From Saccoglossus kowalevskii (lineage: Eukaryota; Hemichordata; Enteropneusta; Harrimaniidae), in NCBI RefSeq assembly GCF_000003605.2, contig NW_003129358.1, positions 95,452 to 159,451 of the forward strand: a stretch of 64,000 nucleotides of DNA. The letters are read 5' to 3'. Made by a program: the position numbers and the translations under genes. The stretch's first letter is position 1. Every line of letters starts with the position of its first letter. Below, in pieces: positions 1 to 64,000 of the stretch. The notes beneath the pieces were generated by a model. That model was given only the letters and a program-made list of their open reading frames with translations. It did not search any database and was not told the origin of the DNA.

Positions 1-141
1 TTTTCAGATTTTTCCTTATAACTAGGGTTAAGGTGTGACCTACCTGCCAAGTTTGAACGAAATCGGCCAAGCCAAAAAAATCACAGAAGAAATAATAGTG
101 AACACTGGAAATGTACACACACAGACACACACACACACAAA
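1..141 (+). mobile_element. LINE-type 3' tail with (AC)n microsatellite
   Basis: The phrase CAAGTTTGAACGAAATCGG, followed by a run of CACACA from about 115, is the usual look of the 3' UTR and tail of RTE/CR1-like LINEs, or of SINEs that share such tails. Only the tail lies in the window; the body would be to the left. Family assignment is by style, not by coding sequence. Confidence 0.5.
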
Positions 142-1275
142 ACGACAAAAGTGATTATAAGGGCAATCCTAGCTGAGCGGATCGCCAACAAACACCAAGT
201 AACGTTAACTGAGCACTCGCTCTATGTATCCTGGAGGCAGACATTACTGTGTCGGGCAAGTTGGATACGATTAAAATATTCATGGCCGGGATTTAATATC
301 ATTTTTGTTTTATATACAGAAATGGCGCGACGAATATCAGAACGCTGCTTATGGGGTATGGTATTTGAAGTACTCCGAACTCCTGGATGTATTTAAACTC
401 AGATTAGGTTTGTTATTAACGTTGGCTGAGCTTAAATATAGTTGAAAGTAAGGCAGTTATTATTCGTGTAGAGTTGACTGACAATCACGATTATGTCACA
501 AAGGCCCAGATGTCGTTTATTTTCCACATAATCTTGACAAGACCATCATAAACAGGTGACAGTAAATGATTTAAAGTACGGTAAAAGTAATAGGCCAACT
601 GGAGGGTTAGGTTCATACATACAAAACATAATTATTACACTGAGATGGTAACATGGAGATGATTGTATCAGAAAACAAATCAGCGAACTCACAGAAAACG
701 ACCTACTTTCTAACGTCGTGAAGACATTCAAAAGTAAATACAGCAAAAAACTGAGGTGATGTGAAAGGCATTGGTCGCTAAATTGTATGGTTAAAATAGC
801 CTTTCCAATCTAAACGAATCACATGGAAGAATAGGCATAAATTGTCTAAAAAACAATTTACACATGTACATGACATGTTCTCTTTCTTGGAGAGAGTATG
901 TATGTCGTTCTTATGAGTTATAAACACATACTGCTATTTAAGTAATCACAACAATCCAGCCACGATGTTTAACGTCTACCAACAAGCATTTACAAAACGT
1001 CGACTTTACCCATGTTACTTATGCTGCGAATTTCAAAATTGGAAATGACAGAATCAGTCCCCTGAGCACCTAATCAGAAAGGTAACGAATCTGTGTCCAT
1101 CTGACCAATAAAGCGCAATCACTCATCCTTGCATACGACTTTACGCTAGTTAATAGGAAGAATGGTATATTTAATGGCGCACACATCGTTCAAATCGCAT
1201 GGTCCCGTGTCTTCGACCTCTACACGATACCGTGCGGGATCGCATAGGCTAATTGCGTATCTTAAGCAGTGAGAT
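142..1275. other. No recognisable feature
   Basis: AT-rich sequence. The short open frame from about 151 to 396 shows no family motif and no splice context that convinces me. Nothing else was identified. Confidence 0.5.
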
Positions 1276-1312
1276 CTGATTGGGCGCGCCTCGAAACAAG
1301 GCGCTCAATCAG
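1276..1312. repeat. GC-rich hairpin
   Basis: CTGATTG..GCGC..CCT is followed after a 7-base CGAAACA loop by AGGCGCTCAATCAG. The two arms pair almost completely, with one mismatch and a 2-base bulge. It sits just downstream (in minus orientation) of the helicase-like fragment. Confidence 0.7.
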
Positions 1313-1344
1313 TTTGGACGTACCAAATTATAAAACAAAATTTC

Positions 1345-1483
1345 ACTTCCTGTTTTTGTCGCTATGAAGACATCCTTCCACACACAAAACTGCGTCGATT
1401 GCCTGTACCTGATGAGGCTTGAGGGCACCGAAAACTTTCGCAATTTTATCATCACAAATATCACGATTCATGGGCGCCGCCAT
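1345..1483 (-). pseudogene. Fragment resembling the N-terminal exon of a RecQ-like DNA helicase
   Basis: Reading leftward from an ATG at 1483, the frame begins MAAPMNRD and continues DKIAKVFGALKPHQVQAIDA. This resembles the region just before motif I of RecQ-type helicases (LRPHQ..AI..VL.G.D). The following sequence DVFIATKTGS, which matches the run-up to the Walker A loop, lies in a different frame, so one single-base frameshift separates the two parts. Similarity stops near 1345, where an exon end (GGAAGTGAAA as a weak donor) is possible. About 45 codons are visible, with no further helicase motifs downstream. It could be the decayed first exon of a duplicated host helicase or a piece carried by a transposon. 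No intact product is expected. Confidence 0.45.
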
Positions 1484-1600
1484 TTTGTTTGAAATGAAAC
1501 GCCAAAGAGTGATTTGTAACACGCAAACTGATTTGGCAATGATTAGCCGCAACTGACTACTGGGGGCGCTGTTAGAATACGCATATTTGATGGTCGTTCT

Positions 1601-1639
1601 GCCAAGGTCTGTTTAGAAGCTTAAAACTTAGACCTTGGC
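1601..1639. repeat. Inverted repeat with perfect 10-bp arms
   Basis: GCCAAGGTCT and AGACCTTGGC flank a 19-base AT-rich loop that itself contains AAGCTT, giving a stable hairpin. The word CCAAGGTCT recurs once near 12943, which may mean both belong to a dispersed element. Confidence 0.7.
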
Positions 1640-3123
1640 TAGCGAAGATGTGGCGCGCATAGTTTATCGACTTCTCTATTTATGACAACGCAATCACGTG
1701 ATCGAGTTTTTCATTACCATTTATTATAATAACAACTTCAAATTAGCGTTTCCTCCAGGGAACGCAGAAGCAATACAGGTAATTTGTGTTAATGTCATTA
1801 AATTCAGATAGATAAGACATACAGAACATATTGGATAAAAGTACAAAAGCATATGACACTGAGCACAGTTAATACGCTTCTCAACAGATATTGTGCACGA
1901 ACATCTAATGTGCTGTTTTCAGTGTGCGGTAGGTGGTGTTATTTGGATTAATAGATCTCTATTAACATATGTCTTCTGGTTGTCACTCAGACGCAAATTG
2001 CGTCTAAACGATTCACTGTGCACATTTAATTCTTTTTAAATCATTACTTGAAATTACTTGAAATTGTTCACAATTAAATTGCGCTATGAGGCGACCGGAT
2101 ACTGCGATGCAAATGGCGATTAACAGTGAAAGCTAAATATAGCCTGAGGTATCCATGACATTGAGCGCCTGGGCTGAGAAAACAGTGATAACAAAACATC
2201 GGATTCGTTTGTTTATATCGAATCGTGATAAGCCGATTACCTTGAATTACGGCTACGCCGAGTAAATGTGATTTCCATGTGTTGTACTATAGATATATAA
2301 TTGCATTTTCTAATACGTTCAGATTACACTAGATAACCTTAAAATGGACTCTGAAGGAGGAGTGATAAAAACTACAATGTAGACTGTGAGACGTAATGTA
2401 CCATTCAACTCAATGTCACATTTGTGGCTTACACTGTCACAATAAACGGACGTCATAATTAAAATGATACGACCACTCATATAATTACAACAGGCGTTAC
2501 ACTAGTGTCGCGTATAACTATCGTAAGCGGCCAACATTTAACTATAACTACAAATTAATTTAGTATAGAGTGGGCTTTACCTTCATACTAACACGTAACA
2601 ATAACCTACATACTCTCAAATTTAACTGCAACATCGTAATAAGATATTGTTAATATGGGATGATTTTTCAACGTGTGATATGTCGCAGCTTGGTTCATTG
2701 TACACTATATGTTATATATATATAAATATGAGTTTTAAGGTATGCAGGTGACTATTTTGCACAAAATATCTTATCTAATCGCGTTGGCGTCTTTTGTTGG
2801 AATAGTAGTCAATGTATATGTTCATGGTCACGGTGATTAATATATTAATATCAATGTTTTTTTTCTGCTGCCTTAGGTGGCCTTTCTAACCATGGTGCTA
2901 TGGTGAATTGTCAACTTCGATTATCTTGTATTCCTTGAACGACGGGTGTTCTAAGGTGGTAAGCCATAGCTGCAAAATTTACTGGTATTGTGATTGTACG
3001 TTTAAATATTGTCCCTTGTTAGCATGTTTACCAGCATGCAATTCTCTCCTCACTTAAAACAATGAAGAATCAGTAACTGATATACAATAACAATAGCTAC
3101 TCATTAATACAAGGCACACGATA
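1640..3123. other. 3' flank of the receptor gene, no other feature seen
   Basis: AT-rich sequence lying downstream of the receptor stop codon on the minus strand; it should include its 3' UTR. I could not fix a polyadenylation site. No open frame here has recognisable content. Confidence 0.4.
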
Positions 3124-3874
3124 TTAAGAGGAATTGTTTTCAATTGGATGTGAATTTGCACGTACTCTAGTCGACCGTGTACTGCGACGATGACGACACG
3201 GGTTCAGATGTTCAGATTCACCAACGAATGATCCAGGCTCTCGAACTGAGCCAAATGAGCAGAATTTACGCGGATTCATAGCAGAACGAAATCCGCGTCG
3301 AAAATTGTTATTATAGTAACCATACACAATCGGGTTAACACAGCTGTTGAAGAAAGCCAACCAATGAGCGAAAGGTATGACGTATAACACAATGGTCTGA
3401 ACCTTGCGATTAGACATGTTACCGAAGTCGATCAGCAACATGCAAATATGAATAGGCAACATGGAAACTCCGAAAAGGATAACTACAACTAGAATCATTT
3501 TCAGAACTTTGATTTTCTGCTTGGATATAGACGCATGCGCTCCAGACTGTGTCTCTTGTGTTACACCAGGTGCATGTCGTCGCCATACTTTTCTGACAAT
3601 TCGTATATAAGCCACGCTTATCAATAACAATGGAATGAGATAGACAAATGCAAATGAGATAGCTGTGTAGGCTTTCCTGTGAGCAACATTCGGCCATTTT
3701 GTTTCCGTACATACGTAGATCCAGGTTTGGGAGCTCAAAGGCCAGACTATTAGATCCAATACTATTCCTTGTGGCACCATTATGGCGATGGAGAGAATCC
3801 AAATGACAACCACGTGCACACAAGCTGTGGAAATTTCCATGCGTGGACGTAGTGGGTTTACAATATTGTTGTGC
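3124..3874 (-). CDS. Coding exon 3 of the NPFF receptor-like gene (ICL2 to C-terminus)
   Basis: The acceptor TTTATTTCAG precedes the base that completes Arg123; the frame then runs [16 protein letters not shown] through TM4-TM7 to a stop at 3124. TM4 has the conserved Trp, TM5 its Pro and Tyr, and TM7 has NPIVY. Intracellular loop 3 is short ([19 protein letters not shown]) and ends in a basic KQKIKVLK stretch typical of G-protein contact regions. The cytoplasmic tail of about 65 residues is rich in Arg and Ser and offers phosphorylation sites. TM6 reads ILFGVSMLP: Ser and Met occupy the positions usually held by Cys (or Ser) and Trp. I saw no clear AATAAA-type polyadenylation signal close downstream on the minus strand. 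Confidence 0.95.
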
Positions 3875-6800
3875 CTGAAATAAAGAATTGAAAAAAATCA
3901 CATTATTATATGCACATATGTTCATTTCCATGGCTGACATGGCGTCCTCCATATAATGATGAAACATGGGCCAACACAGATACCGTTATTATATAATTGG
4001 TAATTAACGTTGCATTTTTACATTGTAAAACCCTTCACCGATCCCTTTAAACATCCTAAGGGCTTTGAGCAATTCATGAGAGATCTTATCCAACATAGTC
4101 CTTAAATCGAATTTAAAAGAACCTTCAACATTACAGAAAGTGGCCTTGAGTGACTACGACAATTTAGACTGATTTGGTGAGTACACACCCCGACCTTCAA
4201 TACAAGCTGACTTCAGTGTTTCAATATTTTAAAAAATGAATTTAACATTTTTTGCTGAGATCATAAATGTCAGTGAAATATGTTCTACTTATATAATTTT
4301 ACACATCACTTTGGAATAATGCATTAATAGTTATAAATCTAAATTAGCATAAGTCAGTTTCTTCCGAGTATATACACTACAAAAGAAACTCGGGAGATTG
4401 TTATTTAAATAGTTGTGATAAAATGCCCAAACAAACAATGAACTCAGAGAAAACACATACATATATTTATTCCAAATCAGAAAAAAAGTTGATAAAATGC
4501 ACTAAAGACGAAATCATTGGTGATATATCTCATGATTTAAACGTCGATAGCATTGTTCTCCGATAACCTTAAGGTAGAAGCCTACTCATAAATTAAAATA
4601 CCCAGAATTTATTCATTTTGCAATAAACTGTACTTGAAGAATTTTGACCAAAAAAAAGTTGGGGGTCACCCACCTAATTTTTGAGAAATTGATGGTTGTA
4701 TTTTAGTGGAAAGTCGCCATTTTGACACTATTATATCACTTTTACCACAGGTTTCTATGGCAGAGGTATTATGCAAGACTTCAAAATCTAGCCTGGTGAC
4801 ATATGCTGAAAAAAAATCATTTATTGTTAATTAGCGGAGTACTTTTTGTTGTTCTGAATTATTTAAAAATCTGGGTTTTAAAGTCTCAAAAAAATGCAAT
4901 TTTTCTTTAAGATTGTGTTCTATGGAATTGTTCTAAAAATAGCAATTTTTAAGAAATATTAGGGCACATTTCTCAAAAGGCTTAACTGTAACACACAAAA
5001 TAATGCTATTTAATTGTACCATAGCTTCATGGATGTACATAATAAACTAATGAACATTGTCATGCGATTTATGACCAATTTTGTCAAAAATTATGACAAA
5101 TTCACTAATTTGGAGCAGCTTTTACTAGATGAGTTGAATAAATATAGATCGTGACGTCATGACATTAATATCCTGTTTATCTCATGATTCCGTTTGGCGG
5201 ATTTTAATTGCAAAAACTTTATTATTTAGCATGTATAAATTGCAAATAATCGTCGTTTCATATGAACACCTATTACTGTTTTGTTATCCCTTATGTAACC
5301 CTAGAAAGCTTCTGAGACGCATTGGTGATATTATTACTAATTTAATTGAATTAATACATATTTCAATATGGGTGACACAAAACGTGACACTCCATCTCCA
5401 GTCTGCTAGCATAGATTAATCAGTTCACTATTTATTGTATTAAATATTAGTACGGAAATGTACGGACAATATTTAGAATTTTTATTAAATGGAATTTCAA
5501 TGATATAATAGTATGTTTACACCATTGTGTTACACGCTATTTCGAGTGGTCTGTTTTGAGTATGGCACAGTGATATGTGCATGTAATTTCAAGGGCAAGT
5601 TGAATTTATTGTGATCTTCAGTTCAAATGTGAGGCTCGTATATTGCGTATTTATATGTTCGTTTTATGCATTGGGTTTCAGTCATGACTTGATGTATTGT
5701 TCAAAATGTGTGTTTGTACACTGAATAGTGGCAAATGCTTATATGAGAATATATTCAATTCTGTCAACATTATGATATGATATACCGCGGCAATTTTAAT
5801 GTCATTGCATACCATTGTATTTACACCAATATGTCGCTTCTAATGGCTATGCAATATGTGTATAAAGTCCTAGACATCAACGGTTTCCATTTTAATGTAT
5901 AATATAATATGCCATATGGTGCTAGTCTCAAGAGGTTGTCGTAATTGTTTAGTACGTTCCAGTGTTGTATTTCTTGATTATTGTATGAAGTTATTAATAT
6001 ATTGTACATACAACTGACGTTTACCTATGCCTCATTCTAAAAAAGAATGACAGTTTGATATTTGCTACATTCGAGATGGAAAACAAGATAGTCGACCCTT
6101 GTCCCCAGTAACCTGAAATTGGCTGACAATATATTCCGATTTTGGCATACTTGTTTTTTTGGAGGCTTCAGTGTCGGGATCAACTCCGGTTTTTGGAGGC
6201 ACCTTTTGGGGTATACCTCGGTTTTAGAGACTTTTGTAAAGATAGACTTCAGTTTTGAGAGGCTCCTGTTAGGGTATTTCTCGAATATTTTGATAGTCTG
6301 GTTATTTTATATGTTTGACACATAGTAGCTTTCATGCCTGATAGATTATTAAATATTTAAAGGTTATTTAGAATTGAATGTAGTCCTCATATAATGTTTC
6401 TGCCACAACCGTCATACCAGCCTCACCACGTCGTTCGAAATAGCACTATTAAGCTTACACGTCACGCATCTTAGCGAGAAAATACATCCAGATATTGTAC
6501 AGACTCGCACATGGTTACTTAGCCCAATTTACTCAAGCCGTATATTGTACTTTATGTCAAACATTTCATAACAACTTTAAATACACTTGATCGGCCGAGT
6601 AATAAAAATCATAAGACAGTATAATTGCACGGGATTTCCTGTTACAGATTATTAAATATACTTTGGCGATTAAAAACGTTCCACAGCCCGTGTGTACACA
6701 ATGTCTATTATTTCTTGAAATAGGTCATTAGTTGTTAATAACAGCACATCTTGTATGGCTTCAACATACTCAATCGTCAACGGATGTTTTTTTCCCCGAA

Positions 6801-9800
6801 TGCCTTCTACATTCACATAACACGCATACACGACCGTGCATACGTATTAATACTTGCCACGGGCTAGAGAAGTCTACTTATCAACATGTCAGAAAAAGAC
6901 CTCCTAAGTTTGAATGTACGTGTAAGAATTACAAAGAGATTGTTTGGTATTCACCTACGCTTTAACTGCCAGACGGAACCTGAGTATTTTTTAAACCAAA
7001 TTTGACGCTAACCGTACACTCATTTACTCACAAACACTTATGTAACAATATACTTCATATGTACTTATCTTTTATTCTATGTATACCTAATCAGATTGTC
7101 TGGGCCAAGTGTAATTTATACTAATTCTCTGTTTTTAAAAGTGACCGTTGTCGTTGCTCCTAGAATAATTCTACACTAGTGTGCATATTAAAAAACGTAT
7201 ACTTAATATTTGATATTACGTCACTGGCTGTCCGATGTATTTAAGAAGTACCTAATTACAATAGGAGTGGGGATGTAAGTGATGATTAACATAATGCATC
7301 TTTTTGATTGCATCGATAACTAAGAGAGCCATTTTGAAAACGTAGTTGATCGTGGGGTATGGTATGACAACCAAGTTTGACGATGATGAATCAACGCAAT
7401 AGAGCAATTATAATATTAAACTGTTTTTATAGTCATATTATTCATTTTGTTGCTATATATAATTGACGTAACAGTTGACATCAATGTATATTTTTATGCC
7501 GTAATATATAAATACCGATTTCTTCGTCACATGAAGGAACAGGCGTGTTTTAAAGTTGAAAATAGTTGGATTTAGAATAACTTATTGTATTGAGTAAAAT
7601 AATGCATAACCCAATTACAAAATATAAAACAGGTTTAACTAGTATTGCGTGTTGCGTGAGTGACACATACTTGACCTTCTTGTCGTCTCTCATTGTGTAT
7701 GGCAAGGGGGAATTGAGTCGAGGTTGCCATGACAGCGACGCCATATAGGAACATTAAAAAGACACGTTTGTATATACAAAATGGAAATATAATTTCCTTC
7801 TCTATTACTAAAACCAAATGTACTTTTGAGCTTATCAAATCGAGTTTCTGTACATGAATTGAATCCTTTATGTCATTTTACTTTATGTGTGTCGTAATGT
7901 TCACTGATTCCCTGAAACCTTTAACATACACCTGTAAACATGACAAAACAGATTTATATATGTTCACGAATTCAAAGAGTCCAATTATTTACAACCGCGA
8001 GTATACAGGTAATTGTACGCTTTGAAGTGGGTTTAACATAAACTACATTGTTTACAATATTATAACAGTTCGGTTTGTAATCTTAGAAACACGACAAAAA
8101 TGCACAATTGAAGCTGCACAGCTGGTTAAACTGCGATACTACTATTAACAAAGTATTCATTTAGTTTACGTCAACACGAAAGAGTTTATTGAACAGTTTA
8201 TCATTTGATCATTAACACCTACTATGTATACTGTAACATTTAATGCATATTTTGATTACGTTAAAATCGTATTGTTTGATCAGCCGAATTAAAAAATAAA
8301 CCAGACGTAACGGTTAATGGCTCTATTAGTTGCACACTTTTAGTTTTAATTTACAGTCCACATAAGAACAATAAAGTTACACGAAATATTAGTATGTGGG
8401 AATTCACAATGATGGTTTATAATTTACATATGAATAAAATTGTGGCGGTTTACCATCAGTAGAAAAACCGAGAGACAAACGTGCGTTAACTGGAATAAGG
8501 ATACGGTCTGAATGACAAATGTTAAATTGACCTTGGTATACAACACGACACATTTATATGATATGTTATTTTGTGTAGCTCACATATGTTACAATAGTTC
8601 TTGATAAAATTAACCGTAAAGATTGAATTAAATGTTGATCCGTACTTAAAATCAATATAAGCGATCACCCGGTTTAGTGGTAACATGGTGGATGAGTAGG
8701 CTTTTATCCTTGACAACGAACATGGGGTTATATCTCTATTTAGTGATCCGCGGAAAGTGGATGAAACAAATGGTGCGCATAACCGTTCACATTTAATATT
8801 GAACAGTGTTCCACGGGCAGCATTCGGGTGACTTTTAAACAACTCTTAGCAGTCACGATCTAATAAAATGTAAGATTGAAATAGATGTAACCAAGTGTAA
8901 TATAAGTGTTACCTAATATATTTGGCGCAAAAACTAATAAAATATACTACTGGAAAATATTTGAATATAATTGCTTAAATTTCAAATAGTATATAGCAAT
9001 CTCTTCGGTTTTGTTACAAGTCGATTCGAAAGGAAACTACCACATGTATTGGTGTGGGACTAATCCCAGTGACATTTCAAAATAGGTTCGGAAATAATTA
9101 GCGGCGGGTGAATGTGTACAGAATGGCATGAAAAGAATTGAAGATGCGATAAGCACATGCCGTGAGCACAGAGAGTAACGATATGTTTGGAAGTACAAGA
9201 AACCTACTGTTATTTGTAAATCACAAATAATAATCCCATCGCAACAAGAAACGTGTCTTATACGCATGAGACGATAGTTTACATAGTTAATGTAAAGACG
9301 CCCACTGCGTTGGGCACAGTTGACATAGTCACCAGAGGTGATTATGCTCGCATCCCCGCGGGGGGGACAAGATGATCAAGCACACGATAGTTTTCAGATG
9401 GGACAGCTGGAGACTCAATGCGAGAAAAAATGTAGCTAGATAAATTGAGAAATCAAAGAAAACCACAATGAAGATTCGACTGTCGACAGAACTCTGGCTC
9501 TCATTTGTTTATTTTTCGGAAAATTGTAAAAAATAAATGACGTTGCTTTTCATTCTATCGACGTGGGACGTAACCAGATTAAATTAATCAGGTATTTCAA
9601 CGCAACTAGTGTTGTGGATATCGGTAATTTTAACTATGTTTTAAATATTAAACGGTTTGCTTGACATGACCTGCTTGCTGGAATAATCTATCAAGCAGTC
9701 GATGCAATTATTGTCTACGTGAATGTAATTAGATTTAATAGTACATACCATTTATTTTGTAATCACACGCACCTGTCCTACTTATTCGACAATGTCAAGT

Positions 9801-12800
9801 TTTTATTTTGAAATAATCTATATAATAATATTATAGTATAATAATATGTAATGTCATTTATGAATAATATATATTATTATACAGTCATAATTCTAATTAT
9901 ATACAAATATCCTGCCCTATCACGGTCGATCCTCAACATCTTCAGATCGACAAATTAATATGTCGGCTGCGGCAGAGTTGAACATGTTTATATCACTGGC
10001 AAATGTAATGAGACACAAAACATCGTACTGGTACCCCTGCTTTCGTACATCTATAGGACTTTGTCACTACCATGGTTTACACATGTTATAAAACAGTCTA
10101 AAGTCTAATAATATAATCTTATTGCATATACCACAGTTGGATGAATTAGGCAATCATGTTACGATTTTCAAGTGTGAAAATTTTTGGTACATCAAATTGG
10201 GACACACATCTTCACTTCACTGTAGATTAAACGTCAAAAGTTTCATTATTTATTATAAAATTAGATCAGCTGACCGATCACCCCTTTCTGTGACGTAAAG
10301 TGCACTTTATTTCTGTTCTGTCCGGACACAATACCTGAATATAGAATATAGAGTTCTTCTTAGAGAGGTATATATCAATGTTTCAATGATCAACATATCA
10401 CAAAACTCATACGTACTTAACTATAAACAAGAACCACCATACATCCTCACTGTAGAAGGTGAAAATAAGTAAATCAGGCTAACATGACTCTGGTGAAGCT
10501 TGGTAGGCTTACCTCCCGCAAAGTGGACACCTCAGAGAAACACAGACAGTCGAATTCGAAATACCGAAGAGTCTAATACATTTGGAACATGAAATGTGAG
10601 AACCATGTATGAAGAAGGGAGGAGCGCAAATATATCAAGAGAAATGCAATCAAATGAACGTGAATGTGTGAGACAAGATGGTTATACTGGGGGACAATTA
10701 TACACACTGGAATTGAGACAGAGAATTTGCCGGATACAGAAGGGGTGACAATTATGTTTTTAAGGCAAGCAGCATATGCACTCGTAGGATGGAAACCAGT
10801 TAGCTCAAGAATCACGATAGCCATGAGTTATACACTAACAAAAGAGGAGATTCGGAAACAAAGAAGTGACAGCTTTAAAACGCTATCCAAGATAGTGAAT
10901 TGTCTAACTTTTCAATTGAATGGAAAATGTTAATGCTAAAGTGGGACATGATAACTCCGGATACTATCGTGGGCTAACATGGAGTAGGCACAATGAATGC
11001 AACTGGTCAACTCTTTGCAGATGTGTGTGAAGACAACAAATTAGTTATAGGAAGTACAATGGAACTTCTAGATGTGAGGGTTCGCCGAAGAACTAATACA
11101 GAATCAGATCATCCTCTGGTTGATGGGAAATTGCAACTCACGCAAAAGAAGGTAAAAAACCAGCAATCCGTGGGTGAAATTTGCTGTAAACCTCAAAGAA
11201 TGGTTAACGAATCAAGAATGGGAAGAAAATCAAGAATTATCTTAAACCGGAGCTACAAAAACAAGGTTATAGTGGGAATAACAAGCACATAGAGTCCAAG
11301 AGAAATGTAAAGAGTAATAACAGGAATTACTTTAGGAACTAGTAATTTGAGCAGAATAACATTTCATTTTGTGTTACCAATTGATTGGCTCATGAGGAAA
11401 ACAACAGGAATGAAAGACAGTAAACACTATAAGAACAACTCGAAAATGTCACATACCCACGAGCAAATGCAAGAAAATACATCAAGCGAAGAAAAAACAG
11501 CTATGACAATTAGACTGCACATCAATGCAAACAAGACAAATGTGATGAAAATAAATAACACCCAAGCAAACAGTACCAGTCTATGAAGTGGGTGATAGAA
11601 ATAACATCATTTACATATCCAAACAGCATTGTGGACACAGCTTGAGGGACAGAGCAAGACACTAGAAACCGGATTGGAAAGGCAAGGACAGATTTTAATT
11701 TGCCTAATACACTAATAACTAATACACTAATGAAAGAGCAAGGAACCGTCACTAGAAAGGCATTGCAACAGAATCCATAGGGGTAGAGAAATAAAGGAAG
11801 GACAAGAATATGGGATACAACAGACTAGCGCAGAGTAGAAGAAAGAGGAGGGAGACTGTATGTAGCCTATGCAGACAATTCAAGAAATTCATGAAATAAT
11901 GGGAAAGTAAAGATAAAATTGACAGGGACACTGCCAAGGAAGGCGTGGGTAATTCTTGTTGATAGACAGTTAAAACGTTGGAGAAAGATGATTTCAACAA
12001 AAAATAACCCACTCCATTATTTACACATTGATGAGCAATCAGAAGGTTGTGAACATGTGTGTTATGATTGTCATTACACCAAGTCCTTGTGGAGAGATGT
12101 TTTGTTGTGGTGGGATGTTCCACTTAATACGCAGTCACCAGCAAGTCGATTGCGCATGATGATTTCTGATCGAAGAGAAATGTTACTGGTGAATTTGTCT
12201 GCTTGCTTGTAGAAAAAACATATATATTTCTGCAAAGTGAAAGAGGACCAAACTTTGAGGCTTTTGTGACTTAGTGTAAACGAATTTATGATTGTGAAAA
12301 CTACATTGTAAAGGAAGGTGGGAAGATGATATAAACTAAACTCACGTACAATTTATAATGATTGTCTTATGTTCTATGTTACCATTTCAATTTCCGTCAA
12401 AGGAAGTTGGTGAATATAGTGAAAATCTGGTCAAGGGGCAGCGTTGTTTCACAGCAACGGGCCGATTATAGTAAAACTTCTAATATAGTTAAACTTTGAA
12501 TTTCTAGTTATTTTGATCAGCGGCGACACACAAGTCTTGAATTCCGCTCAACTCGCGCGTGAACTAGTAACTCGACTTCTGCAGTTTGCGCGCTTCAATT
12601 TTTCTGGTTACGTCAATTCTATTTGTGTGAATAAATAAACTTCTCGGCTGTGCTCACGACACGAGGCATTGCTTGCTATAAATTAAAACGGGGGTCGTCA
12701 CCTACGCACGCGCTAGAATTGAGTCCCAAGCGACGATAACAACACACGTTAAAAAGCAAAGACTTATGGGTAGACGCTTCTTTGTAAACATGACACGCTA

Positions 12801-15800
12801 TGGCCATCTGACGCATGCGTAGGTGACGGACGACTCCCCCGCTTTAATAACTTTAGTCGTCATACCCACTTCCTCTGCAGGAATGTTGTCATCCATTGTC
12901 GTAAATAATTAGCTTGCCGCAAGACGTCTTGCGCTGTGACCAAGGTCTGAAACCACATTCAGTTGGCGTACAAAAGATAAAAAACTATATGCGAATATTT
13001 TACTGATATTTAATATATGAGGGATTCCATCTTGAAAACGAATCTATAAAAACAAAAGACTTCATTTCGAGCCGTATTTGTGTGAGGCGCATTTATTTGG
13101 TTATCACTTGTGCGCAAGTTGACTGTGTCTAAAACATATATTTTGTTCGCTTTAGCATGCACGGTTCGAGAACTGAACTCAACATATTATGCTTCAGATA
13201 TTTCAATCTGCGCCGAACTGTGATAGTTGTAACCGTGTGCCAAGAAGTAATATGGCTGACTGCATCGTCTGCGACCCAGTAGACCGCTTGTACCTAGTTG
13301 CTTATGAACTGTTGTAAACGTATTTTGTGAAGATTATTTCAAAGTAATGTAGAGTATGATAGTATACGTAGATTGGTACTATGTGATATTGATTGTGCAT
13401 ACATTATGACCATGAACTGAAATAACAGGACAGAAAATGTTCAAAACAAAAAAAAACAAAAAGAAACTGTTTAAAACTAAAATAATTCAGAACAGAAACA
13501 GTTTAATACAATAAATGTTCCGAACAAATGAACAGGGGACAAGATAATAACAAATAACAAAACATCTAAATATATCATATAATAATCGAAAAATAATCAA
13601 AAAATATGAAAATCTGAAATTGTTATAGAAAAATGTCGATAAAGGGGATTATAGTAACTAATATTGTGTAATGCTAAAGGAACAAAAAATCCCTCCCCAT
13701 AAATGAATGAATTGCTCTTCTTTCGGAAATGAATCATTGGCTGTGTCCTGAGGTGATTCTGCGAATGACGTTAATTAAATCGCCCACTCGTCACATTGTT
13801 CGGCAGGCACTGTGTGAAAATTGTGTTAACTTCTACATCATTTATTTATTTCTCTTTTTTAATACACATACAAGTAACCACAGTCCTCCTTGCGACTAGT
13901 ATTAAACCCAATCAAAACAGCGTGTATTCATATTTCTTATCTAAATATATTAGACATACTAGTAATCTATACACTTACGCATTGAATGTATGTCACATGT
14001 GTCACACTGAAAGCGTGTTGTCATGGAAATGGCCTTACATTGATTGGTAATTATAGAGAATTAGTTTTCATTTGTAAAATTTAGTACCATTAAGATATGA
14101 AGGGAAGCGTGGTCGGATGAACTATAGACGAGTTCCTGTTACACTGATAAGGGTATTGTGCAAACACAGGGAACAAGATATTTGATGGACAAATTGTGTT
14201 CAATTGGCGTATTTGCCCCTAATTGGTAGCAAGGGACGTACTGCAAAGATCCAATAAAGATGAAATGAAAGTCACATTTTTGGAGAACACGATGGTTTGA
14301 GATAAATTAAACATACTTAAATGTGATGGACAACAATTCTGTGTATTCTGAAAAAGTACGTTGGTTTTGATATTGGATTTAGTCAAAACAAGTACTTTAT
14401 ATTGGTAGTCGTGATCCCCTCCCAAAGCAAGCACTGGAGACATTAACAGTAACATGTGATTGCCGGTATAGGAATATTTTGACGGCAAAATGATGAGTCG
14501 GCAAGTAAAATCAAAATGTATAAACCAATCATCTTGGTCCGACAATTCATTGAGTTACGTAATAACTGCAATCCCATGGCACTAAAGTTCTAGATTGTGG
14601 AATACGAATTGAAACATGTAAAACATTTAGTCAAACATTTGCTTTTTCAAAAGGAAACATTGAAATGTATTATTTGTAATCATGTCATCGAACCACGTGG
14701 GTATTACTTATGTCTTATACTTGAAACAGTTCCGTCATCAATGGAATGATAGGCATGGTCATCGCGCCGCGTCCTGTTCAATGAGGGTTTCATAGCAACG
14801 TGTACAATGCGTGTACATTGTTTGTTGACACGAAATTCAATCACGAGCTGCGCAACGACCACCATCATTTAACTCGATAAATGACCCCAGGTCAAGAAAT
14901 AGTAAGTCCATATCTGCTGCGATGTATCTACATTTAATTATTTTTAACGACGCTGCGCGCGGCGATGATTATATCGCCGTTAGACAATTCAAGCTGAATT
15001 CAAATTTCGCACGTCTGAGCATGTCACTGCCGATATGCAATGCATTGTGGGAGAGAAGATTGCATTTTGCACTACTGAGCACGTTACTGCACATATATGC
15101 AAAGCATTATGGGAGAGAACTTCACATTTTATATTATTATTATCGCACGAGAAGCTCACTAGCTAATTAATTGTATGTTTTAGGATTTATATCAATAAAA
15201 ATGATATGAATTTTTAGATATGGGGAAAAATAGGTCATCATAGAAGCTAAGACATATTTTGTTTCTGGAAAGTTGTAGAAACAGCCATCTCTGTTCGCAT
15301 TGTGAAATAAAATGATATGCGTATTTGTCAGTAATTTGTTTCCCAAGATTAATACATGTCCGAGTGCTCACACATATGTACGTATTCAGTTTATGTAATC
15401 AATATTCATTCCTAAAGGAACCTAACTATTTCACGTCTTGTCATTATTTTTGTGTTCATTGACGTCTTTATTATTACTGACCACCACCACCCATCGTTAC
15501 TCATGCATGCAAATGGACGAACAGATCTCGCTGAGAGCGAGGAAATAGCGAGACTTAATTTGGCTCTTGAATAATCTATCATCCTCTCCCTCATCGCGTT
15601 CACTGTTCCAAATACCGTATGTCGTATTGGTTACATAGAACAGAATAAGTGTGGAGTGGACGCGATGGCGAGGACAATAGAACTCTACTTGAGGGGCAAA
15701 ACATTGCCACATAGCCCTTTAGCTCTCAACGAGATATTGGCATCCATTTACGTCTAGCTGATTGAACTTCAATATAGTTGTATCGTAATTTCCAGAATTC

Positions 15801-18800
15801 ACCCTGAGTGGAAAGTTGTGTCGTATGTGCACTATCATATATAGTTTCAAAGAGTGGGAAAACATATTAACTAAAAGATTATTATAAAAAAAATAATTTG
15901 TGTTTTACCCCTCTCATATAGACACTAATAGACTGTTAAATAAACTACAAAAGCCATTGGCAATGGGAATAGCCTATACTCTGTCAGAGTAAATGAAAGA
16001 CAAACTATTTATATTATTTAATGTGCTTTTCCTACTCCCGGTGGTATTGCGGTATTAATGAACTCCCCTCGCGTATACACACTTAATAATTTATCAAGGA
16101 AATATGACAGATTGCAAAGTGTCACTAATAATTAATAAAAATCATTCTGATGTTGGCACTGGCAATTGATCATTGCAAGACACGCCATACTGTATTCGTA
16201 TCCCTACAATAAAACCTTCTCTCTCTCGTGTTAGCAGCTGTTTGTTCACAAGTTTTCAACTAGTACTGAGAGCTGTATATTTACCCTTCTTTTCTTGTTA
16301 GTCAAAGAATGCGCATGAACGGTGAGCGCTTATGCTTTCAAGCGGGGAGGTCGTCACCTGCGCACGCCGGAAATTGAGTCCCNNNNNNNNNNNNNNNNNN
16401 NNNNNNNNNNNNNNNNNNNNNNNNNNNNNNNNTCATGGGTAGACGCTTGTTTGTAAACACTGACACGCTATGACCATCTGACCCATGCGCAGGTGACGAC
16501 TCCCCCGCTTTAAGTATTTTGCGCACATACACGTGTTCATGCGTTCCGATAAGTCGATTGAAATGAACTTTAAATTCGAATTGGTATATGCCCCCCATAA
16601 TAGTAAGTATTAATAATATAAATTCAATGTTAAAAATATGTAGCATGTTTATAAAGACCGATAACTTGTTAATTTATTCAAACGGTGAATGTCCATTAAA
16701 CGGAAACGGCTCATACAGCTCAATCAGTAAATATATAATTTTGTAAGATTGTGCATCTGATGCTTGTTATTAATCAAGACGGGCGGTGCAACCGGGGAGG
16801 CCAATTTTACGCAAGCGTCACAGTGCGAGTTTTACATATTTTGTTTAAAGGGCGGTAGTCGTCGCGCCACGCATGCGCGAGAATGAGGGTCCATATAAAC
16901 AAAGATTGCAACTGTGACTGTTGCGAAGAGTACAAACTGAGACGTTAAAAAGCTTTAATTAGATTTTTTAGGTGATTAGACTGAGTTGTCGAAGGAGTAA
17001 ACGGCGGTAATCAGTGCAAGTCACGCCCAGATCAAACCTCACACTTGTGATTTTCATTATAAGAACGCATTGGATTATGGGAAACTCAATGTTTATGAAC
17101 ACAAATGTCGTACAGGCGCAGCGCGATGACTACCTCCCTAAGTGGGTCACATTTCAGCTCAAGTCACATTACATATGCTGAGCTGCCTCAATGACCATGA
17201 AACACAGTACATGTATTGGCACCAGGTGTTCCCACTTGTTTAATTCTCATGGAAAACGCTTGAGGGAATATGCCTATACACACATAAAACTGGAACCCGA
17301 TAATTAACGTTATGTAGTTGTTTTAATGTAACACACAAGAACCTGAATATAATTACTACACTCTCATTTAAATCACCTAAAAACCATTCTTGTCTGAGAC
17401 ACTAGTATAATGCAAGTTAGTTACAACATTTAAATGTTGATATTAATGCTAGCACACTTCTTTGAATACGTTGAGCGATATTGCAACAATTACAATACTA
17501 GAGTCTCAAACTTAACATGCATTAATTCTCTGTCAATATACATTCTGATATCACACTTAAGAGTTTCCCAAATTAGCTGGAATGAAATTATATAAATTAA
17601 ATGTCGTTGATAAAATAGTACGGCACCTTTTTTGTTAATGTTTGTACTGATTGTAAAATAACAACCGAGGCAGGTGTTGGTATTCCGGAATCACTTGTGT
17701 GATAATCTACCATGACTAATTTCTCATACACATGTTTATTGTATGCGATATGAATAAAGCATTGCCACATCACAAATTGATTGATATTAAAAAAATATAT
17801 TTTGTCAACAGAACATTGTAGAAACCAAAGTGACACATATGATATAAATTTATTTGTACTTTCGAAATGAGTGAGCACATTTTAGAACTTGTAATCGAAG
17901 GGAGTCACATTTTGGAATATTAATTTGAGGTGGGTATTTTTCTTGTTATATTACTGGTTGATATACATCCCCTTCCTCCTTGAAAATAAATGAACCTTAC
18001 CTGTCTATTGCAATGATAGTGAGTGTGAATATGGATGCAGCCACCGACAAACCTTGTATAACTGGCGTCAGTTTACACATTATCACACCAAATGGCCATC
18101 CTGAAAAAATAAACAACGTCAGAATCGTTACTCGCATCATGGACATCCATGGTCGCATTCGGACGGCGCACAATCGCCACCCGTCGCCACAACAAGTTAG
18201 TCACGTACGTCACTGTATCATGTGCGGATAAACCACATGGGACCAGAACATCGAGAAATACAAGATTCTGGTCAAGTTAATTAATAAATTAAAACATATG
18301 CATGTATGTCTTAAACAGCGCCTTTATATTACCAGTACTAGTATTATTTCATTGTTGTTTCGTGCCATTTTGTTTGCTTAATATCCGCTAAACGATAACA
18401 TACATCAACAAGTCGGCGTACGAACATAACGAATGAAGGTCACATAACACTGGAGTTTAGGTTCATTACTTAAAACTTATATATGGATTAACAATAACAA
18501 AGGAAAAATGTAATACTCTCAGCACAACAATGGCATTCTCTTAATCTATAAGATATGTCCGAGTTCCAATCGCTGTTGAAAGCAGCCAATCAACAAGCAC
18601 CGTGTGTGAGGATTTTATTTGAAAACATTTCACTGTTATTCAATTGGTCAATAAAACTTGACGTTTAGATTTGAATAATGAATTTCATAAATATCTATAA
18701 AGATGAAAGGAACGCCTCTGGTGAGAGTGAAGATAAAAGTCATGCATGGCACAATCTCCGTTAAATATCCAATTTAAGATACATGTCAAGAGTTATGGAT

Positions 18801-21619
18801 CCAGAAGGTGATACTTAATTATGATATTTTGTAACATTAAAAATAATTGACATTCAGTCATCTTGTATCTGATCATCAAACGAGTACTTCTCCATATTGC
18901 TCTGAACAGCAATAATTTAAAAAAACGGCCACCATTTTGAATACATATTTATATCTATGATGTATAATAAATATATAAAATTTGAACTCGATCAGTCAAA
19001 GTATGTCAGAGATATGGTACTAGAACCGCATTGATTTGAACAAAATGGCCGCCAGTCGGGCATTTTTAATTTGATCAGTCTGCAAAACAAAATGACGTTT
19101 ATCAATAACCAATAATGTCTAATGTATGTACCAAGTTTGAACAACATCCATCAGCCGAGAAATGCTTGGTTTTGATGATTTTTCAGTACATGAATGGCCG
19201 CTATTCGGCCATCTTGAATCAGATCGTGAAACAAATGGATGTACAATGTATAATATTATGTACGATGTATGTGTGAAGTTTAAATGTAATCGGTCCAGGC
19301 ATGTATAACATATAATTCCAAACGCATGGACACGCGGACGCACGGACACACGGACGCACAGTAGTCAATATAATAGTCCTAACTGCATCCGAACGGGGAC
19401 TAATAACATAAATCTAAAACAATTGCAATAGTTAGTAATTTTATTTAACAAGCACAATAGGAATTAGAACATAATTTCAAAATCAAAACCTCACAAACGC
19501 TAAAACCAAAAATGCAAAACACTTTAAAATCCCTGTCATTTCCTGCGTTCATTCCATACCAATAGTTTCAGAGTGTCCCATGCCTGTCTTAAAGTTAAAT
19601 ATCGGTTCCGTTCTAATAATTCAGATTTGTATATTGTTAGTGCTGAGTAAATATTAGTAGCACAGTGGTGATTTACATAAAGATATGTGATTGGTATATC
19701 AATGTGCATGGTACGTGGCATACTTTGTGACGTCACATCAAATCTTCCAGTAAGGCAAGGACGGGTCATAGTTTGAACCGAGTACCGAGTCAAATAACCC
19801 AGTAATGCACGGGGGATTACGCACAATGCATGAAATAATTGTTCAAAATTCTTCCGTAGAAAATACACCTACTGACAGAATGAAAATTTTAAAGACCGCG
19901 ACGGAGGTCGTACGACGCGTCGTGTTCAATATGGGTCCCACACGACGCGTCGAATGAGCGCTGCGTGACGATCACCGCCTTTAACTTTCAAATACACTGA
20001 ATGTGTTGACATGATTCTTCACGAATATCACATCATTGCTTTCCGCATATTTCCTTGATAAATAGATCACGAATTCGTAAAGAGATTCCCGCAGGAACTC
20101 TTGTTGTTTGAAAATGAGTCCATTCGGATAAATAATGGTGGAATAAATTAGTTTCGTTACTCGTACAATGGAAATGACTATCTGTTTAAGGACGGAATAC
20201 ATCTCCCTCACTCTGTGTCACATTCTATTATCGTGTCTATGTCATTTTGACGACTAAATAATTTACAATATTCACGCACAACATGTTTGCATCCAAGTGA
20301 CCGAGTGAGGATGATTGAATTAGCCTCAGTCATTATAGGTAGTACAATACAAAGGACGTAATTCAATAGAACCAAAAGGGTGTTCTTTTAAAGAGCAGAT
20401 GAGAATTAATGGCGCGGCTCTGCACATTCTCGTCTCGTGGAGTACTTGCCAGTCGTACTAACGAATACAGATTAATACAAATCACGTGATTGGATATGCC
20501 TGGCAGAGAAACTTTTTAGATAGGTAGAAGTTTGTGTTGGTTGATTGATATAACGTTGACTATACACAGTACATAGGACGTGACTATCGAGGTTACACCG
20601 CTGTTTTCTAAGTCGCGCTACCTAAGATCACTTATATTTAGCCACTCAGAGAATTTTTTTATATTTTATAATAAGGGGTCGCCCATTCGAAATAATTATG
20701 CCCGGACGAAATGATTACACTCAATTTTTAAATAGTTCGCCAAAAATGTACGGATATGACAGAATGATAATTTTTCACCGGACAATTGGCACTGTGTACG
20801 CCATGGCATAAATCTACATGGCTTATGGTATGGGTTTTGATATTACCTCCGTCCTGTCAAGTTACAAATTCAACATATCCACACCCTAGTTTTGTTCTTG
20901 GGTTTTATAGTTTGACGCAGGCACTCATTAGAATTGACAAATAGGCGGAAAATGAAACTTTTTGATTTTTGAAATAGTCAAAAATCGAATCCAAAAACAC
21001 CCTTTTTCTTTTATTTCTAGATATATAATACACAACCTCAAATGCGTGACGTGCGTATACGTGTTGAACGGTTTTAAAATATTCCATACTACGCAATTGC
21101 TTATTGGAGGATGAGTACCAAATAATTTTGTGAAACCACAGAAACTTTAATATGGTGCCAGGGCCGCCAGTGACAAGTCATCAGAGACGATCATTTACAG
21201 TATTGGCTGTATATTCTATACAAGACACATCGTAGCAATGTAGCTGTTGCATTTCTATGCTACATCATATTGAAACATACACCGAAATCAATCTCATATA
21301 CGTATGTTAGAAAGGTGCTTACGTCATACCCAAAATACAAACGTAACTTACCTTCTAATATATTCCCAACAAGTGTAATAGGCATGCAGAATATTGCCAC
21401 TAGTATATCAGCGACTGCCAGATTTACGATGAAGAAGTTTGTAACTGTATGCATACGGGGGTTCCGGGCCACGACCAGGCATACTAATGAGTTCCCAATC
21501 AAACACATAAGAAATATGAACACATAGGCGCAAATATAGATGCTTGTTATGAGAGGACCGTTCTTTAAATACGGTTGAATTTCCCTGGTTTCGTTGCTGT
21601 AATTACGTACGAAATCCAT
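3124..21619 (-). CDS. Neuropeptide FF receptor-like class A GPCR, complete three-exon coding region
   Basis: This is a plasma-membrane peptide receptor, expected to signal through G proteins. The coding exons are 21619..21352, 18100..18001 and 3874..3124, all with GT donors and AG acceptors, giving 372 residues. Residues 1-23 are extracellular with sequons at N6 and N9. Membrane segments lie near 24-50, 59-85, 95-123, 141-162, 191-216, 244-270 and 282-308. Visible landmarks are GNSLV in TM1, NLAVAD in TM2, GWPFG before Cys98, Cys178 in loop 2 (likely disulfide partner), FAHWLAFFN and NPIVY in TM7, then NNNFRRGF and a possible palmitoylation site at Cys328. The [33 protein letters not shown] and PFAHWLAF blocks match the NPFFR1/NPFFR2 and SIFamide receptor family closely. 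Oddities: TM3 ends DRH, and TM6 reads FGVSMLP, so Met261 replaces the toggle-switch Trp. Length fits the family. QRFP or NPY-type receptors are less likely alternatives. Confidence 0.93.
6158..6288 (+). repeat. Degenerate minisatellite, about 32-bp unit, four copies
   Basis: Four successive units share a pattern of TTTGGAGGC, then a T/G-rich middle, then ACCTCGGTTT, at lengths of about 34, 32, 31 and 34 bases. Unit lengths are not multiples of three, so the open frame across it is not a protein repeat. It lies in intron 2. Confidence 0.6.
10440..11900 (+). mobile_element. Decayed RTE/BovB-like LINE (endonuclease and RT remnants)
   Basis: In several frames the plus strand shows the ordered blocks of an RTE-type LINE. 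These are [12 protein letters not shown] (start of the APE-like endonuclease), ETRW, then [14 protein letters not shown] and GWKPVSSRI, then [10 protein letters not shown], then [15 protein letters not shown], then [17 protein letters not shown]. The block normally lying between LVIG and DVRV is deleted. Further on, [14 protein letters not shown] and [15 protein letters not shown] match the region just after the RT active site, and [10 protein letters not shown] and RIGKART match the following block; the RT core with the catalytic Asp box is missing. Many stops and frameshifts are present. The same endonuclease is known from bovine CFDP2, captured from BovB. It lies antisense to the receptor gene in intron 2 and must be old. 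Confidence 0.88.
11945..12350 (+). mobile_element. 3' end of an L1/Tx1-like LINE ORF2
   Basis: The frame reads [20 protein letters not shown], the Cys/His-rich block at the C-terminus of L1- and Tx1-type ORF2 proteins. It continues with [20 protein letters not shown] and [18 protein letters not shown], which match the terminal block of the same families. Two frame changes and internal stops show it is dead. Only the last ~130 codons remain, abutting the older RTE-like LINE on its left with no visible target duplication. Confidence 0.75.
12683..12847 (+). mobile_element. TTAA-flanked CpG-rich MITE, copy A
   Basis: Terminal inverted repeats are TTAAAACGGGGGTCGTCACC at left and the matching GGTGACGGACGACTCCCCCG followed by CTTTAA at right, with CGCACGCG/CGCATGCG just inside. 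The body includes GAATTGAGTCCCAAGCGACG and ATGGGTAGACGC. TTAA at both ends suggests a piggyBac-type TTAA target duplication. At about 165 bp it has no coding capacity. Confidence 0.85.
12918..12933. repeat. Perfect 16-bp palindrome
   Basis: CGCAAGACGTCTTGCG is fully self-complementary and has GACGTC (a CRE-like core) at its centre. It lies about 70 bases right of MITE copy A. A role is not shown. Confidence 0.7.
15004..15123 (+). repeat. Tandem duplication of a ~60-bp unit
   Basis: Two adjacent diverged units share ATTT.GCAC..CTGAGCA, GTCACTGC/GTTACTGC, TATGCAA.GCATT and TGGGAGAGAA. Period is about 60 bases. It lies in intron 2. Confidence 0.75.
15505..15757. mobile_element. Fold-back element, copy F1
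   Basis: The left part reads AAATGGACG..AGATCTCGCTGAGAGCGAG and the right part the reverse complement, CTCTCAACGAGATATTGGCA then TCCATTTACGTCTA. Near the centre GCGTTCACTG faces AGTGGACGCGATGGCGAGG. The whole element can fold into one long imperfect hairpin. Copies at 32.0 kb and 47.8 kb share TTGAGGGGCAAAA, CAACGAGAT and CATTTACG blocks. Confidence 0.75.
16337..16513 (+). mobile_element. TTAA-flanked CpG-rich MITE, copy B (contains a 50-base assembly gap)
   Basis: The ends are TTCAAGCGGGGAGGTCGTCA (the left TTAA mutated to TTCA) and GTGACGACTCCCCCGCTTTAA. The left body has GAATTGAGTCC and the right has TCATGGGTAGACGC, as in copies A and C. Positions 16383..16432 are N; by comparison with copy C they should hold the CAAGCGACGATAACAAC segment. 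It lies in intron 2. Confidence 0.85.
16845..17141 (+). mobile_element. Longer relative of the TTAA MITE family (copy E)
   Basis: The left end is TTAAAGGGCGGTAGTCGTCG, followed by CATGCGCGAGAATGAGGGTCC; the right end is GCGCGATGACTACCTCCCTAA, its inverted partner. The inner words GACGTTAAAAAGC and ATTATGGGAAAC match GTTAAAAAGC and CTTATGGGTAGAC of copy A. The element is about 295 bp, because roughly 130 bp lie between those two words. Confidence 0.65.
18001..18100 (-). CDS. Coding exon 2 of the NPFF receptor-like gene (extracellular loop 1 and TM3)
   Basis: This 100-nt exon lies between the acceptor ATTTTTTCAG and the donor GTAAGG on the minus strand. It completes the split Gly codon of exon 1 to give [10 protein letters not shown], then TM3 ([18 protein letters not shown]). 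It ends with AG, the first two bases of the Arg of the DRH motif. Cys98 is the conserved TM3 cysteine. Human NPFFR2 has the closely similar GWPFGNTMCK and QGISVAASVFTL. The exon is too short to stand out as an open frame and was found by looking for the missing TM3. Confidence 0.95.
18840..19400 (+). repeat. Three diverged ~140-bp repeats ending in a LINE-like 3' tail
   Basis: Three units carry the same order of words: a GGCCGCCATTTTGAAT-like block (near 18928, 19046 and 19194), then TGATCA or AGATCG, then a TATAATA-rich stretch, then AAGTTTGAAC..AATCGGTC-like words. The third unit is followed by GGACACGCGGACGCACGGACAC, the hallmark of RTE/CR1-type LINE 3' ends. Repeated 3' UTR units are known in such elements, so I read this as a LINE or SINE tail. 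Confidence 0.6.
19889..19984. mobile_element. Compact TTAA-flanked palindromic MITE (copy G)
   Basis: TTAAAGACCGCGACGGAGG at left and GATCACCGCCTTTAA at right carry TTAA on both edges. Inside are perfect 12-bp arms, GACGCGTCGTGT and ACACGACGCGTC, around a 14-base spacer. The right end closely matches the left end of copy E when inverted (AAAGGCGGTGATCGTC), which ties it to that family. It is only 96 bp long and lies in intron 1. Confidence 0.65.
21352..21619 (-). CDS. Coding exon 1 of the NPFF receptor-like gene (N-terminus, TM1, TM2)
   Basis: The exon encodes residues 1-89 plus the first base of codon 90. The start ATG at 21619 is preceded by AGCTAAA and followed by G, an acceptable context. 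An upstream in-frame stop makes an earlier start unlikely. The exon ends AGAAG and is followed on the minus strand by the donor GTAAGT. The short N-terminus has two N-glycosylation sequons (NYS, NET) and no signal peptide, as expected for this class. The open frame continues past the donor into the intron for about 30 codons but loses all similarity to receptors there, which supports the splice site. Confidence 0.93.
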
Positions 21620-21801
21620 TTTAGCTAGATTATTCCAAAGTACCCGTTAGTTCATTAGCGAATTGGCTGGTTGATCGGTCCTCCGTTTTGTTAAAATCCA
21701 ATGCACCACTGTTAATAGAAGGGCCGGGTTTCAATACCTCTATACATTCAAGGCGTCTCACAGAGCCGCACAGCGTAGACACGTCCACAGTGAGTATTGT
21801 T
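21620..21801 (-). promoter_or_regulatory. Probable 5' UTR segment with an upstream splice acceptor
   Basis: Upstream of the receptor ATG, the minus strand reads TTTCGCCTTTCTTCCAG just beyond 21801. This is a pyrimidine-rich tract ending in AG, with a plausible branch sequence (CTGATTAA) about 35 bases further up. That suggests a 5' UTR intron, with this segment joined to coding exon 1. I could not place the upstream noncoding exon or promoter. Splicing is inferred from the acceptor alone. Confidence 0.45.
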
Positions 21802-24800
21802 CTGGAAGAAAGGCGAAAGCGTATAATTTAATCAGAACGTACAAACCCGCAGTAGAGAGCGTACAATATAAACTATTTCAACACAGACGATGGATTAAGT
21901 ACTACCTGTCAATGTGTTTATGTTAATTGTATTGGATTGCAAGTTATATACATTGAGGAAATGTGTTTTTAAACACAGATGAAATGCGACTATAGTAAAT
22001 CTTGATGGGGAAGCTTGTAAATCAGAAATGGAGAGGAAACAGTAAATCAGCCCGTCGTAACAAAAACGGCAACGTTAGGTTTGATAATCAGTAAGGACGC
22101 GACATTTATAGTAAGACCCGGGAAATGGTTTGGAAACTGGGTGTTTCAACGCCGCCAGTCATCTCGTAATTGTAGCTCTGTCGCCCAAACAAGTGTTGTA
22201 CAATGTATCCGCAGCGCTTGCCCGGAGATCAAATTGGTGGTTTTACGTTTATTCTCTCTCCTAACATATTCTCGAAACGTATCTCACTTTATTTTCTCTG
22301 TGGTATTGCATTGCACGCGTAGACAGACACAGCTTTATCACTATCACCGTCTATCCGCGAACGAAGCGATATCATCTATCGCACTAGAAGAATTCCATCA
22401 ATATCACGTCACGTGAGCTAAGTATGTACGACATGAGCTCTGTTGTTTATTCTCTCACAGAGGTAATACTCGGATGAACGTACACTTCGATGGCACTTAA
22501 AATGAAATATGGTGCGGTCAGGCGAATTTCTAGTAGAAGGTTCGTAGTTACTGGATGACTGAACAACTGACGAAGTAGGGACGGTGTATTGTTGTAGCAT
22601 TCAAACTATGATATCGGATGTTAAAAATGCTTAATGAATGTTAAATTGGCTGATTTAAGAATGGCGTCGACAGTAAAATCAAAGGGGCGCCATATTAGAA
22701 TGTGTGGATACGGCAATAAAACCTTGGATGCATATTTCGAAATGTAATGTGGTTATTTGCCATATATTGATTAAGGTTGGCTTTATGTGCAATAAAGCAA
22801 AATTTCGATTACGGAGAAACGTCATCATATTACGGCTTTGAAATCATCCTCAGTCAAGAATACTAAAATTTCGATTACATCTGTCAATTTCAATTTGAGA
22901 TATATTTCTGTAGAAATGAAATGTGGGGATGTGATATTCATCGAGCGATTGCGCAAAAAATAATTGCCTGTGCAACCTTCTCAATCTTGTTTTGTTTTAT
23001 GAATATACTTTTTTACAGCAATTTTCTATGTACGTTTTTTTTTTCATAAGTTTTCTGCGCTAAGCATTTGTTTTTCAAATCGGAGACTTTCAGGGGGTAT
23101 TCTTGTTGAATTTACTAGAACTATTTCAAGCCGGAAGTTTATTTGTGTCTCTATTTCATACGCTCGTGTTTTATTAAATCAGGAAGTAGTTTCCCATGAA
23201 TTTGTCACTAGGTGTAGGGTATATATATATAATTGGCCATGTACGCACCGCAACATGCCTCGAGAATGTACCAGTCAAGCATAGAGTATGGATTCTTAAC
23301 ATTAGTAACATTTTCAGTAATATATCACATGATGGAAAATGACATAAATATGCGATGTATATGGAACAAGTTTGATATAGGGTTGTTGATATTTCAAATG
23401 GAGTCACACACACAGTTATGTAGTGTTCTGTTACGTTGTCTCTTTCAGTCCTTATGCTGACAGACGTGCTTATAACATTGGAGAAAAAAAAAATAACAAT
23501 TATATTATGACAGTAAATACCTTCTGCACATGCGCCACTATAATGTCCCAAATGTGCATCCGACAATAATAAACCACCGTATTCTGATAACAAGATTAAC
23601 CCGTTGAACGCACGCTAAGGTCAATGTGTGCGACCTTTCACAAAATAAACCTGCATAATCCCCGTAATTGAAAATATTCGGCGAAGAATTTGTAGTGAAA
23701 TATTGTGCCATTTATGTAGATAAAATGTTTATGGTGTGAATTTCGAATTTCAGATAAACTAACAATATATTTTACACGTGTTGTATACGTCATATGGAAT
23801 TACCGCCGCCTTTTAATGTAGATTACGGTATTATTGTTTTTACTTTGATCCACAATACACTTACGTACCGCGTTCTGGGAACTAAATGACAGTACTTCAT
23901 ATTTGCTTCCGCTTCCAAATACCTGACCTTGTCAAATTAACTATATTTGACATTAAAACGTGTTTTTAAGAAACATTTACACAATGATTCGCTGCATATA
24001 TATCGCGTCAGGCGTAACTCAAAAAGTACCTTTCTGGTGGCTTACATGAGACACGGATATATTATATCGGTTAATATCAGTTGGATAAATCTATTCTGCG
24101 AAAGGTAAAATAAAATAAATCAGAGTGGTATCCCGGTAATAGTTGATTCGAAAAAGTGAGGTTTGAAGAAATCACTACTGGATTTGCATATGGTGAATTT
24201 CCTTACTCAAGGCCGGACTCATAATCCGTAAAATGGCTATAAAACACTAACCTGCATACAGACTAAAGCCATACGATGCGGAAATATCATCTAGTTACGC
24301 GAACTTGAATTGGAAGCAGCCATATTTTAGTTTTTCACTAAGCTAGAGAGCCTATGTCAGTCACTGTATGTATCGCGAAGGTGAATCGCCGAAGACAAAA
24401 CTAATTTTTGTGAGTATTTAACCTATCAATTCGCCAATAAAACCAGTGCGCATGCGTGCACTGACTGGTGCATACTTTTCACATTTCAGATTATGGGAAA
24501 AAGAGAACATTAGATACATACATTTTTCAATTATCCAGCTGTGTCATCACACGGATTTGATGAAACACTTGGTGGAAATAATGTGTTTTATGTCTAAATA
24601 TCAATACAGTGCGAACATCCACAAAAGTACATTATCGATTTAGCGGTATGAATGGTGAAAGGCATTGATTGATACGCGGATTATGCAAAAAATGTTTTGT
24701 AGGTAATACTAGGTCACCGACAGGAGTATAATTCACACATATATTCACCCCAATGTTTCTGCAAGCAATTCAACAGGTAGTCCGATCAGTCATAGATACA

Positions 24801-25629
24801 TCACAACAAAGACTAAAACATATATATTAGGTATTTATTGATTGTTAAATGAACATCAAAAATGTCATTTTGAAATTCTACCTTGAGATTATAATATTGC
24901 ATTTAATTCCATGTTCCTTTTATTTAAACAAGAGATAAGATGTGAGTCTTCCTCACATGTATGACGTGCGTATCTCCATACTGTGACGTAATACAAGACA
25001 GATCGAAAATTCGCATCACATATTTTGACGTCACATACTACAGAACTTATTTTATAAGTTTGTATGAGTACGAGCTACCGCAATATTGCCCGGAGTATCC
25101 GGATTTGTATAGGTTCCAATAACTACGGATTCTGGTAAGTATGGTAAATACGAGATAGTACATAATCTCTGGAAACGCGCATCATGCATGCTGTGAACGG
25201 TTTCTCAGTTGTTCTGCCTGTGTACAAGTCAGTAATTCAAGTTTTATTCACTACATTTCCAAAGCATGTGATAAGGTTCATGATGTGCATTTTTTTGTTA
25301 CAACTGGGAATGTTGCTATTTTTCAGAGCATGGGTCGTCGCTTTGCTTAAAATGTACTTTTTACAAGTCATGGCGTCAAAGTAGACGATCAAAAATCATT
25401 GCAACAGATTGCGCAGTCCACGGAGAATAGTCCTAAAGCATCATATCAAGTTCTGAATATTATGTTAACGCTCATACGAAACCTGCGTCATAGCGGCATC
25501 GCTATATGTCAATACATAAACACAGAAAGCGTGTGCGGTGCATGAATACATGTATATTCTTTAGAACAAAGTCCAACAGAGCGTCATAGAAAAGCAAATA
25601 CAAAAATATCATTTTGATAAACCAACAAT
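21802..25629. other. Presumed upstream region of the receptor gene, no gene recognised
   Basis: AT-rich sequence with slightly more CpG around 22.0-22.4 kb. It may contain the receptor promoter and a noncoding first exon on the minus strand, but I cannot mark them. The short open frames here show no family motifs. The phrase AAAATTTCGATTAC occurs twice (about 22799 and 22864). Confidence 0.4.
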
Positions 25630-25797
25630 TCCTAATGTGTGTCTTCGTTTATCTGGGGAAAAACTCGCGATGTAAGAGATTTATTACTACTTGTCTACGG
25701 CTCGTAGTGATACGGCTCGTAGTGACACGGTTCGTAGTGATACGGCCCTTGCGTCACTTGTATTTCCAGATAAAACATTAGGGATTTTGAATAAGTG
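25630..25797. mobile_element. Inverted-repeat element with an internal 15-bp minisatellite
   Basis: The outer arms are CCTAATGTGTG..TTTATCTGG at left and CCAGATAAAACATTAGGG at right, which are inverted copies. Inside, 25696..25747 holds 3.5 tandem units of TACGGCTCGTAGTGA with few changes. Termini plus an internal short satellite are typical of some nonautonomous elements of invertebrates. No coding content. Confidence 0.6.
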
Positions 25798-28700
25798 CAA
25801 CCTAATGTTGTTAAGCAGATGTTATCTATGCAAATGACAATATAATTATCTAGTATTTAATATTCATGGTTTAGTTGTAGCGTCATCAACGTGATAATAT
25901 AATATATAATATGGTAACCATAGCGATAACTGGTGTGATTAAGTTATGAATACATTTTTGTTCAATATTCCCTAAGGATAACAGTATTGCATATAGTTTT
26001 GTATAATGAAATTAGACTTAGACTGAAAATTATCATGTGAACAACCCGTTTCAATTGGAAATAACCCAACATGATCTAAAATTTGAATTTCCCTAATGTT
26101 CAGATGTTGACACATTTTTTTTTACAAAATGGAAGAAAAAGAAAATCTTCGTTTCAACGGAAACCGTTTCCTCATAACTGAGATTTATTTGGTACAGTAC
26201 TAATATTCACTAACCGAGAATATTTAGGCGATACAAATTGTTGTATACATTTTTTTACATAAAGCAGTGAGTATTGATTCCATGTCGCTTCGAAATGTGA
26301 ATCAGTATGACCCAATCATTGAAGGTGAAAAGTGTGCATACTGCAGTCTTATTGGAATTGTTGAGTTGCAGCTTTGAAGAATTATTTAGCGTTCAATGCC
26401 TGTTGTGACGTTAGACAGTCACCTAAAAACACGTGACATTGGAATTCCATCTTATCTCTTTACAGCAGTATTGAATTGTAGATTTGGTAACGGATATACC
26501 GGTTGACAACTATTAGAGCAGTGTGCAGCTGTTTGCCCCCTGAACACGTCTGAATAATACCGATATAAGATGCATAACAAGATGAAATGATATTTTCACC
26601 TTCCCACGTTCGTTGTGGGGGTAACCTCTTTGTTCATGTGTTAATGGTCTTTTGTTAGCACATTTAAGAAACCGAGTAAGTCGTATGAAAAATAAGGTAT
26701 ATATAAAATTTCAATGTGACTAATCGGCCAGAACATTGTTGGCAATGGTGAATATTCTCAATAGTTGATATCATCGTTCTCTTTCTTAACGCTTTTAGTA
26801 GTAAATCAATCTCGCAGCGTATCGCCACACCGATTCAATGTAACAAAGTAATTGCTTTTTAAATCCATAGCCTCGAGTCGATGCCATCATGATATCCTTT
26901 TATTTTACAATTAGGCTAAGTTATTGAAATTTCAACAACCAATATCAAAATCGCCTCGTCTCCGGAAGCTCCATTTTTCTGCTGAATTATTAGAGTGAAA
27001 TGGCATTATACAAGCAACGTTCAGCTTGCTTGCATTTATTAATTTATTTAAATTATACCCAGCCTAAGGGGTCCGCAATGAGACCAGATAAAACAACACT
27101 GTGACGTGCATTAACCAAATTGTTAATCTAATGGATGTGCACTATTGATTGAAGAAAAGGCCAAACGTGGAAAATTTAGTTGTGTAAATATTGTACAAAT
27201 CTGAACACGGTTATAAACCCACTGAATGTGATCATGTGATTCGGACGAACGCACGACATTAATGTGCAAACTAAGCGTCAGCTGCCAATCACGCTGATAA
27301 ACCATTGATTGCTCTGATGATATTACATTGTATTTCAGAATAACACCAAACAAAATTTGACGAATGAACATGATTCTTTTGACCAAACAATAACATTATT
27401 TCCAATGCATAATAATTCCGTAACTGTCACACGTTAACTTAAGACGATTATAGTTGTAATTACATTATCATATTTATATATAAGCAACGCTGGTGTTTGG
27501 TAAACCCCAAAGAAAAATAACTAAATCTTCTGATTTATTAAAAGTCGTGTTTCTGATTAAGTCTACAAAATGGAGGGAAAGGCAAGATGATTTAACAAAT
27601 GAGAATTTAACTAACGCCATTTTTCATACGCCTTGATATTGTCAGCGACTGCATATGATAATTTATATGGAATAATTAATTGACACTAAGATTTGAAATG
27701 TACAGCGAGGTGATTGACCTGTACCAAGTCACTCTCATGTAATCGAATACATAATGCGAGAGCAAACATTGTCACGTAAGATATACACACATTATAAACT
27801 CATTCCTCTTTGCATATTGCATTTTTTCTGAAAATAATTTGTTAATAACTATTTGTTATTGCACATACTCTCGCCAATGTAACCTGTTAACGATACTTCA
27901 GCAGACAGGTCATATAGTCAAAACACTAATTTAGCCGTAGTGTTATTCTTCGCATTATTATTACACAGTTACTGGTGGTAAAATTAAATTCATTTCAGCG
28001 AGTACGGGAACAATATTCATTTTTAATTAGAAACCCGTTTTAATTGAGTGAAGGCATTTCCAATATAATTGCTTGTCAATACTACCACGAGTAGCATCAT
28101 GCTTTTTATTATTACGATTCTTACAACTTTAGAAACCGTATATTGAACCGTTTGAGTCTCTTCTATCGGACACCAAGCAGTAACATTGACTTGAACAATG
28201 AACATCGCACGGCACGAACGCCATGTTTGGGGGGAGTCGGTGTGTCTGTAAATATCAACAGAAACTAGGTAAACAGAATGTGACCTCTGGAAATTATTTA
28301 ATATAGACACCCGTGTGGGAATAATACAGTTCTGTTCGATTATTGACACGTCTTGTTGCCAAGTCAAACTACCTCAATTATAATAAAGCCAAACCCGTCT
28401 TTGTGACCAAGTGCCCATAGTTGGAACCTTTTGACAGTCCCAATCTAATTTACATATATATCGACCAATATATCATTAAGGCTACCTTTCTAACATGACC
28501 TGTGGCCGCCTTTTAGAATCTAGTTGATAACAAATGATTGAATGTTTAGTGATTTACACAATGTAATCAAGACAACAATATTGTTATGTATTTCCCATCT
28601 TCAAATATGTATTGACAAAAATTGCTCTTTTTATTCACGAATTAATTATTCAACTTCCATATAGTCTATAAATGACAATTTATGAAGTACTTCGAGTAGT

Positions 28701-31700
28701 CTCTGCACATATATTGATACTTAATGGAAACTGTGCTATTCATTGTGATTACAACTACACACGTTGATAGTGATCAATATTCAATTACTGATGTGACTTG
28801 TTTATTTTTAGAAACAAATGTGTCAAAAATCAATTACATAATAATGTACTCCAACAAGAATACATGATTGTCAGTTAAAGCAATGAATTGGGAGTGAACT
28901 CCCAGGCGGATTCAACACATTTAATCCATCTTCAAATGTTACGAGTCCAAATTATTATTTGAATGATTTGTTTCTACGAAGCATTGGCTTGGTATGTCAT
29001 TTATTTAGTTATTAAAATTGATGACAGAATATAAAAAACACGTCATGTTGTTAAAGTAGATTGTAATATTATATTACACACAAAATACAGAATGTATTCC
29101 GATATAAATTGCTTTGACCAACTTAAACCGCACCTCACAATATTAGTATTACATAATGATATTTACTATGAAGTTATGTACTATGAATATACAGTAATCA
29201 TAACTTCTGTTATTGAATACAATATTTGATTTCCTGTATGTATATAATTGGTGCATGTATTTATCATTATGTGCCATTATCCCATCCCCACTCGGGAGAT
29301 AATGTTAAAAACACCTTTCATCTACGCCGAGTTTAATAAAGTAAAAGTGTTTTGCATTCACTTATATTTATTTCGGAGTAACTATTCACAGAATCACGTT
29401 CACTAGTTGTAATTTCCATGAATAGTTAGATTAAATATTTTACTGGTTTATGAGTGGTAATTATGTTCATCATATGTACTGGGCTCTGGCGTCGTTTGGA
29501 GTCGCTCCCGAGAATTGATGTGAATAATAGATGGCGAAGTACCTACAAAGTACGTAACAATATGCATTCCGGCGTAATGGTCGCGTAATCTTCTTAGTTT
29601 TAGTACTCACTCCCCTGGCGATATAACGAAGCAATATTCCGACAATGTGGGGAGTTACAAAGCTTCAAAGTGCGGCAAACTATTGCTTCTCAGTGTTGAG
29701 CCCTCAGGTAAATTGTAAACTATTTTCAGACGGAGTTTATCGCATGTGTAATCTGAGAAATAGTGTGCCCGCAGTCTATATAAGCTCCACTTCGTAGCGG
29801 TAACTTTGAAGTATGAACAAATTGCACGATAACTTAGGTGTCGATTGTTTGGCAATTATTCACATGGCACGGAAATGTGATCCAGAAACAGACTTACGGT
29901 CACGATTCCCTTATACTAACCACATGACTCCATGTGCTTATAGAAGATTATGATTTGCGATAAAGGATGTCGTGACATTTATACAATTGTAATTTGTATT
30001 TAACATTAATTCGGTATTCTGCACATTCTCAGAATATATGCATTTGTGTGTTACTGGAGCATTATCGACCACAAATCAGTTATGATATAACTCAATATAA
30101 CATAGTTACTTTCCTAGCCTGTAGTGGAATCCTAAATCACACACCATACAAGTCGACATTCATTGCTGGTCCTTCCAAATGTACTACAAGTGCATTGTCA
30201 AAAACATTGACAACAATTATACCATCTGCAGTAAAGTATGGACAGCAAGATATTATGATACCGTTTTTTAGGGAATGGTATAAACAGATGTGGATATTGC
30301 GATATTGCGTAATTTCAAAACGCTTCTGATAACTTAAAGTGCATACCTATTTCGGATATTGCATATATTCAAACATTTGATTTCTTCCACATTATATACC
30401 ACAGTACTTCATGCGTGAGTATTAATATTATGGCTGAGAAAAGTTATTCATTATATCTTTTTTTTCGAAAGGTATAAACACAATGCTCCTCATTACAAAT
30501 AAATACAATGTTGTACAGAAGGTAACACGGTAACGCACTATAATAAGGTATTCTATTGTGCGGATAATATTGCTTGAACTTTTTATTAACAACATGTGTG
30601 GAGGACATATATTTAACAAATCATTGGTATTGTGCATCATTGCTAGGTGATTTATTTCTACATTCGCATGAACGCCAGAATGGAACATCATAAACCCAAA
30701 TCTTTTAATTTCACAATTATATTCATGATGAGGGTTTCATTGCTAATCGACTGAAAAAAATACGACCATCTTGTAGATTAATACTCCTATGTCCCAAATA
30801 ACTACTGATGGTCGATCATAATTATATGGGTGATACCAAATGTTGTTGGTTGATTTATTAGATTATTATTTGTATGGTCAGCAAGTTAACTATTTAACAA
30901 GTGGCTTAAATATGTATAACGAAGGGGTGGTGCTCACTCTTTTCGAATCAACTGATATCACAATCGTTTCCGGGAGGTTCATGTGTCTCCCTACATTGAC
31001 TACATTGTGTTTACCCTCAAAATGCAGAATTGTCAAAAATTAACTACTTTTGCGTAGGTCAACGTGCGTTTGCCTATGTAATTGTCAATTTTACTTATTT
31101 TATACGGGGATTATGTCTGATTAGTCGTATTGATTTAGCGACGCCAAATGAACAGTGGCAATAAATGAAACGAGACATGTGTAGCCAAGCTCACATAAAC
31201 GGGGCACAACGTAGCGTAATATTGAATGTCCCGTTGAATTGTTTATAATCATTGACAAAGTCTTGAAAATATTTGTTATGTATAAGAATTGCATGCATTA
31301 GGTGGACTTTGACCTTAACCCTGTCGTAATAATGCAAAATATGTCTTCTTTGTGTCAAGCATCGCAGTGTGACGTGATATACGAAATGACAGTCGATCTA
31401 TGAATCACCGTTGCTCAATACTGCTAATCGTCTTGTCATATAGTATTGTATTGCGTCAAAGAGTGGGCGTTTTTTCTCAAGAGGCAACTTCATTCATCAC
31501 AAGTACAAGACGTAACCATTGCCATCTTTTCATTTTAAACACACAATGCATCATTTACGTGGATACTAACGTATTTGTATTTTGAAGGTCGAACCTATTT
31601 TAGTATAGTAATACTTAGGCTTTTTTACAATCAGATTTGATTTTAAATCCTGGTACCCCAATGAACGGTTTGGAGTTCATCCACGTTTACATCCGGTCTA

Positions 31701-32010
31701 AACAATTTTTTCTCTCTATTTTTTCTCTATTTGGCTTACACATAAGTGGAATTGCAACGATTGTTTCAATAATTAAACGAGTTTCTACAATTCTGGTTTC
31801 TATGACTACAGTTTCTTTTTTGCCGTAATCATGAAAGACTAACCTATTCTACGCTGTTCCCTTGTATAATGTATAATGTGAATATCAGCGCTTATCCATT
31901 CACGTTTTAAGTGTTATAGACGAATAATTGATACATGAGCTTAAAGGAGAAATTCAACAAATCTTAACACTAATCCAACTTTAATATCACAGTGACATGA
32001 ATTAATCTCA
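25798..32010. other. Long stretch without a recognisable gene
   Basis: AT-rich, stop-dense sequence on both strands. The longest open frames (for example near 28.0-28.4 kb minus and 30.0-30.3 kb plus) have no recognisable motifs and look like chance frames. No RNA gene or clear repeat was seen. Confidence 0.45.
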
Positions 32011-32249
32011 TATGACGGAGGTCAGCTGTCGAGATCTTGCTGAGAACGAGAATCACGCGATTTGTTTTTGTCCCTCAGATAGATTTCCATTCGTTTTCGT
32101 TCACTGTTCAAATACCATGGTTAAATATTACATAAATCAGGGACAGTGAACGTGATGACGGGAGAGAATGGAAAACTTTTTGAGGGGCAAAAACAAGTCT
32201 CGTGGCTATCTCGCACTCAACGAGATCTTGGTGGCCATTTGGTGTCTAA
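32011..32249. mobile_element. Fold-back element, copy F2
   Basis: The left arm reads GTCGAGATCTTGCTGAGAACG and TTTGTCCCTCA; the right arm reads TTGAGGGGCAAAAACAAG and GCACTCAACGAGATCTTGG. At the centre GTTCACTGT faces ACAGTGAAC. It is the clearest copy of the family shared with 15.5 kb and 47.8 kb. Confidence 0.78.
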
Positions 32250-33619
32250 GGTTTATTCGGCTTCACTATTCTTCACTCAGTTCAGTTATCGTCAAACTAA
32301 GTAAGTGTGGTTATTTTACATGAACGAATATTCAAATAATTGTGCTGGAAAATCTAAGACTAGTGTCACGATATCTAGCACAAACTAACTGTTATATGAA
32401 TTCTGTTCGCCTCCAGATGGCGATGTTTGTGAAAATACATTATCTGTAGAGAGCAAATACTAAAACTATTTCATACAATGCTGTTATATTTTGCTCAGGA
32501 AGTCATCGAAGAGCATTATAGTTTCAGATGAGTACAGTCAGCAGTAATTAAGTGTAATTTTAATCTCTCAGTTGCCAAATGTACCTCTTTAACAATACCA
32601 AATAAACTGAAACTTAAAACTACCTAAAAGCTACAACTGTCATGTATTTGAGTGTACCTTGACTCACTCCAACAAAAGACGTGGTTATCTACGTTTGTTT
32701 TACTTTACATTGAATAATTGTGTCCTTGACAACGTATCCAGATCAAAAAACATGTTTTCAATAAGATTTAAAAAACATTTGCCACAAATACTAATTTTTA
32801 TTTTTTCAAATGCGAATTCAAAAGTGGTTTAAGAATTCGTAAGACTTCTTAGATGAGACAATTGATTGATTCGGATTACAATAATTGAAACACGCAATAG
32901 TCCAGTCTCAATAATCCACGTCAGAAAAACAAAATAATGAAAAATAATAAGTGACATTACCATAGTGTTCATCAGCCAGGTGAACTTTATTATTGAAATA
33001 TGTCATAAATATTTATTAGTATTTAAAATTGTGTTTGTGTATGGATCATTTTAACTATATACCCATTACACAACAGCATAAGAGCACAGCCGTGCATCCG
33101 TATGGTGACATACGTACGTGTAAATTAAGGGGAAACAATAATGTTGATCGATGATTAATCATATACTCAAGATGGAGGCATCCAATCAGAATATTGTACT
33201 GCAATGCGTTAAACAGTATGCATCGTATCTTTTAATTCTACACAGCGATCATTTCAAATGCAAAAGATAAACGAGTATAATACCAACTAACAAAACATTA
33301 TTACTAAAAATAAATCTAAAATTTATCAAATAAGGTAGAGAAATTAACATTAGATACAAAGGAAAGGAGATTAGATTGACTACGTGCGAAACCACGTGAA
33401 CATTTGCCTATTGGCGCTAGTGTCAAGTTTGTTGAATTAAATCAGACATACAGCCACTCCACTGTTCTATATTTTCCCCAATCACTTCCTAATATAACAA
33501 TAATTTTAAGAATATAAAATACAAAAGCAATGATGTTTTCAAGTCTGAAAAATTACTTTTTACCAATAATAGTTCTAAAACAGAGAACTGGTTGTTTTGT
33601 CACCAACAGCCCTGTAAGA

Positions 33620-33785
33620 GCGTTACCCTGGTTACGTCTGTCCAATTAAAGTAATTGAATAGATAGTCTTTCAAGACGCATGAAATGACAGAATTGAAGA
33701 TATCGCAAGTTCCCCTATGTAACTACATATCAAGTGTCAAAGCAATTGGACAGATGGTTTTCAAGAAGAAGTCAAAAATCTAATT
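33620..33785 (+). repeat. Two diverged copies of a LINE-tail-like motif
   Basis: AAAGTAATTGAATAGATAGT then CTTTCAAGACG (from about 33648) repeats as AAAGCAATTGGACAGATGGT then TTTCAAGAAGAAG (from about 33740). Each follows a CCT..GTTAC or TGTAAC word. This phrase style is common in CR1/RTE LINE 3' UTRs. No coding part is attached on the left. Confidence 0.5.
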
Positions 33786-33797
33786 GCTAACGAATGG

Positions 33798-34184
33798 ATG
33801 AAAAACGATGAACATCTCTGGCCTGTCATCTCAGACGACACTAAAAAGGTAATTCAGAAACGTGTTGTCGTTTTTGGAAAACATTTACCTAAAAAAAACT
33901 TGTCTATACCCGTGGCGCCAGTATATCAACAGTCCGTGAAACTACGTGAATGTAAATTCGACATTGAGCAAGGTTACATCACGTCATCTAATACAGGTAT
34001 ATTGCCGGTATTCGAAACACGCAAAAGGAGATCAGTAGCGTGTCTCGTGCACGTTAACGGCGTTAAACACTACGATACTCAGCTTTATCATACGTATACA
34101 GAATTTACAAATGATGAGACATGGTGCAATTACGGATTGTTACAAGTCATGCCCGTCACAGCTGATGACTTCCTAACTTCATAG
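33798..34184 (+). CDS. Unrecognised coding-like ORF, 128 codons
   Basis: I do not recognise this protein. It is open for 128 codons in AT-rich DNA, is hydrophilic and mixed in composition, and contains words such as FGKHLPKKNLSIPVAPVYQQ and KHYDTQLYHTYTEF. There is no signal peptide, membrane segment or known motif. It lies directly right of a LINE-tail-like repeat and about 135 bases left of a second coding-like ORF on the same strand. It may be a single exon, a piece of a mobile or virus-like element, or chance. No intron signals were convincing. Confidence 0.3.
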   Translation: MKNDEHLWPVISDDTKKVIQKRVVVFGKHLPKKNLSIPVAPVYQQSVKLRECKFDIEQGYITSSNTGILPVFETRKRRSVACLVHVNGVKHYDTQLYHTYTEFTNDETWCNYGLLQVMPVTADDFLTS

Positions 34185-34319
34185 CCCTTAAAATAAAACT
34201 AGGGGTAAGCCCCTACATACGTTCCAAGGAGTAAGTCTCTCAATAAGAGATATAATGAACTATTTTAACGATAAAAATAATTTTGGTCGTGCTACTAAAT
34301 TTAAAAATAGAAAAGTTGA

Positions 34320-34634
34320 ATGCGGGATGCCAGTAAGTCAAGGGTATATTGTCTTAAGTTGCGTGCCAACGCTCTAATTGTTGAGCACGCAATTGGCTTA
34401 TGTTTTCAGACACAATATACACTCGTAGTGGATAATATCGGGGAATTCGAATGTATGTACGTACTTGGAAACACCCTGGCTAGTTACAGTGATGTATCGT
34501 TCATTCACACTATGGTGCAGGATGCCACTTCCGACCAATTTAGATTCAATCTCAAACTTGTAAACAGAAAAACGGCCATTACGTGGTACGTGCCGTGGTC
34601 TAATTACCACATTGCCGAACTGTTGAAAATATAA
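34320..34634 (+). CDS. Unrecognised coding-like ORF, 104 codons
   Basis: I do not recognise this protein. Its words (TQYTLVVDNIGEFECMYVLG, FRFNLKLVNRKTAITWYVPW) suggest a beta-rich soluble domain. The frame is tightly followed by an A-rich segment. Together with the preceding ORF it gives a compact same-strand pair, unlike the rest of the window. Neither start is well supported. An unidentified integrated element is one reading; chance is another. Confidence 0.3.
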   Translation: MRDASKSRVYCLKLRANALIVEHAIGLCFQTQYTLVVDNIGEFECMYVLGNTLASYSDVSFIHTMVQDATSDQFRFNLKLVNRKTAITWYVPWSNYHIAELLKI

Positions 34635-34639
34635 CATGA

Positions 34640-37600
34640 AAAAATCCGGACTACTGTATGTTGGTATTACTCACCATAATCAAGTCTTCCATTGCGGTAC
34701 TGGCTGCGAACACCAACGATGTACATTTATTAAGCGCGGCAAAATGAATATGAGCGGACGATAGTTTATGTAATTCGGTCGTATGGGTGGTGTGTTCTCT
34801 CACGTGACTGAAATATATTGGTATATAAACCAATCATGGGCAGGATCGCCGCCTTGACGATTATGTCATCTCTTTAGTTCAACGTTTTTTTTTTATTCTA
34901 CAGAAACAACACGAGTACTAATCAGATGTGCTGTACACTCTTTTAAATAAGGTGTCGTGCCGCGCACCGAAGTTTATTATCGCTATGCCAACAGATTTAA
35001 ATGATCAGATATCAGTTTGAATTCTGTTTCAATAGCTGAATAAAATATCGATGGGTCAGAAGAGCGATTGAGCCCCACGGCGCATTCTATGCATGCAGAT
35101 CACGTGATTACTGACACATATTTATTCACAACGTAGATGTGTGTGTTTCTGCTTTTTCGGAGCACCCAGAATGCTTTGAAAATCATGTATATATACATAT
35201 ATTTATATTGGCAACTGAAGAATGCAAAAGATGGGTGAAAGAAAGACGTCACTTTAAATGCCGCATGTTACGTTTACATTTGAGATATTAAATACATCAA
35301 AATACTATATACATCAGGATATGCTGGTACAGTTTCTACACCCAGAGAACTGACGTGTTTAAATGGGTATTCATGTCATGAATACATTGTGTAAAATTTA
35401 AAATATAAATGTAACATAATCTTAAAAATAAAATTAGACCTAAAGTAAAACGGAAAAAATAGTTAATGCATTTCTGTTCTTTGTTTTACACAGGGTACTT
35501 ACTCATGTTAAACACTTCTCTGATCGAACCCCTGGTGAGTACAAGTATCGACGCATGTTTATTCTTCTTAACAACCAGCACACACTCACACATTGATGTA
35601 GGATACGTGATGTTCATAAATCCTTCTAATTTTTAACATACACACAAAGCAATCATTTCATTCACTTGACAGTTTACACGCAGTGGATTAAAAGTGGACA
35701 CATATCCGTGCATTACACAAATTAAACATTACCATTGTATTGTGTGTATGGATCGTGGTAGCAGAGCATTATTTAAAAAAACAAATTTCACACTGACCAA
35801 AATATAAATTACAAAATTCTATAAATTGGAAATATAAAATGAAGTTCAAGGATAAGAAACCATTTATATGGTTTGTTTGATTATTCATTATTAATCCACG
35901 GGGATTCCATGCATGGTATACAACGCATGTAAAACGTCTGTTTGCACGGATTTAAAACACGCGCCGCGCAACGGGCGTGGCAACAATGCATATGTTTATT
36001 GCAAAGCCCAGTGACAAAGAGGGCACACATCGTGGGAGATATACTTCCTGAGCCGTACAACAAGATACCTGTTTCTGTTTTGTAAAGGTTATTTCATTCA
36101 AAGACTCGTCATCATGGATTACCCACCCAATTATGCGAGTAGTTTGGCCAAATGATAACCATTCAATCAGAGATAAAAACAACTGGTGATTTTCTCGTGT
36201 GTTTTATGCCTTCCTCTTCGAAGACCAATCATTGCGAGTGTCCTCAATAAAGAGACGATCTTTGGCGTTTCCATTTTTCGCTAATGAACAAAAAAGTGTC
36301 AGGGTGTATGTCGTTTTTTTTCGATCGATCAATATACTTTGTGCTGAAAGTCTCTAATACAATCAATATGCTCGCCCCGTGTTACAAGTATATTGAGGGT
36401 GTTTTTCGAATCCGATTGTAGACTAATTGCCTGAAACCATAAAGCATGCTCTCTCGGGCAGCAGTGAATAAGGTAAGAGTAGTTGAATTGATACGAACGT
36501 AGCCTTTCAGTAAGCAACCATTTATAATCGATACAGTTTATATATACAGTCGGTTATTATATATTACTATAGTTGTTATTTAGATTCCAGTCTTATATAT
36601 ATATATATATAATCCACGCTGAACATTCGTCTGAGTGTGTGGGTCAGTTAAATTAACCATACATATACTTTCGTGGCATAAGTACTATGGTTTGTTATCG
36701 CAAGATAAGGACAAGCACAGAATAGGCAATCTGGAATTACGATGTCTACGAAATTGAATTGTATAACGGATTTTCCATCAAATGCAGCTCTGTGGATGCA
36801 ACTGTGGATCACAGAGAGTATTCGAGGAATTAAATTCAAAACAAGCGAATTACGAAGGCTTAGATTCAAACATATTTTAGAATCATGCATAGCAAATACA
36901 AATTGGCATGATCACTATTTCAATATTATCTAAAAGGTCTTCATGTATTTTTAAGTCTATGTAAGTTACATAGACTTTTCACTTATACTCAAAATATTGA
37001 CTTGGAACAAAATGTTCTCCGTATTTTTGTAAAAGAAAATAGTAAAATTAGTATGCAAGACTTAGCTGGAAGTATCTGCATGGACATGACTCACCAGTAG
37101 ACACGAGGGTTTCACCTACTTTACATTGTGGCATAGAAAACTCTGAATTAATTACAACCTAGATTATGTGATGAACATATAATCGTTTATTTTATTTAAT
37201 AATTTATAATCACCGGTTGTTTTATTTATACTCCGTATATCAAATAAACACCATTGTCTACATATATATGTATGAGTGTGTTCCTCTTAGACAAATAATA
37301 GCCCCATAATGCGTCATTGTCTACTATGGTATCTCTGAGTAATAAGTCAGATCGGTACTAGCATAATTTTCATCAAAATCGTTCTTCCCGATTTTAGCTT
37401 GAAGTCAGTAAGTACATTTGGTGTTGTTAGTGCGAACTTTGCCGGTGGGGTTGATGCATTATCTTCATTATTCACAGCTGAACTCATTCCCATTATCAGT
37501 GTTGCTTGTCAGCTGGAGTGCGAGTCATTTCACGCTATGTATATGTATATATTTGACCGTTTTGTATTATTATGGTCTATTGGGGTTTCTATTCATAGTA

Positions 37601-38530
37601 TACAGGGAATATACATTGATGTCATAATAGATAAACAGCTTTTGAAAATGACAACCGTCCTCTTCTCTGAATGTTCTATCAATCATAATTCATGTTAGTA
37701 ATACAACCAAAAAGAGCGATATCACCCTGAATTAAACACTTAATACTTATGCTGATCGAGATGATGAACTGTTACGAAAACCCATTTTTAGAGACCACGC
37801 CCACCTTCGAGATACCATGCCCAAATTGTAACTCCATTAACGGTTACCTGAACTTTGAGTAACGGACAACATACATTTTTGTTGTTGCTGAAAGTCCAGA
37901 TTTAGTAACTCAAAATTGAATTAATAGTTAACCGAACTTCGAGTTAAAATTTAGTTCATCGGTTGTTACACAACAAATCCGTGATATCGCAACAGTGTCG
38001 AACTAAATCATTACGATTTGTGATATGACAAGAAATCCGCTTTGGTATTTTCATGGCAGCCATTTTTGACGTTGCGTCAAAACAGTTTCATGGTCATTCT
38101 TTGGGCTGGCGTTTTAATGATCCCAAGACAATGTGATGGATTTCTTGGCTACAGGTGGCCTACGATCATATGGCTCATCGAAAACTATTAATCAGTTATA
38201 AAGTTTCAAATTATATATGTAATTGTGCTGTACGTAGTTTTATCGATTTGGTTACTATGCTGGTTATGGTGTTGCAGCAGAGTTCGTCGTTGTCGTTAAG
38301 ACGTACTGTCGTTGGATGCGCACTGTAGTCTGCAACTGACGTCATCACACTCTGCGGAGAGAATCTACCAGCCAAACTGTTTGTAGGATTGTAGTGTATT
38401 GTGGATTGTTTGTTAGTCATTTGTTTTGTGGTCTTGGTCTTGTACACTCCTTTTTTTGTCTGAATAGGAAATAAAATATTAAATTTGCACAAAATAAAAA
38501 GATCGTATATAGATTAAAATAAAACTTTGA
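34640..38530. other. No recognisable gene
   Basis: AT-rich sequence with a (TA)n run near 36595-36612. The phrases TTACCTGAACTTTGAGTAAC (about 37844) and TTAACCGAACTTCGAGTTAA (about 37927) are diverged copies of one word, possibly part of a small repeat. The 99-codon frame at 37.4-37.7 kb has no motif I know. Confidence 0.45.
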
Positions 38531-38692
38531 TTAAAGCGGGAGGGTCGTCACCTGCACACGCGCGGGAATTGAGTCCCAAGCGACGATAACAACGCACGCT
38601 AAAAACGCAAAGGCTCATGGGTAGGGTGTTTGTAAACAATGACACGCTATGGCCATCTGACGCATGCGCAGGTGACGACTCCTCCGCTTTAA
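38531..38692 (+). mobile_element. TTAA-flanked CpG-rich MITE, copy C (most intact)
   Basis: TTAAAGCGGGAGGGTCGTCACC at left and GGTGACGACTCCTCCGCTTTAA at right are near-perfect inverted ends with TTAA at each edge. The body has GAATTGAGTCCCAAGCGACG, GATAACAACGCACGCTAAAA, CTCATGGGTAG and GACACGCTATGGCCATCTG, matching copy A almost base for base. It is 162 bp with no coding capacity. Confidence 0.88.
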
Positions 38693-39157
38693 TATTTGAA
38701 CATGGTGAAATATTTTCCTTTGTGTATTTTAGGTTTTAGTCATTCGTTACGTTTTACTGCGTCTTCTGTAGTCCAAACTATGAAATTAGGGATTGTTTCT
38801 GAATAACGACTCGTTATAATATGAGCTGCTGGGTAAGTAAAATGTATGCACAATACATTGTCTATACTAGTATGCTAATATTATTGATACTGTGGTGTAT
38901 TTCACGCGAACACCTTTTGTACGCTGTATGACGATTTTGTTCGTTATTGGAAATTCTGAAGAATAAAGGCGAAAGCTTGTTCACTTTTTTACTTCGTGGC
39001 TGCATTACGCGAAGTCCATAACTACATTCTTTTTTTTTCGTTCTTTGCAATCTGTAGACCGGGTTTTGCCGTGCAGAAAATAGGAGTATATGCCGTTGTC
39101 GGCCAGTGGCCATAAACAGTCCTATCAACACTTAAAACATTAATAGATTTAGTAAAC

Positions 39158-39394
39158 GTGCGTGGTGTTAAAAATAAAAAGTTCACTCAACGGGGTGAAC
39201 TAATTTCCCGTATCACTAGAAAACCGTTTAATTATATCTTTTCTGTAAAAACACACGTTTCAAGTATGATAAAGGAATATCTTCAGTTTGATGAGATGGC
39301 GTTACGTGATCATTTTCGGCATCTCCATCCACGTAATAACAATCCCATTAAACTAATCTGCTTGGTAATTGCAAGCATCTCAGAAGTTATCTGA
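39158..39394 (+). CDS. Unrecognised short coding-like ORF
   Basis: A 78-codon open frame with a basic N-terminus (MRGVKNKKFTQRGELISRIT) and DEMALRDHFRHLHPRNNN further on. I recognise no family. It is isolated, and the frame is open for some codons upstream of the Met, so it could be an exon or element fragment. Chance is a real possibility. Confidence 0.15.
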   Translation: MRGVKNKKFTQRGELISRITRKPFNYIFSVKTHVSSMIKEYLQFDEMALRDHFRHLHPRNNNPIKLICLVIASISEVI

Positions 39395-40244
39395 TGTCAG
39401 TCTCTAAATACACTGTCTCTAAACAAGCATGTTTTCTAATTCACTATTTCTAATTCACGCCCTTGTTTTAACCCTTTGCGAGAGAATAAGGTAGACTTGT
39501 TTAATTTCTATAATATTATTATTGTTATCTGTGTATGATACTATCATATGTAAAAAAAACATGTTGTGTAACGCTAAAATTCCATTAAGTAAAAATGTCA
39601 AATATACCAGGTACATGGTCATCCTTTCTAATAAGAGGATGTATAGTCAATCCCCGGCACATTTGAGTAATGAACGTACGGGAACTTTTCATTAGATTTG
39701 CTTTTAAATTAGTTTTGTTGCCTTGAATATAATATTATGAAAACGAATGAATAAATTAATTTCACTGAAATAAATCTCTAAATGTTATAAAAATAACAAC
39801 TGTTAGTCTCGTGAAATAGTTTCACTATCGTTATTACGCTATACATAATTTTATATAAACGGATACTATTATTGATGATAGTTTGAAAACTTTGAACACA
39901 TATGTTATCATAAAAACAATGATTATTGTTTAGCAATGCAAAATATATAATTTCAGAGCAAATTTAAAAAATACATATATAAAGATAAATTGTTTCATGG
40001 AGTCCGGTGAACAGTTTCAATTTTTGGTTTTGGCGAATTTTAATTATGTTGTTTTCGTGGGAAGTTGCAACGGTATATGGCTTGAGGATTGGGTAATACT
40101 GAATGATTGCATCAAGATAATCATTTACAGAATGGAAATAATGATTGCCATTCCAAACAAAGATGTGATATTCACATAGTTTATGGATATTTAGTCTAAA
40201 TGCAGACTAGGTGGTGAAGTGTGAATAGGACTATCAAATAATGT

Positions 40245-40910
40245 AATGAGTCACTGGTTCTGCAGCAGAATTGGTTGTAATAATAACAGGGCGTATAACA
40301 TAGGTTTCTAGGCGTTTTAGTGTGGTGTGGGAGTTTATTCTAGATTTTGGGAGCTGTAACTGAGAAAGCCCTCTCAGGGGATCTTGGGCTTATGGGGTGT
40401 TGTTTAGTTGAGCTGAACACTGGATGAAGATGTATAAGGAGAAATGGGATCAGATAAATGTAATCAGAGGCGAGGATATTATAAGCTTTATAAGTTATCA
40501 ACAGTATTTTGTATATAATCCATTTATGGGCAGGTATCCAATGAAGTTGATAAACGAGCGGGGTAATATGTTTATTACACTTGTTACATGTGGCGAGTCT
40601 GGCGGCAGAATTCTCGATACGTTATAATGTAAATGAGTGTATTAGGCGCTCAGTTGGATCTTGGACGAGATTTCCAATTTTGTAAATGCCAAAGTTAGTT
40701 GACTTACAAATGTTTTGACGTGATATTTAAATTGTATGCTGTTGTTAACAATGACTCCAAGATCATTGGCAACTGAAACTATAGATATAAAATCTGAATG
40801 TTTACGGAATTTGGAGCTCACGATGAGCAGTTTTGGCATCGTTTTTCTGTGCCCATGTTCCAGTTTTGGCATATTTCAATGCATTTTGCAATTTCTGGCA
40901 ATATGAGTGT
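40245..40910 (-). mobile_element. CR1/L2-like LINE, C-terminal part of the reverse transcriptase
   Basis: On the minus strand, frames show LQNALKYAKT, then VSSKFRKHSDFISIVSVAND, then LGVIVNNSIQFKYHVKT (the LGVI.D.....HV block after the RT palm). Next comes RIENSAARLATCNK, then HITPLV, QLHWIP and YKILLITYKAYN, then SPERAFSVTAPKIWNKLPHH. This is the usual C-terminal order of CR1/L2/Rex-type LINE polymerases. Stops and frame changes break it several times. The catalytic palm is absent, which is usual for a 5'-truncated copy. Confidence 0.88.
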
Positions 40911-43020
40911 TTTATATAATAAAATTAGAATTGATTTCGTGCAATAATTTCTACCTTGTGTTGAACTGAATTGTTCATGTCATCAATATGGCTTTTGATG
41001 AATAATTACCCCTAACATAATATATGATAGTTACGCCCTCAGTCAGCTTTGCGTTGAACCGCAAACATGCCTTTGAGGGGTTTTGATTTGCTACCATTTA
41101 GTGCTAGTTTGTTCACACTACACAAGATGTCTTATGGTAAAATTACAATGCAAGATGATGGGAAATATACAGTAAAAGATGGGAAGTAGTCCACGTATAA
41201 GTCCACGTATTCTGGGCGTTTTTCCTTAAGGTACTATAAAAAAACATTATTTTCGCTTGGAATTAATTCCTTGGAAGAGATGGTTCAGTGAAAATAAAAT
41301 CCAGCGAATATACCTTTTTTTCTATATTTTACATTCAACTTCAGTGGAAATAAATTCCATACAAAACACCCAAAAAGGCTTTTCATAGAAAATTAATTTT
41401 AGCTAAAATAAAGTATTCTACAGTAGTTGCATACATACAAGGTGGGAGCTTAGTCTGTCGCAAAAGTGAGAGATTGACTCAGAGGTAGTGTTAACGCAAA
41501 CTTATACGTTCTGGAAGACAGTGAACATGTTTGGTTGCACGCACAAAAATAGCCACTTATACCGAAAAGGTTTAAATAAATTAATTATGAGGGATATTTC
41601 ACATGGTGTCATGGTGTTCCATTCGAATCTGATTATTTTGGGATAAGGCCATAAAAGGACATTGAAACACATTATTATTATATACTCAATAACACTACAG
41701 TTTCTCGTGGTGTTTTTCTAATATTTACAGCAGCGATTTACAAATTGCTAAAACCTATGACCGACAAACACTGACAATTTACAACATTATAGCGTGTTCT
41801 AATGCGGTCCCGTGCGACCTATACAACACGTGTAACAAATTGTGTTCGATGAAATATGTAACCTATATCGGCATGCTTTACGCGTGTACGATTTATCGGC
41901 TCTGGCCAAAAGTGTGGCGTTATAATCGGTTATTTCTTGTGGTCTTTCGATCAATATACGAGTAATAAGACAAAGGAATGTTTAAGGACGCAGCACTAGG
42001 CAAGTTCAACACAATTTCTCCCATCAACTAAGCATTCTCTAATTTCAAATACCCCGAAGCACATATGCTTTATGATTTCAATGCTTGAAATAACTCCACC
42101 CTCTTAACAACAAACTAACATTTTCATGCCAGTTGATTTAAAGTTTGCAATGAGAAGCTTTTGCCAGTAACATTGTGGATTATCTCCCATTATTACAAGG
42201 AATGACCAGCTGCAACACAGTCGCTGATTGGCTACTCGCGCTGTCAATCACTTAGAATGAGCATAAATATATATAATGAGTGGATTGAATCGCTAATACT
42301 GTTTTGATCGTAGCAAGAATAGAAATCGACCACTTACATTTACATTAGGGCCATGGTGGCTTTCATATACAACTTATATGGGCACGCACTTGCTTCGTGA
42401 TAAACACATAAGTCCGGAAACAACAAAAGAAGAATCGAGGGGTCCATAAATTGCCAAAGCAGACATGACGTCAGTTATACAGGGAAAGTCGATTTAGTTT
42501 GTTAACAGTAATAGAATCCCTCGCATCACTGCGCAATTAAAACAGAAAGAAAAAACTACGTTTTATCGCATGCAATCAGAATTCCGAACTCAATAAATTA
42601 AAATAAACATGATATCATACTCAATACAAGATAATTATAAATATACCGATCATTTTTGTTTATCTTTTTGTAATAAAAATTACACACAAATTACGAGCAT
42701 AAAGGCACGCAGTAGAGGACTTACGACATCTTCGAAACGTTTTTAAGTTGTCACTGTAAGTAGACGTGCACTTCACTAAGCCACAGTAAATGAACAAATT
42801 ATTGTAAACGAGTCTTTCTTTTTCTGTAATTTGAGTGATGTACATTTTGATGTACTATACCCCGATTTCAAGAATTGATGATTTTCGATTGATTGTATTT
42901 CACAATAGGTGTGTTACTAAAGTATATGTTATGCATTCAATTCATGTGCACCAGTAAACTGTGAGAAGGGCAGTCGTGACATTCTTAAATTAAAACACTA
43001 CAGAGAGCACTGTGTGATGA

Positions 43021-43338
43021 ATGGACATTGCTTGTGGGAATACCTTAGATATCAGTGTTTGGTACATACTGGCGCGACAGGTAGAAAGACAACATGTATC
43101 AGGACGCCAAGAAAATGCATTTGTCGACAATTGTGACATTGGTGGATTGGAAAACTCCTTAAATATATCTCAAACGTCGGTCAAAGGTGATAAAACTGTC
43201 CATGTCCTGCGCGCAATTAATGAACTGCTCCACCTCCAACCATACATTTCCATCGTTTTAATGGGCTGTCGGGTGTGGTTGACATACGGCGGCTATTCGC
43301 TGTGCTTGGCTGGCCTCGGGCTTGGTGCATTCCTGTAA
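43021..43338 (+). CDS. Unrecognised ORF, 105 codons, hydrophobic C-terminus
   Basis: The frame is hydrophilic first (ARQVERQHVSGRQENAFVDN) and ends in a hydrophobic stretch (SLCLAGLGLGAFL) that could be one membrane segment. I do not recognise it. The local GC is higher than the surroundings between about 43180 and 43330. No splice signals or neighbours support a gene. Confidence 0.18.
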   Translation: MDIACGNTLDISVWYILARQVERQHVSGRQENAFVDNCDIGGLENSLNISQTSVKGDKTVHVLRAINELLHLQPYISIVLMGCRVWLTYGGYSLCLAGLGLGAFL

Positions 43339-44086
43339 ATTGTTAAGACTTCCTGCAATCTACTGTCAAATACTCGTAAATCTTTAGGTTTTTCAAACGC
43401 CCTACTATAAATGAAAATAGCATCCACAATGATATAAGAAATGTCGGAAATGTGATATTAATAATTTAATATTTTTCCATCTTATTTATTACTTGGAATA
43501 TTATTAATTGGGAACCCCTGTGTCCTAGGTACCATCCAGTAAACATGCATAAAGTGAACATATATTTTGAAAAGTGTGTTTGTATGGTTTTAAGTAGAAA
43601 CATGACTCGTGGGATTGAAAGAAAAATATCATATTACAATTTAAAACTACTCCAACAATATTAAATGTAATTAAATGTCTATGAAGTTCAACATCAATAA
43701 CTGAAGTCAATTACTATTCTTAATTTATATCATCTTACTAATGTAATAACAATGCATTTGACACATTGGAAGCGATGTAAATTATCGGCAAATTGCAAGG
43801 TGTTAAAGAATTTAATCGTTTTAAAATGATTACGGTTATATTAATAAATTGTATCACTGCACTGTTACATGCAACTAGGGACCTAATTAGTAAGTAATGT
43901 AGATTGGGGTTATTTTACTGCGTCTCAAGAGACCCTAAGGACGCTCAGAATACAACATGTGCTGGATTAAACACCAAACAAACATTGTGTAATTGCTTTG
44001 AACTTTAAAGTTAAAAATCGTCAATTAGTTGTTTTTGTTCATCCTCTCGACACTTTGGTTAAAAACGTGAGCATAATTTAATCTAT

Positions 44087-44594
44087 AAAAAATGCTATAT
44101 GAATTAGAAGTACAAATTATAATGCAGATCACGTATCAATCGATNNNNNNNNNNNNNNNNNNNNNNNNNNNNNNNNNNNNNNNNNNNNNNNNNNNNNNNN
44201 NNNNNNNNNNNNNNNNNNNNNNNNNNNNNNNNNNNNNNNNNNNNNNNNNNNNNNNNNNNNNNNNNNNNNNNNNNNNNNNNNNNNNNNNNNNNNNNNNNNN
44301 NNNNNNNNNNNNNNNNNNNNNNNNNNNNNNNNNNNNNNNNNNNNNNNNNNNNNNNNNNNNNNNNNNNNNNNNNNNNNNNNNNNNNNNNNNNNNNNNNNNN
44401 NNNNNNNNNNNNNNNNNNNNNNNNNNNNNNNNNNNNNNNNNNNNNNNNNNNNNNNNNNNNNNNNNNNNNNNNNNNNNNNNNNNNNNNNNNNNNNNNNNNN
44501 NNNNNNNNNNNNNNNNNNNNNNNNNNNNNNNNNNNNAAAAAATGCTATATGAATTAGAAGTACAAAATTATAATGCAGATCACGTATCAATCGA
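44087..44594 (+). repeat. 58-bp direct repeat flanking a 392-base assembly gap
   Basis: The sequence from AAAAAATGCTATATGAATTA to CACGTATCAATCGAT occurs just left (44087..44144) and just right (44537..44595) of the N run 44145..44536, differing only by one extra A. This is either a tandem repeat that broke the assembly or the same contig end placed twice. Confidence 0.85.
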
Positions 44595-44639
44595 TGTCAA
44601 ACTGAGATAAGAGACGATGTCGAATCGCGGGGCACTTGT

Positions 44640-44870
44640 CTGTTTCTTCGAATCGGGGATTGATTTGTCTCTAGGGGAACTGAATCCAGTTTTGTCAATT
44701 ATTGCGCTTTGCAGTGTTGTAGAGCCTATGGGGTGTAATCGTATTTCCAGGGATTGGTCAAAGGAAATTATCGTCCCATTTTTATAGAGGGCTGTTAACA
44801 AACCAGAATACTACAAACCAATTACCTCATTCAGATTTTCACTTGTATATTACATAATCGTCTAACTTCA
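44640..44870 (+). mobile_element. LINE reverse-transcriptase fragment (RT start region)
   Basis: One frame reads RISRDWSKEIIVPF, then NKPEYYKPITSF, matching the IP.DW..G.IVPI.KKGD...P.NYRPI.L block at the start of LINE reverse transcriptases. Upstream, LGELNPVLSII resembles the preceding N.L...L..LFN block. A stop lies where KKGD is expected. Similarity fades after 44870, so it is a fragment. Clade unresolved (CR1, I or RTE). Confidence 0.6.
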
Positions 44871-47778
44871 TTGATTATATCAGCCTAGTTTGGCATACAT
44901 GTTAAGTATCCATGTCACAGCACAATTAGTTTGGGAGCACAAAGTTTATAAATAACACTTACTGATTGCATCGTCACTCCAGGAATATTAAAATGGCTCC
45001 TCGTGTGTACGTTATTTTTTATTAGTGTTACTGAATTATGTTAAAAATATTATTAAATATTATTGACTTATGCAAACCATATGCAATTTCTGTGAAGAAT
45101 TAAAGCCCAGGACGAGGACTCTTCCGGGAAATAGTGTCAGACACTTCATAACGTGTCCATGCCGCAGGCCGAGATATTTCATCGCGAGAGAGGATTTTAT
45201 ATTAGAAAGTATTCGAGTACGATGGTTTTGAACTGGGAAAAACGATCATGCTCTACGAAAGTCCTTGAATGTGTGTTACCCAATGCGTGTGTGCGTACAT
45301 GTGTGCACGATCGTCGGCTTGTCTTAATTTGTAGTAATTGTTCCAATAAAATGTGCATAATCAAATGTGACCCTCTAGACATGATACGCGTAATGATTAA
45401 ATATACATGACCTAACTCGGACCATCATAGTCCCAAAAATACAATTGTTAGACATCGTGTTCCAGGTAGATCAATAAACAATGTGTATATCAAATCGCTC
45501 ACTGTGTGGGTTCCACGTTTGAACCTAGCTTAGGTGTGTTTTTCCCAGCAAAACGTGTTGAAGTTTCCTTTTCATGCCATGTGATCTTTATAAAAGTCAA
45601 TAAATGCATAGAACATTATAATTTAATACAAAACAGGGATTTATCTTCATACTCATTGTTCCACGGTTTAAACTCGGTAACAGGACATTTAGTGTTTATA
45701 AATACCTAATTACTCAAGTAGCACTAGGTAGGTTTACATCACTGTTCCTCGTTAACAATTTCAGGGTTATTTAGTCTAAGAAAGCATATATTGCTGGTGG
45801 TCGTATTTTTTTTGAAAACTCACATTTCTTGTCTGTAAGTAAACATCTTTTACAATATTTATATATAAAACTGTTAGCAATTATATTTATGTATAGTTCT
45901 ATATTTTACTTGGTCACAGTGTGTTTGTCTAAGTAACTCTCAGTTACCACTGTATCCACCATATCTGTATTATACACTCAAAATTACTTTAAATAGACAT
46001 TATCCGTGGCAGTATTAAAGAATAGAACCGTCCCACATAATGTCATCACTGGGAAATACAACATGTACAGTTTCGTCCGTCCATTCCAATAATAGTGAAT
46101 GTTCAAATCATCACATTAAATATTAACAGTATCAATTCATTTATTAGGCCTATGTATCATGTTCGATAAGAGGAATAATTGTAATCCTCAATATTCTGAC
46201 AGGTGCTACTCGAACTGTGCAGTCAATTGTGACCACTTCTACATACGGCAGAGAGCAAAGCTATGTTAGACTGTGTTAGACTTGACAATATGATTTAATT
46301 CGCATTATTGTTGACGTTATAACGTCTACAATGAAATTGATATTTACTAAAAAAAAATAAAGTCAGAGACCAATGAGAGTAGTACTAAACAAAGATCACT
46401 GCATTTACAGTCGCTCTGTAATCTCCTGTCTCTGTCTCATAGCATACCAAAGCTAAATAAGACAATAAAATGAATTTGGAATTTGTGTGTGGAGTAAAAG
46501 TGTGGTATATACATAATGGTAAGATTTGGTGAGAATCTTATTCATTATTTATTTGGCTTTTGTTAATTAGCTCACGCGATCACTCCGCTCGTCCGGAGAA
46601 ATCTCTTTTCAGTGAGAGTGTTTTTCAGTGAGAATTCTGGCCCTATATTTTTCTTGAACTCTCGAGTTTGCTCATGCTACGCGTACGTGATTGCCAATCA
46701 AGATGTTGATAGTTTTCAAATCTTGCCAGATTAGTTTTTACAAATACATATTATAAAATTTATTTCAGAATCTTGAATTTAGCATGCAAATTTAGTCGAT
46801 GTACATAAATATATCTTTTTTTTAGTGTCTCGCACTCTAACCTTTTCTTAAGTGGAGTTGTTTAACTGAATTGTCGAAATGTTTTAAATAATATATATTT
46901 GTGGGTTTTGATTGTTGTAATAGACTCTATATCAAAGCATGCTTGTTAAAGAATCTACTCTGCTTGCACCATTGTGAGTTATACATGTATGTCCTGATCT
47001 ATCATTCAACATTTGTAAGCTAAATATACTACACAAGGCAAGAAAGAATCTATCAAAAACATTGATTTCGCTGTTTTTATACAAGCGACACTTATTGACC
47101 GAGTCTATAACATACTCAAAACGACTCATTGAGAAGGTATTTACCTTTCTGTTAATGTATTACTATGATATTTACAATGTGTTATGCTTTTGAGATATGT
47201 TTGTCTCAAATGTTTTACCATGTGTCTGTTGACATGGGTTGTTTATGTTTGAACACTTTAAGGTGACAAAATATTAAATGGTCAGCCTTTTCTTCCATTT
47301 ACTCATGGAGTTGTTGCTATGCAAATGAGTTGGCAACTTTAATGGCAGCTCACATTTTTGGTACCAGATTAAACGAAGTAACTAATGTTCGCTCTACACG
47401 CATCCAATGATGTGCTCGTGGTTACAGTATTACACTAGGAATGACGTACGTGTTTAGATTGCTGTGTAATATACATCTGGAAAATTTCCGTCAGGAAAAT
47501 AGTGAACAGCTTGAGACTCTTAAGGAGACGATTTTCACAAGATGCGGGCTAATTGACGCCCTCAGCGAGGTTGTCCACTGCGAGGTTCTGTTGTGGGTGT
47601 GACTCTGTTGAGTACGTCATTATCTTGTACGTCAGACCTGAAACATTTTATGACATGCACTCTCACTCCATCACAAACGATTCATGACCCTGATGTAGTT
47701 CAAATGAACATTTTGCAGGCAAGTTGTTGAATGACAGGAGATGGACTATTTTAGTGATTCCATCACGGCAAGCAAAGA
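44871..47778. other. No recognisable gene
   Basis: AT-rich sequence. Short frames near 45.15-45.7 kb have no known motif. A phrase TCAGTGAGAGTG is followed closely by TCAGTGAGAATTC near 46608-46635 as a small local duplication. Confidence 0.45.
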
Positions 47779-47893
47779 ATGAAAGTGAACAAATATGGCG
47801 ATGAAGGCAACAAATGGAACACTGTTTTAGGGCAAAAATAAATTACGTGATTATCTTACTCTGAACGAGATGACAGCGGTCATTTACGCCTAA
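47779..47893 (+). mobile_element. Fold-back element, partial copy F3 (right arm)
   Basis: AAGTGAACAAATATGGCGAT, then TTTTAGGGCAAAAATAAATT, then CTGAACGAGAT and CATTTACGCCTAAGGTTTAT, follow the right arm of copies F1 and F2 in the same order. I could not find the left arm, so this copy seems truncated or too diverged on that side. Confidence 0.5.
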
Positions 47894-50800
47894 GGTTTAT
47901 AAATTCATTATGTCAACTATTGCACGATTGAGAAATGAAACGAAATTTTTTGTATGTTTGAGTGGGACAAGGGATGTTGTAGTAATAATAATAACCCGAA
48001 ACACAATATATACTGTAAATAAAGTCATAAACTAACATTTGTCTGTCAAATATTAACTATAATATTACCATTGCTTACAATATCGCACGGTGAATATATG
48101 TTAGTTCTTGGGAAAATTGAGTGGTATTTATAATGTGAAAAGATATTTTATCGGATTGAATATCTATCTAAATTACTGCAATAATCAAGACGGGATCACA
48201 TGAATGATTTCGATAAGAGAGACGCCCGTTGGTATTGGTGTAGACAGACGTCGGTAAACATCACGTAAACTGTGAGTTATACATCCACGTTCATAGAAGT
48301 AAACTTATGTTGCAAATGAGACACATTTTAAATATACAAAAAACATGTTTGTAATTTGTAAATTCCCAGCATTAATTTAATCGTATGTTCCTATGAAATT
48401 ATTAATTGATGATTACAATGTAATATTGGTGTGAAATGTGCCATGTGTGGAGAAGACTTCAAATAGTGAATTTTCTAATCTGATCACAAATAAATAGGCA
48501 GCCCCCTCCCTGAAAATCCTAGAAAAACGTCTTTGACAACATTCCATCGTCATAAAAACCCCGGCTTCTCCATGGCACTTGATTACTACCACATAAATGT
48601 CGTGATAAAATACGTCACAATTGCAATATTCAGTAGCTTACAAATAAGCGCGTCATCCATTACAGCGAACCAATCAATATACTTGTACAAGCAGACGATC
48701 TGTGCCTCTTTTTCATCACGCACCGATTGGTTATTTGCTTTCATAATGTTTACTCATGAATAGTCAAATCATATTTTTCTCAAATACAGACCGTGTCGTT
48801 TTATTTTACCTGAGGCTGAACTAAATATGTTGGCGGTTTAGAATTGCCAATATACACAAATGCAGAGATTCTGGTGACGATGTGTTGATATAAAACAGAT
48901 AAAGTGGAGAGCGAGAGGTTATCAGAATAAGTAAAAAAATGGTTAGACCTTTATTATCAAAAAGGTCGATGACACGCCTTTGTGCGTAGTTATCCATGAA
49001 TGATTGACATTTTTTAGATACCTCCAATAATTACCGATATGAGGTATAGAGTCAGAGGTGAATATCTTTTTTCGATGTCAGACAACAAAAAACACTCTTC
49101 GCTATTGACAGTGATGTGGGTCAGTATCTAACTGATAGGAAGTGGACCCCTAAAAATAATTGTCGTCAACATAGGTATGTCCTTGATCCTTGATTCGCTT
49201 ACATAGTAAGGTTATATGATCAACCTCATACCATTCAAACGGTTTGACAGTTGCTCTGCTATTGACTTACATTGGAGCCTGGTGTGTGAGGTCGCTATGT
49301 AATTGACTTCCGTTGGGAACTGGCGTGTGAGCACCAGTGGGGATGGTTCATCCGAAAGACATGGCAGAACAAATATTAAAGAGTAAACCAGATAAAATAT
49401 TATGACCATTGTTAAGTAACCTAAGTAGTATCCATCTGAATAAATAAGACCATAGTTTAGATTTTTTATTTTATTATTGTTTCTTCATATATTTAATTTT
49501 ATTTTTGATAAATTATTTTAGTGACATATTTTTTTAAAGATTCTTTATTAACGAAATCTCACAAAACAATAGTCAAATTAAACAAAATAAGAATTGTGTA
49601 TCACCAAACAAACATACAATTACAAAATAGTAAAAGAGTAACAAATAAAATAAAATACAAGAACGCCGTACAATACACGAATTTTAAGTCAGATTTATTC
49701 TACATAAAATAACATAATGAACAAGTTAAGTTAAAAGTATGTATTCTGCAAGACATGGACCAATAGTTGAAATTACGTATGTACGTGTACCTTTAGAGCA
49801 AGTGACATAATTAGTGATATAGTTTTTATAGGTTGTAGATCTTGATCACAAGACGTTTTGGGCAAGGTGACATTGACGTTCAAAAAGTTGACAGCCAACT
49901 ATCGGCCTACTGAGGACTGGTTTCTGCTGGGTGAGTGACCCCCAACAAGGTTACGTAATATACGAGTTGTGTTTCTCATACGAGAAGGAATACTATAGTG
50001 GGTACAAGTCTCACTGACCGAATATCTAAAAATGATATATAACTAATGCCATAGAATTTGTCTACAGCCGTGTTAGTTTCAACACGTCACGTCATACATA
50101 GCTGATATGGATAATCCATTCATGGAATCTGTGTAAAGCCTTATATTCTCAAGAGATTAGTCTGTGTATTTATCGTAATTACTTCATCCCTCAGAGACCT
50201 TCCAATGGTTTACTACTGCCTGTATTGTTCATATGTTACGTGTTTCATCTTGTGTGGAATAACACCATGGAAATAATGGTAGCCCCTTAAGCGAATGAAT
50301 GTGCGTCTGGGAGATATCATATTTTTGAAGTGCCTATCATCCTGTTACGTAGCTTCAGTCACATCTGTACCAGACGAGCTGCTTATGTAATCTCACGCGT
50401 TTCATATGAGACTGGTCGTTTAAAGAATTGTACAGTCGCCCGTTTATGTGTATTGAAAAGAAACACTGTGAAAACACGAATACGTACTGTTGATTCGAAC
50501 GAATTAAACTATCGAACGGTTAGATGAAAATTTATTGAAAGGATATCTTTAAAGATTTTCTCGCCGTCTAGACACTGCTTACTAATCCCATGAACGAGAG
50601 CTAGGATTTGAGTCGTCGAATCGTACTGGATAAAAGACAATCTATTCTGCTTTGATATATGTAACTGGGTTCACAAATGTACAAGGCCATGTTAAATCGT
50701 TGGCGACAGTCCCAGGTTGTCTGTCAAAATCCTTTATTTAGATATCATATGATGTGTTTCCGGTTCGACGGAAATTTAAGTATGACCGTGTGTATAATAA

Positions 50801-51683
50801 ACGATATTAGAGTTAAAGTTGCATTCACAAAATACTCTAAAACAATCTAATGACATGAAATGTATTCAAATAATGATGATTTAGCTAAAAAATAGGAAAT
50901 GTTTTCTGCATTTAGTGTCGCTATAGTAACGATACTGGCGTGTCGTAAGATACAAATACATTATGGATGTAACACTTTATAACCCAAGATAGTCAACTAA
51001 ACCTTTCCCATATTCTAATGATCCTTGCTCAGACCATTATAAAATATAACCTTATAAATGGAAACAAAATTATAACCACGAAACCTTCCATTATTCTTAT
51101 GTACATAATTATATACCTAATTAAATAACTGAGTCACATCATAGCAAGCCTTGTTCCCGTGAGCAAACCTCGAGACAAGACGAAGTGAGCCAATTAATCA
51201 CTGAAACCAATTTATACGGTTGGCCTGACGTGTAACGAGTTCTACAAAATATCGGATTTGCGCCTTCAGCGATCCCGCTACTTCAGCTGACTCAGCACAC
51301 TTTGTGTCACTATCGCGAGGAACGATTCATCATAGTACGCTCCGAGATGAATGCGTAATGACGCCTACGAGATTTTACCAGTGGATTAGTGCGCTGGTGC
51401 ATCAAATAATGAGGTTAATTAATAATTAATACTGAGTTAAAGAAATCGTAACTTGTATTTCCTTGTGTACTGACACATAAATGATTATTACTTGTATATA
51501 CTGTAATTTGAAACAAGTATGTAATAATAATCAAAATACTAATGTGTCACAGATCATAACATTCCTACGATTCATGAGGGTATATACCTCTGCTTTCATC
51601 ACATAATGACTTACTGTCTCGATTTGATGATAATATATTCATGCGATAATCATGTAGAAAGTGAAGAGTTTTTTTTTAAATGT

Positions 51684-51762
51684 CGGTTAGTGTGGCGTAG
51701 TGAGGTGAGCGTCTGCCTTCAGTGGCAAAGCGCTTTGCCGTGGTCGGAAACCGTTGTATCAA
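51684..51762 (+). mobile_element. tRNA-like head of a SINE, or decayed tRNA
   Basis: TGTGGCGTAGTGAGGTGAGCG resembles a pol III A box region, and about 45 bases later GTGGTCGGAAACC resembles a weak B box. The spacing and the CTGCCTTCAG middle are like the tRNA-derived heads of invertebrate SINEs. A clean cloverleaf is not formed, so a working tRNA is unlikely. Confidence 0.4.
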
Positions 51763-54059
51763 AAAACCGTTGTTAATTAGCTTTAATTAGTGTTATTGGT
51801 GACGATATTTTCCACTGCACGGCCGTTTGATTTGTGACTGTAATAACATTGATAGACAATTTACTGTAGGCAAACAACTTACAGGCTGCGGACATCGACG
51901 AATGGGAGTCTTCAAATCGAGAACTTATTTTCATATCGATCACTGTTACTACATAATCACACAGTAGGTAATTGGGGATTGAAAACGGGAATTGAAAACT
52001 AACAAAAAAGAGATTCATCATATATCACTCAACTAGCATTAAATCTAGATGATAATCATTTTTTTATTTAATATAATTGTATTTGGTGACAACATTGTGA
52101 ATTAACTGATCGGAATAATAATAGTTGTCGTACATGGGGGAATTCGATAATTGGTCATATTGTCCAAGGTGTTCAGCGGTTTATAGTTCTACAGCAAAGA
52201 AATACCATTCTGTGTTTTAATGTTTAATCGCTTTACATAATCTGTTACGTCACGCGCAGTATAATCCAGTGATTAACATCATATCATATTTCTTAGACGT
52301 ACAGCGTATTATAATAATAAGTCTCACGACAGAATCAATCCGCCAATGGCAAAAGAAAAGCTTTTGATTAAAAACAATACATTCTACGCTTGTTTACCGG
52401 GAAACGTTTTTTATATTATGATTTTCAACATATTTACCCGCATTCTTAGTATTTTGCATATCCATGGCAATAACCAAATTAAAAGTGCATGAATTTTGTC
52501 ATTTCAATACAAGCAATTTTATATGATAGGATCTGTTTTGGTAATTTGTAAGTTTCACCACAATACCACATAGTTTTGGAGTTGTCTAAGGCATCTCTTT
52601 TGTTTACTGCACGTTCCATCGATTAAGGGTCTTTTAAATCAGAATACACATTGATGAATACTAAAATTTCATCTTATTTCGCATTCATTGGCGCATCATG
52701 AAAATCCGTAATCTAGACTGCAACTCAATGCCTAATAGTTGGCAAGGTATAAAATAATAAATTAATTACTGTGTTTTCTTTATGTGAGTAAACTGTGAGT
52801 ATATATTTCATATACTAATGTTATATATATTATACGTTATTTTCTTTTAAAGATTATTTCCTGTTACGCAGTATATTACATATTTATAACATAAATGTCT
52901 GTAATTGAACGTAATGAGATTTCAAACATATGATCACTGTTCGATTTATATTATATATGTGTGTTGCATCTGATGATCTGGTAACCAAAACAAAGCAGTA
53001 GCCAAGTTTGTAGCGAACCTTTATTATTTGAATATACACAAATATTAAAAAACCTCAGTGGGCCTTAACCTGAAAGCATCAATAACAAATATATCACGTT
53101 TTTCCGTTCGTCCACAAATTGCCTATCCCGTGGGGAGAATGGAAAAATTCTGTCGATATTACGACCTTGAAACAAATTGTATTGTAAAGTCACGTAATCC
53201 CACAACGCTTGCCACATCGTTCATTCATGAAATGAACGATTTAGTGCCTTAACTGGTTCCTTAAACGTCACTGAAGAAGATTTGTGAATGTACATCAACA
53301 GAATCGATCCCAGTTAAATTTAGTACATCCAAAACAGTTCTTTCAGTATTTGGAATGGCATTATATAACATTTATGTAGTGTTTATTTGTTAGTATGGAA
53401 TTACAAAGTAATCTTAACAGAAATCGAAATTACAGAAATACGCTAAACGTATCGAGTGAGATGGTATTAAATGGCTTCAGTATTTGACAAACGATTGTTA
53501 GCGTTACGGAATCGCGCAAATGACTTGAGTGTTGTAATTACCAAATAAGTGTTTTGAGGTTTGCAGTATTTTAAAAATTGTTTCAGCGTTGAGGTATTGA
53601 ACAAACGATTTGAATACCATTATACATGATTTAAAAGTTACGATATTAGACAAACGTTGCGTTGTTAGACAAACTGTATAAGAATATGCTTGGGTAACCT
53701 CGCAAACGAAAAGCAAAGAAGAGCAGAAACCACTTATAAGAAGAAGAGTGTGGCAGGTGTCCAAGAATTATTTGTTTTCCACAACTCAATTTGTTTTATA
53801 CTCAATAATACAACTTAGACACACTTAGTTTGAGAGAACAACAGTTATTTTGTACAAACCAGAAGAGTAAAATACAGCAATATCTCCACAATTGAGATAG
53901 CACAAGAGCTACTCTCACTCAACTCCAACTTGTGCGGTCATCTGATTATGCTTCTTAAACAGAGAACACAGCAAAACATATATATCACCTTTTTACTTTT
54001 ATTAGGTATGGTTAAAAAAAATTCCTACAAAATATTTATAAAGTATAATAGTTAAGTGA

Positions 54060-55030
54060 CATCTCATCACTACACCGAAAGTGTTACCAGATTATGAAGC
54101 TTTGAAAGAAAAAGGCAGAAACTTCACCCGTGAGTATATTGTCGATGACAGAACAGATCCTACCATAAATGGACTGGTGGGAGCTACATTTCGGGAGGTT
54201 AGGTAGATCCACATATATATCTACTTAGTTGGAGTTCCCATACAAGTACACGTAAAAACAAATTTGGACTCTCCTTTCTAGCCATTGAACTAGCTGAACA
54301 TTAGCTGGTGCGGGTGTAAAGTGTGAAGGATCTTTTAAGTCTGTGTGTGTGTCCAAATTTTGTGATGTACAAACTATGCCCAAGTGCGAAATTAAAAGGG
54401 GGTGCCAGATTGAAATAGTAAGGGAACCTATGAACTGACTAATATCTTGTCCCATGCTAACAGACGCAGCTTGGGCATATTGCGGGTACTTCAGGTGAAG
54501 CTTACACCGAATACCCTCTTCAAGAATTTATAGACATACTAGAAAGAACTGAATGGGGTTCATAAAGAGGAATCCAACACTAATTGTGGATATACCTATG
54601 GGTGGATACTAGGAAGCCACTCATCTGGTTGTTCCTTGAGCTATTCCCAAAACAATGGCCCAACCCATGTCACGCAGTCTACTGATTAAGGGTGTAGCAT
54701 CCAGTGTCCTCGTAGAAACATCGCTCGGCATTAAGTCTTTATTTGTGGCATGATACGTGGTAGTTCACCCTAGGTCTGAGTAGCAGGACAACTATTCCTT
54801 CAGTGGCTACCATGAAACTACCATGAATGAAAAGGATATAAGCATGTCAGAATGCATTGTTTCCCAAGTCGACGGTGGACAGCATCTTGGGTGTAAATCT
54901 GGCATGATTGAAGCATTAAATATGGCAGACGTGTATTTGTTTGTTCGTTTAGTGTTTCATCGTCTTAGACACATCACAGAGTCAGAGACCAACAGGATCT
55001 TCGAGTACTCTGAGATTGTGTTTTGAATAT
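54060..55030. other. GC-richer block of unknown nature, probably a decayed repeat
   Basis: This block is visibly less AT-rich than its surroundings and contains frames without stops, such as LPDYEALKEKGRNFTREYIV near 54090 and SECIVSQVDGGQHLGCKSGM near 54840. None matches a family I know. A worn-down retroelement is the likeliest reading, but I have no diagnostic motif. Confidence 0.25.
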
Positions 55031-57594
55031 AAGGCTTAAACTGCACCGTGGTGCCTCTTGTTTGTAGCATTTTTATCTCTCGTGTATTATCCGCCTTCGC
55101 GATCTTCCTTGACAAAAAAACATTTCTGGATTACATATGGACACTTAAACAGATGTACTTGTACTCACGTTTCACTAGATTATCTCCTAAATCACTGAAT
55201 CACTATTGTGTAGTAAGTTAGAATAATTCGTCGTTGAATATGTATTATCAAAAACCAAAATCCGGGAAGTCCTACATAAATACGTTTTCTAACAAGAATT
55301 CATGGAAATAGTATAATAAATAGGCGATTAGTACATGTTATCATATTTAGGCAGATGTCTGCTTTATATTGAAATAGACGGCTTACTGTCTAGGATGGCA
55401 GCCGTTACAGTGTTCTATAAATAATGAATATGTCATTTCTTCGGGGTGCTGTTTCAGACACAAAAGCTATCCATGTGCAGGTGAATAATGTCTTCGAAAG
55501 ATATAATCTGGTTTCAAGCAACATCACGTCACTGTGTATTACTATCTACTATTTCACTAAAATATATTACATAGCCTTCACGGATCATCTGTTTTTTTTT
55601 CACCCCCATTTCTGAGTATTTCAAATTAAGAGCGTCTGTCGTATCATGTTTGTTAACTGATTATCTACATCATCGTTCCGGCCAAACTTTTAAAATTGTG
55701 TTACTTGGTTAGAGATAAGGTGTCATAGTAATCCAAACCACAGATAAATTCTTGTAAGAATTGCTAGCGTTAACCGGGATATCATATATTAGTCAAGAAA
55801 TATGTTCAAATATTGCAGAAAATATAACATTCGCAGAGAGCGTGGGTTGATATATTTCTGTGAAATTAACAGATTTTGTCATGGACAATGATATGGGAGT
55901 TTACCTACTTTGATTCAAAATACTGTTTTCACTATAACGCTTTTCAGAAGTGGGATTGGAAATTGACAGTTGAACTCTTGAATGAAAGTTGGGATGATAA
56001 TAATTACAATCATGCAAATGCAGCTCTAAACAATTCATTTCATTATGTTTTAATTAATATTAGTCTCGACAGTGAAGTCCGAAACTTTTAAAACTGACCA
56101 TGTACGTTTAATAATTCACGTCATATCGCCCATGTGTATCATGTATAGTCCATAATTTTATTCACATCATTCGGTATTTAATTTTTACATCATTAAATCG
56201 TACACAAAATATCCATTGAAGATATTATGTGATTTAAATGTTTTTTTTTCTGAGTTGGTCAGATGTTATCCGAATAGTGGTGATATTACCAGTCATTTCT
56301 CAAACTGCAATTGGTGATAGTGTGATGCTCAATCCTGTACCACTCTTGAAACATTTAGGCAACCACTGTGATGCAACTATAAAAATAGAACCGTTGACTA
56401 ACCAACCAATAGACAATCATTTTGTCAAAATCTAACTACTCTTTTTAGTTTTTGGATATACCCAAAATACAATGCAAGCGACCTACTTAGGGTAACAAAT
56501 TCCCGAGAGCAACAAACTCGACGTGTTATATTATTATGATTTACCAGAAGTGAATTAGCCAACAATGTGTGGGTCAGTCTCACATAAAATACTACTAGAT
56601 GTGACAAATTTATGAACATTTACATCGCATTTATGGCTAAAATAGGTTAATTACAGCAGTACAAATCAACTTACAGCGGCGAAATTCTGACATACTCATA
56701 CTCAGATGTCAGGAATTATAAAAGACGTACGGTTTAGTGAGTGTTTTACTATTTTTTTATTTACATTTCGTGTTAGCAAACAATGCCATCATAAAACGAT
56801 CCGCGACTTAACGAAAATAGCTGAAAGGTTTGAAACATTTGTTCGGTGTACAATTTTGACTCGGAAATTCAATTGTGGGTGTGCCAAAGCCTATTACCGC
56901 GTGAAAAAACAAATGTTTTGGGGAAAGCGTCCACAATCATACACATGAGCTCGTCTGCGACTAAAATATCAGGGTAGACAGTAGTAAATCGTGAAATGTT
57001 ATTATACGGTTTTGTTTATACAGAATCAAGCATTTTCTAGTAAATTAATTCCTAGAGGTACCACTACGCCACATGTTCTACATAGATACTATTTTTTAAT
57101 CGTTGACATTATCATTAGTACCATTTAACTTGACATTCCAAACTAACTGTAACATGATGATAGCTTCAGAATTGATTTCCAGTTTTATTGGGGGTAATTT
57201 CCTATATAATTAAATTATATAGTTAAAGAATTGTATCGTGTTAACTTTCTTTTAGTAACCTTAGTTCAAACTGAAAGGTATATTCAAGTAAATGACGATC
57301 TGGTGTATTGATAACGAGCTATTCATAGCATAAGTCAATTTATACAAAAGTTACATACGACTGATGTATGTTCAAAACACGGAGGTAGTCCTTTAATATT
57401 TTCGATAGATTTGCAAAATATAATGCTGGACTTAGACCAAATATACATAATTCATCATTTGTTTTAGTAAAATAACAGCAATAACTTTCTCACATCAAAG
57501 CTCCGCGACAGAATCATATGATATAAATATGGTATATAGCGGGTTCCACTCACTGTTTTAGAAACGTTTAGTTAAATACGAATACAGCTTTCCA
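55031..57594. other. No recognisable gene
   Basis: AT-rich sequence. Frames at 55.9-56.1, 56.2-56.4 and 56.7-56.95 kb (up to 80 codons) have no motif known to me and no convincing splice context. Confidence 0.45.
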
Positions 57595-57848
57595 ATAAGT
57601 AGCGCCCTCTAGTGACTAAGTGATTTTGTGACGTCAAAATGAAGTAGATTGGTGTAAGTAATTCCGATCAAATAGACAATTCTGCTGGTCGTGTAGTCGG
57701 TTGTCATTTAGAACATAGCACATCTCTTGAAGAATTTTTATAGACGGGCAACCACAGTTCAAAACCATATCAGCCATCATGATGTGAATGGCGAAAATTA
57801 TATCCACTGACGTCACAGAATTTCACCGTCGCTAGAGGGCCTACTTAT
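57595..57848. mobile_element. MITE with long (~40 bp) terminal inverted repeats
   Basis: The left end ATAAGTAGCGCCCTCTAGTG, continuing to TTTTGTGACGTCA, is matched in reverse complement by TGACGTCACAGAATTTCACC, GTCGCTAGAGGGC and CTACTTAT at the right end. A TA at each edge is consistent with a Tc1/mariner-type TA target duplication. The 250-bp interior has no coding content; the minus-strand frame inside is chance. Confidence 0.8.
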
Positions 57849-59375
57849 AGAAACTGTGCATTGTGATCAATATGTTCAAACGCTAGCGATATTATTATTG
57901 CATGATAAAAAGTCTATGATATATCATTATCACTTGGCAGATAATAATTCGTCGAACATCTTGAGATATAATATGATATTTTTCAAGTACATAAAAACCT
58001 ATCTTTCGACCGAGTATTCGTTACTAGTCAACGTAGGGAGACACCATAGATAACTCTAAGAATTTTGAATAATTTAATAAGGTAACAATTATTGTCAATT
58101 ACAAAACAAAGTTTTGGTAGCAAACATAGCAGTATTCATTCGGTAAAATACTGAAAACACAAGGTGTCAATTTTTGTATATCTAGCAAATCAACAACTCG
58201 TGCGCATTGTTTGTAAGTATTTCGTTCAATTATTTGCCGCCAATTCAACTCTATAATTTTACGACAAATCATATTATATCGTCTGAGATAAAATATAAAA
58301 AATAATAAGTTATCCACATTTCCAAAGTTTGTGAAACCTAAGCTTATATACAAACTTTTAAGTCGTAGTAAATTTTACATTAAGAAAAAACTCCCAGAAC
58401 CTGTATAATGAGTCTGTGCTGTATTTTCAGTTGTTTCAGTATTGTTGTTGATATAACACCGAAATATGTACAATCACGTCTGAAACCTTGCTTCCTTAAA
58501 ATACACTAATGAAATCTTGATTCGGAAACGCGCTTGTCACGTAGGAATCAAACTAACTCAAATAACGATGACAACTAAATTGATTTATCAAGAATATCTT
58601 TTTGTCATGATTCGCCAAGTTTAAGTTTCACTGACAACGAATCCACGTAAATTGAATCCGGTAGAATCCGGTCAAATCTGATTATGATCAGATGACGATA
58701 AAGCGGGCCGTCGGATTTCGTGAAGGTAATGTCTTCGAGACAACGCATATGTTATGCGTTTTATTACAAATAAAACCCTGTTTATGACCAGCGTAAATTG
58801 AGTCAGACAAATAAAAATAATCATTTGGTCGTTTATCCATAAAAGCACATTGAAATCCTGTATTTAGCCCGGTGGTTGGCGTAACCGTGTGAAAATATGA
58901 ACAAGACTTCACCTGTAATTTTCGGTCATATAACCTACACTCGCTTGAACACTGTGCCGAATTGCGATCTCGAAAAAGATCCTACTATCGGGAAAAATGA
59001 CCACATTGTAACATTGTAAAAATTCAAACTAAACATGTCATGATGCTGGAATGTGTTTCCACCCAAAAAACAACTTATTTATTTTGAAACGAGATGTGCG
59101 TTTGCATATTTAGTCCTCTATTACAAACAATAAGTAATATTGTTTTGTATATGCACATTGATTAAATGTAATGACAAGTTGATTTTCATTTATATTCGAC
59201 ACAATTTGTTGTATTAATCCCAATAAGACATGTTGAACCCAATAAAAATACTTGCAAATATCACAGATATCTAAAATCCCATGTATGGTATAGCCTCAGT
59301 TATTTGTTATTGTTGTTATTGACAGCTGAAAAACGACAAATAAAATAGATAAATAAACAGAAAAAGTAATAAATA

Positions 59376-59376
<1 letters not shown>

Positions 59377-59431
<55 letters not shown>

Positions 59432-59433
59432 AT
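59377..59433 (+). repeat. (AAAT)n microsatellite
   Basis: About 14 nearly perfect AAAT units. It abuts the truncated MITE copy D directly. Confidence 0.95.
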
Positions 59434-59510
59434 GCGTTTTAGCGTGTGTTGTTATCGTCGCTTTGGACTCAATTCCCACGCGTGCGCAGGTGACGGCCCT
59501 CCCGCTTTAA
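59434..59510 (-). mobile_element. Half of a TTAA MITE (copy D), inverted
   Basis: Read on the minus strand, it begins TTAAAGCGGGAGGGCCGTCA and continues GAATTGAGTCCAAAGCGACG, then AACACACGCTAAAACGC. This matches the left half of copies A and C. The other half is missing, and the break coincides exactly with the start of the (AAAT)n tract. Confidence 0.85.
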
Positions 59511-62500
59511 CGAAACTTATATTACGCAATACGATAATGGCTTATTCACTAAAGCCGGGACTCTGCGATCAATAGAAAAAAAGCATTAGCGTGGACTTTG
59601 TCATTAAACTCAGTACCCAAGTAATAAAGATTTATTTCACATTCTAATGGTATTTATTGGGAGTAGTGCACTTTGATTCTGTGAGAAGTGTTTTATTTCC
59701 TGTCAAATATCTTGTGTATACAATTCACTTAAATACCATTGGTCTCCCAGTCTTACACCGTGTTCACATCTTAAATACGTATATCAGAGTTTAAACTCCC
59801 ATGCGAGGGGAAGCACTGGCGACCATTCGCAAATTGAATTTGAGTGCTACGGACAACTGTATTTATACGTTTATCTTATTTTAAAGTGCATGTACATTGC
59901 ATTGTTAAACTTGAAATATGAAGCTTGGTTGGAACAAGGTTATATGTACGTATGATTTTACGAATTATGTCGTATTACGTTCTCTGTAAGATAACGCTGG
60001 CGTACATTTTTCTAGTGGAAACACGGTTTTTCTCTCACAAAGATAGGTTTTATAATACACCTAACATTTCGTTAATGATTAAACACGATACATAGCTTAT
60101 TTTACAACATGTCTGTGTTTGTATTTAGTAGTTAATACCTGCATATTATAGAACGCAATGCTTTATAGTATTATGGCGCCAACCCCCCACTGATAATATT
60201 ACGGAACAAATTCATTAGAATTACTTTTATTATTTTACTACTATGTAAATTTAAAGCGTATCCCATAATTCAATGAAGTAGCATACTATTTTTGTAATGA
60301 CATATTAAAACTGAATGATATTATTATTATTAATTTCTCTTGGTTGTAGATATTCAAACTGACTTTCAGGTCTGTCGTGACTCGAATATCATGCCATGCA
60401 AACAACAATGACGTATAAAAAGTAGCATTTATCAAACTCATCAACATCCGAGCGAATCACACAAAAAATTGCTGAACCATGCAGTGATTTCAATATAGTG
60501 TGATTGAACAGTGTAATTGGTATATTACTCAGCCATCAGTATGTAAATTAAATTAAATCCAAGAAGTCACGTGACAGTGTCCGTACGAATAACCCGTTTT
60601 CAGGTTTTACGTTGTCAGTGCCACGCAAATAACATATTAGCCTTTCACATTGGAATTTCACAAAAGGATTTTATGTCGACAAGTTGTCTTTCTTTGTGCG
60701 AATCCAAATGTCTATTTGCCCGAAGCATTATATAAGTCTCGGTATGTATGTGTGTGTTAAACCGCTTTTCCCGCCAATGTTGAAAATGTAGTAATAAACA
60801 GATTGCAAATATATTGTAGTGCTGTTAAACGGACATGCACACGTAGCATGCAGTTCTCATTTGTTTCAAAACATTACTTCGTGACCTTTGACCTGTGGGT
60901 CATATTTCTTTCTCTCTTAGTTGATTGTACATTTATTGTGTTTGTATTACACTACAACTCTCACACAAACATAACACCTTGAACAGCCAGACAATTTTAC
61001 TCTTTTTGAAATATCTGACATAATTTCTTCTTTGCTTTCCAAGCGATGTGTTTATCTCTCTTCGAATTAACTGTGTAGCGTTCATTCACTGTGTTTGTTA
61101 GTTTTTTTGTTCCGGAATTGTAGATACCTTTGTATCCAGCATTAAAAAAATCGTCTAGTTAAAGATTCAGTACTCCCAATAAATGTAGCAGTCCAACATT
61201 TCAATTGTTTTTTTGCTGACATTTTATTCACAAGTCTAAGACATGGTTATTCGTGTAAACAGTTTAAAAACACGAATGTAGAGGAAATAACATTCGCGCT
61301 GTGAATCTTACATCTTGCTTCAATTTCCTGTTTATTGTTTTGGACTTGTTATTTTCCTATACAGATTAGAGTGAAGATTTCCAAATAGGAAAGTTGGTTA
61401 TTTCTAGTTCATGTATTCATTTGTGGGTCTAAATTGACTACATCAGAATAAGCCATACAATTCATGGCCGCACACGTTCTTCATACCACCTTTATGTGAC
61501 ATATTACTATCAAAATTTTAACACTTTTTGAGCATGAAATTCTTATTCTGAAATCTTCAAAACTCGAGAGACTGCTTACGTTATTATGAAGATCTGACAA
61601 CTTCTTACAGAGTGTGTATACATTAGGCTATATATCCAGCATTCGACGAATGACCTTTATTAGGGTGACACCAGCCTGTGTTTTTCTCGGTTAAACCCAA
61701 TCAAATTTTAAGTGTTTTAAAGAACGTAATTCTTTCAAGGATTCTTTCTAAATACGTATAGATAAATGTGTACTTACTTGATCGGCGTGAATTGTCTGCC
61801 TCAATGAACTACAGTGTACAAACACGTATGCAGTAGCAAAAGAGGATATGTTCATAAACTGTTTGTTTTTTTCGCTTGAATCAAGATTGATGAACTTCAT
61901 TTAATGCTTGTTTGTCTAAGCGTACATTTCTGTTATCGTGGACACGTACGTACACATAAATATTTAATTTTGCACTTGATATACAATAATTGTTAATTCT
62001 GTTTATAAATGGTTGATGAAACACTTGATTTACTTGTGGGTGTAGCCATTAAGGAGATTTACATAAGTGTATACATTGAATTATTCATTCACCGGCTTAT
62101 TGTTGTATTATTATTATTAATCAAATCACTTTGAAATCACGTGTTAATACTTTAATTGGACCTAGGGTAAGAAACAGCACAAGATTCATAATTGTGAGCT
62201 TTGTGTTATTAAACTATTTAACCGGCTACCGTGGAACAGGACATAAAAATCATTGACAAAACAGTTAGACAGAGTATCAAAATTGTCATCACATATTTTG
62301 TTTATAATTTGATGTTACTGGATGTACAATTATCCTCTCTTAATACACCAATAATATATTGTCGGTCGGAATAAACAGAAATAAAACATATTACGTGAAC
62401 TGAAGAGAATAAATTCATACGAACGACACTGTAGACTACGACCCCATTGCATAAGGTCAGGCAAAGTGCTTACCATATAAATCACAAGTCTCTATATATT

Positions 62501-63230
62501 CACTCAACATTTTTGACAACTATAAATATAAAAAGGTTGCATGTCAGGTCAATAAAGAAAATATATATTTATATATATATTTATATCACTATTAATAGAA
62601 TCATTCTGACAGTCAATATTGAAAGTGCACCGATTATTCCCATGTTGAATGAGTTGTTTTCATTTGATGATTACGATGTGTACCGGTTTGATAAAAAAAA
62701 AAACACAAAATCAAGTGACTTCGCATGATAATGCAAATTACGATTGAAAGCCCACTCATTGTCATCATTTAGTACTCCATATGCAATGCCTCAATTCATA
62801 GAACAAGACTCAATACATATACGAGTGGGAAATGTGTGAATACGCCTCACTAAGTTTCGTATTTGTCAGTGGTTGAAGGCAGTGGTTGTTAAAAAGGTTT
62901 CCCATGGGCACTTGTGGCGATGGTGCGTAAAGTTTGATCATGAGGTTTCCCATTTACTCCACAGAACGTATATTCTTCAGAAAAAACTCCTTATCTCAAT
63001 TAATTTATCTCAGTTTTGCGCGCTTTTTATATAAGTGTGAATGTATAGTGTTGGCACAGTATCCGGCAAATCGTTGAATTTCGAGGGAAGCCGGAGATTT
63101 CCGCTTTGGTGCATCCTTTTCCAGTTTCCATATGTTATCATACAGTATTCAAAATAACACCTTTTAAATGCACATTTTGTTTGATTATACTGATATATCG
63201 AAACAGATATCCATAGAGAAATGTATGTTC
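59511..63230. other. No recognisable gene
   Basis: AT-rich sequence with a TA-rich run near 62560-62590. The 93-codon frame at 62.4-62.7 kb passes through this low-complexity run and is probably chance. Confidence 0.45.
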
Positions 63231-63237
63231 ACTATAA

Positions 63238-63312
63238 AGCGCCACGGTCGCGTGGTATACGGCGCATGGGACGCACGTCGAACACGACGCGGTATGACTG
63301 TGATAGTTTAAC
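63238..63312. repeat. CpG-rich short block, possible relative of the TTAA palindromic elements
   Basis: CGCCACGGTCGCGTGG and GTCGAACACGACGCGG resemble words of the element at 19.9 kb (ACACGACGCGTC, TCGTGTTC). The terminal repeats are not clear. It stands out by its CpG density in very AT-rich surroundings. Confidence 0.25.
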
Positions 63313-64000
63313 TTGACAATAATAATTATATATATGAATCCGTATTACGGGGTAATAATGATAACAGTATAAATGAGTAAATCCGCGTGAACATATTTAA
63401 ACAACTAATACAACTACAGTATCAATATGGACCTGAAAATAATCGTAGATGTATTATTGTTTACTATCCATTATAGTTGGTGACGTATGTCATTACGTCA
63501 TATATGCTGGTGATGGAATAGAATTAGTTCATCTACGCAGTCAACTGTCAAACAAGTCTATGTGCACAATATATGTGTTGATTGAAACTTATTGGTTTTT
63601 TTTTTTAATCCGAGCGAGCAAGGTTTACAATAATCTGTGCGTTTGTTAGATGGATTAAATTATAATGACAACCTTTAATCCTCAAATGGGGTATACATAT
63701 TGTATTGTTCTCGTGCCTTCTACAAATATATCGCCACAACTGTGATCATTAATAATTTAATAAAGTATGTTGAAATTGTTAACGTCTGCGTTATTATATT
63801 TGTAACTTCAGATTTTCATATTAGCGTCCATAAGTAGAACGGTGCACACAGACGAACAGCAATCCATTCAAGTACTCACATTGTAGTTTTTGGCCAGATA
63901 AATAAACTATTTTATTACACTGTGGTACCACATGGAGAATACCTCACCATTGAAATCTGTACAACATTCGTATTTGATAATTGGATTGAGTGTTTGAATT

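Follow-up and report, generated by a model that had tools for sequence, protein, structure and literature searches.

What kind of receptor results when a class A peptide receptor gene encodes methionine at position 6.48 of TM6, and DRH at the end of TM3? The gene in question occupies positions 3124-21619 of the window, by which we mean the whole 64,000-nucleotide stretch that was analysed (C2107:95452-159451 of a 572-Mb genome assembly in 4830 contigs). An earlier reading, made from the sequence alone, had seen in it an orphan paralogue of NPFF type with altered activation or ligand choice, perhaps born of an expansion of NPFF/SIFamide-like receptors in its lineage. Here we ask which family the gene belongs to, how many relatives it has, and what its unusual residues may mean for its function.

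Gene structure and coding sequence

A protein of 372 amino acids is encoded in one frame by three exons on the minus strand, joined via GT-AG introns. Its elements and the codons discussed below are as follows, in window coordinates.

21352..21619, minus strand: exon 1, with the start ATG, the N-terminus and TM1-TM2; ends in phase 1 (GAA G/gtaagt)
18101..21351, minus strand: intron 1, GT-AG
18001..18100, minus strand: exon 2 (100 bp), with ECL1 and TM3 including Q3.32 and V3.36; ends within the Arg codon of DRH (AG/gtaagg)
3875..18000, minus strand: intron 2, GT-AG; contains a 50-N assembly gap at 16383-16432
3124..3874, minus strand: exon 3, with the remaining bases of the Arg codon, then His3.51, TM4-TM7, the C-terminal tail and the stop
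3871..3873, minus strand: codon CAC, His124 (3.51) of DRH, from DNA and alignment
3460..3462, minus strand: codon ATG, Met261 (6.48) in FGVSMLP, from DNA and alignment
3448..3450, minus strand: codon CAT, His265 (6.52), a Trp in NPFFR1/2, from DNA and alignment

The exon 1/2 junction lies in a Gly codon after TM2. The exon 2/3 junction falls within the Arg codon of DRH (residues 122-124) and settles this motif (AG/G CAC). Direct reading of exon 1 reveals two N-glycosylation sequons in the N-terminus, NYS and NET. The protein has a single Pfam match, 7tm_1 (PF00001, 1.9e-60), covering positions 1-260 of the 260 in the profile. In the alignment, the class A landmarks N1.50, D2.50, R3.50, W4.50, P5.50, P6.50 and N7.49/P7.50/Y7.53 are all present, and Y5.58 and F6.44 are kept as well; W6.48 is absent, its place being taken by Met261. 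A single-sequence AlphaFold2 model of the receptor was poor (mean pLDDT 49.0, pTM 0.31).

Met6.48 was seen in one genome of one species, and it might reflect a sequencing or assembly error, or a gene in decay. We consider this very improbable: TGG and ATG differ by two base changes, so that Met261 is not explicable by one base error, and the 372-codon frame, the GT-AG ends of both introns and the class A landmarks tested, except W6.48, are all intact. The three-exon receptor with Met at 6.48 and DRH, as first described, is confirmed from the exon DNA (codons ATG and CAC), and the gene is intact.

Family identity and copy number

Among PDB chains, the best matches of the receptor are NPFFR2 (1.1e-90, 307.7 bits) and NPFFR1 (1.5e-87). 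Next come orexin receptor 1 (2.5e-60, 207.8 bits), the QRFP receptor (1.4e-49) and NPY2R (1.3e-47, 166 bits); as the two NPFF receptors lead orexin receptor 1 by about 100 bits, the likeness to them is far above chance. Aligned identity is 48.0% with NPFFR2, 44.5% with NPFFR1, 39.3% with OX2R, 35.7% with NPY2R and 31.1% with QRFPR.

We then placed the receptor in a 19-row tree with five PDB receptors (presumably all human), 12 loci of the same genome and one same-genome amine receptor; loci L033-L036, L048 and L050 were left out, as were two amine receptors, L001 and L007, and no row was a SIFamide receptor. The receptor groups with NPFFR1 and NPFFR2 at 98/98. Other genes of the same genome occupy the NPY (95/98) and QRFP (100/99) groups, and the receptor is in neither. 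Four smaller trees, which included L001 and L007, retain its NPFFR grouping at 77-94% bootstrap: 77/81 with ten rows, and 80/85, 77/80 and 94/96 in three further sets from which L036 was dropped for its long branch and, in two of the three, QRFPR or NPY2R also. The NPFFR-type identity initially proposed thus holds, both in the PDB matches and in a tree that comprises NPFF, QRFP, NPY and OX2 receptors, without SIFamide receptors.

The reverse comparison drew on 19 same-genome proteins, namely the 18 loci L033-L050 and the receptor itself. Here NPFFR1 and NPFFR2 pick the receptor as best: NPFFR1 scores 283 bits with it and no more than 159 with any other protein of the set, NPFFR2 293 and no more than 179. 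NPY2R and QRFPR prefer other genes. OX2R too prefers the receptor (205 against 181 bits), and together with the 39% identity to OX2R, the DRH and H6.52 common to the receptor and NPY2R, and a 9-row tree in which a receptor-NPY2R grouping is not rejected (p-AU 0.105), this could speak for membership of the NPY or orexin family instead. Against it, p-AU in the same 9-row tree is 0.046 for receptor with OX2R (and 0.029 for receptor with QRFPR), PDB scores drop from 308 bits for NPFFR2 to 208 for OX1R and 166 for NPY2R, and the 19-row tree keeps the NPY, QRFP and NPFF groups separate, with same-genome genes filling the first two. We hold such a membership to be extremely unlikely.

According to excerpts of PMC4062910, the acorn worm is reported to have an NPFF-type receptor, and a sea urchin to have none. 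The SIFamide receptor of protostomes is stated to be the orthologue of NPFF receptors in extracts from PMC11087051, where the placement of the NPFF/SIFamide group among other groups is unstable. SIFamide-type receptors are described as general in lophotrochozoans, brachiopods excepted (PMC8557429, in part), and in xenacoelomorphs none is reported as identified (PMC6188537).

In a whole-genome protein search, with 110 of 617 first-look candidates scored, 111 matches were obtained. Two are exons of the receptor gene itself, exon 3 with 562 bits and another with 185; exon 2, which is short, is not among the listed matches. The best non-self match in this scored set reaches 37% identity over 321 residues (180 bits), less than the 48% shared with NPFFR2, and partial matches reach up to 43%. 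No close paralogue was found among the candidates scored, and neither the window nor the remainder of C2107:1-299451 contains a second copy. Since the genome search yields no close copy among the candidates scored and both NPFF receptors match this receptor best among the 19 proteins compared, this genome most likely has no other NPFFR-type gene, and the receptor is not part of an expansion. On this basis, with 110 of 617 candidates scored, the suggestion that it is an orphan paralogue produced by a lineage expansion is not supported.

It is conceivable that several NPFFR-type paralogues exist, a Trp-bearing sister copy being missing from, or collapsed in, an assembly of 4830 contigs that is possibly incomplete and in which 110 of the 617 first-look candidates were scored. 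With 562 bits for the self-match of exon 3 against 180 bits for the best match elsewhere, itself below the identity of NPFFR2, and with no further copy on the contig segment covered, we find this improbable. A single NPFFR-type gene remains our reading.

The receptor gene seems to sit in gene-poor DNA. Within positions 22000-64000 of the window, in the part scanned, no gene was recognised, and there are few long ORFs and no tRNA. Ten ORFs of the window, of which seven lie within 22000-64000, were compared with Pfam and gave no match at E up to 0.05. The 235 kb of flanking DNA (L009-L032) contain two ORFs of 170 aa or more.

Other receptor genes of this genome deserve mention in their own right. 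Many class A matches (149 listed of 713 first-look candidates, not counted singly) consist of one uninterrupted frame over nearly the full 7tm_1 profile, and the genome apparently holds a large set of intronless receptor genes. Receptor genes are clustered on C593 (L036 and L041; six matches) and on C2070 and C129 (L047 and L048; five matches on C2070); the C593 matches end after TM5 and those of C2070 after TM4, so the remainder must lie in other exons. L041 and L047 group together at 96/98 in the 19-row tree, and their clusters represent a possible tachykinin/luqin-like expansion. We considered the C593 cluster as a source of NPFFR paralogues and rejected it: the best match of L041 is the substance-P receptor (1.5e-44, against 1.8e-40 for NPFFR2), and in the tree it joins L047 and not the NPFF receptors. 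L038 (C3178) and L046 (C4503) are QRFP-receptor-like, with 39% and 38% identity to QRFPR, and are grouped at 100/99; L038 has NRY at 3.49-3.51. L037 (C1210) and L040 (C363) are peptide-type receptors with NRY and NRF for DRY, found together at 99/98. Finally, L043 (C1491) and L045 (C3056) form a closely similar NPY-like pair with end branches of 0.067 and 0.062, either a recent duplicate or a divergent allele; L045 has DRC at 3.49-3.51.

Activation motifs and the peptide pocket

The sequence-only reading had treated DRH as an abnormal activation motif. It is an ordinary one, as NPY2R carries DRH and QRFPR carries ERH in their aligned PDB sequences. The real oddity of the receptor is Met6.48. 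All 21 other same-genome receptors whose TM6 was read have Trp6.48: 8 of 8 among loci L001-L008, and 13 from the set of 18 loci L033-L050, where the stretches taken for L035, L036, L041, L047 and L048 do not extend over TM6. This sample was chosen, best matches first, and is no census of a genome with at least 149 class A matches. Of the five PDB receptors compared, four have Trp at 6.48 and OX2R has Tyr.

Set against NPFFR1 and NPFFR2 (PDB 9m2f and 9m54), the receptor is alike in S6.47, L6.49, P6.50, F6.44, NPxxY and DR or ER; it differs in having Met6.48 and His6.52 for Trp, His3.51 for Phe, and Thr at 45.51. With NPY2R and QRFPR it has His3.51, His6.52, Q3.32 and E45.52 in common, whereas both of these carry Trp6.48, are less identical to it (35.7% and 31.1%) and fall in separate tree groups. 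OX2R also lacks Trp6.48, and the orexin receptors follow the NPFF receptors in the PDB ranking, but OX2R has its own Arg at 6.59 and DRW, and 39.3% identity. Glycoprotein hormone receptors possess a large leucine-rich ectodomain and are not known to have a peptide-amide pocket. Among them, TSHR, FSHR and LHR carry Met6.48, as CMxP, but have ERW, and Asp6.44 in TSHR; the TSHR mutant M637W is tabulated as constitutively active, 4.8-fold (excerpts of PMC5136658).

Trp6.48 is common and not universal: extracts from PMC12814323 put its conservation among class A receptors at 68%, and hence it is not required for class A membership. The same extracts present its role as key switch as disputed. They describe Y1R with W6.48 changed to Ala as still signalling, though detuned, and Y1R with four Trp replaced as having lost virtually all activity, perhaps via failed membrane insertion. 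In the adenosine A3 receptor, W6.48F impairs G-protein coupling (PMC4128046, in part). Among the open-licence papers listed, we found no report of Met6.48 in an NPFF-type receptor; a sequence left unremarked in a table would escape notice.

The residues expected to contact the peptide are largely those of NPFF receptors. Excerpts of PMC13107563 name as NPFFR1 contacts of the RF-amide end T2.61, Q3.32, H7.39, E45.52, T5.39, W6.52 and possibly D6.59, and call T5.39 essential in NPFFR1/2. Six of these seven are identical in our receptor by alignment (T2.61, Q3.32, E45.52, T5.39, D6.59 and H7.39); V3.36 is also identical to NPFFR1/2. The seventh, W6.52, is His, a residue shared with NPY2R and QRFPR. 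In NPFFR1 the ligand Phe has W6.52 stacked on it, so affinity or ligand preference could differ here. Residue 45.51, tied to NPFFR subtype preference in the same excerpts, is Thr in the receptor, neither Trp nor Arg.

How far could these changes go? If M6.48 and H6.52 marked a shift to a different ligand, the receptor would be an NPFFR by descent and no longer of the RFamide type. Two Trp at or beneath the last Phe of the peptide have changed together, and the subtype-selectivity residue 45.51 is altered too. However, the six other contacts are all retained, and NPY2R and QRFPR, receptors for amidated RY/RF peptides, have H6.52 as well; NPY2R binds amidated RY peptides. We judge such a shift unlikely. 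Of the two consequences first suggested, altered activation is plausible from the residues, and an altered ligand choice has become less likely with six of the seven contacts kept, though W6.52 is replaced by His.

Proposed activation of the receptor

We now propose that the gene is this animal's NPFF/SIFamide-type receptor, apparently the only one, and that its product is probably activated by peptide via TM3 and retuned by Met6.48; its identity and residues are read from sequence, and the coupling and the retuning would follow by analogy. In NPFFR2, excerpts of PMC12069643 describe an activation that TM3 mediates via Q3.32/V3.36 and that F6.44 and W6.48 then follow. Those residues named for this path that were aligned are present in our receptor (Q3.32, V3.36, F6.44, L2.46, L3.43, I3.46, R3.50, Y5.58 and Y7.53), W6.48 alone being different.

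An amidated peptide, with Arg-Phe-NH2 or something close to it at its C-terminus, would insert this end among the helices. Contact of its amide and Phe with Q3.32 and V3.36 would raise TM3; F6.44 and residue 6.48 would give way, and TM6 would swing out for Gi/o coupling. Met is flexible and unbranched, so it may fill part of the Trp space and keep the switch working, with kinetics or basal activity retuned. His6.52 would alter the floor beneath the last residue of the peptide.

The most likely outcome is thus an RFamide-type receptor that works, with TM3 driving its activation and with retuned kinetics or basal activity. By analogy with Y1R, detuned yet signalling after W6.48A, and with the A3 receptor, whose coupling is impaired by W6.48F, a functional receptor whose basal activity, kinetics or bias has changed appears likeliest.

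A bolder version is possible, though less likely than not: judging by its residues, this may be the only NPFF/SIFamide-type receptor of a whole lineage and one without a Trp switch, with a Met6.48-His6.52 floor in TM6 and activation by TM3 alone. If true, nature would here have produced an NPFF receptor that does without Trp6.48, and its basal signalling might be raised or its signalling biased.

For the retuned receptor that we prefer, the precedents in the TSH, FSH, LH and orexin receptors make Met6.48 a useful variant and no shock. With a nearly full peptide grip combined with Met6.48, this NPFF receptor would be a natural case on which to test the model of TM3-mediated activation set out for NPFFR2 in the excerpts of PMC12069643.
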